From Ilex aquifolium (lineage: Eukaryota > Streptophyta > Magnoliopsida > Aquifoliales > Aquifoliaceae), in contig OX637395.1 in the NCBI GenBank assembly GCA_951799425.1, positions 11,820,451 through 11,884,450 of the forward strand: a stretch of 64,000 nt of DNA, given 5' to 3'. Of this stretch, positions 1 to 64,000 are shown piece by piece; position 1 is the first letter of the stretch; every line of letters starts with the position of its first letter. Under the pieces are notes generated by a model. That model did no database searches. It worked only from the letters and a program-made list of their open reading frames with translations, and was not told where the DNA came from. Both the position numbers and the translations under genes were made by a program.

Positions 1-396
1 TTGTATATTATGTCTCTTTGTTTAGGATATCTGTCGGTGTTATTGAACAACTAGAGAATATGACAAGCGATTTTCTTTAGTAAATTATGGGAGATAGTAC
101 AAGAAATTATATAGTGAGTTGGGAGGTAGTGTGTAAGACTAGAGACGATGAAGGTTTGGGACTTGGTAATTTAGTGTGCAAGAATTTTTTCCTTAGGTAA
201 ATGGTTATGATGATTCTTATTGGAACCTAATTCTCTTTGACACAAGATAACAAGGAGGAGGTACAATATTAAGTAGAATGGTTGGGATGCCAAATCAGGG
301 CATAATGTAACTCATATGAATCATTAGAAATTCATTTCACAAGCATATCATTTGTTTCTTCCTCTGATCCATTATAAGGATGGGGATGGGCTCAAA
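1..396 (+). pseudogene. LINE (L1-type) reverse transcriptase remnant, upstream piece
   Basis: This is a decayed non-LTR retrotransposon ORF2, just after the reverse transcriptase core. Broken plus-strand frames read like the plant L1 segment between RT and the C-terminal zinc finger: a piece near 10-90 (MSL, then a run resembling iPvsVieq), then VCKTRDDEGLGLGNLV at about 130-185, and GDGDGLK just before the hAT element. Many stops and frameshifts make it non-functional. The same ORF resumes at 2074 after the hAT insertion. The left end of the LINE lies outside the window. The family call rests on motif order; the subfamily is not determined. Confidence 0.75.
389..396. repeat. 8-bp target site duplication of hAT (left)
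   Basis: GGCTCAAA directly abuts the left terminus of the hAT element and is repeated at 2066-2073 directly after its right terminus. Confidence 0.92.
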
Positions 397-438
397 CAGT
401 GGCGGATTTAGTATGGGGGTAGTGAGGGTAACTGCCCC

Positions 439-706
439 CACTGAAATTTTAAAAAAATTTGGGACCTAGGTGTAATTTTAAAATTTTCAAGAATTTCTTA
501 ACTTGCCCCCACTGAAATTTTATTAAAGTATAAGGTATATTAATATAATTTTCAACTCAGCTCCTCCTCATTTTTCAAGCATTGCAGCTGTCCCACTGAA
601 ATTTTAAAAAATTTTGGGATCTAGGTGTAATTTTAAAAATTTCAAGAATTTCTTAAATTTGCCCCACTGAAAGTTTCTTAAAATATAGGGTATATTAATA
701 TAATTT
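439..706 (+). repeat. Subterminal tandem duplication in hAT
   Basis: Two copies of a roughly 115-bp segment (about 438-553 and 590-706) share CCACTGAAATTTTaaaaaa, GGGA(C/T)CTAGGTGTAATTTT and TATATTAATATAATTTTCAA. They are separated by about 35 bp. Duplicated subterminal blocks are typical transposase-binding regions in hAT elements; binding itself is inference. Confidence 0.75.
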
Positions 707-1172
707 TCAACCCTTAAAAGCTAACTTTTTGCACCTCCTTTTCACACCTACTTTTTTTTTTTTCCCGTAAGCCTTCGTCTTCTTCGTCCAGACTTACAGT
801 CCAGTCCAGACATCCAGCCCCTCTTCTTTCTTTTATTTAGTTTATGTGTTAGTTTCTTTGGTGTATTCATCAACAAATCAGCCTATTTGATTCAATCATT
901 GTGCAAATCAAATTTGAAGAAACCCTAGAAGATTATGTTGAAGCTAAGGAAAAGTAATCCATTAACCAAATTTTTTGATAGTAGTATTAGCACTAATCTA
1001 AAATCAGATTTTTTATATTAGAAAATTAGTTTAGTTCTTGTAGAATTGATGGTTGTTTGGTGAATTATTTATGGACTTATGTAGGTTTTCTTTGTTTCGT
1101 CTTGGGTCACCACTCAGATTTTGGATATAAGTCTCTTCTTTTTGTGAAAAACATGATATTATTATTCCGAAT

Positions 1173-1793
1173 ATGAATGAGATATACATAGCTCGAGGAA
1201 GGTCACGGCGTTGTGAAAAAGTCACTAATCTACACAGTTATCGTGTTGCATTATTTTCTACGGTGTTAGATATGCAACTTCAAGAGCTTATTGATCGTTT
1301 TACTGAGGTGAACACCGAGCTACTTCTTTGTGTGGCATGCCTAAATCCAATGGATTCATTCTCTGCATTCAATAAGGAGAAGTTACTTCGTCTTGCTCAA
1401 TTTTATCCATCAAAATTTTCCCCAATGGAGCTCTTGATACTTGATAATCAACTTGAGACTTATATACTTGATATGCGCTCCAATGAATTTTCAGAAGTTA
1501 AAGGAATTGGTGGGCTTGCAGAGAAGTTAGTTGAGACCAAAAAGAATATAGTATATATGTTGGTATATTTGCTCATCAAACTAGTACTTATCTTATCAGT
1601 TGCCACTGCAACCGTCGAAAGAGCATTTTCAGCAATGAACATAGTAAAGAATCGATTGCGCAATCGAATGGGAGATCAATGGATGAATGATTGCTTGGTT
1701 GCATATATTGAGAAAGATGTTTCAAGTGTCATTGAAAATGAAATGATTATGAAACGGTTCCAAAATATGAAAACTTGTCGAGAACAATTATAA
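1173..1793 (+). pseudogene. hAT transposase C-terminal fragment (hATC dimerisation domain)
   Basis: A 206-codon open frame that matches the C-terminal part of plant hAT transposases of the TTF-type zinc finger / HAT dimerisation group. The signature lies at about residues 129-183, with SVATATVERAFSAMNIVK followed by LRNRMGDQWMNDCLVAYIEKD. This is the hATC dimerisation domain, in which the A-T-V-E-R-x-F-S core is diagnostic. The usual N-terminal zinc finger and the RNase-H-like catalytic part with its first acidic residues are absent, because full proteins of this group run to about 700-800 residues. The frame ends at a normal stop about 270 bp before the right terminus. It is probably not catalytically competent alone. 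Confidence 0.85.
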
Positions 1794-2065
1794 GGATTTA
1801 TTGGATGTTCGAGAGTTGGGAGCTCCTTTTGTACAAGATTTCGAACACTAGAGGATACTTTTGATGTGAAATTTTTTTGTTGCCTTTTTTTGTACATCAC
1901 TCATATACATAAGTTACGCCTCTAAATAACATTCTTTTGATGTAACTATGTTTATAAACAGTTTATCAAGAATACATATTTTGATGAAAACAATGTTACA
2001 ATTATACTTTGAAATTTAAGAATTTAGGTTGCCCCCACTGAGGGCAAAACCTGGCTCCGCCCCTG

Positions 2066-3003
2066 GGCTCAAAATCCTATTTCGGGAGGATACTTAGGAA
2101 GTTAATTCACCATTTGGTAATGCTTTTCCAAGTCTTCATCGCCTTTCTTCTCACTATGATGCTCCTATTTCTAGTCCTCTTGTTGTAGGGATGAGTCTTA
2201 TTCTTGGGATATCCATTTCTTTAGGGGCTCAAATATAGGATAGCTAGAGATTTAGCTTCTTTGCTTGTCATTCTTCATAATTTCCATCCTACAACTCCTC
2301 ATGATCATAGACTTCCAACTATGGATAGATTATGTAACTTTTCTTGCAGAACTTTTTATGCCAATCTTGTTGGATCCCTTAAGGCTCATTCTTTTCCTAA
2401 GACAAAAATTTATTTTGGAAAGCAAAGAGTCACCCATAAGTCAAGGCATTTGTTTGTTCTACTATTCTCAGTAAGGTGAATAATAATAATTTGTTGCATG
2501 TGAGAAGACCTTACAAAGCTTTGAGCCTTGATATTTGTCTAACTTGCATGAGAAATGGAGAGTCAAATGCTCATCTATTCATTCATTATTCTTTTGCTTG
2601 ACGTTTACAGAATTAAGTTGTTTAACGGAGTAGTGTTGGTGTGCTCTTCTACAGTGGAGTTGTTGCAACTTAAGTTCTGGGATTTTGGGAAAGTAAAGAA
2701 GCAAAGGTTCGTGGAATTGTATGTTGATGGCTGTTCTTTGGATCAATTGGTTCAAGAAGAACATAAGAATTTCCCATACTTGTTCTCTTGCGCTGTCCTC
2801 AGTGTGGGACTGGATTGTGTTACTTGCTTCTTTATCAACCCTATGTGCTGGGAATTTCAAAGGAGCATCTTTGACAGATGTTCAACATCCTATATTTCTT
2901 TATTTCTTAACTTTTTTGAGGATATCATGTCCTCTGTACTGTACTTCTTTCATTTCTTATCTCTCTAATTAATATCTTCTTTTATTAAAAAAAATTTAAA
3001 AAA
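2066..3003 (+). pseudogene. LINE remnant, downstream piece with zf-RVT and poly-A tail
   Basis: This continues the LINE broken at 396. Joined across the hAT, the frame reads GDGDGLKILFRED, the plant L1 G-x-G-x-x-I-x-F-W-x-D motif with W changed to R. It is followed by a run resembling FPSLHRLSS (about 2125-2150). Near 2490-2600 a frame reads RRPYKALSLDICLTC, then NGESNAHLFIHYSFA. This matches the zf-RVT zinc-binding domain (C-x2-C, then HLFxHC), with the last cysteine lost to tyrosine. A C-terminal tail (about 2740-2900) follows, and the element ends in an A-rich tract at 2987-3003, as LINEs do. Several frameshifts and stops are present. Confidence 0.75.
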
Positions 3004-3423
3004 CATTGACATACTTGTGGGCATGAGAGCACGAAACAACCATCCACTACTTAAAAGAAATGTTTTTTAAATGTTTCTAGACTTTCCACAAAATGATTTT
3101 ACCTTGGTTTAATATCTCCAATAAGATACTTCCTTCAATTTGAAAATGGAGGTGGTGTCTTTATGGTGACCAGTAGTCATATCTTTGTGAACATAGCATA
3201 GTTTGTCGAACTACTGGTTTGGTTACATCCAACACATGGGTTTGCTAAAAGGAAGAATCGGCATTTCTTTCAGTTGTTAGGGTCTTCCTGCTGTCAGTAT
3301 ATCCAATAAACCAAGTGTCAGCATGAGTATAAATTTCCACGCTCCCATTGATGTTTTCCCAATATGTCCCTCTCCTTCCACTGTATTTATTGTCCCTCCT
3401 CATGTTTTGTAGTGTGTACACTA
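3004..3423. other. No gene seen
   Basis: AT-rich sequence between the LINE tail and the TRIM-like element. Short open frames exist on the minus strand but show no recognisable domain. Confidence 0.5.
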
Positions 3424-4055
3424 TGTTGGGTATTACATGTGTGAGAATCCCACACTGGATACAAAATAAGTAAAAGTGTCCTAATATACTATGGATGGGC
3501 TCAGTAGGCTTTAAGCTTTTAGGTGGGTTTAGGTTCCAAACACGTATATTGGGTCTTGCCTCACTGGGATTCATGGACCCTAGCAAGAAGTATCGGGTTC
3601 AATGCTGATGACCTTGAGTGCACTCTCAAAGAAGCAGCGTAACATGGAGTGCTGACAATGGCTCTTAAGAAAAGTGATGGGCGCTTGGAACTAAAGTCAT
3701 GGAAAAGCAACTCTAGAAAAGAGTCGGGCGCAGGCGCTTTGGGTCCTAGGGCTCTCGGCAATGATAATGCGACTCATAAAGGGTGGTAAAAGCATGATTC
3801 TTGGAAGGGCGGCCCCTTGTAAAGAGTGATTGGACACGGTGCTTGTAAAGAGTGGTGGATCAAACTCAAGTAAAACTAAGCCCAATATGGTATTAGGTAT
3901 TACATGTGGGAATCCCATATCGAATAGATAAAGAAGTTAAAGTGTCATAATATATCATGAATGGGCTCAGTACTTAAAGGCTTAAGCTTTTAAGTGGGTT
4001 TGAGTTCTAAATATGTATATTGGGACTTACATCACTGGATCCTTGTCTCCCAACA
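3424..4055. mobile_element. TRIM-like element (short LTR retrotransposon without genes)
   Basis: Two direct repeats of about 150-165 bp (3424-3571 and 3891-4055) enclose about 320 bp of non-coding sequence. Both contain GGTATTACATGTG, AATCCCA(C/T)A, TGGGCTCAGTA, AAGCTTTTA(G/A)GTGGGTTT and TATATTGGG. The outer ends are TGTTGGG at 3424 and CCCAACA at 4055, the TG...CA termini expected of LTRs. No ORF, total length about 630 bp and direct terminal repeats fit a terminal-repeat retrotransposon in miniature. I could not identify a clear 5-bp duplication or primer-binding site. An alternative is two tandem solo LTRs. Confidence 0.55.
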
Positions 4056-4879
4056 TGCTAAAATGATGTTCCAAGTTCGACGATTAAATTGCATCCTACA
4101 ATTAAAGGTTGAGCTTTTTTAGGATACTCACCCACTCAAAAAGGGTACGAATGACATCACCCTCCATTGGGAAATGGATTTAAGACTGTAGGTGTGACAT
4201 TCTACGATTCTCATGCCTATTTTCCTTATACTCAAACATCTCTTTGAGGGAAAACATTAGTGAATACCAGCCCTTGGTGTTTCCTACATTTATTTCCATA
4301 GGAGCCTTTCCCATTTTTGAAGTGCCACAAAAGCCAGCTAAAGTGCTCGAAAATCCTCCTAATGAATAGATTTTATGCTCAACAAGCCAAAAGGACAAGA
4401 CCATATCTCCTTTATGCCCTGGGTGACACACATGCTACAATAGCCACGACAAAAGGTCGCGATCCTGCGAGGGTGAGCTCACTCCAAAACTCATCTTCAG
4501 TTTGGATTGTAAGCTGCAATTCACTTGCATGAAGCCAAAATTGTTAATAATCGTGGATAAGCCATATGATGGTGAATTCATTCCAGGTCTTGTATATGCC
4601 ACCCCACACTATGGGAGCTAGCCTTGCGTGAAGTTGTTACATTAACCGCAAGGAAGGAATGTCGGTTAGGCTACTAACTGATGTGAAGAACTATTTTTTC
4701 TATATAATTTGACCGGTTTTGTTGCTAATGCGAGCTTTAAGCAATCTTCTATGCCTATTGTTGAATCTAATATTCTCATCGCTCTTCATAATGGAATTCT
4801 TGCATCCAACATCCGATCTCTAATTTGTGCCCAACCATAATTCTTCTTATTGTGCATTTGTTTCACACTTCTGTCTATG
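4056..4879. other. No recognisable gene; possible 5' part of a decayed copia element
   Basis: Short frames only. The minus-strand frame 4180-4431 has no domain I recognise. The segment leads directly into copia reverse transcriptase sequence at about 4880, so it may hold an eroded gag/integrase region, but I see no motif to prove that. Confidence 0.4.
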
Positions 4880-6555
4880 CTCCTCAAAATTGGCAGGATC
4901 TATTAATAGCCCGAAATGGAAGGAAGCGATGATTGAAGAAGCATAGCCCTTGGAAAAATGTACTTGGGAAATAGTTAGGTTACCAGAAGGAAAAAAAGGG
5001 GTTGAATGCAAACGTGTGTTTACAATGAAGAGTTAGGCAGATGGTTCAATAGAAAGATATAAGAAGAGATCGGTGGCCAAAAAACCTTGCTCAGACTTAT
5101 GGGATTGATTGTCAAAAAAAGTTTGCTCCTGGTAGCAAAGATGATTTTCATCCTTATTTTATTCTCTTATGCTGATAAAATAGAATGGTCCCTTGAACAA
5201 ATGGATGCAAAGAATTCTTTCCATAGAAATTTACAACAACAATTATTTATGGATGTTCCAGTGGGTTTTGAGGACTCTTCAATTAATGACAAAGGGTGAA
5301 TGCTAAAGATTGCATTATATGGGTTAAAACAATCCCCTAGACCATGGTTTGATAGGTTTATATGGAATAAGCTAGGATGTGGCTAAAGACAGAGTCAAGG
5401 GATCATACATTTTTAATTTATCATTAGCTTGAAGATGGCCCTCACTATGTATGATGTTGATACTAACCTAATGGAAATTTAGGGAAAATGCAAATGTTGA
5501 AGGCTCATCTTGCGAAGGAAATTGAGATAAAAGATCTGAAAAACTTAAAAGTATTTTGTAGGTATTGAGGTTGTCGAGTCTCACAGAGGTTTCATGGTTT
5601 CACCGAAAAAATATTGTTTGGATCGTCTCAAAGAAAGGTAAGCTTGGTTGTAAAGTCATTGATATTACAGTGGAGCATAATTACAAGTTAGGGGAAGATA
5701 CCGAAGGTGCTTTAATTAACAAGGAGATCTTTTCTACAATTCGTTGGAAAACTGATTTATTTGTGTTATAAAGCATATATATAATGAGCAATGCTATTTG
5801 GACCTAAAAATCTGACCTAATTTGCTGACATAATGACGTGACTTCATAGGAATCATTGGATCAACACCAAGTTCCAATGTTTGATGGAGCCTACAATCAA
5901 TCCAAAGGTCACAGTGAATTAGGTTAGCAAATTAGGTCCCAATAGCATTGCTCATATATAACCTAATGAAAACAATAGTTTGAATCAGTTTTTGTATTCC
6001 CTGCACAGGTCACCTATGGAGGCAAGTTATCGAACACTTCGTCATTTGAAGTCTACTCCGGGGTTGTTGGTTTCAAGACATAATGACTTGTAAGTAAAAT
6101 CTTGGGCGGAATTCAATAGCTCGATTACCAATCAAAGTTCTACATCTGGTTTTTGTACTTATGTGGAAAAAAATGAGTGACGTGACGTGGTAAGAAGCAA
6201 TCAGTGGTGGCTGGATCTAATGTAGAGGCAGAGTTCAAAGCTATGGCACATGGAGCATGTTTACTTACTTTAGTTGAGGATATTATTGAAATAGCTTAGT
6301 TTTGACTGCAACAAGACTATAAAAATTTGATGTGACAACAAAGCAACAATCAATATTGCTCATAATCCGATTCAACATAATAGAACTAAGCTTTTTGAGG
6401 TTAAGAAATTGAATACTGGCTTTATTTGCACTTCTTCTGTAAAGACTGAAGACCACTTTGCATAAACTTGGACAAAGGAAGCTTCTAATAAAATATTTCC
6501 TGAAATCCTAAGAGAGTACACTGGTGAGATATTTTTGCACCAGTTAGAGTGGGAG
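4880..6555 (+). pseudogene. Decayed Ty1/copia pol (RT and RNase H) with polypurine tract
   Basis: Frames scattered over all three phases keep the copia order. An RT entry (KWKEAMIEEA-like, then ADGSIERYKK, at about 4910-5070) is followed by QMDAKNSFHRNL and FMDVPVGFED (5200-5275, the DVKNAFLHG region). Next come ALYGLKQSPRPWFDRF (about 5310-5360), GIEVVESHRGFMVS (5560-5600) and LGCKVIDITVEHNYKLGED (5640-5700), then RNase H with SVVAGSNVEAEFKAMAHG (about 6200-6250). Multiple stops and frameshifts make it a pseudogene. The catalytic Y-V-D-D box is not recognisable. A MITE interrupts it at 5786-5953. A purine tract at 6545-6555 precedes the LTR start. Confidence 0.85.
5786..5953. mobile_element. 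MITE with 22-bp terminal inverted repeats
   Basis: A 168-bp non-coding element. The left end, GAGCAATGCTATTTGGACCT, is the inverted complement of the right end with one mismatch in 22. It is flanked by ATATATAAT (5777-5785) and ATATATAAC (5954-5962), a 9-bp duplication with one change, which suggests a Mutator-type MITE. An 8-bp hAT-type reading is also possible. It interrupts the copia pseudogene, so it is younger. A diverged relative lies at 55821-55993. Confidence 0.8.
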
Positions 6556-6740
6556 TGTTGGAATATGTCCTATTTCTTTCAATGTATCTTACAGGGTACT
6601 TATAATGTTGCAATTAGTATACACGATAGGCTACAAGGTAGAGAATCCTAACTATTCTTCTCTTCCTTATTCAGCATATATTATGCCTCCCCTCTTTTTC
6701 TTCTTCTCCAGTGATTTGTTTGCAGTGAAATTCGACAGTA
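6556..6740 (+). repeat. Copia 3' LTR (right end uncertain)
   Basis: Begins TGTTGGAATATG immediately after the purine tract AGAGTGGGAG, the standard polypurine tract/LTR junction of a plus-strand copia element. The right border is not certain; a CA at about 6738 is a candidate. No matching 5' LTR was found in the window, so the element is truncated or its 5' LTR has diverged. Confidence 0.6.
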
Positions 6741-7647
6741 TTACCCTAGGTGGAGGAGTCTGACATGAAGTGGATCATCCCTAATCAACAGTTTTCCAAG
6801 CACAAATGTGTTTGACATGACATCCCTAATCAGCTTGTGTTTTTCAAACATGACACAGAGCTACTACACCATCTCCTTATTTGCAGCCTACTTTTTACCC
6901 ACACAACTTTAGCCTGTCCAAGGTTATACTATATCAGCCAAAAAGGCTCTACTCATCCTTTTGGGAAACCATCAAATAACAAAATTGCCATTTCAGCAAA
7001 ATTTTGGAACCTCATAGCACAAAATAAAAGGAGTTTTGGGAGCTTGGAGCTGCAGGATTATAATATGGACATCATGACCCTATATTTGTTTCTACTAACG
7101 CCCATGTGAAAATAGGTTTTAGAGTGCTCTCATAGTCAATCTTAATGCACCTCGCAGTACATTAACTTTTAATAATAATGCAATTAATTTCTGAGGACCA
7201 CGGACTCTGAATGGGGTAATACAGGAGGTGTGGATGGTCCACCCTTATAAACCCACCTTGTTTACAATGTGTTCTACTCAAACAATCTCATCGTATTACA
7301 ATTGACCTCATTGATGGTGATGAGGGAAACTCATTCAAGGTCCATAAATTAACTCTAGAAAAAGAAAGGGAACTCTAAGCCTAGTGTCACTAGTCACTAC
7401 CAGAGAGAGAGAGAAAGAGCTGACATTTGAAGGGAATAAACGCTCCCTTTAAAATCGCTGATTTGAACAGCTGACAAACATATCAACGTTAACTTGCACA
7501 AGCATCTTCAGCCCAATGGATACAACTTTTGGAGGATTACTGCAAAGTCAAATAAAAAGGGACTCGAGGCAAGTGGCCATAGGTCCTTACTCAAAAAATG
7601 GAAGATACGTTCAAATGCAAGAGGTGACACATATTCTCCATAGATGG
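6741..7647. other. No recognisable gene
   Basis: Non-coding sequence with a short GA-rich microsatellite at about 7401-7418. The overlapping short frames near 7508-7711 (minus) and 7516-7761 (plus) show no known domain. The region would lie inside intron 5 of the AAA ATPase gene if that gene continues to the left. Confidence 0.5.
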
Positions 7648-8453
7648 CATAGTTATCAAAATTGTACGATTCGCGATTCGATTCGTACGATTCGGTTCGA
7701 TACAGGTACAAAACGATTCGTATCTTATAAGAGAATCGTTTTAGAGTTGAATCGCACCTGAATCGTACGATTCGTATGATTCGATTCGCATCTTACGAAT
7801 CGCACGATTCAATCATTTTTTTTTAAACCCAATTTTTTGACAAAACAACGTCGTTTTGTTTGCAGAGGAACTCATGTTCTAATAAAAACTCAACATCTTT
7901 ACTCGTTCTCTCTCTGATGTTGTCTAAGACTCGTATTGCGTTATCTAAAGGTAAAGATCAATGCTAACGCTCTCGCATCATCGGTTGATTTTTGCTCTCA
8001 ATTTTTTCATGGGTAATTTGTTATGTTTTAATTTTTTGTTTCAAGATGTTGACCCGTATGTTTTCTCCCAATAAATTTTCTTACTTGTTCTTTTTTCATT
8101 CATGTTTGTAACCTAATCTATGTTGGGTGTCACTATTTTGGTTCTTGAATAGTCTTGGTTCTTTAATGAATTTTTTTTTCAAGTTGTTGAATTTGAAAAT
8201 GGTTAAGCAAAATATAAGGATGAAACAAAATGCTAGCGTCTTTCCATTTAGACGATGTGATTATGTCAATTGATTATTTTTAGAATGCAATAATATTCAA
8301 TATTCAATATATTGTCTATTTTAAATAAGTAATATTATTTTTTATTTTTGTTCAAATTTTGTGTCGAACCTTACGATTCACGATTCGATACGATTCACGA
8401 TTCTCAAATTTAGGATTTCGATTCACGATACGAATCTCGATTTGACAACTATG
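7648..8453. mobile_element. Terminal-inverted-repeat element rich in ACGATTCG motifs
   Basis: An 806-bp element. The ends are CATAGTTATCAAA on the left and, on the right, TTTGACAACTATG, which is its near-complement. GATGG lies directly outside both ends (7643-7647 and 8454-8458), and the shared flank could be read as up to 7 bp. The subterminal 150 bp on the left and 70 bp on the right are packed with ACGATTCG and its complement CGAATCGT. A near-palindrome, AAAACAACGTCGTTTT, sits at about 7843. There is no coding capacity. The class (MULE, hAT or PIF-like MITE) is unresolved because the duplication length is ambiguous. Confidence 0.7.
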
Positions 8454-8629
8454 GATGGCACTAACAGTTCAGAAATTTCTTCGAACAGTGCTACATGAGT
8501 AATTTGGAAGAAAAAAAGAGCCTGTTCAACCAATTTGAGTCGGCTACAACAGAGGAAAAAGGCAAATAAACACATTGCAAAACATAGAAGTTCACACATG
8601 AAGGAATAAGAGGGAATTAAAAAGTTTAC

Positions 8630-11600
8630 CTTTCTTTAGTGGCCTCTTGGATTTATCGGAGGGCTCAACAGCCTGTGACCGTGAAGATTCAGAGGGACTT
8701 TCAGATTCTCCAAAGACACTCTGCAGTATATATAAATTCAGATTGACAACATAAACCTAGGTACAAAGTTTATAACACAGTTGATAGCATTACAAAAATG
8801 GCACTCACTGTTTTCATGACCATGAGCCCAGAACTATTTTTACTGACAAATAGAAATTGAGATACCAACATCCAAAGTACATTTATTTACTGGGAAAAAA
8901 AACCATCCAAAGTTAATACCACTTTTAATACAAAATAATTTTCAGGAACAACCTTGGCGTCTGCTAATAATTAAAAATATTAATATTTTATTAATTCACA
9001 ATATATTTTAACTATATTTTGATTTTTTTAATAAGTAATACAGGTAGTTGGATATTTTTGTTGTAGGAATTCATAGTATAAGTCAACACCAACCATAAAG
9101 AAAATTACAAAGGGTCAACTTCAATAGAGGAGTATAAATATATTAGTAAAAATAAAAAAGTATGTTCAACATGGCAATTAACTAAAGCACGAATTCAGGG
9201 CTTCAAAACCAGGTTAAGTATACACAGTAGCTCAAAAAAGAGAGCTAAAAAGAGACGGATGATTAATTAACAAAAAAACAAAACAAAATCCTAGTTTGTT
9301 AAAATGAAAATCATTAGAAGATACCATATAACTTAATTGTTTATGTTACCACGAGTGCCATACTTTTAAAAAAATGTTTTGTTTCTGCTCATACATGTAA
9401 ATGATCTTGATATGAAGAACCCCATCCAGCTGGCGTAAAAAACAAGAGGAATAAAAAGATATTTCAAGAATTCCATCCCTAACAAAAAGAAATTGCAAGA
9501 GAGATGTCGATGATCATTATAAGTTGGCATGTTGAAGCATTAACTGTATGTTAATTATACTTGCAGACTAACAGTCAGAAGATTAGGGGATTTAACACTA
9601 ATTCTAGTTTAGTTCTTTCACTGTAACATTTTCCTTTTTTACTGCAGTACAATGCATTTTTCTTAACCACCAAAAAAAATATATATGTGACAAGAATTAG
9701 TAATCAAAATAGAATATGATTTCTGCACTCATTTTGAGTTCAACTCTCATAACTTTTCTTCATGTCTTACACCTCATAATAAACTGCTTGAGCCAACATT
9801 TGTCAGCTTTCAAAATGTCTTCATTTCTTCAAATTCCACCAATTACTCCCAGTTTCAGTGACACCATTTTGAGATGCTCGTGCCCTTCAATTCTCCCTCT
9901 CAGCCTAAACTACAACCCCTAGGAACAAATGGTCACCACACATCTTCCAGCTTGAATAACCAAGCAAACACATCATTAGAAACTTCCAAGTAATATTATT
10001 TTTGAGTCACTTATCGCCTCACCTAAACATAACCCAAGAATCAGGATTCTCTCAAACATATCCTTTTATAACCCCTCTTTTTCATCTAATATAAAAACAA
10101 GAATATAATCACTAAGAAAAAGGAAAATACAGAAGAAGAGAAAGTTAACCTTCAGGAAGATACAACACTTGTGATGAAGAAGAAAAAAATTAGACACCTG
10201 GACATCATAATACTATCCCTAGATTGCATATTTTCTTCACTGGAGACCTATATATGTTTCCAAAGGTTCACAAACCCAACAAAGCATTCATTTCATATTA
10301 TTTCATATTATTTAACAAGCCAATCAAGAATAATTAACTTTTCCAAATTACTAATCCCCTTCTTTCCTAATCTTAATAGAGTTGGGATTGTTATACAAAA
10401 TATTGATAAGCATTTAAAAGCTTCGCACAAGCTTTACCCTCTCAAAATCTTCAAGGTTGTAGGGAACAAGCTTCTTCAAGGATTTAGCAGATGCCTGAAC
10501 ACTGACTTCAACATCGACTTCATCATTGTCACTACAATCTGATCTTGCCTCACCACTGCTAGTCGATTCTTCCTCATTACTCGCTTCGTTCTCATCTTCA
10601 ACCTCTGACTCTGAACTACACTCTACACCTGACTCTGCACTATCATCATCTGATTCATTTTCAGATGAGCAATCTTCACCAAAATCCTGCACAAAACCGA
10701 TGACGGACAAATAATAACTTCAGTAAATACAAATAAAATAACACTTTATTTATTATTGAATGGACTAATATCAACTAAAAACAAGAAACAAAAATAGCTA
10801 CAAATTACAAAGCTTACATAAGGAGACAAAACACTATTGTCAAGCACCAGTAAAGGAACTTGTAAATCTCGTGCAAGTGCTCTAACCAATCTTTCTCGAT
10901 AGAGCTCAGTACCTGTCACACAATTGACCCCACATGTTCTTTTTTCATAAGTAAAATTGAACACACACTACTATTGACAATCTGAAAGCGTTCTAAAGGA
11001 TAGGTGAATAGTCAACCTGGAATGCTCTGAAGCAGTATTCTCCCACTTGAAGAAGTCAAACGGGCACCATAAGCAGCAGTAAACTTCCTCTGCTTCAAAT
11101 GAGCAGCAGCACATTCCACCAAAAGGTTTTTGGTGTGTTCACTGTAAGAATATTCACTTGAGCAACTACAATTTAATAATTTGAAGGCAAAAGGAAACAA
11201 AGAAAATCAACGGATTTAGCACTTACTGAATGTAGTAAGGAAACGTTTCCCATGAAACTGTTAATTTTTCCCATGGAACGATCCTCCGCAAGAACTCATT
11301 TTTGAATCTTTCCCGTCTACATAGAAAAGGTGATTCCTTCTTTTTACTCTCAATAGCCAGTTTTTCATTATTGAGCCATTCCTTTTGATCTTGATTAGTG
11401 AGGTGAGCATGTGCATCACATTGCTTCACGTCTTCCTTTACCTTTTCCCTCCTTACCTTTCCCTTGTCAGGATTAGACCCATCTTTCACCGGAACTTGTT
11501 TATCCTCACTTGCATTCCTTCCATCCCCTTCTGAGCTATATGGTCGTAACTGACTACTCTTCCAACAGGCATTAGATCTTCCATGCAGCCTTGTATGTTT

Positions 11601-11810
11601 ACTAGCGGCGGTGACACCACTTGATGAGAAAGTATATGACATATAACTTCTGATAAAACTAGCTTGAGAACTGTCATTCCGTCCTATTAACATACCACTC
11701 AAAGATCGAGAGCAAGTGTAATCTCGGTGATTAGGACTAATCAAAAAGTTGCACGGCTGAACTATGGATCTCCATTTTTTATTTCTACTCTTTAATGTCC
11801 TTGCATACAT
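8630..11810 (-). CDS. AAA-type ATPase gene, 5' part (five exons; rest missing or off-window)
   Basis: Five exons splice in a perfect frame: 11227-11810 (start ATG at 11810), 11017-11141, 10818-10912, 10438-10686 and 8630-8720. All borders are GT/AG. Together they give 381 codons. The product reads like the N-terminal half of the plant AAA ATPases represented by Arabidopsis At1g50140/At3g19740 (recalled homology). Landmarks are MYARTLKSRNKKW at the start, VSWETFPYYI and EHTKNLLVECAAAHLK, LYRERLVRALARDLQVPLLV, a long acidic/serine stretch in exon 4, then PYNLEDFER and ESESPSESS. The Walker motifs and the AAA core belong to later exons, which I do not find between 1 and 8630. Either intron 5 is very long and full of transposons, or the gene is truncated. 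A TTG six codons upstream is not a likely start; an AG acceptor just before the ATG suggests a 5' UTR intron. Confidence 0.78.
8721..10437 (-). other. Intron 4 of the AAA ATPase gene
   Basis: 1,717 bp between the donor after GAGAGG (GTAAAGC) and the acceptor CTGCAG before AGTGTCTTTGG. AT-rich, with no recognisable transposon or coding sequence inside. The other introns are 85, 104 and 131 bp, so this one is clearly longer. Confidence 0.7.
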
Positions 11811-13060
11811 TGCAACAACTTCTGCCAATTGTAGATAGCTAGCATACAGAAAATTTTACCCCAGTAAGTTCGCAATAATATCCTCAAAGTCAAATTATGG
11901 TCCAAAATTACCATTCAAGTGGAACAATTCCGGAAAAGTTTTTGCCCTCATATGACCAAGCAAATGCGTCAAGGATTTAAATAAAGTGGGGCTAGAAAAC
12001 CAAATATCAGACCTCATGATTTCAGGTTCATAGAAAGCATATGATATGGAGTTTTCATTTTTTTCCGCGAGCTCTGGTTTCTCAGTAAGCAAATAGAACC
12101 TAAAAAGATGACCATGATGCAAACAGTTTTCCAGAATAAAATCAAAATCATATTAATTCATTGTTAACAATTTCCTAACAAAATTTTTGTAACCTGTACC
12201 ATAGAACCACAGCAACACCAAAAAGAATTGCCCATAAGGTGGTAAGTCTTCACGAGTGAGTTCCTCAGATAAATTACCGACAGTAGAGACTTCTAACGAT
12301 AAAATGCGTGGAGAGAGCATCACTGGTCCTTACTTAAACCGTAACTCAACTTCAAATTTAAGTAAAAACCGGCTAAAAATAAACTCCAGTCTTTTTACAC
12401 AAACTCATATCAAATATCAAATGAATGAAGGAAGACTCAAATTTTTATTCAAATTAAAGAAAACTCAAACCTTTCCTCAAATCTCCAATAGTCAGATTTC
12501 AGTACATACTTCAAACTCTTTTAAATTTGAATTTATCCTCCTTATCCATTGGAGAGTCAAGATTAGAGATGCCTTAATAATTAAAGAATGTCATTTCATT
12601 TTTTGGGTAGAAAAAAATATAAATGAACTTTTTATCTTCCTTTAATGTTATTCAATGAGAGATTAAAACCCACTGCGGAAACAAATCGCAGGAGGATATA
12701 ATTGCTACATAAAGTTCAAAACTTTGAGATAAAAAGACACTCTACTCTCGGCTTAGAAGATCGCATTCCAATAAACAGAGGAAAAATAACAATAAGAGAA
12801 GATGTAATTAGTCAAACAAATACCTTTTTCGATAATTTGGGCTCTCAAAATTCAAGACCCAGATTGTTCAATACCCATATGAGACAAAAAAGATAGAGGG
12901 TAGTTAACAAATTCAGAAGCAGTGAAGCTCATACATGGAACTGCCTTTCGGAGCGAGGGAGAGAGAGAGATTACGCCCGTAGATGGGGAGCGAGAGAAGG
13001 TGCATGAGTACCTTTTTCAGCGGTGGGGTAAGAGAGGGAGTGAAGATATGCAAGAGACTG
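11811..13060. other. Upstream region of the AAA ATPase gene
   Basis: Candidate 5' UTR, leader intron and promoter of the minus-strand AAA ATPase gene. The acceptor-like sequence TTGGCAG lies 11 bp before the start codon. A GT donor after GCTGAAAAAG near 13010 (minus) could end a leader exon, with a GA-rich stretch at 12955-12972. The short frames here look like chance frames. Confidence 0.4.
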
Positions 13061-13108
13061 GGCAGGTCGCAGGTCTCAAGTCGCAAGTCGCAGGTCGCAG
13101 GTTAGTCT
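13061..13108 (+). repeat. Short tandem repeat of GTCGCAGGTC-type units
   Basis: About four 10-bp units (GTCGCAGGTC, TCAAGTCGCA, AGTCGCAGGT variants) in a row, directly followed by a CT-rich stretch (13109-13190). Confidence 0.7.
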
Positions 13109-13261
13109 CCCTTCCTCTTCGCTCTCCTTCTTCTTCTCCTCCTCTGGTCTTCTTGATCGTCTCTTCTCTTCTCTTCTCTTCTCTCTCTGTGTCGAACACC
13201 GAATGTCGAATTTTGTGAACGAACGATGCGTTTTTCCCTTTTGTTTTTTCTTTTTAAGCCA

Positions 13262-13520
13262 AACGACGCATGGTACCCTTTTTTTTTTTTTTTTTTTTCT
13301 TTTTTTTGGTTTTGGCCCCCTAAGTTTTTAAAATAACAAAAAATACCCCGCCGTATCTCTCACGTATCCGGGCCGTATCCGACCAAAAAAAATCAAAGTT
13401 ACTGTTCAGGACACTTCTACAAGTGTCGGATACGTATCCAACCCCCGGATACGCGTATCCGTGTCGGACGCTTGTCCGACACTGTCATAATGACCCCCGA
13501 CGAGTATCCGTGTTTCCTAG
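13262..13520. repeat. Repeat fragment with GTATCCG/CGGATAC inverted motifs
   Basis: After a T-rich tract (about 13280-13308), the segment holds many copies of GTATCCG, CGGATACG and GTGTCGGA in both orientations, including the perfect 14-bp palindrome GGATACGCGTATCC at about 13447. This kind of sequence is common in plant genomes as remnants of small inverted-repeat elements. No clear element ends or duplication were found. Confidence 0.5.
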
Positions 13521-13960
13521 ATTACTAGCCCATAAATCACATGATTTTCTCCATCTCACTTGAATAGAAAAAAGTAGAATCCCTTTAAACTCCATAACCA
13601 AGCCGCAAGATCAAAGTAAGATTATAACAAGAAGGGAGGTCTAACGAACCATTTATAAAATGTTAAGAACATGTTCTAAAGAGATGACATCATGACAAGC
13701 ATAAACCCAACATTCCTGAATAATTTTTTTTTTCTCTGGAAATCAAAGTAAATTACACAAGATACCTTCTCTGAAGGTTTAACTAACAATTAATTAATGG
13801 TGCTAATAAATATCTCAATCATTTTTTGGTCAAATCAAAACCTGACGATTTGTATTTTATCCTTCCTAACACTGAAACCCTCCCCACTGCACCCATCATA
13901 GCCTAAAAGACTCGAATCTTGTTGCCAAATACTGATGTTTCGAATTCAGTTCTCCTAATA

Positions 13961-14319
13961 GAAGCTGTGAAGGCATGGCTACGCAGGATTTCTCAACTGA
14001 AGATAAATAATCAGCTGTGAAGGCATGGCTACGCAAGATCAAACTGAAGATAAATAAATATCGAGCAAATCTGATCTGATCTGATCTGAGATGACAGTAG
14101 ACGGTAGATCTGAGATGAGATGAGATCTCCTTTCAAGTGTATACCTGGTTTTTTTCGATTGAGATGAAGGGAGAGCCGATTGAGATGAAGGGAGAGCCGA
14201 TTGAACTAAGAGTGAGATAGAGTGAGTGAGGGACGCGCACAATGAATCTGAGAGAGGGATGAGGCTAGCTGGGAGAGGGAGGAAGCGGCAGGTCAGAGGA
14301 ATCTGAGAGTGAGATAGAG
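13961..14319 (-). mobile_element. hAT-like element fragment, part beyond the MULE insertion
   Basis: Host sequence on the left side of the MULE. It continues the segment 21477-21787 once the MULE and the hAT MITE are removed. It has internal duplications: AGCTGTGAAGGCATGGCTAC at about 13963 and again at about 14011, GAGATGAAGGGAGAGCCGAT twice (14160-14203), and GAGTGAGATAGAGTGAGTGA at 14209. A GATCT run lies at 14071-14090. It resembles the leader region of autonomous plant hAT elements on the minus strand, with a possible splice donor near 14142. An alternative is the promoter region of the AAA ATPase gene. Confidence 0.4.
14311..14319. repeat. 9-bp target duplication of the MULE (left)
   Basis: GAGATAGAG directly abuts the left terminus; the identical copy is at 21114-21122. 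Confidence 0.9.
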
Positions 14320-14449
14320 GGGTCCGGCTCCTCTGCGTTGAAGAAGTAACCGCACACTCTGCGGTTTAATGGAACGGCGCCGTTTGCGGCTGCCTTTGCA
14401 ATTTTTTTTTTTTTAATTTCTCCTTACCCAAAACGACGTCGTTTTGGGA
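14320..14449 (+). repeat. Left terminal inverted repeat of the MULE
   Basis: Inverted counterpart of 20987-21113. It carries two palindromes: AACGGCGCCGTT at 14373-14384 and a 22-bp perfect palindrome at 14427-14448, centred on AAAACGACGTCGTTTT. A poly-T run lies between them. Presumed promoter and transposase-binding region of the transposase gene. Confidence 0.88.
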
Positions 14450-16074
14450 CTTATTGAATCCAGACTAGTTTCTCCCGCTTTTTCTTCTTCTCCCGCTTTC
14501 TTCTTCTCCAGTCTGTGTACATGAAATCTTTCTCTCGGTTCTCCCACAGGTTTTCTCTCAACCAGCACACCACCATCCCTGCTTCTCCCGCCTTCTTCTG
14601 CCTCAACAAAAAACGACGTGTGTGTGTGTGTAGGATACAAGAGCAATACAGGACATTAGATACTGTCCAGTGCTGGGATTCTAGCCTAAGACCATTAAGC
14701 TTCTGTAATTTGATTGACCGAGGGACCCCGGCTGTCTGTGTGTATGAAAATTTCGTAGATATAATTTACGCTTTTGAATATAAATTTATGTTTTTCAGCA
14801 TACAAATGTGCTTGCAAAATATGTTTTCTAAATAATAACTTTGAAGTTGAATCTTTTTACATGCTTTTATAGTGGGAACTCTGGGTTTAACCTATAATTT
14901 AATGTAAATTATGGTATATTGAGGCATAAGTTAGAAATTGTTGTATGGATAAAATTAAGTGTGGAACGAATGATAAGTTGAATGTTTTTTTTCTGGAAAC
15001 TTAGGTGGGGGTGGGGTTGGAATTTTGGGTTCTGCAAATGTGGTTTGGGGTAAGAACAATCATTCATTTTTTTAGTTGTTCTTGATGTGGCAGAGTGGTG
15101 ATATATAAAAAAAAAAAAATTCTTCAACTTTAAGTGATAACTCAAGTGACAATAAAGACGAGAATAACCTAGTTTTAGTGTGGATGGTCTGTCTTTAATC
15201 AATCAAATAATATAAAAAATTAATCGAAATACACGTAAACTAGTTCGAAAAAAAATTTGTTGGAGTTTCTGTGGGCCATTTCGATCCTCAAGCATTCATT
15301 CAGGTTCTTTAATAATCGTCTTTTTGACAATAGCAAGAATATATTTTTGTTCCTCTTGCATTAATGTGACATATACATCTCTGTTTTTTTTTTTTTTTGA
15401 GTCTTACTATGATTCTATAACAAGCATATTTCTCTTTCTCTTTCTTACAATGTTGCTTTTTTTTTATGATTGACAAAATAATCTAATGTCCATGTTCTCT
15501 TTGATGGCACCAATACGACTTTGGGTAGTTATTGTTCATTTGCATGAGTGCCAAACCTAGTTACCATTTTATTTTTTTGATTTGACTTGTGTTTCAAAAC
15601 GATGTGTTGTCTATTTCCTTGCACAAATTCGTCTCTTAGAACTTATAAAGAACATATTTTCCATGGATTTTGAATTCCATTTAAGGTAATTGCTTTTTGA
15701 CTTGAGCTCTGGTATGCTATATAACCAATTTTTGGTAGCTATTTTTCCCGACGTGACATTTTTCTATTAGTTATGGATGGTTTCACAATAGTTGGTGTAT
15801 CATCTGCATCTAGAAATGTTTACCTTGTTGATAATTATGTTCTTTTTTTAGGCAATTGCAGAAATAGCCAAGGCATCAAATCTTGAGCTATGTACATGAA
15901 GAATCTTCTGGTGAGAAGCTAAGTTCCAGAAGCTTACGGAGGCTTGAGGCTGAAAAGATAAAGAAACTTCGAGTCTACACCAGATTCTTGTACAATAGTT
16001 CATTGTTGTTTCTACATATAGTATGTGTTTCATTAACAACAAATAGTCTTATTCAATTAAATTTCTTATTGTAG
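14450..16074 (+). other. MULE leader region of the transposase gene
   Basis: Non-coding sequence between the left TIR and the transposase start. A CT-rich stretch follows the TIR (14465-14590), with a short GT microsatellite at about 14618. The last intron of the leader ends at GTAG (16071-16074), 6 bp before the ATG. A possible leader exon lies at about 15853-16018. Exact exon borders cannot be settled from sequence alone. Confidence 0.5.
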
Positions 16075-16080
16075 GATATT

Positions 16081-18537
16081 ATGATGGATAATTTGGGAGT
16101 TAATGCGAAAGAGAATATACCTCATATTGGTATGCAATTTGATGTGGAGGAAGATGCTTATGCGTTTTACAATAGTTATGGAGGGTCTGTGGGATTTAGC
16201 GTGAGAAAAGACTCTCAGAATAAAAGTTTGAAAGATGGCGTCGTCATTTACAGAAAATATGTTTGTTGTAAACAAGGTAAAAGGGGTCGTGATAAAAGAG
16301 ACAGCCAAACAAAGAAGCCTCGAGCAGAGACACGAACAAATTGCGAAGCTCATATGTGCATATCTCTTAACAGAGATATTGGTAAATTTGTTGTGACGAA
16401 GTGGGAGGACAACCACAACCATCATTTGCACCTTACTGAATGTATGCATATGATGCCATCTCAACAGAAGGTTACCGAAGCACAAGGCATTAATATTGAT
16501 ATGGCAGCGGATTGTGGATTGTCACTTAAGGCTTCCTATGAACTTTTAAGTACTCAGTCTGGAGGAAAGGAAAGTCTTGGTTTTACTCGTCAAGACCAAA
16601 AGAATTACCTCCGTGAAAGGAGGCAACGAGACTTGATGTATGGTGAGGCGGGTAGTTTGTTGAAGTATTTTCAAGCGGAAGCAGCTAAAAATCCATCATT
16701 CTATTATGGAGTGCAATTGGATGCGGAGGAGCATATTACTAATATTTTTTGGGCCGATCCAGTGATGATTGTTGACTATGGCAACTTTAGAGATGTTGTC
16801 TCATTCGACACTACTTTCAGAACGAACAAGGAGTATCGGCCCTTTGCATGTTTTACTGGGTTCAATCATTTCAGGGAGACAGTATTATTTGGAGCTGCAT
16901 TATTGTATGATGAGACGGCAGAATCATTTCAGTGGTTGTTTGAGACATTCCTACAAGCTATGTCTGGGAAATATCCAATTACCATCTTCACGGACCAAGA
17001 TCAAGCGATGGCTAAGGCTATTTCTATTGTCATGTCAGAGACATACCATGGGTTATGTACTTGGCACCTTTGTCAAAATGCTTTGAAACATTTGGGGAAC
17101 ATTTATAAGGATGGTTCACAATTTCCTGCTCGATTTAAAGAGTGTGTGTATGGATATGAGGAAGAGCATGAACTATTTGAGGCTTGGGAATCGTTGCTTA
17201 TGGAGTATAAATTAAATGATAATGTGTGGATGAAAGCCACTTGGGCATTGCGAGAGAAATGGGGGCATGTGTATATGAAGAGAACTTTCACTGCAGGAAT
17301 GCGAAGCACCCAATTGAGTGAGAGCTTGAATGCAGCCTTACGGAAGTACTTAAAGCCAGACCATGACATTGTTCAATTCTTTGTGCATTTTGAAAGAGTT
17401 GTGAATGATAAGCGGTATAAGGAGTCAGACTCAGAATACGAAGCTAGGCAAAAATTACCTAGATTGAAGTTAAAAAGAGCTCCAATGTTAGTGCAAGCAG
17501 GGCAAGTGTACACTCCAACTATGTTTGAGCTATTCCAAGAGGAGTATGATATATTTCAGTGTGCTATTGCTACACCATGTGATGTGTTGGATGGGTGGCA
17601 TCAATTTGTGGTTCGATTATATGATGAACATAGGGAGTATTTGGTCTTGGTTAAGACTAATGAGGAACTAGTCAATTGTAGTTGTCGGAAGTTTGAAATG
17701 GAGGGAATATTATGTGGCCATGCACTTAAAGTCTTGGACATGATCAATATTAAGCAAATTCCCGAGCAATACATATGTAAGAGATGGAGACGAGATGCAA
17801 GAATGAGTTGTAGGATAGCCCCCATTTTAATGTCAAATGAAGAGAATCCCAAGTTGATGATGGCGTCACGGTACAGGCAACTTTGTCCTAGAATGGTACA
17901 ACTAGCTGCTCGATGCTCTGGTCTTCAACCTGCATATGAATTGGTGTCACATGGTGTTGAGGAATTGTTCAAAGAAGTGGATAGTATGTATGCATCAATT
18001 GGTGATGGTGGCGATGATCCAATCCATGAAAATGTTGACCCAAGTGGATTAGAAAATGTTGACCCAAAACTTCTCCAAGTTAAAGGTTTAAAAAGAAAAG
18101 AAGGTGGTTACAAGGGTTGGGGTCGACTAAAATCTTGGCATGAGAAAGCAACAAAGAGAAAAAAAGGAGCTTCCCAACCATCACATATGACTATGGTATC
18201 GTATAAATATAATTGTAGATTTTTTTAATTCACTTCATATTTTTATTCACTTCCTATTTTTATAAACATAATTGTAAGTATTTTTATATTCCAGGTACAA
18301 GGTTTCACTCACCCGTGTACATCAGCATATGGTCATTCGATGTCTTCTCAAGCTTCAAATAGTGTACAAAGTGTTATGGTATGTGACCTGATTGTTAAAT
18401 TTATTGATTCACATATTTACGAAGTTTCTTTGTCTGACCCCTTCTCATTAATGTAGGGTACTCCGACTGATTCAACATATGTGCATTCTTTAAATGACGC
18501 TGAATCATTTTTCGTGAATGGGAGATACAACTTGTAA
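16081..18537 (+). CDS. MULE transposase with FAR1 DNA-binding domain and SWIM zinc finger
   Basis: Coding exons 16081-18195, 18295-18378 and 18457-18537 join in phase, with GT/AG borders, to 759 codons. Domains in order: a FAR1 DNA-binding domain of WRKY-GCM1 type (about residues 17-125; VCCKQGKRGRDKR, NCEAHM, DNHNHH); a MULE transposase catalytic domain with SFDTTF (D243), IFTDQDQAMAKAI (D305), the C-x2-H-type GLCTWHLCQ, and a candidate third acidic residue, E414, in QLSESLN; a SWIM zinc finger, CxCx9CxH (C533, C535, C545, H547); and a basic tail (KRKEGGYKGWGR, KRKKG) likely to be a nuclear localisation signal. It would cut and join the element ends in the nucleus. Read without splicing, the frame stops after 715 codons; the spliced tail is in frame to a normal stop. 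FAR1/FHY3 transcription factors descend from such proteins, but location between TIRs marks this one as a transposase. Confidence 0.92.
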
Positions 18538-18927
18538 TGATGGTTAGAGAATTAGCAGTTATAAGGATGCAGATGGAGACTTCTCATTTTGTTGAAAACT
18601 TTTTATTTTTAATGAGACTACTAGCTGTTGTAAGGATGCTTGTTGTATTTTTAATGAATGTGATCTTTTTTAAATGAATGTGGTCTTTTTAATGAATGTG
18701 ATATTTTTAAATGAATGTGGTCTTTTTAAATGAATGTGGTCTTTTTAAATGAATGTGGTCTTTTTAATGAATGTGATCTTCTTCATGAATGTGATCTTCT
18801 TCATGAATGAGATATTTTTTAATGAATGTGATCTTCCAAGTCACAACAATATACAAAACCCATAATTTCATGCAAATTAAAGGCACAAGTTCATTTACAA
18901 TACAAGTTTCATCACTACATCATTGCT
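18538..18927. repeat. Minisatellite between the convergent MULE genes
   Basis: At 18648-18837 about ten tandem units of 17-20 bp with the core AATGAATGTGRTCTTTTT (variants with ATATTT or CTTCTTC) separate the 3' ends of the two MULE genes. The rest is AT-rich 3' UTR sequence. Possible polyadenylation or termination spacer; inference only. Confidence 0.75.
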
Positions 18928-19314
18928 CTACTTCACTACAATCACAAATATCAACATCACCACTACAAAAGTGACTACAAACATATATGACTTCATTGAA
19001 CCATCTTTAGCCACAACACGTTCAATTCGTCGTACATTGTCTTCAATTCGTCGTACATTGTCTTCGATTCGTCGTACATTGTCTTCAATTCGTCGTACAT
19101 CCATCCTCTCATTTGTAATTTCCGAAGAGGGGAGAGTAATAGGTGTCATCCACTTAAAAAAGTGATGGGAATCGTCTTCACATTTGCAGTATAGCTTCCC
19201 AGGATTTTGTTCAGATTCGGACACTTTGATAATCGCTCTTCTGCTACAAACAGGGCAATTCCTATTGCGAAATATTAACTCGTTGTTGCTTGTAGCCGTG
19301 CTTGAAGATGCCAT
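18928..19314 (-). CDS. GRF-type zinc finger protein with heptad coiled coil and C-terminal membrane segment
   Basis: A 128-codon intact frame facing the transposase gene. Residues 17-57 form a GRF zinc finger: NRNCPVC (C20, C23), then NPGKLYCKC (C43, C45), then HHFFKWM. Classical members have C-x-F-F-x-W; here histidines 50/51 stand where the last cysteine usually is. Residues 73-99 are a perfect heptad repeat, VRRIEDN three times and then VRRIER, with V and I at a/d positions as in a parallel coiled coil. It is encoded by four 21-bp direct repeats at 19021-19100. Residues 110-127 are a hydrophobic helix (YMFVVTFVVVMLIF), a tail-anchor-like segment. A leader intron is likely: acceptor at 19324-19325 and donor at 20844-20849. 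The function is unknown; it occupies the mudrB-like position in the element. GRF fingers bind nucleic acid in other proteins. Confidence 0.82.
   Translation of the reverse strand: MASSSTATSNNELIFRNRNCPVCSRRAIIKVSESEQNPGKLYCKCEDDSHHFFKWMTPITLPSSEITNERMDVRRIEDNVRRIEDNVRRIEDNVRRIERVVAKDGSMKSYMFVVTFVVVMLIFVIVVK
19021..19100 (-). repeat. Four 21-bp tandem repeats coding for coiled-coil heptads
   Basis: TTCAATTCGTCGTACATTGTC on the plus strand occurs about four times with single-base changes. The unit is exactly seven codons, so changes in copy number lengthen or shorten the coiled coil without breaking the frame. Confidence 0.9.
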
Positions 19315-20986
19315 TTTTCAACACTACAAACATGAAATGACAATGGTATTAAAACTCAAGATTACAGCATAATGATATTCAGCATACATAGCAGCACACA
19401 TAGCAGCAAACATAGCAGCACACATACTGCTATGTTTGCTGGCTTATGAGACTGCCAAAACAATTCTATTTGCTTTATACACAATTGGGGATAGTAACTT
19501 TTGATGTATGTGTTAGCACATTGTACTGTAAATGTAGGTTTGAAATGGTTTCTCACTAGAACTTTAAGAGGCATGTAGCCAGATACTAGGTTAACAAAGT
19601 AGTATTGTTCTGCATGATTTTTTCCTAAATTATCAAAATACAATTTGTTAGTGCAATGAACTTTCTGAGAAAATTTGCAATGAAGCTCAATGAACATTAG
19701 AGGTGGCATCATCAGTAAATAAATATAATGAAAACAGATTTACAGAACAAGTCTTCACCTCAGGCCTCTTTGCACATACAATTCCCAGGATACACAGATT
19801 ACCTTTTGTTTGAGTAAGCACTTATCGACCAATCTGCTCACTCATATCCTATACTTTCTCTTACAAAAACTGCAAATTCTATTCTCATTTTCTTTTTGCA
19901 TGGTTCTGGATGATAGCATTAGAGAAATACCCATTGCATGCTTTTTCTGGCATGCTATTTATTTTTAACAAATGCTGTGCAATTTACTAATAATAGGTCA
20001 GATTGTATCATCTACATATTGAAAGCAACTTTAAGAAGGATAAACCAGCAAATGCAACATAATATTTAAAGCATAGTAGTTTATGACCAAAAAGGAATGT
20101 CAAAAAACAAAGAAAGACTGCTGATTTATTCAAGTGTCTGGTTCTTCTACAAATACCATTTTAAGAAAATGAAATTTTAGAATAAGATTTGCCTTATGAG
20201 GAAGAGTATAAGAATAGAATTTAAAAAATGGAAACAGACAGCCATGAAAAGAAGCTTCCCATGAATCTTAATTAAGAAGTACTAGAAAAAGTTAAACCCT
20301 TATTGTAATGTGCCTCAAGAATTTCTCAAAAAGTTGCCGAACATAATCATGTAACTAGTAGATTGAATAATTCAGATGGATCAGGAAGACAACAAAAGAA
20401 GGTGGATTAGGAACAGTCACAAGTCACAACCTAAGAACCAAAGGCATTTTCTCAAAAATCTATTACAATGAGGTTCAAAAGCAACCAACTGAACAATTCA
20501 TCCCCCCTGCTACTTTGGTAAACAACTCACAGAACATATTTAATCAAGAAGGTAAATAACATTACTGATAGAAAATAACAAGAAAAATCAGCCCCAACAA
20601 CTAATGAGTAAGGGAATCAACGTAATCCAAGTAAAGACAAAAGATTAACATATTATTTTCTAATGCAAGTTCAGACGGCAGCGATTTCAGAGGCATCCAA
20701 TGCAAGTTGGTTGATTGATTTTAGCCCTAACAAATCTCAATCACAAATTTCGGAATTCCACAATATAAGTAATTTCGAAATTTCAGATTTTCAGATTTTA
20801 GCCCTAACAAATCTCAATCTATAACAAACATCGGAATAAGTAAACAAACCTGAGCAAGGGAGCAGCGATTTCAGAGGTGGATTCGAATTCAGCGGTGGAA
20901 AAAAAACCAGATTCAGAGGAAAGGGGAAAGCGGGAGGAAGAAGGACAGAGGAAAGAGAGGGGGGTTTCAGATCTGATTTTTAAAAG
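19315..20986 (-). other. MULE leader region of the GRF gene
   Basis: Likely 5' UTR and leader intron (19324-20849, GT/AG) of the GRF gene. A first exon of about 130 bp leads to the right TIR. It includes a direct duplication of TTTTAGCCCTAACAAATCTC (about 20720 and 20795) and of GCAGCGATTTCAGAGG (about 20676 and 20862). GCA-rich repeats at 19383-19430 (ATAGCAGCA(A/C)ACATAGCAGC) lie within the intron. No other gene seen. Confidence 0.55.
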
Positions 20987-21113
20987 GACCAAAACGACGT
21001 CGTTTTGGGTAAGGGGGAATTAAAAAAAAAATTTGCAAAGGCAGCCAAAACGGCGCCGTTTCATTAAACCGCAAAGGGTGCGGTTAGTTGCTAAAGGCAG
21101 AGGAGCCGGACCC
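20987..21113 (-). repeat. Right terminal inverted repeat of the MULE
   Basis: Inverted counterpart of 14320-14449. It ends GGAGCCGGACCC, followed by the 9-bp duplication. It has the same two palindromes: CCAAAACGACGTCGTTTTGG at 20989-21008 and AAACGGCGCCGTTT at 21048-21061. It differs from the left TIR by scattered substitutions and small indels. Confidence 0.88.
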
Positions 21114-21122
21114 GAGATAGAG

Positions 21123-21476
21123 TAGGGGTGTCAATTTTTGACTCGAACACGAACCCGACACGAACCCGAAAATAACACGATTAGTTGACACGAGTAACAA
21201 ATGGGTCAAATTAAGGTTCGACATGAATAACACGATTAATGTGTATTGTAGATAGAAAAATAATTATTTAACGAGTATAGTAGATAGAAAATAATAATTT
21301 TATAAATTTTTAAATAGTATTATATTAGTTGTTGTCAAATTAAATAATTTTTTATTAACACGAATATTGACACGAATCCGACACGTACCGAAAGTGATAC
21401 GACACGAAAATAACACGACCGAAAGTGATACGACACGAAACTGATACGACACGACACGACACGATTGACACCCCTA
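21123..21476. mobile_element. hAT-type MITE inserted at the MULE border
   Basis: A 354-bp element. The left end is TAGGGGTGTCAATTTTTG and the right end CGATTGACACCCCTA (inverted). It is flanked by the perfect 8-bp duplication AGATAGAG (21115-21122 and 21477-21484). The subterminal part is full of CGACACGA and CGAACACGAACCCGACACG units on both sides. No ORF. The 8-bp duplication and TAGGGGTGT termini fit hAT. The target is the MULE's own 9-bp duplication, so it inserted after the MULE. Confidence 0.9.
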
Positions 21477-21787
21477 AGATAGAGTGAGTGAGGGAGGCGC
21501 ACAAGAATCTGAGACTGAGTGAGGGAGGCGCACAATGAAGACTGAGAGTGAGCTGAACAGACTGAGAGTGAGCTGAACAGATTAACCCTAAATTGGAAAA
21601 TGTATTTATATGGTTTTTAATATTCGGGTTCAACCCAGTAACCCGAGGGGGTCAACCCGAGGCCCGCCCAAATTGAATTCGGGTTGAGATTTTTTGACCC
21701 AAGCCCAACCCAAGTATTAAAAACCCTAGCCCAAGCCCTAATTTTTTCGGGTTGAAATCGGGTTGCCCAACCCAAGTTGCACCCCTA
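21477..21787 (-). mobile_element. hAT-like element terminus, part before the MULE insertion
   Basis: On the minus strand it begins TAGGGGTGCAACTTGGGTTG (end at 21787), followed by CAACCCGA-rich subterminal repeats and then a TCTCAGTCT/CACTCAC-rich leader. This is the usual layout of plant TAGGGGTGCAAC-type hAT ends. Outside it, TCTAGGGC (21788-21795) belongs to the gypsy RNase H frame, which would be the expected 8-bp target. The opposite end with a second TCTAGGGC was not found, so the element is truncated or rearranged. The MULE and the hAT MITE lie inside it. Confidence 0.6.
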
Positions 21788-22942
21788 TCTAGGGCAAACA
21801 TTACTGCTAGTAATTCCTTTTCTGTAGTAGAATAGTTCATATGTGCATTGTTTAAAGTTCTACTAGCATAGTAAATGACATGTGGCTTTTTCTCATTTCT
21901 TTGCCCTAAAACTACCCCTACGGCATAGTCACTGACATCACACATGATTTCAAAGGGAATACTCCAATTTGGGGGTTGCATAATTGGAGCAGTGATGAGC
22001 ATGTCTTTTAACTTATCAAAAGCCTCTTGGCATGATTCATCTCACTCAAAAGGTGTGTATTTCCCTAGGAGATGACAAAGTGGTCTAGATATAGAACTAA
22101 AATCTTTTATAAATCTCCTATATAAGCCAGCATGACCCAAGAAAGATCTAACGTCCTTAAAGGTTTTGGGGGTATGTAAATTAGCAATTAATTTAATCTT
22201 AGTTCTATCTACCTGAATTCCCTCTGAAGAGACAATGTGACCAAGAACAATTCCCTTTTGAACCATAAAATGACATTTTTTCTAATTAAGCACAAGGTTC
22301 TTTTCTTCACATCGTATAAGCACTTTCTCAAGATTTGACAGACAATCATCATAGGAATCACCAAAAACAGTAAAATCATCCATAAAAACTTCAAAAAAAA
22401 CGTTCAACCATGTCACTAAAAATACTTAGTATGCACCTTTGAAAGGTCGCAGGTGTATTGCAGAGTCCAAATGGCATCATTCGATAAGCAAAGGTACCAA
22501 AAGGACAAGTAAATGTGGTCTTCTCTTGGTCTTTTAGGGAAATTTCAATTTGGTTATATCCCGAATAACCATCTAAAAAATAATAGTACATATGCGATGT
22601 GATCTTTTCTAAAATTTAATCCATAAAAGGTAAAGGGAAGTGATCTTTTCTAGTCACAGAATTTAATTTTCTATAGTCAATGCACATCTTCCAACCTGTT
22701 ACTGTCATAGTTGGTACAAGTTCATTATTTTCATTAGCAATTACAGTGACTCCAGATTTCTTAGGGACTACCTGTGTAGGACTTACCCACTTACAGTCTG
22801 CAATAGGGTAAATTATTCCAACATCTAACAATTTCAACACCTCATTCCTTACAACTTCTTTCATATGTGGATTTAATCTTCGTTGCATCTCCCTAGATGT
22901 TTTAGCATTATCCTCCAAATAAATCTTATGAGTGCAAACCAA
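21788..22942 (-). pseudogene. Athila-like Ty3/gypsy reverse transcriptase and RNase H
   Basis: Minus-strand pol of a gypsy element, broken by stops. In order: LLDVGIIYPIADCKWVSPTQ (RT start), GWKMCIDYRKLNSVTRKDHF, LDGYSGYNQIEIS, KTTFTCPFGTFAYRMMPFGL, then FMDDF (catalytic box, about 22375-22390), VLGHIVSSEGIQVDRTKI, FLGHAGLYRRFIKDFS, and RNase H with FEIMCDVSDYAVGVVLGQ and NYSTTEKELLAVMFALD. It stops abruptly at 21788, where a hAT-like terminus begins, so the rest of RNase H and integrase are missing here. The non-chromovirus Athila/Tat affinity is inferred from the wording of these motifs. Confidence 0.88.
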
Positions 22943-23198
22943 TTAACTAATTCATTTTATATCAGCTAAAGTCCAACCAATAGCATTCTTATGCTTTCTA
23001 AGAAGTTGTAGCAACATATCTTCCTGTGCTGAATTAACTAAGAAGAAATTATTATCGGATATGTCTCATCATCTCCCAAAAATGCATACTTTAACTCTAC
23101 CGGTAACTGCTTCAAATCAAGCTTGGGAGTTTTATCACTAGATGGGATTGGTGGGTTGGTTCTTGGTGGAAGCTCCTCAAATTTCTGTCTTGACTCTC

Positions 23199-24722
23199 TT
23201 ATTTCAAGACCTGTAAAGAATTCAACAAGTCAGTTAATTCAGAAATTTTAGAATTATTTTCATTTATCTGTAACAAAGAAGATTGTTCCAGCGAGCATGC
23301 TTCAAGTGGATCATACAAAGAAGAATCATATACTCTACTTGGAACAAGAGACTCAATCATATTAATCTCATTCACATCTTCATCAACATTCCCTGGTTGT
23401 TTGCACACATTAAAAATGTTAAGCTCTAATGTCATATTCTCAAAAGTTAACTTCATCACACCATTCCTACAGTTAATTAGGGTATTAGAAGTAGTTAGGA
23501 ATGGTCTGCATAATATAACAGGAATCTGAGCATTAGTACTCAATACAGGTTGAGTATCCAAAATTATAAAATCCACAAAAAAGTAAAACTTATCAACCTG
23601 TACTAAAACATCTTCCACCATACCCCTTGGTATTTTTACTGATCTATCAGCTAATTGAAGTATAACCGAAGTGGGTTTTAACTCCCCTAACCCTAATTGT
23701 TCATATACTGAATAAAGGAGCAAGTTCACACTAGCTCCTAAATCCAACAAAGCCTGTTCAATTTTGTGGTTACCTATAACACAAGAAATGGTAGGGCAAC
23801 CAGGGTCTTTATATTTTGGTGGAGTCTTATGTTGTATGATGGGAGATACCTGCTCAGTCAAAAATGTCTTCTTTTGCACATTTAATTTCCTTTTAACAGT
23901 ACATAATTCTTTCAAAAATTTTGCATAAGAAGGTATTTGTTTAATGACATCCAACAAATGAATGTTGATTTTTACCTGCTTAAAAATCTCTAACATATCA
24001 TTATGCGTGTTTGAGTTGATAAATGTAAGTAATCTCTGTGGGAATGGTGCAGGTATAACATACTTCTCGGGCTTATTGATTTCAGATTGGTCAAGTTTAT
24101 CACCACTCTCCATAGGTTTTGAACTTTTCTCAGATTCTTGAATTGTAGTAGGAATAGTTTTATCAATTTCTTTCCCACTACGAAGTGTGGTGATAGACTT
24201 TACCTGCTCATGAATAGTATCTGAAGTGCCTGTTTCCTTGACATTAAATTGACCTTGGGGATTTGGTTGAGGTTGGGCTGGAAACTTACCATTTTCTTGA
24301 TGGCATGGATCAGTGGTCAATCTAGTGATTGCACTCCTAATATCCTCAATAGCCTGTGTAGTTTGTCTGTTGTAATTATTCTGACTTTGCATGAATTGTG
24401 ACAACACTTCCTCAATATTCTTCTTTGGGGGTGGAACATAGGGTACAAAATTAGAGGAATTTTGTTGAGGTTGTTGTGATGCATGATTCTCATTCCTCCA
24501 ACTAAAATTTGGACGATTTTTCCACCCCGGATTGTATGGATTTGAATAAGGATTATTGTAAGGTTTTGAGAAAATATTTGCAGCATTTGCTTGATCATGC
24601 AAGACTTCTTTTAGAACAGGCAGTGTTGGACACTCCTTCATGGGGTGTCTAGGAATCTCACAAAGACTACAAACCTCCTCAACAGGTACTGTGTCAATTT
24701 CGTTAACCCTTTTGAATTTCAT
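23199..24722 (-). pseudogene. Gypsy gag C-terminal part and aspartic protease
   Basis: A 507-codon open frame on the minus strand. Near its start lies a zinc knuckle, CSLCEIPRHPMKEC (C-x2-C-x4-H-x4-C). Then comes a Q/N-rich linker with NPYNPGWKNRPNFSW, typical of Athila-type gag. The second half is a retropepsin-like domain, ALLDLGASVNLLLYSVYEQL, with DLGAS in place of DTGAS, followed by LADRSVKIPRG and FIILDT. The frame ends 250 bp before the RT frame; the gap (22943-23198) still reads as pol with stops (for example AIGWTLADIK). Probably inactive because the frames around it are broken. Confidence 0.85.
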
Positions 24723-25690
24723 GGCTTCTACCCTTCTAGCTAAGGTGGCAATTCTAGCCCCTAGGTCATCTTCTTTCCTCAGCTGGTATTTACCCCCACT
24801 TGATGATGATTGTGTGGTCTTACTTTTAGGAGGTTCTTGGGATGTGGTATCCCAAGATTGTGCATTCTCAGCTAACTGGTCTAAGAAGTCAAAGGTCTTG
24901 TCTGGTTCCTAGGAGCTAGAATTGCCACCATTACACATCATTTCTACAAACTGACGCATTTGTGGGCTCAAACCCTCATAAAAGAAATTTATCACACGCT
25001 AGCTCTCATAATCATAACCGTGATGTGGACAAGATGCAAGAAGGTCTTTAAATTTATCCCAACTTTGATAAAAAATTTCAAACTCTTTTGTAGAAAAATT
25101 CATAATTTGCCTTTTGAAAGAATTTGTGCGATGTGTGGGAAAAACTTTTTCAGAAATTCTTTTTGCATCTCAGGCCATGTACCTATGGTCCTAGGTCTGA
25201 GTGAATGTAAACAACTCTTAACCTTTTCCTTTAATGATAAAGGAAAAAGCTTTAATCTGATTGTATTCACTAACACAGTCTGATCATGGTATGTGGCACA
25301 AACCTCTTCAAAGTCTCTAATGTGCAAATAAGAGTTTTCCGCCTCTATGCCATGAAATTTTGGGAGTAATGCAATCATGCCAGGTTTAAAAATAAAATTT
25401 GTGGCATTTAATGGAAATATGATGTATGAGGGTGCAGTGTGACGTGCAGGTTGTAGATAATCACGCAAAGTCCGACTATGATTAGCATTCAGATTATCAA
25501 CATCATTCTCATCATGATTACTTACCCTATCCTCATGTTCAGGAAGATTATTTTGCCTATTATTCTTAGGATCAGCAGCCATTGTATGAGAAGTATGACT
25601 TGAATTAGATGAATCAAATAACTTTTCAAATAGAGTATCTAAATCTTCTCTTATCAAACGACCACTCAAGTCACGATGCCAAGAACTCAT
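24723..25690 (-). pseudogene. Gypsy gag N-terminal part
   Basis: Starts MSSWHRDLSG at 25690 and contains the gag core: TLRDYLQPARHTAPSYIIFP, FKPGMIALLPKFHGIEAENS, HIRDFEEVCATY and NTIRLKLFPLSLKEK, then WPEMQKEFLKKFFP. It is frameshifted at about 25135 and continues in another frame (FEIFYQSWDKFKDLLASCPH, FFYEGLSPQMRQFVEMMC) with two in-frame stops to 24723. It would form the capsid of the particle in an intact element. It lies just upstream of the zinc-knuckle/protease frame, the normal gag-pol order. Confidence 0.85.
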
Positions 25691-25785
25691 AAAACAAATA
25701 AATAAACTAAATAAAAAAAAAACATAAATCTAAATTAAATAACAAAAAGAAAATAAATTGCAATAAAATAAAAATTGGATCGAAG

Positions 25786-26599
25786 TTACCGGATCTCCGA
25801 CGAATCATAAATATAATGAGCTATGCCCATTTGCTTGCCAGTCATGAATGCATGGAGAAGGGCTTGCTTCTCCTTTCCCGATGTCTTCTCTGCACCCTGA
25901 GGTAGCAAGTTATAGTGCAAAACCTTGTTCATCACCCACGTATGAATGCTTGAATGCCCCGACTTAGATTTTTGCTTTGAATTGTGTCGGGTCCTCATAA
26001 ATCAAGTACACGTACTCCGGAAGTGATTTCCTCCCTTGGAAATTGTTAGGGTAGACTGGGACATTGGGAGGAGGTCTCTCATAGTGCAAAAAGTCTGCAA
26101 TCAACCCCGGGGTAATCTCCATTCCCTTCCCCCTCACATTCGTCTTAAGAAAAACCACATCATCATCCATCACCTTCAAGCGTCGATAGAACTCATTATG
26201 CATAGGAATGATGTAACCTTCTACGGGCTCGAACCAAATGTTAATGTCATGCCTTTCTATCACTCAGACTATTTCATCGTTTGGCCCAAGGGTGGGTTTA
26301 TCCACATGCCGCTCGCACATTACATTCTTCTCCTCAATGTTCTTCGTCAGAATGTCGTTCTTTTGCTATTTTCTTCATTCTCCACTCCCACTCCCACCAC
26401 TAGGACAAGCCACCGTCCTCTTACGGGACCCTGTTCCCGTGGCTGGTGGAGAACTCGGCCCTGTTTGCTTGGTCCGTGCCATGAGAATAAAAAATGCCCC
26501 TAGGGCTACAAAGAGCAACAACCAACACCAAAACTCATCAACAAGATCAAATGGAATGCGAGAATACTTACCTAATCGAGCCATTATGTTGAATTCCAA
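25786..26599 (-). pseudogene. Extra ORF upstream of gag (plant transposon protein-like)
   Basis: Frames on the minus strand, from a start at 26599 or 26479 down to 25786, are broken by at least two frameshifts. Readable parts are MARTKQTGPSSPPATGTGSR; IERHDINIWFEPVEGYIIP, VRGKGMEITPGLIADFLHYE; and HSSIHTWVMNKVLHYNLLP, ALLHAFMTGKQMGIAHYIYD. This pattern resembles the domain annotated in plants as putative plant transposon protein, which occurs in retroelement ORFs next to gag. Its role is unknown. Position upstream of gag recalls the additional ORF1 of Ogre-type elements (family knowledge); homology to that ORF is not shown. Confidence 0.6.
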
Positions 26600-27589
26600 G
26601 CCTTGGGTGAAAATCTAGGTTTTTTATGGATTTGGGTGATTTTGTGGATGAAAGGAGGGTTTTTGTGGGAGAAATTCAAAAAAATGCAAAATAATCACAG
26701 TGAAATTCAACTTTGGGAAGGTTAATCGGGAGATTTGATGAGTGGGTAGAGTTTATTTGAGGATTTGAAAGGTTTTGAGGGAGAGGAGAGGGTTTCTAAG
26801 GATGAGATGAGTGGAGAAAGTGAAGGGTTTCACCAAAAAAATTTGACTTAAACCCTCGTTTTCTGAATCTCTAGGCAAAACCTACGGGTAGAACAATCAA
26901 AACCAATCGGTAGGTTTTGTGCACTGGAATATTTCTATCGGTAGGTTTTTACAAACTTCTACCGGTAGGTTTCAAATAAAAAATTTTCCTATGCTCTACA
27001 CCTCACCTTCACTCCATGTTTATTCAACTCCCATACACTCTAATGACCTATTTACAACCTCAACTTCACAGAAAACCTAAACCATGCTAGTGAACCACAA
27101 GTGAGTGACCATGCACAAATTCATTTACGAAATTGCAATGCGATTGGAGTTTTTGATGCTTTCAAAACACATGGCATGGATTTCTAAATTCAACAACCAA
27201 AATGAATACCCAATATGTCAAGAACATATTAAAATACTAAAGGCATTCCTATTCCTTCCTAATATCTAAAGTCTGAGCAATATTCCCCTATCCTACAAGC
27301 ATAGGGTTATTTGACAAAATTATTCAAATACCCGAACTAAGCACAAATGAGCTTCATCATGGCTTTAAATGCTATTCTAGAGTATACACCTACACATTTG
27401 TTTTCAAACTCGGGTGTGTGTGAACTGCACATGTAATTTAAACATTTACTCAACAGAATTCACATTCACTTAGCTATCCAAATTCAGCTTTGATGCAAAC
27501 TCACCAAGGATTTTTCTCAAAAATGAATAACTCTATGATTATCCTGAATGCACTCCATGTGCATATTGATTAGCACGAAATATTGCATA
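26600..27589 (-). other. Gypsy leader / LTR-like non-coding region with motif array
   Basis: Non-coding. On the minus strand it reads as a pyrimidine-rich leader (CCCTCTCCTCTCCCTC, about 26780) in front of the extra ORF, as in 5' LTR/leader regions. At 26880-26970 four copies of the motif (T/A)(A/C)CGGTAGGTTT lie 22-30 bp apart. The same motif recurs at 27815-27950. No clean LTR border was found. Confidence 0.45.
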
Positions 27590-30545
27590 TCATGTGTACA
27601 TTTGCACCCTTTTTATGCTTGTTTTTCTGGTAAAAATGAGAGGAATTGCAATGTTTTGAGCTATTAATGGAGTTCGGCGTGTTTGTAAGTAAAAGAGCTT
27701 AAATAGTGCATGTTAAGCCCCTATCATTGTGCTTAAGGTCAATGAAGATGAGGGGGAGGCTTGACGATGGCTTGGAAGGTGAAAGAACCAAGAATTGAGC
27801 AAAACAAGTTAAAACCTACCGGTAGGTTTGTCATAAAACTACCGATAGGTTTTGGCTACTAGAGTGGATTCTACCGGAAAACTACTGGAAGGTTTTGGCT
27901 ACCGGAGTAAAACCTACCGGTAGGTTTGGCCATCGACCTATCGATAGGTTTTACTGAAAAACGCCAGATTCTGCAACTCAAGCTTTGCCACATGGGGGTC
28001 CAGCCTATGGGTCTCCCACTTGTTCCCTGACACCCCTTACACACAGACATGCCTCCTCAACCCTAGCCTTGGACTTTGAAGGCTCAAGCATTAATGAGGA
28101 GGAGAGAGAAGAGAGGAAGCCTGAGAGTTGCTGGGTAGGCTGTCCTAGCCTGCCCAATGCCATCCAATCAGCCTCCTATGGATGGGGGGGCTGTCACGTG
28201 CCTAGGGGGACCTCCATGGACGAATTTGCAAGCTCCATTCAGTATTATTCAGATTGTATTACATTGTAGAGAGAGAAGATCGAAGGAAGAAGACATAATT
28301 TAGAGAGAGAAAGCTTAGATTTTTACATTTCTTCCATCAATTTCACTTGTAATCTGCTGTAAGACATTTGTAAGCTCCATTTATTACCTTTAATGTCATT
28401 TATTACAAGTGCATAGCAAGTTTAGTTGAGGATCCTAGAATCTACCATTGTTGTATTTAAGTTTTTCATCTCAAGTTTTTCAAATGGGTATTAAATGCAC
28501 TATTTTGTAGTTTATGTTTTCTTACATTAATTTAAGTTCCAATCTTCATTTCTTCACAATGTCTCTTTACTTCATTAATGTTCTTGCATTAAATATGAGT
28601 AGCTAAGCTTCAAGTTGGCTAATCCAAGGGAGAATTCCTCTTGGGTATGCTAAATCAACTCTTTTTCATTCCTCCTCGTAGTGTACAATGATTTGGTTGG
28701 ACTAGGTTGAGTGTGGACGTGGTTGTGAGTTCTTGATACACCGTAGACTTGTCACAGGGTATGCTTGAATCCTCACCTCCATTTTAGTCCCTCGCTTCCT
28801 ACGAATGAATCAAATATCTAGACACCATTGGAGGAAAGTCTTGAGTTGATTTGGCATTCCCATTGGAATGACCTCTTTGGATTAGCCAACACTTGTTCCA
28901 TTTCATTTTCATCAAAAACACAATCACCAAAACTCAAACTCAAAGATTTTTACACCTTTCCTTTTTCAACAAAATCACCTTCAAAATAATTCACCTCCTT
29001 CCCTGAGGAGACGACCTTGGAATACGAATTCCAAGTAAAATACGACACTCGAAAGTCTTTATGCGCTTGGGGAGCACTTTTGTTCACACACACACACACA
29101 CATTTTATTTACACACCCGTTTTCCCATTTCTTGCATCGAACTTGAGTCAGAGTGACACTCACCCACACACATAAGTCATATATACATTGAGGGTTCATG
29201 TTCGAAAATTAGGAACGATGGAATAACTCAAGCACATATGTGAGATAGAATCTTGTGCACAAACCAAAATGCTCACATATAATTCAAAAATGATGTGCAT
29301 GCATAACAATTGAAACGACATTGGCATAATCTCATGAATGGAATGTGAGGGCACTAGATAGCAAAACCAACTTTTTTTTCCATTTGAAGTGTGCTCTCAC
29401 CATGCTTTCTCTAGATCATTTAGGGCTTTCACGGGTTGTAATGAGGCCTTCGGGTGATATTAAGGTTGAGTGAAATGAAGGGTAGAGAGAGACAAAAAGG
29501 GTTAATCCGAGGACATGGCCTTTATTATCAAAATTTTCCTTTTTGTGGAATTTTCAACCTTACCCCTTCTCTTCACTTTTTGTTTCTTTTCTTCTTCTTT
29601 CCTCAATATTCTTCTTTTCCTTTTTCATTCTTTTAATTTCTTTTCTTTTTCAACCATTTTTTTCTCATTTTTCTTGGATTTTTCTCTTCTTTTCCATTCA
29701 AAATTTTGAATATGACATCATTTATCCCTTTTGGGTTTCCTCACCACATTTTTGTTTCCTTTATGATCAATCACACTCAGTCTCGGAATAACCAAGGTGT
29801 GGTAATTCAATCATTTTGCATTGGCTTGGTCAATCATGAGGCATGAAAACTAATTTTCATTTAAGGCTCAATCACGGCACTAAGGATAGATTTATCACAA
29901 GAAAAAGACTAAGACTCGAAGCAGTTCAAAGATGAACTAAGATAATCTCTAGATAAGTATGGGGAGTCATATTTGGCATTTCAAGACAAAGTCAATACAC
30001 TATCCACATGCACTCTAACCAAAGCAAGCATAATGAGATTATTGAACATATTTTGAATTTGAAAATTGTTCCCTCGAGTAAATGTAAGTTCCCTCCAACA
30101 AGGATTGACACTAAAGCTCACACATGTACTTGTTTCATCTCCACTATGCATGTCAAACTCTAAAATGTAAATCCAATCCGTAAATTGCCGAAATTACACA
30201 TTCAAGGTGCATTTATGGTTGAGTTCAAAAGCAAACACATATGTAATACTCTGAAATAGGATAAACTTCTATGATGTGCTCATGTACTCAAAGTTCAAAG
30301 CGAAGATCTAACTATCACTAAACCCATAACACTTTGAATAAAGGAACATGGTTCAACATTCAGATATTTTTCACAAAAAATTTAAATTTTTTTCAAATAT
30401 TGCTCAACTACTCTAAAAAAAATTTGGTAGAATATGTGAATGGTGAATTTCACCACAAAATGGTATTATCAACAAAAGTTTGGTGTATTATACAAATGGT
30501 GCACCTCACCCCCCAACTTGAACCATGCATTGTCCTCAATGCAAC
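27590..30545. other. Retroelement non-coding region (LTR-like), no gene
   Basis: Contains a cluster of AAACCTACCGGTAGGTTT palindromes (27815-27950), a leader-like stretch (28260-28400), GAGGAGACGACCTTGGAATA (about 29004), typical of the 3' part of plant gypsy LTRs in plus orientation, a CA microsatellite (29085-29102), and a T/C-rich tract (29570-29700). Read on the minus strand, 30545-30490 holds ATTGCATTGAGGACAATGCA followed by AAGTTGGGGGG, which matches the end of integrase plus polypurine-like tract of Athila/Tat elements. So a 3' end of one gypsy copy and the 5' end of the copy at 21788-26600 seem to share this stretch. Confidence 0.45.
27815..27955. repeat. Cluster of AAACCTACCGGTAGGTTT palindromes
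   Basis: Two perfect 18-bp palindromes (about 27816 and 27914) and several decayed copies (CTACCGATAGG, CTACCGGA, CTATCGATAGG) lie at about 25-30 bp spacing. The same motif is present at 26880-26970. Confidence 0.85.
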
Positions 30546-30548
30546 AAT

Positions 30549-31370
30549 TGAACGGGTGATCCAGAGGTTCAACATGGATACTGCCAAGCCAGTCAGCATC
30601 CCACTGGCTAATCATTTCAAGCTGAGCAAGAATTCCTGTCCCTCATCAAAGAAGGAGATAGAAGATATGTCACTGATTCCTTACTCTTCAGCAGTTGGGA
30701 GTCTAATGTATGCAATGGTGTGTACAAGGCCAAATATTGTCCATGCAGTGGGCATGGTGAGCAAATTTCTTTCCAATCCAGGGAAAGAACACTGAGAGGC
30801 GATCAAGTGGATTATCAGATACCTTAAGGGTACATCGAAAATATGCTTGTGTTACGGGGGAGTTGAACCAGTTTTGGAAGGCTATACAAATTCAGATATG
30901 GTAGGAGATCTTGATGGTAGAAAATCTACATCAGGATTTCTTTACACTTTTGCAGGGGGAGCTGTGTCATGGCAGTCAAGGTTGTAGAAGTGCATAGTTT
31001 TATCCACAACAGAGGCAGAGTATATTGCTGCAGCGGAAGCTGGTAAGGAAATATTGTGGTTAAAACAGTTTCTCCAAGAACTAGGTATTAAGCAGAAGAA
31101 ATACAAGGTGCATTGTGATAGTCAAAGTGCTCTAGACTTGAGCATGAACTCAATGTACCATTCTTGGACGAAGCATATTGATATTCGTTATCATTGGATA
31201 CGCGAAGTGATGGAGCAACAGTTATTGAAACTAGTGAAGATCCACACAAAAGAGAATCCAGCAGATATGTTGACAAAGGTCGTTACTCGGGAGAAACTTG
31301 AGCTGTGCAGAGACATAGCCGGGATGAATGTCTGATTACATTCTCTTCTGATGGTTCTGGAGGGGGAGAT
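30549..31370 (+). pseudogene. Ty1/copia RT end and RNase H, with polypurine tract
   Basis: Plus-strand 3' part of a copia pol. IERVIQRFNMDTAKPVSIPL and PYSSAVGSLMYAMVCTRPN are the end of the RT domain, followed by AIKWIIRYLKGTSK. RNase H follows: LEGYTNSDMVGDLDGRKSTS, SWQSRL, STTEAEYIAAAEAGKEILW, VHCDSQSALDL, HIDIRYHWIREVM, and the C-terminal NPADMLTKVVTREKLELC. It contains two in-frame stops (about 30795 and 30987). PPT GGAGGGGGAGAT lies at 31359-31370. The upstream 80% of the element is missing and the sequence joins gypsy non-coding DNA at about 30548, so it is a 5'-truncated copy. Confidence 0.88.
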
Positions 31371-31371
31371 T

Positions 31372-31755
31372 TGAAGGTTCCAGCTCCATCAGAGGCTACC
31401 TAGTATCCCACTCTGGCAGCCACCTACCAGCTCCATCTGCACCCACTCTAGCAGCCACCCTACTTACAGATAGGCTGTGGACACCTGAAGCTTTGACAAA
31501 GCTTGCCAAAATATTAAATGGGTTCCCTTCCTTCTTGACTATTTTGGCCAGAAAAATCCCTATAAATAGGAAGCTTAGTGAAGGCTAGACATGCTCAAGA
31601 TCAGTGAGGAAGAAACAGAGAGAGAGAGATTCGGGAGAGATTTCATTTGTGAGAGTTTTGTATAAATTCTTGTATTTTATTTCCAGAGAGAAATAAAGAT
31701 ATCCTCTTTGTTTATATCTTGTTTGTGGTATTTTTCTGGCCCTGGGTAACCAACA
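31372..31755 (+). repeat. Copia 3' LTR
   Basis: Starts TGAAGGTTCC after the polypurine tract and ends near GGTAACCAACA. It contains a TATA box, TATAAATA (31561-31568), followed by GA-rich leader sequence and an AATAAA signal at about 31693. It fits a 384-bp LTR with promoter and polyadenylation signal. The exact right border is inferred from the terminal CA. Confidence 0.7.
31561..31568 (+). promoter_or_regulatory. TATA box of the copia LTR
   Basis: TATAAATAGG about 190 bp into the LTR, followed at about 40-60 bp by a GA-rich transcribed leader. Confidence 0.6.
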
Positions 31756-33129
31756 GTTATTTGTTTGCTTTTCTCATTCTTGTATCAAACTCCTTTGTCA
31801 ATATTCTTTCCCTCAAGCAAAAATAATATCCTTGTTCAAGTTTCTCATACCATATCACTCTTACTCCCATTACAATTAGGCATGTCCAAATCTGCAGTCC
31901 GTTAGCCTACTAATTCAGTCAACATAATAAACCAAAGCATGGGTAGATAACTTCATTATTTAAAAAAATATCCCGCCTGAAACAAAAAAAAAAAAAAAGA
32001 GATATCGACTCCGAATGCATATCCTTGTGTGACCTACAATACTAAGCAATCAATTAAACATCAAATGTTATAAAACATAAACTCTAAACTCTCAATTTTT
32101 TACTGCCAAACACAACCTAAACTATTCTTTTTCTTACTTTTTTGTTTTATGTTTGTTCTTTTATCTTTTTTTGGATATTTTCTTTATAAACACAAAAGAA
32201 AGAGTAAAAAATTCAGAATTTTTCTTACTATCATATCTCTAAATTTTCATAGAGAACAAATGGTAAGTATACCAATGATAATTACATTTCAAAAACAAAA
32301 AGCATTAGGTAATCAACATTATGGCAAAAAAAAAATGACATAATAAGAGATTCATTTGAGCATCAGGTTGAATTGGGGCTTCTATAATCGATGAAGAATT
32401 AAAAAAAAAATCACTAGTTTAAATTTCTATTAGAACAAAAGCGAATTGATTCATTTTTAAGTGGGGTTGATAGGTAAAGGTTATTCACTTAAGCATAGAA
32501 TTTTTGGTGAAAGATCACAACCACAGTACATGCATCTGACATGTGGGATTGCCAAAATAAATAATGAGCCAAACCAAAAAAAAAACGCTTGTATGAGAAA
32601 CATAATCCACACTCTCTAAAATAGAGAACAATACCAAACTCGTACTAAATTCCACAAAATCCAGACAAATAAATCCGTGAAACTTATAGGAATAATGAAA
32701 AAGTAATACAAACCAAGCTAGAGACAATGATAGAGTAAAGAGAGAATATATATACACATGTGTATCCATATCAGAAATCCCGTAATTGGAAAATCCTATG
32801 ATCAACGATGAAAAACAGTCACTACAACCCAATACCCATGTCAATCTCAACTAACGCATGATATCAAAAAATGTAAACCCCCACTTGTTCATCCTAATAT
32901 AGTGATGTAATTACTTGATATTGATTATAAGTGATGACGTAGGAATGAAGTGAGAATGAATAAACTATGCATGTATTGATTATAGAAAAAGATAAAATAT
33001 ATGGAGAATCTTGAACTTTCGAGATGGTCACTCAAAGGAGAAATGAATTTAGTAAAGTTTTAAGTATATTTATAGTAGAATAACATCAAAAGTAGATCCG
33101 AAAGGTCGAGAAACCTTGGAATAGGTGAT
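31756..33129. other. No gene seen
   Basis: AT-rich intergenic sequence with A-runs at 31983-31999 and 32400-32411. Short frames only, no domains and no clear element borders. Confidence 0.55.
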
Positions 33130-33873
33130 ATGATGTGCATTGCAAGTTAAAAAATATTCCGAAGTTAAAATGTATTTTTGGAAAAATTTGGGTAGAATGA
33201 AATTTGACACTATCTTAGTATTTAGGCCATAACTTATTATTCTGATGTTCGATTGACCTAAAAATTTTAAAGTAGAAACTAGACTTCCGGGGCTATAAAA
33301 GTATATTTCACTAAAATTTCGTGAATCTGCTTCGAACTAGGTCAACATTGAGCCACAAGTCAGGGACAAAGAGTTACCACCGTTTGAACGGTGCTGTGTC
33401 GTTCGAACGGTGCTTTTGACGATATGAATACACACCATTTGAACGCAAATTCTGCATTTGAACGCCCATGTGGGGTTGGGGAATTCCAGAGAGTTTACAC
33501 CGTTCAAACGCATAAGAATTGTTCGAACGGTGCCTCTAACGATATGAGCGAGCATTCGAATGCATGACAGCCTTTCGAACGCATGTGTAGGTATTGCTGC
33601 CTCTGTTCGAATGCAAGACAACCATTCGAATGCACCTCCCTGGTCAGTTTAGCGTGTTTTCTTTGATTTTAGGGTCCTATAAATACCTAAGGATGCCTTT
33701 TGGGGACTATTTTAACTATTGTCCATCCTAATAAACTCTAGATAGTTGAAAGAAGGTAGAAGAGGAAGAAAGGGGAGGATTTTCTCTTCAGGAATGGATC
33801 AAACATGTTAGAACTACACACAAACGACGGATTAAAGGTATGAGATTTTTCTTAAGTTCTTATTGAGACTTAG
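33130..33873 (+). repeat. LTR of family X, U3 part, with TTCGAACG array and TATA box
   Basis: The stretch 33130-33330 (for example TTCCGAAGTTAAAATGTATT, ACTAGACTTCCGGGGCTA, TTTCACTAAAATTT) is homologous to the minus strand of 61350-61150. At 33381-33634 the motif TTCGAACG and near-copies (TTTGAACG, TTCGAATG) occur about ten times. TATAAATA at 33678-33685 follows, then a leader. The order conserved block, motif array, TATA box identifies an LTR U3 in plus orientation. The left border is not found. A solo LTR interrupts it at 33874. Confidence 0.6.
33678..33685 (+). promoter_or_regulatory. TATA box of LTR family X
   Basis: CCTATAAATACC, 44 bp after the last copy of the TTCGAACG-type motif. Confidence 0.6.
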
Positions 33874-35261
33874 TGTAACGCCCTGGTTTCCCGGACCCGT
33901 TACTTGATTAAATCAATCGATCAATAATAAACCACAAATAAATCTTCGAGTACAGGGCCAGAGCTCTAATTGCCTCAATAAATTTATAATCACAATTTTG
34001 ATATCTAAATACCAATAAAAATAATCTCCTCAATATAAAAACGAATCTGTTCAAATTATACATCACCCCAATAAACCCAAAAAATTAAAATTATATCAAG
34101 ATTCGTCCGTTTTCGATTCTTCAAATATCAATTCTGGTCCTTCCCTCCGAGATAATCCTGAAAAATATTAAAGGTGAGGAAGTATACAATATGATAGGAA
34201 ACAATATGCTCAACGAGAAAAAAAAATATGAATGATCAAATACCAAATAATTCAATCGATAGACAATCATAGATAAAAGAATCAAGAATCCAATTCGATA
34301 ACTCACATAACTCAATTTCTATCAAACATAGCCTCATATTTGGGTCCTCTTGGTGACATGACAAGTGAAACTTGGGCATTTAAAATCCATACTCATATCG
34401 AACCATTACACCCCTCAGGGCTGTAATCGCAATCGCACCCCGCAGGGCTATAATCACATTTCACCCATTTATGCCCTCAAGTACACTTCATACATGTACC
34501 AATCAATCCCAAAGTATTTAGCCCATCGTACAGGTCAACCGATAACATTGATTGAATTTCGTATTAATAAGAATAATCAATAGGAATACAAATTTCAGAT
34601 AATGAAAGGACACTCTTTGCAAAGAGATTTAAAATACAGGAGCATATTGTATACTACCCCGTACCTCACGATTATTAATAACTTCAATATATAAGAAATT
34701 CGAAGTACCCCGATCAAGATACTTCAATTTGGTAATATTCGAAACTAAAATTCACTATTTAATTTTTTTTGACCGTGAAATCTCATAAATTTCTCTCTAT
34801 TTTCATCTCTTTCTCTTCCTTCCTCTCTCTCTCTCTCTCTTTCTTCTTCTTTTTTTCCTCATGCTTGCTCATTGTCTGAAAGGCTATTTATAGCCAATAT
34901 GTTGCTTGGTCTCCAAGGCTTTTGACGTCACTTGTTGGTGTCATTTGGTGATGCATACATTGCATCACAAGACACTTGTCAAAATTTCTTTTTTTTTTTT
35001 TTTCCCTAAATCTTAACATGACACTTGTTCATAAGATTTGTATATTAACACTTTAAACATTTAATTTTTAAAGTGTTATCCAACTCGAAACGTGACCTAC
35101 AATATAGTTATTTGACTCATTTTCACACTAGAAATTTATATTTCAAATCCATTTATTTATTTGAATTTAAAAAAAAAAAAATAACTCTCAATTATATAAA
35201 ATCATAATTAACGACCTAATTATCAAGTTAGCAATTAATTTTTTTTTTACGGGTTATCACA
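33874..35261 (-). mobile_element. Solo LTR with 5-bp target duplication
   Basis: A 1,388-bp element starting TGTAACGCCC on the plus strand and ending GGGTTATCACA. It is flanked by the perfect duplication CTTAG (33869-33873 and 35262-35266). On the minus strand it reads TGTGATAACCCG...GGGCGTTACA with a TATA box in CTATAAATAGCC (about 34884-34895), so its transcription would run leftwards. A TC microsatellite lies at 34821-34841. No coding sequence, hence a solo LTR left by recombination. It sits inside the family X LTR. Its termini resemble those of the solo LTR at 45910-48357. Confidence 0.82.
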
Positions 35262-37208
35262 CTTAGAGTATTATTTATGTATGTTTTGAATCTTCTTGAT
35301 TACTATATTTTAAATAATTGTCCGTTCTTGATTTCTTTTTGATTAACATGTGAATTTAAACAAGATACATGTCTAGAGTTCAAGGAATATTGTTCTTAGA
35401 TTTTCAAAACCACAATTTTTCCTAAATACATGTCTATTGTGAAAGACCTATTGATTCTTAAATTCTAAGTTTCTATTATTGGATAAATTAGGTTTTCAAT
35501 TAACTATTCGTTCTTGTTCAGAGAAATTGTAGTTTTTGACAAAGCCCTAATCGAAATTATAAAAGTTTTCTCGATATGATCTCTCGCATATTTTTATCCC
35601 ATTACTTTTGTATATTAAAATTGTGAAACTTGTGCTACATTAATTTTGATGGAAATCGTGATTAGTGGAATATATTTTTTAATAAATATGTGGTTTCTTA
35701 TCTCTGTATGGTTTGGGTGTGATGGACTTGAATTGCCTTCGAAAGCTACTGTAGAGTGTTAGATGTTAGTCTATCTCAATGGGGTGAGATGATTTCCTAA
35801 CACATGTAGTTAATTGTTGTTTGTAAGAGCAACCACTATTGTTCACGTAGGTTCGAGGTTGAGGAATGATACACCTTTTTTGGGAAAGATTCGTCAATGC
35901 TGTGAGAGACGGTATACGCTCTTCCTAAAGTGGTTTGTGATGCCAGGGAATAATTGAGATTGTTATGTTTGTGTTTGGTGAACGAGGTAGAATCATTATG
36001 TAGATTCCTGATAAGCAACCAACATACATGAGAATATGTGATTGTGCTATTGGGTTATTATTTGACTATTTTAATTTCCTGCATGTTTATTCCTATCATT
36101 GATTTATTATATTCTGTACACTTGAGATCATTATAATTGTCATGGTTTACTCTCAAAAAGTTATATACTTAATTTTTCAAAAGAGATTTGCCTTCTTTTT
36201 ACTGTTTTTAAAACTTTGTTTTGGATTTGAGAGAGATTTCCTATGAGCTCACCCCCTACAATCATAGATTTACAGATTTTGACATATAAGAGAATGTTGA
36301 TGTGGATGAGCATGTTGACTACGAGGCGGTGGATAATTAATTAAGATGTGGACCCTGTCTTAGAGGAATAGAGTTATTTTATTTTTAGGTTTAGAGTTTG
36401 AGAGATTTCTATGAAACAATATTTCATAAATCCAAAACAAAGGGAACACCACAACAGATCATAGGCGTATGGGTTGATTAGTTGTCGTGTTTTTATGTCG
36501 TGATAGGATTTCCTTCATCGTGGAGCAGGCAAACTTCTTTGCTTCCAGGCACTTCTCTCGATGAAATCATAGTTGAGGGATGATTATGGTTGAAGATTAG
36601 GGATTAGCCAAACAGGAAATTCAAAACAAAAATAATTTAGAATTAATTTTAGAATTAGCCATCTGGTACTGGCACACAAGCTTGTAGGGTAAAATGAATG
36701 AAACAAATGGCTTTGAATGGCCTGTCCACACTCCACAACACCGAACCCCCTTCCCCTAAAAAAAAATCAATTAAAACTCTGTATATTCTTCAACCAATAT
36801 GCTTACAAAAACCCAAAAAGAACAAACTATTCCAATTGTAAACTATTTAACTGAAAAAGATGAAAAGTTTTAGAACGAGACCTGGGTGGTTTCACTTTCA
36901 TCCTCCTGATAAGTTTTGAATACTTATCATCCATCTATATAAATTTTTAAAACAACCATTAAATAGAAGGATTATTAAAAACCCACAAAAATTGCAATTA
37001 GACTTGTATCTACGAAAAAAGAAAAGATGTTACATTGATACTACAACAAGAGAACTCATTCACCTACCCAAACAGTAACATGCACTATTACATGCTACAT
37101 AGTTCAATTTTGTGACAACCAAGAAAGAAGAAGGGATAATGGAAGGAGAAATGAAAGCTTCAACAGTCGCATCTGTATCTGTGTTTTGACATTGATGAAT
37201 GACTTTTG
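35262..37208 (+). other. Continuation of family X LTR and unassigned sequence
   Basis: After the solo LTR the family X LTR resumes. GAGCTCACCCCCTACAATCATAG (36246-36268) corresponds to the CTCATCCC...GCAG region in the 59.7-kb copy. No gene. The right end was not found; from about 36600 I see nothing recognisable. Confidence 0.4.
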
Positions 37209-37605
37209 AAGCTATGAAGCTTTTATTAAGAGAGAAAATAGGGAGAGAGAGAGAGAGAGAGAAAGTAACGGTTGAGAAGCAATTTAGACGTTGATTAGGT
37301 TTAGTCTGGTATTACTCTGAAAGATATGGATGACATAGTTGTATTATTAGTAAGAGAGAAAATAGGGAGAACGGGAGAGAGAGTAATGGTTGAGAAGCAA
37401 TTCAAGAGGTTAATTAGGTTTAGTGTGGCATTTTCTCTGAAGAATAAGGATGATATAGTTGGATTATTAGTGAGAGAGAAAATTGGGAGAGAGGGAGAAA
37501 GAGTAAAAGCGGAGAAGCAATTCAAGAGGTTGATTCGGTTTAGTGTGTCATTTACTCTGAAGGATAAGGATGACATAGTTGTATTATTAAAGGGCAAAGG
37601 TGAAA
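37209..37605. repeat. Three-unit 120-bp tandem repeat, open in frame
   Basis: GATGACATAGTTGTATTATTA recurs at 37329, 37449 (GATGATATAGTTGGATTATTA) and 37569, exactly 120 bp apart, with the GAGAAGCAATT(C/T)A(A/G)A and TTTAGTGTG(G/T)CAT blocks in between. The first unit is less complete and starts with a GA microsatellite (37243-37261). Because 120 is a multiple of three, the plus frame repeats VREKIGREGERV and EKQFKRLIRFSV-type peptides without stops. I do not recognise a protein family; it may be non-coding. Confidence 0.75.
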
Positions 37606-37621
37606 AAAAAGTTTTTCAAGT

Positions 37622-37796
37622 ATGCTAGTATTTTAAAGTAGTATAGATAATAAGACATAAAACTAGAGAATGAAGAGAAACAGTATGAGAAAGGCAGAAA
37701 GTAGTCAAAAAACTTACCTTGCCTCTCACTATCAATTGGTATTTATAGTTATCTAATAAAACACAAAAGACTAGTATAATAATAATACTCTCAACA
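37622..37796 (-). repeat. Copia 3' LTR (minus strand, lower end uncertain)
   Basis: On the minus strand TGTTGAGAGTATTATTATTA starts directly after the purine tract CTTGAGGGGAG (37797-37807) that ends a copia pol. CTATAAATACC at about 37740 is a TATA box. The lower border is a guess (a CA at 37622); a longer LTR running into the 120-bp repeats is possible. Confidence 0.5.
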
Positions 37797-38594
37797 CTCC
37801 CCTCAAGCTGGAGTATATATACTTTTTAATCCAAGCTTGGAATAAATCGTTGTGAGACGAGTGCGACTCAATGCTTTGGTGAACATATCAGATTTCACAA
37901 ATAGTATTGAAATATCTCAATCCAATATTTTGTCTCGAATAAAGTGACAGTCAACTTCAATATGTTTGGTTCTCTCATGGAATACGAGATTAACAGCAAT
38001 ATGAATAGTTGTCTGATTGTCACAGAATAGTTGTAAGGGAAGCTGGACTGGAAAACCTTTCTCTTAAAGAAAATGTCGTAACTATGTCAACTCACTTGTG
38101 GTATGTGACATCGCCCTATACTTAGCCTCGACACTGGACCATGTTACTACTATTTGTTTCTTACTTTTCCATGTAACCATGTTACATCCCAAGAATGTAC
38201 AATATCTAGTGGTTGATCTTCAATTCGAGGGAGAGCCAGCCCAATCAGCATCTATAAAATCTTCCACTCTAAGATGTACATTAGTTCAATACAATAATCA
38301 AAGTCCAGAAGCATGTTTAAGGTATTGAAAAATGCGGATGACTGCATCCCAATGTGGTATTCTCAGGCATCCTATAAACTGACTCAAAACATTAATTGCA
38401 TATGTAATATCTGGTCGGGTAATAGTGAGATAATTTAGCTTTCCAACCAACTTACGATACCAACCTAGATTTTCAAACAAAAAGCTATCATTCATCAACA
38501 ACTTCTGATTCAGATGCATAGGAATATCAATTGGTCTACCACCTAATAAACATGTTTCTACTAGCATGTCGAGTACATACTTTCGTTGAGACAA
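37797..38594 (-). pseudogene. Copia RT end and RNase H (minus strand)
   Basis: Minus-strand frames give SQRKYVLDMLVETCLLGGRP, WYRKLVGKLNYLTITRPDI and SQFIGCLRIPHWDAVIRIFQ (RT end), then RNase [61 protein letters not shown] and DMFTKALSR. Three stops interrupt. It ends at the purine tract before the LTR. Part of the long copia element that extends to about 49083. Confidence 0.88.
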
Positions 38595-39940
38595 ACAAAT
38601 TCCCTACTTAGACCTGACAGCTTCAATACCTAAGAAGTACCTGAGTTTGCCAAGGTCTTTAGTATAGAATCAGTCCTGGAGGAAGACTTTCAACTTTACA
38701 ATACCCTCAGAGTCATCACCAGTAATTGCAATATCATCGACATAAACAACTAGTATAATGTATCTAGAATTAGTATGCCTGTGAAAAATAGAATGGTCTG
38801 TCTAACATCTAAGAAGACTAAACTCTAAAACTGCCTCTGAAAACTTAGCAAACCATACCTTCGGTGACTTCTTTAAATCATACAAAGATTTTTTAGCCTA
38901 CAAACACGCTTATGATACTCTCTCTGAGCAGCAAACTCAGGTGGCTACTCCATGTAGACTTCCTCAGCTAAGTCGCCATGCAGAAAAACATTTTTCACAT
39001 CTAACTGAAACAAAGGCCAATGAAGATTAGTAGCGAAAGAAATCATTACACAAACATAATAAATTTTGGCAACAGGAGAAAAGGTTTTCTCATAATCAAT
39101 GCTATAAGTTTGAGTAAATCCCTTAACAACAAGTCTGGCTTTGAGGTGTTCAATAGAACCATCAGGATTAAATTTGACTGTATACACCCACCAACAATAA
39201 ACAAGCCTTTTACCAGGGGGTAAGAGAACAAGATCCCAAATCCCATTATGGTGTAAGACATCCATTTTGCACTTCCATAGCTTTCCTCCAACCCGAATCA
39301 AATATTTCACCCTGTAATGTCTTAGGAATAGAGACAGTAGACAACTGAGAGATAAAACAAGAAAAGGCAGGAAACAATGTATCATAAGAAACAAAATTAG
39401 TAATAGAATGTTGAGTGACACAGGACCGAGTACATTTAGGGAGAGTAATGGGTAAAAAGGCATCAATAACTGGAAGACTAGGATCAAAAGATGTTGAGGA
39501 AGATGGTAGGGGAACCTCAATCAATGATTGTGGATGACGAGAATATACACAGAACGGGTAGGGAAATGACAGAAAGTAAGGGAAGAGGGGGTGGAGGGGA
39601 CTGCACAAAGTCAAGGTCCAAAGGAGGATTAGGAGCTAGGAAATAGGGGTCCGATTCAGTGAAAGTGACATCAGCACTAGTGAAGTATCTGCGGATGATG
39701 GGACTATAGCATTGGTATCCCTTCTGTGTGCACGAATAACCAAAAAAACACATTTTGTAGCATGAGGGGCGACTTTGTCAAATCCTGGACCCAAGTTGTG
39801 AACATAACAAACATAACCAAATACCTTAAAAGGTAAGGAAAATAAAGGAGAATTGGGAAAAAGAACAGAATATGGACTTTGCCCTTATAAGACAGAAGAA
39901 GACATACGATTAATGAGATGACAAGCAGTAAAAACAACAC
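38595..39940 (-). pseudogene. Copia reverse transcriptase (minus strand)
   Basis: Minus-strand frames contain [20 protein letters not shown], then [20 protein letters not shown] and [20 protein letters not shown], then [20 protein letters not shown] and DLAEEVYME. The YVDDI-type catalytic region reads on the minus strand as VVYVDDIAITGDDSEG (about 38710-38755). A proline/serine-rich linker between integrase and RT covers about 39300-39700. Several frameshifts exist (about 39290, 39520 and 39750). Confidence 0.87.
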
Positions 39941-40806
39941 CTCTCAAAAAACATCAAGAAACATGCATCTGAAATAAAAGTGTGCGAGTCGCTTCCAAAC
40001 AACGATTTTTACGGTCTGCTACACTATTTTGTTGTGGGGTGTAGGCATATGATGTTTGATGGACAACGCCAATCTTATGAAGATAAGTAGAAAAGGGGTT
40101 AGATTCGTATTCACGAGCATTATTAAAAATACGAATACGACAACCGCACTGAGTTTTGATTTCCTTACGAAATGTCTAAAATACAGAAAACAATTCAGAA
40201 TGAGCTTTCATAAGAAATAACCAAGTCACACGAAAACAATCATCCACAAATGACACAAAATAAGGATATATATTAGGTGAAATATTCTTTATTGTACCCC
40301 ATATATCAGAATGTACTAACTCAAACGGACTAGACACAAGATTATTGACTCTGGACTGAAATGACACATGGTGATGCTTACTAAGTTGAAAAATTTTATA
40401 AGACACAGATGACACATAACTAAGACTAGAAACTTGACGTTTAAGGTTCTAGAGAAAGGGATAATGAATGTGACAATGCCACTGAAACAGAGATGATGAG
40501 ATCAAAAGTGCTCGATGAGTTGTATCAAGGTCGAAGTAATAGAGACCACTAGCTTCATGTCCCGTACCAATATTCTTCTTCGTCTGGAGATCCTGAAATA
40601 TACAATAAGAAGAATAAAAGGTTACTGAGTAGTTAAGCGAATGAGTAGTCTTGCTAATTGAAAAAAAAAACTAAATAGAACTAAGGAACAAAGAAAACAG
40701 AGGATAAGCACAAATCAAGACTTAATTGAGTAGTTCCCAATCCTGAAACCTTTGAGGACGTACCATTAGAAAGAGTAACACTATGAGGGGGGATAACAGA
40801 ATGATA
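39941..40806 (-). pseudogene. Copia integrase core (minus strand)
   Basis: Minus-strand frame 40176-40415 reads YKIFQLSKHHHVSFQSR, LVSSPFELVHSDIWG (first catalytic D) and VSFVDDCFRVTWLFLMK (second D region). Downstream frames (39940-40170) hold the region with the glutamate, in GVVHQTSYAYTPQQNS-like sequence at about 40030-40065. The zinc-binding N-terminus is only faintly visible at about 40440-40560. The element is cut at 40806/40811 by a non-autonomous gypsy element; the host resumes at 45601. Confidence 0.85.
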
Positions 40807-40811
40807 AGTAG

Positions 40812-41370
40812 TGATGATGCACAAAATTGACTTTGCACACCACTAGTCAAGTAATTTAGAATTAAGTAGTAATTAATGTAGAGAGAGAGACGAGATTTAT
40901 AGTGGTTCGGTCAGTTTGACCTACGTCCACTTTGAAATGGCAGAGAGTTGCCGGTAGTTAATTGATTCCGGTGAACGGAGTGTTACAGATTGGAGAGGAA
41001 GAGGAGATTTATGCTCAGTAGAAGGTGATGCCCCCCAAGTGTTGGTGGGGCTTACATTTTATAGTCATTCTCCAACAGAGTGGAGCTATTAAGTGGCAAA
41101 TATCTGGCTATCCTGGTGGAACTTGCAGATTCTCCTCAACGGGTGTGGCCGTTGAGGAGCTCCCCACAAGACTCGGTCCAAGTTGACTGCTTCCAAGGTG
41201 GTAGAGAAGGTAAGGGTGCTCTCTGGATCTTTGTAGCTAAGCCGAGGCAGCTCCATGGTGCACTTAATTGGGCTTGAGTCTTCATAAGTTTGAGCCTTTA
41301 ATTGCAACTGGGCTTCAGTATGGTTTTGGGCCTTTTCACATAAATTAGGCCATTTGGGCTTGGCCCATCA
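40812..41370 (-). repeat. 3' LTR of the non-autonomous gypsy element
   Basis: TGATGATGCACAAAATTGAC...TTGGCCCATCA. It is nearly identical to 45037-45595; differences seen are ...AGTTAATTG/AGTTTATTG, CTCAGTAG/CTCAATAG and TAGGCC/TAGGTC. The terminal inverted TGATG/CATCA is intact. Confidence 0.93.
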
Positions 41371-41386
41371 TTTGCCCCCCAATGCC
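41371..41386 (-). other. Polypurine tract of the non-autonomous gypsy element
   Basis: Minus strand GGCATTGGGGGGCAAA directly before the 3' LTR start TGATGGGCC. Confidence 0.75.
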
Positions 41387-41539
41387 CCTGTGTCCAAGGA
41401 AACTTGGAAAAGAGGGCATTAGTTTACATCTTGAGTTTTAGGCGGTGGAGACTTCCTTTGCTAGATGACTCTTCCCTTACACGATGCATTTTTGCTTTTG
41501 GGCAGTTTTGGCAAGATCTCCAACCCAAGTGGGCGTGCA

Positions 41540-41765
41540 GGAAATGCGGAGCAGCCCCTTGGGCGTGCAGCAGAGGTGGAGCAGAAGCGGAGCAGCCCCT
41601 TGGTCGTGCAGCTAAGGCGGAGCAGCCCCTTGGGCATGCAGCGGAGGCGGAGCAGCCCCTTGGGCGTGCAGCGGCGGCGGAGCAGCCCCTTGGGCGTGCA
41701 GCGGCGGCGGAGCAGCCCCTTGGGCGTGCAGCGGCGGCGGAGCAGCCCCTTGGGCGTGCAGCCTG
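41540..41765. repeat. 27-bp GC-rich tandem repeat
   Basis: About seven units of GCGGAGCAGCCCCTTGGGCG plus TGCAGCG; the last four are almost identical. The unit is nine codons; the plus frame would give AEQPLGRAA repeats and the minus frame CTPKGLLRR repeats. Neither is expected to be a real protein. Confidence 0.9.
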
Positions 41766-41812
41766 CTGAGACGCTGAGGGTGCTGATCTGGGCGAGCAGC
41801 ACTATTCTGGGA

Positions 41813-42268
41813 GAGCAGAAAATTTTTTTTTTTTTTTTTTCGAAAAAACTTCGGGAGGCCAAAACAGCTGTTTCTGAGACTTTTTTGGACTTTTTACAGC
41901 ATCAATCACAGCCAAAGACTGTGAGTATTGTAGGGCTCGTCGAGAGCTTCGATTTGATATATTATGGGCCCTATTTGGAGTTACGGAGCAGAAGTTACGG
42001 TCAAAACTTCGAGCAGAGAGTTGGGCGAGCGTGTTTGGGCGTCCAGGCAGCTTTTGGGCGAGCACACTGTGTCTTGGGCGAGCAGATACGGTCCTGGGCG
42101 AGCAGGAAATTTTTTTTTTTTTTTTTTTTCAAAAAAACTTCGGGAGGCCAAAACAGCTGTTTCTGAGTCTTTTTTGGACTTTTTACAGCATCAGTCACAG
42201 CCAAAGGCTGTGAGTCTTGTAGAGCTCGTCGAGAGCTTCGATTTGATATATTATAAGCCCCATTTTGA
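41813..42268. repeat. Direct duplication of about 165 bp in the gypsy element
   Basis: Blocks 41813-41976 and 42105-42268 share the T-run, AAAACTTCGGGAGGCCAAAA, ACTTTTTTGGACTTTTTACA and CGTCGAGAGCTTCGATTTGA with a few changes. They are spaced 292 bp apart and separated by GGGCGAGC-rich sequence. Confidence 0.88.
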
Positions 42269-42520
42269 GCACCTTGGGCGAGCCGGAGCTGTCTTGGGCG
42301 AGCCTAGGCTGTCTTGGGCGAGCCTAGGTTGTCTTGGGAGAGCTTGGGACTGCCTTGGGTGCCTTGGGTGAGCATGGGGCTGCCTTGGGCGCCTGAGAGG
42401 TACTGGGCACTTGTGCTGGGCGCCTGGGAGGAGACCTGAGCGCCTAAGGAGGAGACCTGGGCGCCTGAGAGTGTCTGGGCGCCAGGCTTGGGCGCTTGGT
42501 GTGATGGCCTGGGCGCCTGG
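42269..42520. repeat. GGGCGAGCC / GGGCGCC motif repeats
   Basis: TTGGGCGAGCCTAGGCTGTC-type units (42277-42345) grade into GGGCGCCTGGGAGGAGACCT-type units (42415-42520). The GGGCGCC motif also occurs in the 30-bp repeats at 44040-44335. Confidence 0.75.
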
Positions 42521-42944
42521 TGAGCTCCACTGAAATAGGTGGCATGGTGGGCGCCCATGCTTGTACGGATGTAGGCCCCTTGCGAGCGAGTTCTATTTGA
42601 GGTAGGAGGCATTTTGGCGAGGAGGCTTGCGTAGAGGGGAGTGCAAAGGTTGATCTGGGCGACCAGGGCGGCAGACTAGGGCGGTCAGGCAGCTAGGTAG
42701 GCTGATCTAATGTAGTCCCTCGGGTTGCAGACGACCTAAGTTGCAAGGTCCTGCCTAGAGATGACAAAAATAACGTTATTCCAAACATTAAAATATTTAA
42801 CATGATTACCTGGAGAGAGAGGCAGGCTGCTTGCGCGAGAGCAAATGCAGAGTTTAAGGACTGCTCGTAAGAGAGCTACACCTTTTGAGACCGAGCTTTT
42901 GGCGACCCATGAGAGAGTCCTTAAGCTTGAGGTATAGGCTGCAT

Positions 42945-43525
42945 GTTTGAGAACAGTGCAGAGGCAGGTGGGCTGCCTGCTTGAGAGCAGTGCAGAGGTA
43001 GGCTGTCTGTTTAAGAACAGTGCAGAGGTAGGTGGACTGCCTTCTTGAGAGCAGTGCAGAGGTAGGCTGCCTGTTTAAGAACAGTGCAGAGGTAGGTGGA
43101 CTGCCTGCTTGAGAGTAGTGCAGAGGTAGGTTGCCTGCTTGAGAGCAGTGCAGAGGTAGGCTGCCTGTTTAAGAACAGTGCAGAGGTAGGTGGAATACCT
43201 GCTTGAGAGTAGTGCAGAGGTAGACTGCCTGCTTGAGAGCAGTGCAAAGGTAGGTTGCCTGCTTGAGAGCAGTGCAAAGGTAGGCTGCCTGTTTAAGAAC
43301 AGTGCAGACGCCAAACTTTTTTGGCGACCCGCGAGAGAGCCGCTAAGCTGGAGATAGGCTGCCTGTTTGAGAACAGTGCAAAGGTAGACTGCCTGTTTAA
43401 GAACAGTGCAGATGTAGACTGCCTGCTTAAGAGCAGTGCAGAGGCCAAGCTTTTGGCGACCCGCGAAAGAGCCGCTAAGCTGGATATAGGCTGCCTGCTT
43501 AAGAGCAGTGCAGTGCAGAGATAGG
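42945..43525. repeat. 30-bp tandem repeat array
   Basis: About eighteen units of AACAGTGCAGAGGTAGGCTG plus CCTG(T/C)TTAAG, alternating between GTTTAAGAACAGTG and CTTGAGAGCAGTG types, so a higher-order repeat is visible. Interspersed are two copies of TTTTGGCGACCCGCGA(G/A)AGA and GCTAAGCTGGA(G/T)ATAGGCTG (about 43318 and 43451). Confidence 0.9.
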
Positions 43526-43586
43526 TCAAGCTGTTGGTGATTGCGAGATGATTCACCTTGTCTAGACCTGTTGATTTCCTCAGCAG

Positions 43587-43985
43587 TTATATATTTTCGA
43601 GCTTTGCCAATAGTTCTGGCATGCTCTTTGGTGGTCGCTTTATTACCGAAAAGCGGAAACTCGATGAGCAGAGACCTCCCAGGAAGGCGGTCATGATGAC
43701 TTTGTCATTGGGCTCCTCGATTTTGAGCTGAGAGTCACTATGAGAAAGAAGGTGTTGAGTTTCCATCTCTATTGCCAACCTTAGGCTAGAGATGAGGGCT
43801 TCATATTCTGCCTCATTGTTGGAGGCGATGAAGTGAAGCTTCACTACATACTTGATGTGAGTGTCGTCGGTGCTGATCAAGATAAGGCCCGCTCCTCCTC
43901 CTTCGTTGGTTGAGGAGCCGTCGACGTAGAGTTTCCAGAGTGATGGAGAAGGCTGCTCAGAGGTTTCTGGAAGGGGTAAGTCCAT
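43587..43985 (-). pseudogene. Fused RNase H and gag scraps in one frame
   Basis: A 132-codon open frame. Residues 17-87 look like the additional RNase H (aRNH) of Tat-lineage elements: WKLYVDGSSTNEGGGAGLIL (D22), IASNNEAEYEALISSLRLA and SHSDSQL (D84). From about residue 88 it turns, without a stop, into a gag-like piece, EEPNDKVIMTAFLGGLCS and KRPPKSMPELLAKLENI. In normal elements gag precedes RNase H, so the order is reversed and the fusion must be a rearrangement. Function is unlikely but the frame is open. Confidence 0.7.
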
Positions 43986-44039
43986 AGGGCGAGTCGCCTG
44001 GGTACCAGGTTGGGATCCAGAAGGGGTCTGGACGCCAGA

Positions 44040-44335
44040 GGGACTTGCCTGGGCGCCATCAAGGGTGGCTGAAGGGGCCTGGGCGCCATCAGGGGTGGCT
44101 GAAGAGGCCTGGGCGCCATCAGGGGTGGCTGAAGAGGTCTGGGCGCCTGAGGACCTTGTTTGGGCGCCAGCAAGGGTGGCTGAAGAGGCCTGGGCGCCAT
44201 CAGGGGTGGCTGAAGAGGCCTGGGCGCCTGAGGGCCTTGCCTGGGCGCCATCAAGGGTGACTGAAGAGGCCTGGGCGCCTAAGGGCCTTGCTTGGGCGCC
44301 ATCAGGGGTGGCTGAAGAGGCCTGGGCGCCTGGGG
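44040..44335. repeat. 30-bp tandem repeat array (GGCGCCATCA type)
   Basis: About ten units of GGCCTGGGCGCCATCAGGGG plus TGGCTGAAGA, with variants carrying CTGAGGGCCTTG in place of the GGGGTGGCTG part. The unit is again a multiple of three; the minus frame reads (M)APRPLQPPL repeats. Confidence 0.9.
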
Positions 44336-44814
44336 ATCCTTGATGGGCGTCAGGCTATCCTCACCGAGCTCCTGTACGTCCTTGTCGAGAGTTGAGGTGT
44401 CCTCGCGGGGCGAGGTGGAAAGCTTGTTGTTCTCCTCTTGTGCTGGAGTCAGCTCAGCAATGAAATCCGCCAGTGCTTGTGCTTTGATGGCGTTTAAGGC
44501 GTCACCTAGTTGGTTTTACACCTATTTTATCTTTTTGTTCCACTGGTTGGGAGCTCTTTTTGAATTGTCATGGAAATGGCTCTGTGCTCAATGCTTTGGT
44601 TTTCACACTCATCCTCTTGGAGATAAGGGTCTCCACCATGGAGAGCAGGAGCTAGAGGAGGAGGTTGAGGTCCCTCATGGGGAGGTCCTTCATGCTGGGC
44701 GCCCAAGGGGGCTCCTAAGGGGGCGGCTAGATGAGGAGCACCCATGTGGGGAGCTCCTTGACACCCCAGGCGTGGAACTCCTCTCACTTGAGGTCCAGGT
44801 TATGCTCCTCATTG

Positions 44815-44974
44815 CCCAACGAGCATTAGTTGAAGGATCCGCTGGTTTTGGGCCACAAGCTGCTGCGTGGTCTCCAGCATCTGCTGCGTACTTGGGATGG
44901 TTGGGGGAGGAGTAACCTCCTCTTCTTGGTTGGTTATTCTCAGGCTGGTTCACCGATCGGGTAGTGATCGCCAT
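44815..44974 (-). pseudogene. Gag start of the non-autonomous gypsy element
   Basis: Start MAITTRSVNQPENNQ at 44974, about 60 bp inside the 5' LTR. The following Q-rich sequence (EEEVTPPPTIPSTQQMLETT, QQLVAQNQRILQLMLVG) continues in another frame and ends at a stop near 44818. This is the usual N-terminus of plant Tat-type gag. The rest of gag is missing apart from the scrap at 43587-43720. Confidence 0.6.
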
Positions 44975-45009
44975 TGATTCAACAGAGAAAGTGTTTAGAA
45001 ATGAGAATT

Positions 45010-45036
45010 TTGTCTTTCCCACAGACGGCGCCAAAC
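45010..45036 (-). other. Primer-binding site of the non-autonomous gypsy element
   Basis: On the minus strand GTTTGGCGCCGTCTGTGGGA follows the 5' LTR end CATCA. TGGCGCCGT matches the 3' end of plant tRNA-Asp as used by many gypsy elements; the rest diverges. Confidence 0.65.
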
Positions 45037-45595
45037 TGATGATGCACAAAATTGACTTTGCACACCACTAGTCAAGTAATTTAGAATTAAGTAGTAATTA
45101 ATGTAGAGAGAGAGACGAGATTTATAGTGGTTCGGTCAGTTTGACCTACGTCCACTTTGAAATGGCAGAGAGTTGCCGGTAGTTTATTGATTCCGGTGAA
45201 CGGAGTGTTACAGATTGGAGAGGAAGAGGAGATTTATGCTCAATAGAAGGTGATGCCCCCCAAGTGTTGGTGGGGCTTACATTTTATAGTCATTCTCCAA
45301 CAGAGTGGAGCTATTAAGTGGCAAATATCTGGCTATCCTGGTGGAACTTGCAGATTCTCCTCAACGGGTGTGGCCGTTGAGGAGCTCCCCACAAGACTCG
45401 GTCCAAGTTGACTGCTTCCAAGGTGGTAGAGAAGGTAAGGGTGCTCTCTGGATCTTTGTAGCTAAGCCGAGGCAGCTCCATGGTGCACTTAATTGGGCTT
45501 GAGTCTTCATAAGTTTGAGCCTTTAATTGCAACTGGGCTTCAGTATGGTTTTGGGCCTTTTCACATAAATTAGGTCATTTGGGCTTGGCCCATCA
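45037..45595 (-). repeat. 5' LTR of the non-autonomous gypsy element
   Basis: Direct repeat of 40812-41370. Followed by the target duplication AGTAG at 45596-45600. Confidence 0.93.
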
Positions 45596-45600
45596 AGTAG

Positions 45601-45909
45601 AAATGACACTAGACAAACCAGCCATGTGATCAAAGACACCAGAGTCTATGATTCAGTGGCTACGGGTGGATGACTGTAAACAAGTGAAAATGGTACCTGA
45701 ATAGGCAAAAGTAGCAGTGGAAGAATATGATACTTCCTATTGCTGGGATATGAACTGAGCATACTCCTCTCATGTAATAGTAACTAACTCAAAGTCAGGA
45801 GGGGTCGAACGTGCTGATGGTGCAGGTAAGGAGGGAGCATCTTCATGATAGGAGACTTGATTGGCAATGCCAGAGGGCTTGACATGCAAATCCCAACAAT
45901 AAGTAAAAG
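45601..45909 (-). pseudogene. Copia gag/protease segment between two insertions
   Basis: Minus strand reads YCWDLHVKPSGIANQVSYH and LPAPSARSTPPDFELVTIT, the region directly after the zinc knuckle of copia gag, running into the protease region. It is cut off from the first half of the zinc knuckle by the solo LTR (45910-48357) and from integrase by the gypsy element. Confidence 0.75.
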
Positions 45910-48357
45910 TGTGAAACCCGGTAACTTTAATAAATTAATTAAATGGGTAATGCGATATTAAACTTTTAAACAAAGTTAAAATCAGAATTTTTTCATAGCC
46001 CGGATGATAAAATGGATGGCACCGTTGAATTTGTTTCGCAAAAATGAGTCGGGTGTGCAAATTTCGTTAAATTCTGAGACAGTAAAAAAAATCAAGTATT
46101 ACGAAGTGAGATACGCGATCGGGTGCTACAAGATTAAAATTCCAGCAACTAGGCTTTTATTCGTGGATCCATGATATATTTATAATAGTTAGTCAAAGCA
46201 CCCTTATCCAAGCTTGAGACACGTCAAATTATAATTGATTTTGGTAGATTTCAAGCCAATCAAAGGGAGACACTTGACACTTTATACACTTAATATTTAA
46301 ATAGAAGCTTACATTTGAAGACTTGGTCTTCCATTTGTTCCAACATTAGAAAGAGAGTGCGGGAGTGAAAGCTTAAAGTTCTTCAATTTCTTCCTTCTTC
46401 TTTGAATTTTATTTTTCGATCCAACCGTTAAAACTCAATTGGGCAAGTACAAAAGTTCTTCTATACATCAAGGGCTATCCATTAACACCAAGATTGCTCA
46501 TATTCCTCACGTTTTGCTACCCAGATTTTTTTGGATAGCAGTTGGGTCAACTCAGTTTCGAGTTTGTTTGGCTCACCTTCTTCGGGTATTTGCTTGGGTT
46601 TGCTTGACCACTTCAGGGGGGGTTTCTTCACTACCATTTTGCCTACATTTTGAGGGGTTTAAAAGCTTCAAAAACAAGGCGGGGTTCCATTCTATTTGAT
46701 ACAAATTCCAAACTAGTGTGTGTATATGAGTTGGGTTAAATATAGGATTCATAGTCAATCCTTTAATTTGTGAAGCCTTATTATGATTAATTTGTTATAT
46801 GTTAGAATTAGTGGCTTAAAGCACGTTAATTGTAAATTAGCATGGCTTTGATGTATTAATGACATATCAAGCTTAATTGAGTTATTAGCATGTGATATGA
46901 GTATGAAATTATATTATGTTAAATGGGAATTTAGTATATGACTAGTATAGTTAATTGTGCTTTATGTTTATTTGAATTAATAAACATGTTGCTTTGTTAA
47001 AATTTATATTTATTGAATTAATAAACATGTTCTCATGTTGAAAGTGACAAGCATACTATGTGTGTAATTTGATTCACATTATATGTTTCATGAAATGCTA
47101 TGATGATAAATATATGCATTTCTTTTGGTATTTGAGATTGTAAGTCCATTTCATTGCATTTGGGCATACATGCTATATGCACGGGTTTTACATCACATCC
47201 ATGATGCATTGGCATGGCAGTGTTGTGTGTACATGGGTTGGTCACTTACCACATAGGTGAGTGTGTGGGCCTTGAAAATTGGGCTCAAGTCCGATTAAGT
47301 CTCACAGGAACAATGATAATAAAATGGGGTATTAGCAAGAAGGGATAGATTCTGTCTTGGGTGTAAGGCCCGGTTATGTAGGTCACACACTTAGCCGTTG
47401 GTGTAACGAGCCCATAAAAGTGTGTCGATGTACTTGGAATAGGGGGTGCGAGTCTTGAAATTCATGTTGGTTGGATATACCATTGGTGATAGTCCATAAA
47501 TACCCTAACCCTAACCCGAAAGAAAAAAGATAATAAATGACAAGATCATTGAGTTAACTCAATTGTGTGGGCATGAAGTGCCCGGTTCATGAACATGACA
47601 CTACATGTATCGTGGGAGCCCGAGTTGGGTTCAGAGTTGGTTATGTGTACATGAACCATCACCTTGTTTCATGGCTTTGTTTGTAGCATTTATTTATGTT
47701 ACACATTACATATATGAATGTTTGATGTATATGAATGTGTATCACCCATCACATGCATTATTGGGTTGGGAGGCCTACCTTATAGCAGATAGCCTATTGG
47801 GCTTTGGCTCACCCCATCATGGGAAAAATATTTCAGGTTCAGTTGATGCTTCCGCGGATGGCCCACACTTGGGCTCAGCTTGAGGATAGAGCCGGAGTTG
47901 GAGCTCTTATTTTGATGAATTAGATACTACTAAGTCTCATTTGTATTTATTTGGGCAGCCTTGTATTTTGGTTTATACAACTCTTATATATTCTTTTGTA
48001 AAGGCATGTGTTATTAGGAAATTGTATCTATTCTTTTAACAAGTAAATGACTTGTACTTATTTGGGCATGTAATCTTGAAACTTAAAGACTTTACATGTT
48101 GGGTTGTAGACTTTGTGAGTTAATGTTTAATGTAAGGAATCTTGTTTAGATAATTACATTGGACCTTGGATGGTTATTGTCATTGTTGTTGAGACAGGTT
48201 GTGCATTGGTGGAGTTCCTCGTACAAAGGAGAGACTCTGTCGAAATTTCGTCAGAATTGGCCCTCCTAGGTCAAGGTCTTAAATTAATTAATAAGATTTA
48301 ACAAAAGATAATTGAATTAGCGCTATAATCAGGACCCTCGAATTTTGGGGCGTCACA
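45910..48357 (+). mobile_element. Solo LTR in copia gag
   Basis: A 2,448-bp non-coding insert with termini TGTGAAACCCGG and GGGGCGTCACA (inverted TGTGA/TCACA). It splits the copia zinc knuckle exactly between THYGSTNHIV and YCWDLH. GGCTCACCCCATCATGGG (about 47807) is typical of this LTR type. I see no perfect 5-bp duplication (AAAAG against AACAA). The termini resemble those of the solo LTR at 33874-35261. The short plus-strand frames inside are chance frames. Confidence 0.75.
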
Positions 48358-49083
48358 AACAATGTGATTAGTACTACCATAATGAGTACATAAACGAGTG
48401 CTAGGACGCCCCCCACGACCTCCACTACGGCCCCCTCGAGAGTCACGACCACCACAATCACCACGAACACTACCACTGTTGCCATTAGAGACAACTAAAG
48501 CTAAACAATCAATAGAAGGGCCATGATCAATGCTAGAAGTAGAATGAGCATGGGACAACATAACACGTTGTAAGCACAAAAAAATCTTGGGAAGGGATGG
48601 AAGGCTAGGATCACCCAAGATCTGGGCACAGATAGGTTCATACTCCGGCTTCAAACCAACAAGAAAGCGAACAATATCCGAATCCTTACTTTGTCGATGC
48701 CAAACCTGAGCATCAGTGGTGAAAGGGTGGTAAATCCTCAATTCCTCCCAAACTCCTCTAACTCGGGAGTAGTAGTCTGTAAACTCTGAGTACTTTGTTC
48801 AAGGCAAAAATATTATTTGCAGACTTCATAAGCACGAGTAAAATTATCAATGCTAGAATACATGATAGCCAAATGATCCCAAATGTACTTGGCAGTATGG
48901 AGATAAAGTAATGTAGAGTCAATATGAGGCTCAATATTGTTCAACGGTAATGAAATAATATGTGCATCCCCATGTTCTCATTGATCGAACCTGAGGTCAC
49001 AATCCTTGGGTGCTCAAAGAAATACTTGAACAAATTAGGACCACAAAACAGAATTAGTCCTATTAAATTTGACTGAAGTCATG
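48358..49083 (-). pseudogene. Copia gag (minus strand)
   Basis: Gag begins at about 49083 with MTSVKFNRTNSVLWS-like sequence, the usual VKFxGxNFxxW motif. It then has several stops, followed by QSKDSDIVRFLVGLKPEYEP, ICAQILGDPSLPSLPKIF and LCLQRVMLS. After these come a glycine/arginine-rich stretch and the first half of a zinc knuckle, CTHYGSTNHIV. The CxxC has lost its second cysteine (Y). The gene continues at 45909 after the solo LTR. Confidence 0.85.
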
Positions 49084-49560
49084 GGAGCATGAAGAAAAGC
49101 AGTGTGGAAAAGTGGGGGTGGCAAGGTTGAGACAAGAGAGGTATCGTCGGTCTTTGGCTGCATATTTGTACCACATGTGGTGTACTAGTAGAGGGGAACA
49201 AGAGAGAGACCTGACCTGTCACAGATTGGGAGAGGAGAAGGTTGAACCAGTGGATAAAGAGCTTGAACAAGACAAAGCTTTGCTGCACCGACTAGTTTTA
49301 GACACTGAACTAGCAGAAAAATCTATTTGTGTAACAAAACCGGCTATAGAATAGATGAAAAGTGTGGAACCGGCAAGAGAGGCACTGAACCGGATTAAAC
49401 CGGGTAGAAAAGGGCATGAACCGGGTGATAAAAGGCCTAAACCGTCCTGAACCGATTGGAAGTAAGCAAAACCGGTGTGAACCGGTCTAGGTTGAAACAA
49501 ACCGGGACTGGATCTGATCAAGTTGGATCAGAACAGTGGGCTTGGGCTTGTCTAGATTGG
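49084..49560 (-). other. Copia leader region with AACCGG motif array
   Basis: Upstream of copia gag. At 49338-49508 the motif AACCGG (with GAACCGG, AAACCGGG and AACCGGTGTGAACCGGTC) occurs about nine times. I do not find the 5' LTR that would match 37622-37796, so the 5' end is eroded or missing. Confidence 0.55.
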
Positions 49561-50022
49561 ACCTAAAACCAGATAATCCTCTTGAGCAACCAGCCATATA
49601 TGTAACGATGCTTTATTACCAATCAGGCGATTGTTCATAACCTTCGATGGCAAGAAAGACAAGAGGCTTTTAGCCGTATGCATAAGCTACACGAAGAGAT
49701 CAAAGCCCTATTGACTTGTTTGCTTGTGTTGAGCTTTGTCCATTTTCAGCTGGGTCCCAAAAATTAAATAAAAATAAGGAAATTATAGATTTCCACCTGC
49801 TACTTTGCTCTAGTAGCATTCTACATCCCCACATATAAAAATTCACACCTAACCCCTTATAGTTGTGAATCAATTTAAAACCATCAGAAAATTCTGTCAA
49901 AAGTAATAGTTAAAAGTCAAATGCAATATTTTTAGTAAAATAATAGGGGGAAAATCTATAATTTGTCAAAAAAAAAAAAAAAACATAAAAAAGTGTTGTC
50001 TGGTAGTGTCTAGTGGGGATAG
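49561..50022. other. Upstream region of the phytocyanin exon
   Basis: AT-rich. An A-run lies at 49970-49983. No gene seen; likely promoter of the phytocyanin fragment in its 3' part. Confidence 0.45.
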
Positions 50023-50030
50023 TATAAATA
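50023..50030 (+). promoter_or_regulatory. TATA box of the phytocyanin fragment
   Basis: TATAAATAGG, 61 bp before the ATG, with CATCAATTACAAACATAATA as a typical short leader. Confidence 0.6.
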
Positions 50031-50083
50031 GGTGCAGGTGGAATAGCAAAATTCCATCAATTACAAACATAATACCCTCCAAA

Positions 50084-50237
50084 ATGGCATGATTCAATCT
50101 ACTCGTAGCTTTTACAATTTTAGTTTTGGTATCTCCGATGGTAGCGTTGTCGAAGGAATATGTTGTTGGCTGGAATCAAAATGTTGATTATTATGCATGG
50201 GTCGCTGATAAAACTTTTTACGTTGGCGACATTTTAG
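50084..50237 (+). pseudogene. Phytocyanin (blue copper protein) first exon
   Basis: ATG at 50084, then a TGA at codon 3, then FNLLVAFTILVLVSPMVALS, a signal-peptide-like hydrophobic stretch, and KEYVVGWNQNVDYYAWVADK, TFYVGDIL. This matches the N-terminus of mature phytocyanins (the YxVGxxxGW, W and FxVGDxL landmarks). It ends at a GT donor in the phase used by phytocyanin genes after GDxL. The second exon, with the copper-binding H, C, H and Q/M ligands, is not found downstream in the window. Stop codon plus missing exon make this a fragment. A real start at a later ATG (within the signal peptide) is unlikely. Phytocyanins are apoplastic or GPI-anchored electron carriers. Confidence 0.75.
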
Positions 50238-50999
50238 GTAATTCTATTCACCCATGAGGGGAAAAATATGCATTTTTAGTTCGAATGCTATCAAAAATTT
50301 TACCAATTTATGGTAATTTAAAAACAAAAGTTAGCAAAATACCTATCTTTCATGATTATTTACCAAAATACTATTACTTTTATGAATTCATGCGTCTAAA
50401 GCATGACGGAAACACACTGAGACACGTTTTCATAAAACAACGATAGTTTAATAAATAAGTTTGAAAACTGTGATATTTTGATAAAAAAGTTATAAAAATA
50501 CAGAAGAAGAAAAATTAATTCCAAAATATGGCTATGCTTTTTTGTCTGGAGAACGAATACAATATTGAGATTAGTTCCAATTTAATTTGGGTTGAGTTAT
50601 AATATCAAAAAATCATGTTTTTGTTAAAAAAAAAGTTCAGATTGAAATATAAAATACTATATTTCATTGACACCTAAAATATATAAAATACTATAGTTCA
50701 GATTGATCCTAAAATACTAAGATAAAAGGTAACTTTCATTGACACCTCTTGGATTTAGGTCATATTTCGCTAATATCCACTATAATTTTTGAAATATCAC
50801 CGCAAACCCCTATAATTCATATATGCATTGTTGAAACTACCCCTACCATCTCTGTCGTTACTGACAGCCAAAAAAACCATCTGTTGTCATAACATATTCT
50901 TTATATAGACAAAGATATAACAAGTAGTAGGCAACACTTCCTTGTTCCAACTTCCAACTACAACAGAAGAGTAGTTCTCCAAGACCAACACAAACAACT
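50238..50999. other. No gene seen
   Basis: AT-rich. TTTCATTGACACCT is repeated at about 50663 and 50734. No second phytocyanin exon is found. Confidence 0.5.
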
Positions 51000-51735
51000 G
51001 AATTTGTTGAAATTATATATTAATTTAGTTTGATAAATTAAATATTAATTGGATGAATTGAATGTTCGTTTGATGATATTAAACATTAATTTGTCAAACT
51101 TGTAGATCAATTTGGCATTTTTGTGTTGATAAAATTGAATGTTAACTTGATGAAATTGAATATCAATTTGGTGTTGATTTGATAAAATTGAATATTAATT
51201 TAGTGTTAAATTAATAAAATAATATTAATCTAATAAAATTGAATGTTAACTTAATGAAATAAATGATTAATTTGGTGTTAATTTGATGAATTAAATTTTA
51301 AATTAATAAAATTGAATTTTAGTTTGATGTTAATTTGATGAAACTGAATGTTGATTTGATGAGATTAAATGACAATTTGATTTAACTAAATGTTAATTTC
51401 ATGAAATAGAACTTTAAATTGGTAGAATTGAATATTTTTTTGGTGTTAATTTCATGATATTGAATATTGATTTAATGACGTTAAATAATAATTTGATAAA
51501 AATAAATGTCAATTTGATGAATTTAAGTTCAATTTCATGTTAGGCTGATAAAGTTAAATATAAATTTGGTGTTAATTTGAGAAAATTGAGTGTGGCTTGA
51601 TGAATTTGAATGTTAAATTGATGAAATTAAAGGTCAATTTAGTGTTAATTTGATAAAACTGAATATAAATTTGGTGTTAATTGATCAGATTAAATGTTCA
51701 TTGAATGAATTGGATGTTAACGTGATGAAATCGAA
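51000..51735. repeat. AT-rich degenerate tandem array
   Basis: About 730 bp of drifted units built from (A)ATTGAATGTTAATTTGATGA and TTTGGTGTTAATTTGATAAA, roughly 20-25 bp each. Unit length and order vary, as in an old minisatellite. Confidence 0.75.
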
Positions 51736-52239
51736 TGTATATTCAATTGATAAAAATGGTGCCAAATTTGTATTTTTTTTAATTAGTGGTTTGCATGAAA
51801 TTCCAATTCAGATCTCAACCTCAGCTATTTTAGTTTTGTCCTAGAAAATAAGTAATGTTTCTCAATAAAATACGTATTCAACATAAAAGAGGTGAAAACA
51901 CAGTAAAAGGCTGTCGAAAATCTAACAAAACTGAATGTCTCCTGGCAACAAGTAGTTCATATGTGAGTATCACTGTGACTATTATGAGCAGAAGCTGAAT
52001 GTCACTGTCCTTCGAAAGCAGAAGTTGGGGATACTTCCTATCTCTTTGATTGCATCCGAGCCTTGATGAACAAACTATCAGATAAATACTTATGTTACAT
52101 CACTCTATTCTATAATTGATAAAACTCGTTCATTTGCAACGGATATCGTCCTAAGCTTTTTTTTTTGGCGTATACATGCCATTAGTTGTTCTTAAATGTT
52201 GTGTTTATCATGAAAAATAATTGGTTGATTGATGTATAC
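51736..52239. other. No gene seen
   Basis: Short frames only. No recognisable element. Confidence 0.5.
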
Positions 52240-52512
52240 ATGTGGGGCTTTGGTTTAACATGAAATGGCCGCAACTCTACTTCATTTCAAATTGCTTGGT
52301 TATTCTCTTTCGTTTGTTATTGTATATAGTGAAAAGCGTTTGGTCTAAGCATGGGAAGAATGGTGTAGCAATTATGAAACTTTGGGTTCGGAAATCCCTG
52401 TTGTTGTCTAAAAGGGATGGGTTGTTGTTTTGAACAAGGACGACTCCGTTCGAATGCCACTGAATGACATCGAGTGTTAGTCCCAAAAGTTTGGTTTCGA
52501 CTATAGAAATAA
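52240..52512. repeat. Dispersed repeat, copy 1
   Basis: 52242-52320 (GGCTTTGGTTTAACATGAAATGG and on) recurs at 52928-53005. 52325-52512 (TAGTGAAAAGCGTTTGGTCT, GTGTAGCAATTATGAAACTT, GGATGGGTTGTTGTTTTGAA, AGTCCCAAAAGTTTGGTTT) recurs at 54432-54622. Probably fragments of one retroelement; no coding motif. Confidence 0.7.
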
Positions 52513-52927
52513 GAAAAGCAAAAAAGATACCTAGTATTCCGATTGCAAAATGTAGCCTATGTCCCATGGTTATGGTGAAGTGTGGGACAAATGGAGGACT
52601 GGTTACAAGAATGAAGTTGGAATGAAGTCTTTAGTAACAAATGGGGAATGTTTATACGAATGGAGTATTTAGTAAAGTTACAACCTATATATAAATACTG
52701 TGAACAAGTAAGTTATAGGCATAAAAATATTCTGAATAGTTCATAAAATTTTTGTGGTTGGTCATTGCTAATATAATATAACCAACTCTTGTCGTAAAAA
52801 ATGATGAAAATTGATCATATAAATTTAACTTGACTTGAGATTTATACTAGGGACACAAACTTATCCTCTCCTCTATTCTTCTTAAAAACTATAATCTGAG
52901 CAAATATTCCTTACCGACCCATACCAC

Positions 52928-53005
52928 GTGAGGCTTTGGTTAAACATGAAATGGTCGCAATTCTACTTCATTTGCATTTAGCTTGGTTATTCTCTTTTGT
53001 TTGGT
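52928..53005. repeat. Dispersed repeat, partial copy 2
   Basis: Matches 52242-52320 with a few changes. Soon after, ACACCACGTATGTTGTACATG occurs twice (53017 and 53101), 84 bp apart. Confidence 0.65.
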
Positions 53006-53119
53006 TACTAGCAATACACCACGTATGTTGTACATGAGCAAATTTAAAAATAAAAATAAAATAATGATATTTATACTTAATTTGGGAACTTAATGCAGTA
53101 CACCACGTATGTTGTACAT

Positions 53120-54431
53120 GCTTGAAATATATGGTTTGATAATTGTAATTGCATGCCCGGTTGTTTCAATATATTATTGTTTGAAATTCAATGATGCAAC
53201 AACATGAGATTGGATATGACTTTGTCAATGTCTCTCTAGCTTTTGTTTTTCTTTAGAAAATAAAATGAAATCTTTGCACAAAACATCCCCATGTCTTTAA
53301 AAGGAGCCCAACATCGTTTATAGAAAAGATAAAACCAATGGCATGGACATGTTTCCTAAGATGAATATTTGATAGGTGTATATACACACACAACATAAAA
53401 TGAAAATAGAAAGACAAAAAAGGGTTGATAAAATTTTGCTTTCCAGTTTTGCCTCATCAAACACATGTTGGCATCTTCCTAAATGTTTCATCATGAAAGT
53501 CAACTGGTACGGTGATTTTCCAACACTAGTTCTTCATTTTGAGTGTGCATCTCTCTATCTTGCTATTTTCTCGAAAACATAATGTGGCTTCTCTATCAAC
53601 TGACAGTATCAACATGAGTAAAAGTCCATGGATGAAAAAAAATAGTGGAATTTTGCAAAAGCTATTAATTCCAACTCATGTCACCTGTGCTGTCACCCTT
53701 TCAGGTTTCTACAATGAAAATTCTATTACTAATTCTTTTCACCCCGTTGTCCATTCCCATGATCTTGCTCAGAAGTGATAGAATTATTTTCAATGGATCT
53801 TGAACGAATACTACCGTTATTTGTAACAAGAAAGTCTAAAAATCGAAAGTGCATATTTGTTGCTATACTCGTCGAGAAAACGGATTTTGGAATATGCAAA
53901 TATTTGTAGATGTGGATGTTCATAATGAAAATAGATGAATTGCAAATTTCTAATATCAATTATTAATGGCCCTCCAAATGCTTGCTAGAACTATAATTTT
54001 GTGGTAAAACTCTTAAGTCGCTAGAGAGAGAGAGGGAGAGAGAGGGAGGGAGGGCATGAGGAGGAGGAAAATGGGGAAGATGAAGTGAATGAAAGTCTAT
54101 AGAAGTAAGAATAATAAAATACACCAAGTAATGTTTTTATAATTGACGTTTAGTCTCTCTATATAACTCGTGCTTCCTCATTAAATTTAATAATGGTAGT
54201 ACATTAGTTTCCCCAATATGATGATTGCATGCACCCACTATATGAATGTAGAGAGAGAGAGCTAGGTAATTATGGACTCTGTAGATAACCAAAGGCCAAA
54301 AGATCAATTTATGATGTGAATTTATGTACGTACGCCCAATAGATATATGAAAGTTCTTAGATTAAGAGGATAAAGTAGAGGTAAACAAATTTTTTTAGGG
54401 CTAAGCTCCTTTTATTAGTAGCATATATTAT
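53120..54431. other. No gene seen
   Basis: AT-rich. A GA-rich microsatellite lies at 54022-54054. The frames at 53318-53959 show no domain. Confidence 0.5.
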
Positions 54432-54780
54432 ATATAGTGAAAGGCATTCGATCTAAGCACGAGAAGAATGGTGTAGCAATTAGGAAACTTTGGGTTCTAA
54501 AATCTTTGTTGTTGTTTAAAAGGGATGGGTTGTTGTTTTGAACAAGGAGGACTCAGTTCGAATGCCATTTAATGACAATTGAGCGTTAGTCCCAAAAGTT
54601 TGGTTTTGACTATAAAAATAGGGTCGCGTTCAAATGTCCATCGAACATTAGTACAAGAAGTTTAGTTTGTTTTGTGGGAATTTTTTTTCCATTCAAACGC
54701 CTATCAAATGCCCACGATTCAAAACTTCTGACTGTGAAAACAGGACTCTGTTCAAACGTCTATCAAATTGTGGTTCTAAA
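54432..54780. repeat. Dispersed repeat, copy 3, with TTCAAACG-like motifs
   Basis: 54432-54622 matches 52325-52512. Downstream, 54640-54770 has GTTCAAATG, ATTCAAACG, GTTCAAACG and TATCAAAT/CATCGAAC motifs, a decayed motif cluster like those in the LTRs at 33.4 and 61.0 kb. Confidence 0.6.
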
Positions 54781-55301
54781 ATCTCCCCAATTTCACTATT
54801 TGAAGATTAGTTTTGAATGCCACATGAGCCTCCTCACATGAGATGCATATATGAACATTTGACTTCAAATCTAATCTATCCAAAATAAAAATCTAGGCCA
54901 AATATTATCATCCAAAGGCAAAACTGATCAATTTCAACCTAATTAACCCTTAAAGCTCACTAAGTTTCTAAGTCTAGTTATCAAACCTAATTGGTCCAAT
55001 TTTGATGGTTTTGTCTTCTGGAATTCTTCAATCACCCAATTCTAGTATTCAAATCTTAAAATCTCTTTGGTCTAGATCTCTATAGACTTAACTTATATGA
55101 CTCACATAGTTTGCAAACACAACACTAAAACCTAACAAAGTAAAACCAAAATCTATTGATTTTTGTGGTTCCATCAAACTCAACAAGCACACACAACTCA
55201 ATATAAACACACTATATTGACAAGGAGTAGAGTTACAAATAATGTGATTCCCATATGACTGTCATAGAAGCACTAACAAAACCCTAAATAATGCTTACAA
55301 G

Positions 55302-55585
55302 CAGGGACAAGCCATAATTTTACGATGAAGGGGGGGGGGGGGGGGGGAGAGAGGGTCAAATAATGGCACAATCAAAATGTTATTCAATAAGGTCATTCAA
55401 AATGTTATCGTTAATGTTGAATTTTTAGTTGTAAAAAATTTATCAAAATCAACTTCAAAACTTAAGAGGGATGCATAAGAATTTTTAAAACTTAAGAGGG
55501 ATGTAAGCAAGGATGGAGGTATATAATAATTTTTAAAATCTTGGGGGGCCATGTCCCTTTTGGTCACAAAGGGACTCCGTCCCTG
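55302..55585. mobile_element. hAT-type MITE with poly-G tract
   Basis: A 284-bp element. Left end CAGGGACAAGCC, right end GGACTCCGTCCCTG (inverted, imperfect). It is flanked by the perfect 8-bp duplication CTTACAAG (55294-55301 and 55586-55593). It carries an uninterrupted G run of about 18 at 55330-55347 and a duplicated AACTTAAGAGGGATG (about 55459 and 55490). No ORF. Confidence 0.88.
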
Positions 55586-55605
55586 CTTACAAGCACATTT
55601 TGGTA

Positions 55606-55820
55606 GGGGCGGAGCTAGAAATTAATTGCACAGGGGGCAACTTTTAATAATAATAAGGTAGAAAAGTTGAACTAATAATAAATACAAAATCTTAAGTATT
55701 GATTAGTAATACTTCTATTCAAAATATTTTATAGTTATTCCTAAAACAATATCGACAAAATGGGTTCTCAAATTTAATTGATAAATTTGTTTTTAGAAGT
55801 TCTCCCTATTTTGATCGATA
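55606..55820 (+). mobile_element. hAT terminus fragment
   Basis: TAGGGGCGGAGCTAGAAATT at 55606 looks like the left terminus of the CAGGGGCGGAGC hAT type seen at 397-2065, followed by CAGGGGGCAACTTTT. No matching right end was found, so it is a truncated copy. Confidence 0.45.
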
Positions 55821-55993
55821 TTGCAATATTATTTATACCTAATTTATTGTCCTAATTGCTAACGTTACTAATCGTTGTTTGAATTGATAGTGAATCCCAG
55901 TGTTAATAAGTATTCAATATCAATCCAAGGGCAATAATGGATTAGGTCAGATAGTTAGGTCAACAAATTAGGTTTAAATAGTATTATTGTTCT
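55821..55993. mobile_element. Diverged copy of the MITE at 5786-5953
   Basis: Left TTGCAATATTATTTATACCT and right AGGTTTAAATAGTATTATTG are inverted relative to each other. Both match the ends of the 5786 element (GCAATGCTATTTGGACCT), and CAACAAATTAGGT corresponds to its AGCAAATTAGGT. Much diverged; no clear duplication. Confidence 0.6.
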
Positions 55994-57426
55994 CCACATA
56001 ATGAAATTAAAAACTCTGAGAGAGAGACATGATGTGATACAAGGAGAAAGAACAAAGAGTTTTAGGTTAAATTGGTTTCTCATTTCCCACAGACGTCATC
56101 AATTGTACGAGAAAAAAAATCTTGCACCTTTAATTGATAATGATGTGGAAACTGAGTGATTGGTTTCAAAAGAAATGAAAAAATTGCACCTCTTCCTACA
56201 AAATGAATAAACTGCTAGAGACCGGAGTTTGACTGGTTTGAGGCACTCTGATACTTAAATCAGTAAAGATCTAAGACCAAGCAACTAAATTGTAGGGACA
56301 AAAGTGTGCACATTAATACTTAAGCTCATTTGGTATTTGTTGGAACGTCTTCCCGACCAAGTTGGGCTTAGAATCCTAGTAGGAATAAGGTGGCACACCC
56401 AGAACCTAATCAAATTCACTGCAATCAATTTTTCAATGTTTACTATGTGTAACCTTAATCAAAGCTAAGGCCTTATCCCATTAACCGCCTCAAGTTTCTT
56501 GGGATAGTCTAACTATCTATTATGTTCGGATAGGTCTTCATGACTATTAATATGAGTTAGATTCTCACTCAAAATTTCAGTCTCGTAATATCTCTTTTTG
56601 AGCATGCTTCATTTGGCTCTGTTTGACACACGTTTCCTTGCTCGGGAATAGTGATCCACTGAGAAGACCACTTTCAATTGATTTAGGTTGTAGTCAAGTC
56701 TTATCCAATCTGCTCAACTGAACCTAAATCTGTCCAGCTAAGCTATAGCCTATTTAGTTGAGGTATTGTCATTTCAAATGACTCTTTTCAACACGTGCCA
56801 ATTGCCACGTAACTTGGCCCAACTGTCAAATCATGATCAGAAATATTCTGAACCCCTTCAGTTGCCTCCAGAGCATGTCTTCCATATGGCAACGTTGAGG
56901 GACATTCTCTATTTTAACCATTCCTTTCATTTAATGCTAAGCATTAATTCAGGATAAAAAATTTCTTTTGTATCTTTGATGCAAAAAACAGTCATTCGTA
57001 TTAAATGACATGTCCTTTGGTGTTCCAAACATTGTTTCCTAATGCCTTTTCTTCTCCATTTAAAATAATATCTCTCCCATTTCCCCATTTTTGCCATTTT
57101 TTCACCTTCAAGGTTTTGCACCCTTAAAAAATTGTAAGTGCTTTTTGTCTTTCTCTCCATTTTCTCTATTTTTTGTCTTGTCTCCCATAGATCCATTAAA
57201 AAAGTAACAGATAGGCGAGTTTAGGGCTAAATATTCCATTCATCTGATGATGCCATCATCAGGGTTGCAGATGAGAATGAACCTCTAATAGGTTCTAGGG
57301 AGTCTATTCCCATCCCAACTAGAGCCATTACATAGGGTGGGCTAAATACTCCATCTTGTGTTTCTCTGGGTTCTATCCGCACTGAAGTTTTGTCCTCTTC
57401 AATGTTCCCCTAATTTTTTTTAGAAT
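55994..57426. other. No gene; probable retroelement LTR/leader remnants
   Basis: TTTCCCACAGACGTCATCAA at about 56092 resembles an inverted, decayed gypsy primer-binding region (compare 45010-45036). TGTTGGAACGTCTTCCCGAC at 56339 could be an LTR start. No domain in the frames 56766-57196. Confidence 0.35.
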
Positions 57427-58560
57427 TGTCATGGGGATAGCAGCATTGAACAACCTCTTGGATACCAACCTTGACCTTTGGAAAACCTTCTTTTATTATA
57501 TCATCAAGCCCACTTCCGAGAATAAGTATTATCTTCAAGTAAGGAGAATAGATTGTTATATAGTGACCCACATTCCCGATTCAAAAAATGGCTATGAGAA
57601 CGATGTCTTGTTTATTTCGGGTAATTAGGAACATAAAGAAGACGAGGAGCCTCACTACCAGTGTCCTTTTGAAGAGTGTACCCCTTGTGATCTTCAGTGG
57701 TCCCTCTTTTTTCACTTTTTAACTCTGAATTTCATCTCTCTAATTCAGGCATTATTTGAATCTTTTGCGGGGGTGACCATCAAAGGAAAAATCCCTGAGT
57801 CAAGTGTCAACCTTTCGTATTTGCAAAAGGTCTAGTAATTCAGCGTACAAGTTATTTGGTGCCTAGCAGCTCACATCCTACTCGATTTTGAACCTGCGTA
57901 TCATTCGTTCATCGTTGTTCCCTCTGTAACCGCCACACCCCTTGCAGGCACAAGGATGTTTGGTCTAGACAAATTCTCTTTTCAACACTACCCAAAAGAT
58001 CCAAGTAAAGAGAGATGGGGAGAGAAAGAGATTTCACCAACTTCAATAATTTGGTTCTGAACCCCATTTTTGGGGGAGCTTCGGGTTCTTGAATTACACC
58101 AGAGCCTGCAATGACCTCATAACCTTCCATTGAAGTTATGCCATTTGAGCCAGCATCCACTAAGCCAACTCCACCACTAGTTCTCGAAGAGATAAGATAT
58201 GATCGGTTTGTTGTTCAATATGAACTACAGGACGAGGTGGATCTTGTAGATGACACTTTTGTTGCTAACATGATTTGGAGGAAACACTCAGCCAAGAATA
58301 GGAAAACCTAGGTCGCGTCATTTGTTATTGTTGAGGAGGATTCTGATAAAGTTGAAGGGGTCCCAACTAAGGAAGAGTTCAAACCTTTTAAGGCCTCGTC
58401 TAAGGCAACAGAGGAAAATTCTTATGATGAAGGCTTTGACAAAGCCGAGAAGGCCTTGGCAAATTAGATTCTCACACTTAAGGCAAAATTCTCTTCACAA
58501 ATGGTTAGGATGCTACCTTGGTTGCTACTGACATTCCTTCAAGTTTCGAGCTCTTCTCCA
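57427..58560 (+). pseudogene. Retroelement ORF remnant (gypsy-type putative transposase/gag-like)
   Basis: Frame 57431-57628 reads NNLLDTNLDLWKTFFYYI, IKPTSENKYYLQVRRIDCYI, THIPDSKNGYENDVLFISGN. Further frames give CPFEECTPCDLQWSLFFHF and, near 57840-57940, ILLDFEPAYHSFIVVPS. Such text is typical of the N-terminal ORF of plant gypsy elements annotated as putative gypsy-type transposase. The remainder, to 58560, is lysine/glutamate/proline-rich in broken frames. The function is unknown and the call is from memory of the pattern only. Confidence 0.45.
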
Positions 58561-59200
58561 AGCACACTGTAACCTTGCCTTCTACTTGATACCGAATAGG
58601 TACACCCAAGTGTCGGTGGTCAAGAAATAGTAAATACTCATTTTAGTCCAAGGTTGTATCACAAGGATCGAAGAAATTTAGAAGTAGGCAGAGAAGGAAT
58701 AGGAAAAATTGATTTGGAAGGTTGAAATTGGTTTGTCTCCAAATGCTAAAAATAATGTAAAAATGCTAGGAAAAGGATCCTCTCTCAATAGATGAGAGCA
58801 GGTATTTATACTAAAGTCTAGGTTTAGTTAGGTAGGAGAGGTCTTCTAAAATTATGAAGTCTTACGAGGTTAGGTCTCATAGCCGGATCAAAAGGCGCAT
58901 CCAGACAGTCATCCCTGCGTCTGAACAGTTTAATATTATTGGAGGTTTGTAAATAAACATGAGCATTTAGACAAAGCTTCTTGCATCTAGACGGTGCATT
59001 AATGCATCGTCAATTAAGTGTCCACATGATCTTCTAGGTGTCCGAATAGTACTAACAAACCTTTGGTCCAATGATACTCCTTGCCTTGTAAAAGTTTTAT
59101 CTTCTTAAGGTTAAGGGTTCAAGTTTCTTCTCCCTTCTCCCCCTCCCCACCCCCCCCCCCCCCCCCAAAAAAAAAAAAAAAAAAAGAGAAAGAAAAAGTC
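58561..59200 (-). repeat. LTR-like segment with motif cluster and TATA box
   Basis: TATA box AGTATAAATACC on the minus strand (58801-58812). Upstream of it on that strand (58885-59045) is a cluster of CATC(C)AGAC, GTCTGAA, CATCTAGACGGTGCAT and GTCCGAATAG motifs. A C-run followed by an A-run lies at about 59150-59185. Borders not found. Confidence 0.45.
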
Positions 59201-59402
59201 TAAATATTAAAGTCTCTGCACCTATCAGTCGATCTGGATATGAATTTATTAAGCATAACAACCATACCCATCAACCTTCGCATCCTCTTATGGTCCTTGG
59301 GGTTTTTATCTTGATCAAGGCTTTGACTTGGTCAGGAATGACCTCAATTCCTCTCTTAATTTCCAAAAAACCTAGGAATTTACCTGACCCGACCCCGAAA
59401 GT

Positions 59403-61440
59403 TGTAACGCCCCAAAATCCTCCTTGGACGGCATTACTATCTAAAATCATTCACATCATGAGAGCAACTAATAATTTCCATAAGTAAAGAAAATTTTATT
59501 CATCATGCATAATATCTACAACATCTTCCCAAAAGAATATGTCAAACCATGGCAAGTACATCAAAAATCAACTATTATCTTGCAGCAGAATACACAAAAT
59601 ATCATTAATACATTGTCTCAAAATCATCTCCTAGTCTAGGACATAAAGAGAACAACTCTATACATTCCCCTCGGGATCCACGCTTCCATCCAATTGAGTT
59701 TCCCAATCTACCTGTTCATCAACTCTGAGCTCTTCCTCTAAGCTAAAATCTGCAAATAAATATTTTTTGTAAGGGATGAGCACTAAGCTCTGTAGGAAAA
59801 TTCTCCCAAACTCGAACAAGGTGTAGAAAACATATAAAACCAGTCGGTCTCATTTTACAAATAACATATATGACTTTTGAAAGAAAACAGTGACAATTCA
59901 TCCAATCTCAAGTTTACGCAATATCAATATATAGAATGAAGAAATAAAACCAATTCATATACAATAAACCATTTCCAACAATTTCTTGTTTCATTCCCCA
60001 CAATGTACCATTAACCACAATGTACCATTGCCCACATTTTTTTTTTTTGTATCTGCATCTCAGGTAAGTAGTAAGACTTCGCATTAATACACACATTAAG
60101 AATATCCTGGCTTACACACACACCCAATCCTCGCAAGGATATAAAACTTTAGGAAGGGCGTATACCGACACATCGGTAGGGACGATCCAACTCAGGAATA
60201 GTATACTAACCCTCAGCCTCGATACCACGTGAGCGAATAGTGATTTGGTCCTCACAAGACACCAACCCCACTATGAGTGGTAGGGAACCTTCAACCCACA
60301 CGGAGTAAGAAACGCATCTACCCACTCTACGATACCCAGTCAACGGCCACCCATGTTCATCCAAACATCCACACGAGAGATACAATACCAACAAATTTCT
60401 CAAATCATAAGTAAATCAAAAATCCCAAATTCCATAGGTCTTTTTTCAACATAACAATTCAAGAAAATAAGCAAGAGATCATCAAAAGATATAATTTTAT
60501 TGTTCCAAACAAAGCACTAGAGTTTTGAAATCAAGAACAAAGGAATATCAACAATAAAAATCCATATTTTTTTAAAAGTAGGGTTTTAAAATCAAGAACA
60601 AGAATTTGATGGCTATCAAACCCTAACTTCCTTCAAAACATGGTAAGATTTGCAAGAACATCAAGAAATAAAGATTCCATAACATATATCTAATATTAAG
60701 ATTCAAAACATATATATATATATATATATATATAAACCCTAGCCTCAATGAACAAGAGTGAGAAGAAACCCCTACCTTGCTTCCTTAACTTGGTGTGAAG
60801 AACTAGAGATTTTGATTGGTTCCAACTTGAAAATCCCCCCTTAATCTCTTGTTTCTCCCCTTCTTCCTTACTCTCTAAGACTTTCTAGGGTTAGAAATGA
60901 GGAAATGAGACTTAGAGGGGTGTCTTTGTGTATTTATAGTGTGAGAAACAGTCCATTTATCGCAAATTTGATACTCAGGATTTCGACCTCACGTTCGAAC
61001 TTCATTTGGCGTTCGAACATTAGTTGCTCCCAGTACTTTTACTTTTCCCTCAGATTTCTATCAGACACAAAATTACTGCGACAAACTGTCGTTCGAACAT
61101 CGATTCACGTTCGAATGGACTCCCAGTTTTTTCTGAAATTTCAAGTGAAATTTTGGCTTTTTTAGAGATTGATTTGGAAAATTTTAGTGAAAGATATTTT
61201 TGTAGCCCTGGAAGTCTACTATCTACTGTCAAAATTTCAGATCAAACAGACATTAGGGTAAAAATTTATGGTCCAAACACTAAGGCAGTGTCTAAAATTC
61301 TTTCTACCCAAGTTCTAAAAAAAATGTGTTTTAACTCCGGAACACTTCCTAACTTCTAATTTTACAACTTATATAGTTCATGATTTCCTCACTACATATA
61401 TGAGAATTTCAAAATCATTACGTTATTATATAAAGACAAG
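59403..61440 (-). repeat. LTR of family X, minus orientation
   Basis: On the minus strand, 61350-61150 matches the U3 block at 33130-33330. TTCGAACG motifs follow at 61116-60992 (four copies), then a TATA box (60931-60940), a leader, and the region GAGCTTAGTGCTCATCCC (about 59780). The end GGATTTTGGGGCGTTACA falls at 59403. A TA microsatellite lies at 60709-60734. The 5' end of the LTR near 61440 is not defined. About 2 kb, with no coding sequence. Confidence 0.65.
60931..60940 (-). promoter_or_regulatory. TATA box of the minus-strand family X LTR
   Basis: ACTATAAATACAC on the minus strand, 51 bp after the last TTCGAACG motif. Confidence 0.6.
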
Positions 61441-61461
61441 AATGTGTGGGTTTACAAAAGT

Positions 61462-61890
61462 TCATTTTGAGGCATTAAGCCTTATATTGTACTCTTGTAG
61501 CAAGTCAAAAGTCCTTTGCAAATCTGTCAGGTAAACGGGGGCCTTGCGGCTTTTGACCAACATATCATCTATGTAGACCTCCATTGTCTTCCAAAGTTTA
61601 TCCTTGAACATCCAAGTGACTAATCTTTGGTAGGTTGCTACTGCATTCTTGAACGACATCACCTTGTAATAATAGATGCCTTTTGAGGTTATGAAGGAGG
61701 TTTTCTCCTGGTTAGGCTCAAAAAGAGGGATCTGATGAGAGCTCCTATAAGCATCCTAGACATAGCATCCACCATCTGGTCAACTTTTGGCAAAAGAAAA
61801 TCGTCATTTGGGTATGCTTTGTTGAGGTTGGTAAAGTCTAAATAGACTCTCCATTTCCTATTTCTCTTTTTAACTACCATTGTATTAGAG
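61462..61890 (-). pseudogene. Tat-like gypsy reverse transcriptase
   Basis: Minus-strand frames: NRKWRVYLDFTNLNKAYPND, FLLPKVDQMVDAM, then FKNAVATYQRLVTWMFKDKL, TMEVYIDDMLVKSRKA (catalytic YIDD) and LTDLQRTFDLLQEYNIRLNA. This wording is typical of the Tat/Ogre lineage. Frameshifts occur at about 61700-61750. It ends at about 61462, where the LTR of family X or its flank begins, so the 3' half of pol is missing. Confidence 0.88.
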
Positions 61891-63373
61891 AGTCATGTAG
61901 GATAAAATACTTCTTTAATGGATTGAGCTTCCCATAACTTGCTAATCTCCTCATTGACGACCTCCATGTGCTGAGGCGTCGACCTCCATTGCTTCTGTCT
62001 AACAAGTTTAAAACTCGGGTCCACATACAACTGATGAGAAATCATTTTTTGGGTGATGCATGGAATCTCTTATGACTTCCAAGAAAATATATATATGTTC
62101 CATCTTAGGAGTTTCTCTATAACCATTGTTTCTTATCGTGCCAATGAAGAATCTATCAGGAAAAATCTATGGGGATCCCCTTCATCTATGCTTATGGTTT
62201 CCTGGTACTCCACAACACGTTCGGTCAGGCCTGTCATTGGCTCCTCTAGGCCCGGTAGTTCATACTTTGATTGCTATTTCAGACTTGGTTCGGGTGCTTT
62301 CTCGACACCCCTAACCTCATCCCTGATACTTTTCCCTTTTATTGATTCATATAAGCAGCTCCTTGTACTAACTTGGTCCCCCTAGATGTTTACGATAACT
62401 TTATGAGACAGGAACTTGAGAATTTAATTATAAATGTATGGGACCACTTTTATCTCATGTAGCCATGTACACTTTATTATGGCGCTGTAAACTTAGTCCA
62501 ATTCCATTACTAAGAACTTTGTCATGGTTACTACTGGGAAACTTTGTCATGGCTACTACTAGGAACAGGACTAGTAGGGTAACCTTTCCCCTTGGTAGCA
62601 CAATTTTTCCACTGAACCTTGCCAGCGAAGTGTAAACTGGATTGTGGTCCTCCTCCTTCAAACATAGTTTCCTAAAGCTTGATCAATCAACACCCTCTTC
62701 ATATCGCAATTGAAAATCCTTAGGGTAAGGATTAGAGCATCATTGTGAGGGTGGTGGATCCTCATCAAGTCCTTGTTTAAGAAACTAATCAGTCCATCCA
62801 ACCAATCAGTGTGGGGTTTCTTGTAAATCGGCTTGTTGACCCATCAACCAGATAAATTTCTCTAATCTGTGAAGCCTTCTGAATTTAGGCTCGAATAGCC
62901 TTATTGGTCCCTATATTCGGGTCTGTAGTGGCATGAATCACATCTATCATGCTAGTGGGGCCTTGTGCTTGACCCTAAGTCTCTTCCTTTTTGTCGGTCG
63001 CCTTTATTTTGGTCTTTCCTTCATCAATGAGCAAGATGGTCGACTTGGACTAGTTCTTCCAGGTGTTGCTTCAATGCTCTAAAATTCTATGTTATGTGTC
63101 CAATATCTTGATGATAGGAACACTTGAGATTTGGATTCTTTTTCCCTGGATCTTTAGCTAATTTGGTGGGCTATCAGAAGTAGGGTTTCCCCTAATTGAG
63201 GTAAAATCTTGTAAATTGGTTCCTTGAAAATCGTGTTTACGTTAGAGAATGACGAACATAACGGGTAACCCTCTTTCTCCTTACTCTTTATTGTTGAGTG
63301 TGACTGGATCTGCCTTTCCTTGTCGTTTGTCTTTCTGCTCGACTATTCCTTTTGGAACTTTTTTCCAAGTTCG
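61891..63373 (-). pseudogene. Tat-like gypsy protease and linker region
   Basis: Minus strand. Around 62640-62460 a frame reads YTSLARFSGKIVLPRGKVTL and LSLQRHNKVYMAT-like sequence, matching the protease region of Tat elements. 61900-62050 reads like the start of RT, with SHQLYVDPSFKLVRQKQW and EAMEVDAS. Stops and frameshifts are frequent. The protease D(S/T)G triad is not recognisable. Confidence 0.6.
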
Positions 63374-64000
63374 TCATTTACTTTTAGCAAACTTCTTTAC
63401 CCTAGCCATCAATTCCTCCATATCGAGGGCAGGGTATCTAGTTAGTGACTGGTACAATGGGTTTTCCTTTGACAACCTGATCTTGGATGATGCAATAATA
63501 ATCTCAGAGTTGTAGTTTTCTATCTCATTCATCCTTTCTCTGTAACGATGAGTATACTTTCTCAATGTTTTCTCTTGTTTTTTCTCTAAAGAAAGCAGTA
63601 CTCCAATATCCTTTGGGTGTTTGCTATTGGTGATAAACCGAGCAGAAAACTACTCGGCTAGTTGCATTCAACTGTTAATCAAATTTCTCAAAAATTGGAC
63701 ATACCACTTCATGGCTAACTCTCCAAGACTGCTCGGGAATATAGCACACATCAATGTGTTGTCCCTCCTCTAGACTTCCATAAGTTGCCTATAATGACGT
63801 AAATGGGCAGAGGGGCCCATCTTACCATTGTAGAGCTTGAAGTTTCATCACAAACTTTCTAGGTTTCCTCACTTCCTCTATCCAAGGAGCGAAGGGGGAC
63901 ACCTCGACTCCCCCTGAATACTTCCCTTGTGGCCCTCCTAGCCAATTCCAGGGCAGTTTTCTATTCTGGATGCTTTAAACAATTGTCAAGTTCCTTGGTT
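63374..64000 (-). pseudogene. Tat-like gypsy gag, running off the window
   Basis: Minus-strand frames: LMCAIFPSSLGELAMKWYVQ, SARFITNSKHPKDIGVLLSL, TLRKYTHRYRERMNEIENYN, SSKIRLSKENPLYQSLTRYP, LDMEELMARVKKFAKSK. This is the gag core of the Tat lineage (ILREYxxRFN, then SLxxxPxxxxxELxxR). The order gag, protease, RT on the minus strand is normal. The upstream part lies beyond the right edge. Confidence 0.82.

Follow-up and report, generated by a model that had tools for sequence, protein, structure and literature searches.

The window, by which we mean the whole 64-kb stretch of DNA analysed, carries at positions 14320-21113 a MULE with long TIRs, a 9-bp TSD, a transposase gene with FAR1, MULE and SWIM domains and a second, convergent gene encoding a GRF-like protein; TIRs, TSD, reading frames and domains together confirm what an earlier note on this DNA had claimed, namely a MULE with a 9-bp duplication, matching TIRs and two convergent genes. 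The left TIR (14320-14447, + strand) contains two palindromic stretches, and the right TIR (20989-21113, - strand) shares 88% identity with it over 128 bp. The TSD GAGATAGAG flanks the element on the left (14311-14319) and on the right (21114-21122); of its three + strand occurrences in the 64-kb window, two are the element's ends. Of seven elements tested, the window element counted, six have TSDs of 9-10 bp, and in the remaining one the left end is damaged. Neither Rfam nor tRNA scans returned a match in the window.

The transposase gene (16081-18537, + strand) encodes 759 aa in a three-exon model (16081-18195, 18295-18378 and 18457-18537), whose two introns were inferred from GT/AG borders and frame; the uninterrupted frame alone comprises 715 codons (16081-18228). 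Its FAR1, MULE (PF10551) and SWIM domains scored 83.0, 90.6 and 29.6 bits, respectively, each exceeding its Pfam cut-off (27.6 bits for PF10551). With FAR1 at the N-terminal and SWIM at the C-terminal side, its domain content would place it among the FAR1-type, Jittery-like transposases. Tandem repeats of ~18-19 bp lie between the two genes (18641-18835), and from about these positions DNA identity falls toward the GRF gene in subfamily comparisons.

The second gene (18928-19314, - strand) has one coding exon and encodes the protein that the earlier note described as a 128-residue GRF zinc finger with a perfect heptad coiled coil and a C-terminal membrane helix. The length holds, whereas the zinc ribbon of the window copy (codons 20-56; 19147-19257, - strand) scored 22.3 bits against Pfam GRF (PF06839), under the cut-off of 25.9, as did those of the close relatives L003 (20.1 bits) and L023 (22.7 bits); it is two more diverged copies (33.4 and 33.6 bits) and five distant relatives (28.8-42.7 bits) that exceed the cut-off (L031, L033, L034, L036, L037, L049 and L050). 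The heptads call for a correction: the RRIEDNV units (codons 72-98; 19021-19101, - strand) come from a 21-bp DNA tandem repeat, their number differs among GRF copies, and other copies carry a non-repeated heptad-like stretch, so we rejected the idea that a perfect heptad is conserved. The hydrophobic segment does lie at the very end, as claimed: it spans residues 109-127 (18934-18990, - strand; mean Kyte-Doolittle 2.94), ends one residue before the stop and, judged by hydropathy, sits 0-6 residues from the C-terminus in 15 of 16 proteins measured and 12 residues from it in L003. Such a single C-terminal segment fits a predicted tail-anchored membrane protein. A PDB sequence search gave matches in effect to coiled coils only, and no relatives of the transposase or of the GRF-like protein were found among viral contigs. 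Protein searches for relatives yielded 4, at least 5 and 10 matches at E≤1e-3 and at least 8 at E≤10; the organism-labelled relatives were all from Ilex paraguariensis. The small GRF zinc-finger proteins of plants ('At4g04775-like') are short, carry a GRF domain and a hydrophobic C-terminal end, and are annotated as host genes.

We counted gene pairs across one genome, the window's own (800 Mb). Each of the 30 GRF copies with the best scores has a FAR1-type transposase gene tail-to-tail with it (at locus L026, 2.3 kb away), and all three fetched copies of 53-61% identity are paired with a transposase; conversely, a convergent GRF partner was found at 43 of 63 scored transposase copies, mostly 0.6-0.9 kb apart. 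The gene recurs in many copies and in other MULE sublineages, and a unique capture by one element is rejected. At 9 of the 14 loci fetched for more diverged relatives, of 27-38% identity, these lie tail-to-tail with MuDR-type transposases, which fall into two sublineages, and by coordinates there are five GRF/MuDR-type pairs (a set that overlaps with these nine), all convergent, with gaps of 1.27-1.45 kb. In each MuDR-type sublineage one element has TIRs at its ends and an exact 9-bp TSD (L064, TSD TAATATTTT, TIRs 92% complementary; L076, TSD TAAAAATAA, TIRs 99% complementary). Sublineages I and II share 38.5% identity in the GRF protein and 37.9% in the transposase, and both are distant from the FAR1 type; the similarity rankings of the two proteins agree across I, II and the FAR1 type. 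These counts extend the claimed MuDR-like layout, with a GRF-like membrane protein in the mudrB position, from one element to a recurring arrangement, and they answer the earlier note's concern that small GRF/membrane genes might lie mostly away from MULEs: in this genome the best copies, the intermediate ones fetched and most of the distant ones fetched are paired. The second gene is therefore a recurring mobile component, found convergent with the transposase in at least three MULE sublineages, one FAR1-type and two MuDR-type, and carried within TIRs to independent sites; the protein it encodes is small, combines a GRF-type zinc ribbon with a heptad-like stretch, and has a hydrophobic segment right at its C-terminal end.

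The earlier note had also proposed a two-component transposition system, and had held absence of the GRF gene from other copies to speak against it. Such absence applies to part of the family: the partner found at 43 of the 63 transposase copies was undetected at the remaining 20; the tail side was read in 10 of those, and no partner was present there. Three GRF-less copies share 99.5-99.6% identity; this subfamily has multiplied recently, so the GRF gene is dispensable in cis. The recurrent pairing stands, but an obligate two-component element in cis does not. The two genes also have partly separate histories: between 12 type-B copies and the window element, dS is 0.02-0.08 for the transposase and 0.22-0.31 for the GRF gene, which points to swapping of halves among elements. 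Comparison of 13 loci shows differing sequence upstream of the GRF start codon in 12, indicating that the GRF-side half is easily replaced.

Dwelling on selection, the GRF gene evolves faster than the transposase among copies of the window family, and dN/dS gives no support for strong selection on it at shallow depth. The earlier note had looked for a ratio below 1; the pooled estimate is 0.78 (0.89 in the tail segment), and IQ-TREE returned an omega of 0.84 whose improvement over omega 1, with kappa fixed at 2, was not significant. Net dN/dS was 0.58 for A-B (bootstrap 0.33-0.97), 1.00 for A-C and 1.03 for B-C. With shallow dN/dS near 1, constraint is read from frame retention and deep conservation: 46 of 65 matches of at least 110 residues at 50-89% identity have stop-free frames, against 4-42% expected in simulations of neutral substitution.

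Reverse second genes in MULEs are already known (mudrB, Abermu ORFR, antisense PMD). Maize MuDR, with mudrA and mudrB, resembles the window element in having two convergent genes, each adjoining a TIR, a 9-bp TSD and a non-transposase second gene; it differs in that the window transposase is FAR1-type and the protein encoded beside it combines a GRF-like zinc ribbon with a membrane segment at the C-terminus, the likeness to mudrB drawn here being one of layout. Abermu MULEs of barley and other plants, as described in the text of PMC9168764, likewise have a reverse ORF (ORFR), which some copies carry and others lack, between the transposase and the 3' TIR; its Ka and Ks exceed those of the transposase, and it was judged perhaps unimportant for transposition. 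ORFR differs in being described there without an assigned domain, and the words 'GRF' and 'transmembrane' are absent from the main text of that paper. Among the groups tabulated in PMC6446971, the Jittery clade (group 36) shares with the window element a FAR1 N-terminus, a SWIM C-terminal part and long TIRs but is listed with one ORF, whereas the window family usually has a second convergent gene; the antisense-PMD MULEs (groups 42-50) share an extra antisense ORF, but the Pfam scan found no PMD at E≤1 in the window's second gene, and GRF does not occur in that table. GRF-membrane proteins as the reverse gene of MULEs were not found in the literature searched, where a paper may have been missed.

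How, then, is the pairing best explained? Solitary GRF-membrane host genes lying near MULEs by accident could account for the four of 14 distant loci (L031, L032, L034 and L075) at which no transposase was present in the stretch read, but the constant convergent orientation and short gaps, and the enclosure of both genes by TIRs with TSDs, refute chance neighbourhood for the window family and leave it a vanishingly small probability overall. That GRF relatives occupy the equivalent place in distantly related MULEs of one genome makes a recurring helper likelier than an accident. A captured host gene without a role in transposition, in the manner of Pack-MULEs, would sit well with the multiplication of GRF-less copies, the shallow dN/dS close to 1 and the ready replacement of the GRF-side half; we nevertheless consider it improbable, given that three MULE sublineages share one architecture with the gene in convergent position, that open frames are commoner than neutrality predicts, and that none of the loci read was recognised as a parental host gene.

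Two helper roles fit better. A trans-acting protein that counters siRNA-based repression at ER membranes would fit three indirect signs, namely the coexistence of GRF-less copies with GRF-bearing ones, the faster change of the gene than of the transposase, as in an arms race, and the retention of the membrane tail; we favour this tentatively, and the present evidence does not separate it from other helper roles. VANC of VANDAL elements offers a comparison for such a trans-acting anti-silencing factor. Alternatively, the protein might aid reinsertion, or hold the transposase, or the DNA of the element, at the nuclear envelope: the GRF gene matches mudrB in position and direction, and mudrB is needed for reinsertion, as stated in the text of PMC8224964 and PMC9168764. 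Against this MURB-like role, which we regard as possible, GRF-less copies have reached new insertion sites, though perhaps with help in trans.

Overall, we think it probable that this recurring second gene encodes a trans-acting, membrane-bound transposon helper. The gene would be transcribed from the right-hand TIR, and its GRF-like protein would serve copies without the gene in trans; as a tail-anchored protein of the ER or nuclear envelope, it may expose its zinc ribbon to the cytosol or nucleoplasm, bind nucleic acid there and self-associate via heptads. Our preferred, still conjectural, action is that it interferes, at membranes, with the RNA-directed silencing of the element; ranked next is a MURB-like role in which membrane tethering would aid reinsertion or the location of the transposase. 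A wider and rather speculative proposition is that small GRF/coiled-coil/membrane-tail proteins are ancient MULE-encoded helpers of FAR1-type and MuDR-type transposases in eudicots, that many plant genes annotated as uncharacterised GRF-type 'host' genes are transposon genes, and that plant MULEs rely on a membrane-anchored helper in trans. If true, this would say in concrete molecular terms what the reverse second gene of plant MULEs, so far poorly understood, is; it would tie transposition, or the evasion of silencing, to a membrane and recast some of an uncharacterised family of plant proteins as products of transposon rather than host genes.

The element at window positions 14320–21113 is organized as claimed in the earlier note, as a MULE with a 9-bp duplication, matching TIRs and two convergent genes; its terminal TIRs are 88% identical across 128 bp, and it is flanked by the 9-bp direct repeat GAGATAGAG. 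The transposase gene (plus strand) encodes FAR1, MULE and SWIM domains (Pfam) and is stop-free for 759 aa when two introns are modelled (splicing inferred). The GRF gene (18928–19314, minus strand), a 128-aa reading frame convergent to it, lies 0.39 kb from the transposase stop. Its product contains seven-residue units encoded by a 21-bp tandem repeat and a hydrophobic segment at its C-terminus (hydropathy); the zinc finger proposed for it is recognizable as a GRF-like zinc ribbon, but at 22.3 bits it scores under the Pfam cut-off of 25.9. Neither gene was found in a second copy within the window. Each TIR also holds two palindromic stretches, near AACGGCGCCGTT and CCAAAACGACGTCGTTTTGG (14373–14447 and 20989–21062), which are candidate binding or promoter sites. 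Elsewhere in the window, frames resemble by eye pieces of a hAT (1131–1793, plus strand), a Gypsy-type (23199–25729, minus) and a Copia-type element (38945–39520, minus), and both strands of 41465–44354 carry repetitive frames with RRSSPLGVQ-like units.

We read six further GRF-bearing copies at both ends. Five have 9–10-bp matching flanks at different sites (GGCAACCAT, GACTGATAC, GGGTTTGCCT, CTCTTAGGCC, CTCATCTGC), and in the sixth the left end is damaged, giving 9–10-bp TSDs in 6/7 elements, window included; the window-family element with both genes moves as one unit.

All named protein relatives were from Ilex paraguariensis, and pairing was assessed in the window's own genome (800,232,872 bases, 103 contigs). 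A GRF protein scan gave at least 144 matches (150 of 193 candidates scored), 128 of which were used after 16 were dropped as second pieces of already listed copies, and a transposase-exon scan gave 65 matches (63 scored of 1309 candidates), merged into 63 places. The expectation that GRF genes lie near and convergent to FAR1-type transposases was borne out at all 30 best-scoring GRF loci (29 inside the fetched 1.5 kb; locus L026 at 2.3 kb). Three further loci at 53–61% identity, chosen for greater divergence, were also paired, each an open GRF frame with a broken FAR1-type transposase. Broken FAR1-type transposases adjoin open GRF frames at loci L049, L050 and L051. From the transposase side, the worry that other copies lack the GRF gene proved partly justified: an opposite-strand GRF match lies beyond the 3’ end in 43/63 scored places, mostly 0.6–0.9 kb away, but 20/63 have none within 8 kb.

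Ten of these 20 unpaired places were read, and no GRF frame was found on the transposase tail side. Three GRF-less loci (L039–L041; C9:23.32M, C2:56.27M, C12:27.87M) share 99.5–99.6% identity across 2.8 kb, common TIR type included, and therefore represent a recently amplified form; one of their transposases is stop-free and two have one stop each. Three others (L045, L047, L048) keep the 5’ side of a GRF-bearing subfamily and miss the coding part, which points to loss of the GRF gene. Because GRF-less copies exist, and L039–L041 have recently multiplied, the GRF protein is dispensable in cis. The claimed two-component system thus stands as a frequent pairing, but not as a need for both genes in cis.

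A dN/dS below 1 was anticipated for both genes. The transposase gave a pooled NG86 value of 0.51 (3’ part of 26 copies). For the GRF gene, pooled dN/dS was 0.78 for 22 open frames (domain parts 0.71, 0.84 and 0.89), and a codon model on 21 frames gave omega 0.84, not significantly below 1. Net between-subfamily values (20 frames) were 0.58 (bootstrap 0.33–0.97), 1.00 and 1.03. Broken copies do not enter these estimates, which were made on open frames. Stop-free frames were nonetheless found in 46/65 GRF matches of at least 110 residues at 50–89% identity (by decade 5/10, 9/14, 24/32 and 8/9), exceeding the 4–42% still open at comparable identities under simulated neutral substitution of the window gene (substitutions only, no indels). 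We therefore read active GRF lineages as constrained, with single copies decaying neutrally and the protein changing fast.

The two element halves differ in history. Twelve copies of type B, a related GRF-bearing subfamily, differ from the window element by dS 0.02–0.08 in the transposase vs. 0.22–0.31 in the GRF gene, and in 12/13 loci compared the sequence 5’ of the GRF start codon has no relation to that of the window; on these grounds, the simplest reading is that elements may exchange the GRF half. The reverse second ORF of Abermu MULEs (ORFR) likewise has raised Ka and Ks (PMC9168764). Tandem repeats between the two genes are a possible exchange site.

GRF zinc fingers in other proteins bind single-stranded nucleic acid, and a near-terminal hydrophobic segment is a tail-anchored pattern, with the N-terminal part in the cytosol or nucleoplasm. 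The segment ends 0–6 residues from the C-terminus in 15/16 proteins (12 residues in L003). The GRF protein would thus be tail-anchored in a membrane, its ribbon facing cytosol or nucleoplasm and binding nucleic acid. Given this ribbon, the terminal segment and the fact that only some copies carry the gene, the best-supported reading is a membrane-bound, nucleic-acid-binding helper that would act in trans and serve copies lacking the gene. As to what it would do, blocking silencing of the element is a tentative suggestion, aiding reinsertion is one of nearly equal, slightly lower weight, and the remaining weight falls jointly on a passenger gene or another role.

Reverse second genes are already known in MULEs, namely mudrB of maize MuDR (PMC8224964), MutB and antisense plant mobile domain ORFs (PMC6446971) and Abermu ORFR (PMC9168764). 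No report of a GRF protein inside a MULE was found in the open-licence literature searched; the GRF-type protein in that position would be the new part.

Distant GRF matches (28–38% identity; 14 loci fetched of ~30) extend the pairing. At nine (L035, L036, L037, L038, L070, L071, L072, L073, L074) a MuDR-type transposase is convergent to the GRF frame, as a fragment only at L035. At L033, left out of this count, a correctly oriented FAR1-type fragment of 47 residues (E 1.8e-6) lies past an apparent nested LTR element. No transposase was seen in the stretches read at L031, L032, L034 and L075, whose GRF-membrane frames or matches may be host genes or remnants. At L069 (2708–3190), a frame in nuclear DNA adjoining the GRF locus resembles by eye a piece of a mitochondrial NADH dehydrogenase subunit. 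A scan with the transposase of L064, in which 62 out of 1983 candidates were scored, yielded 85 matches and, after merging, 32 places that were checked against the GRF list. Five of them have a GRF partner, in every case convergent (gaps 1.27–1.45 kb); the 27 without pairing are weak evidence because the GRF query was distant.

Two MuDR-type elements were read end to end: L064 (transposase PF03108 43.2 bits, MULE 46.2 bits; TIRs 92% complementary; TSD TAATATTTT) and L076 (TIRs 99% complementary across 115 nt; TSD TAAAAATAA; GRF frame open, one in-frame stop in the transposase). L065 has TIRs and no visible TSD. The two MuDR-type sublineages share 38.5% identity between GRF proteins and 37.9% between transposases; against the window element their GRF proteins are 32% and 26% identical, and one transposase is not detectably similar (best E 3.4), the other barely (20%, E 6e-6). 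Because convergent pairs occur in FAR1-type elements and in two MuDR-type sublineages, the GRF gene is a recurring MULE component, either passed down along with the transposase or gained repeatedly.
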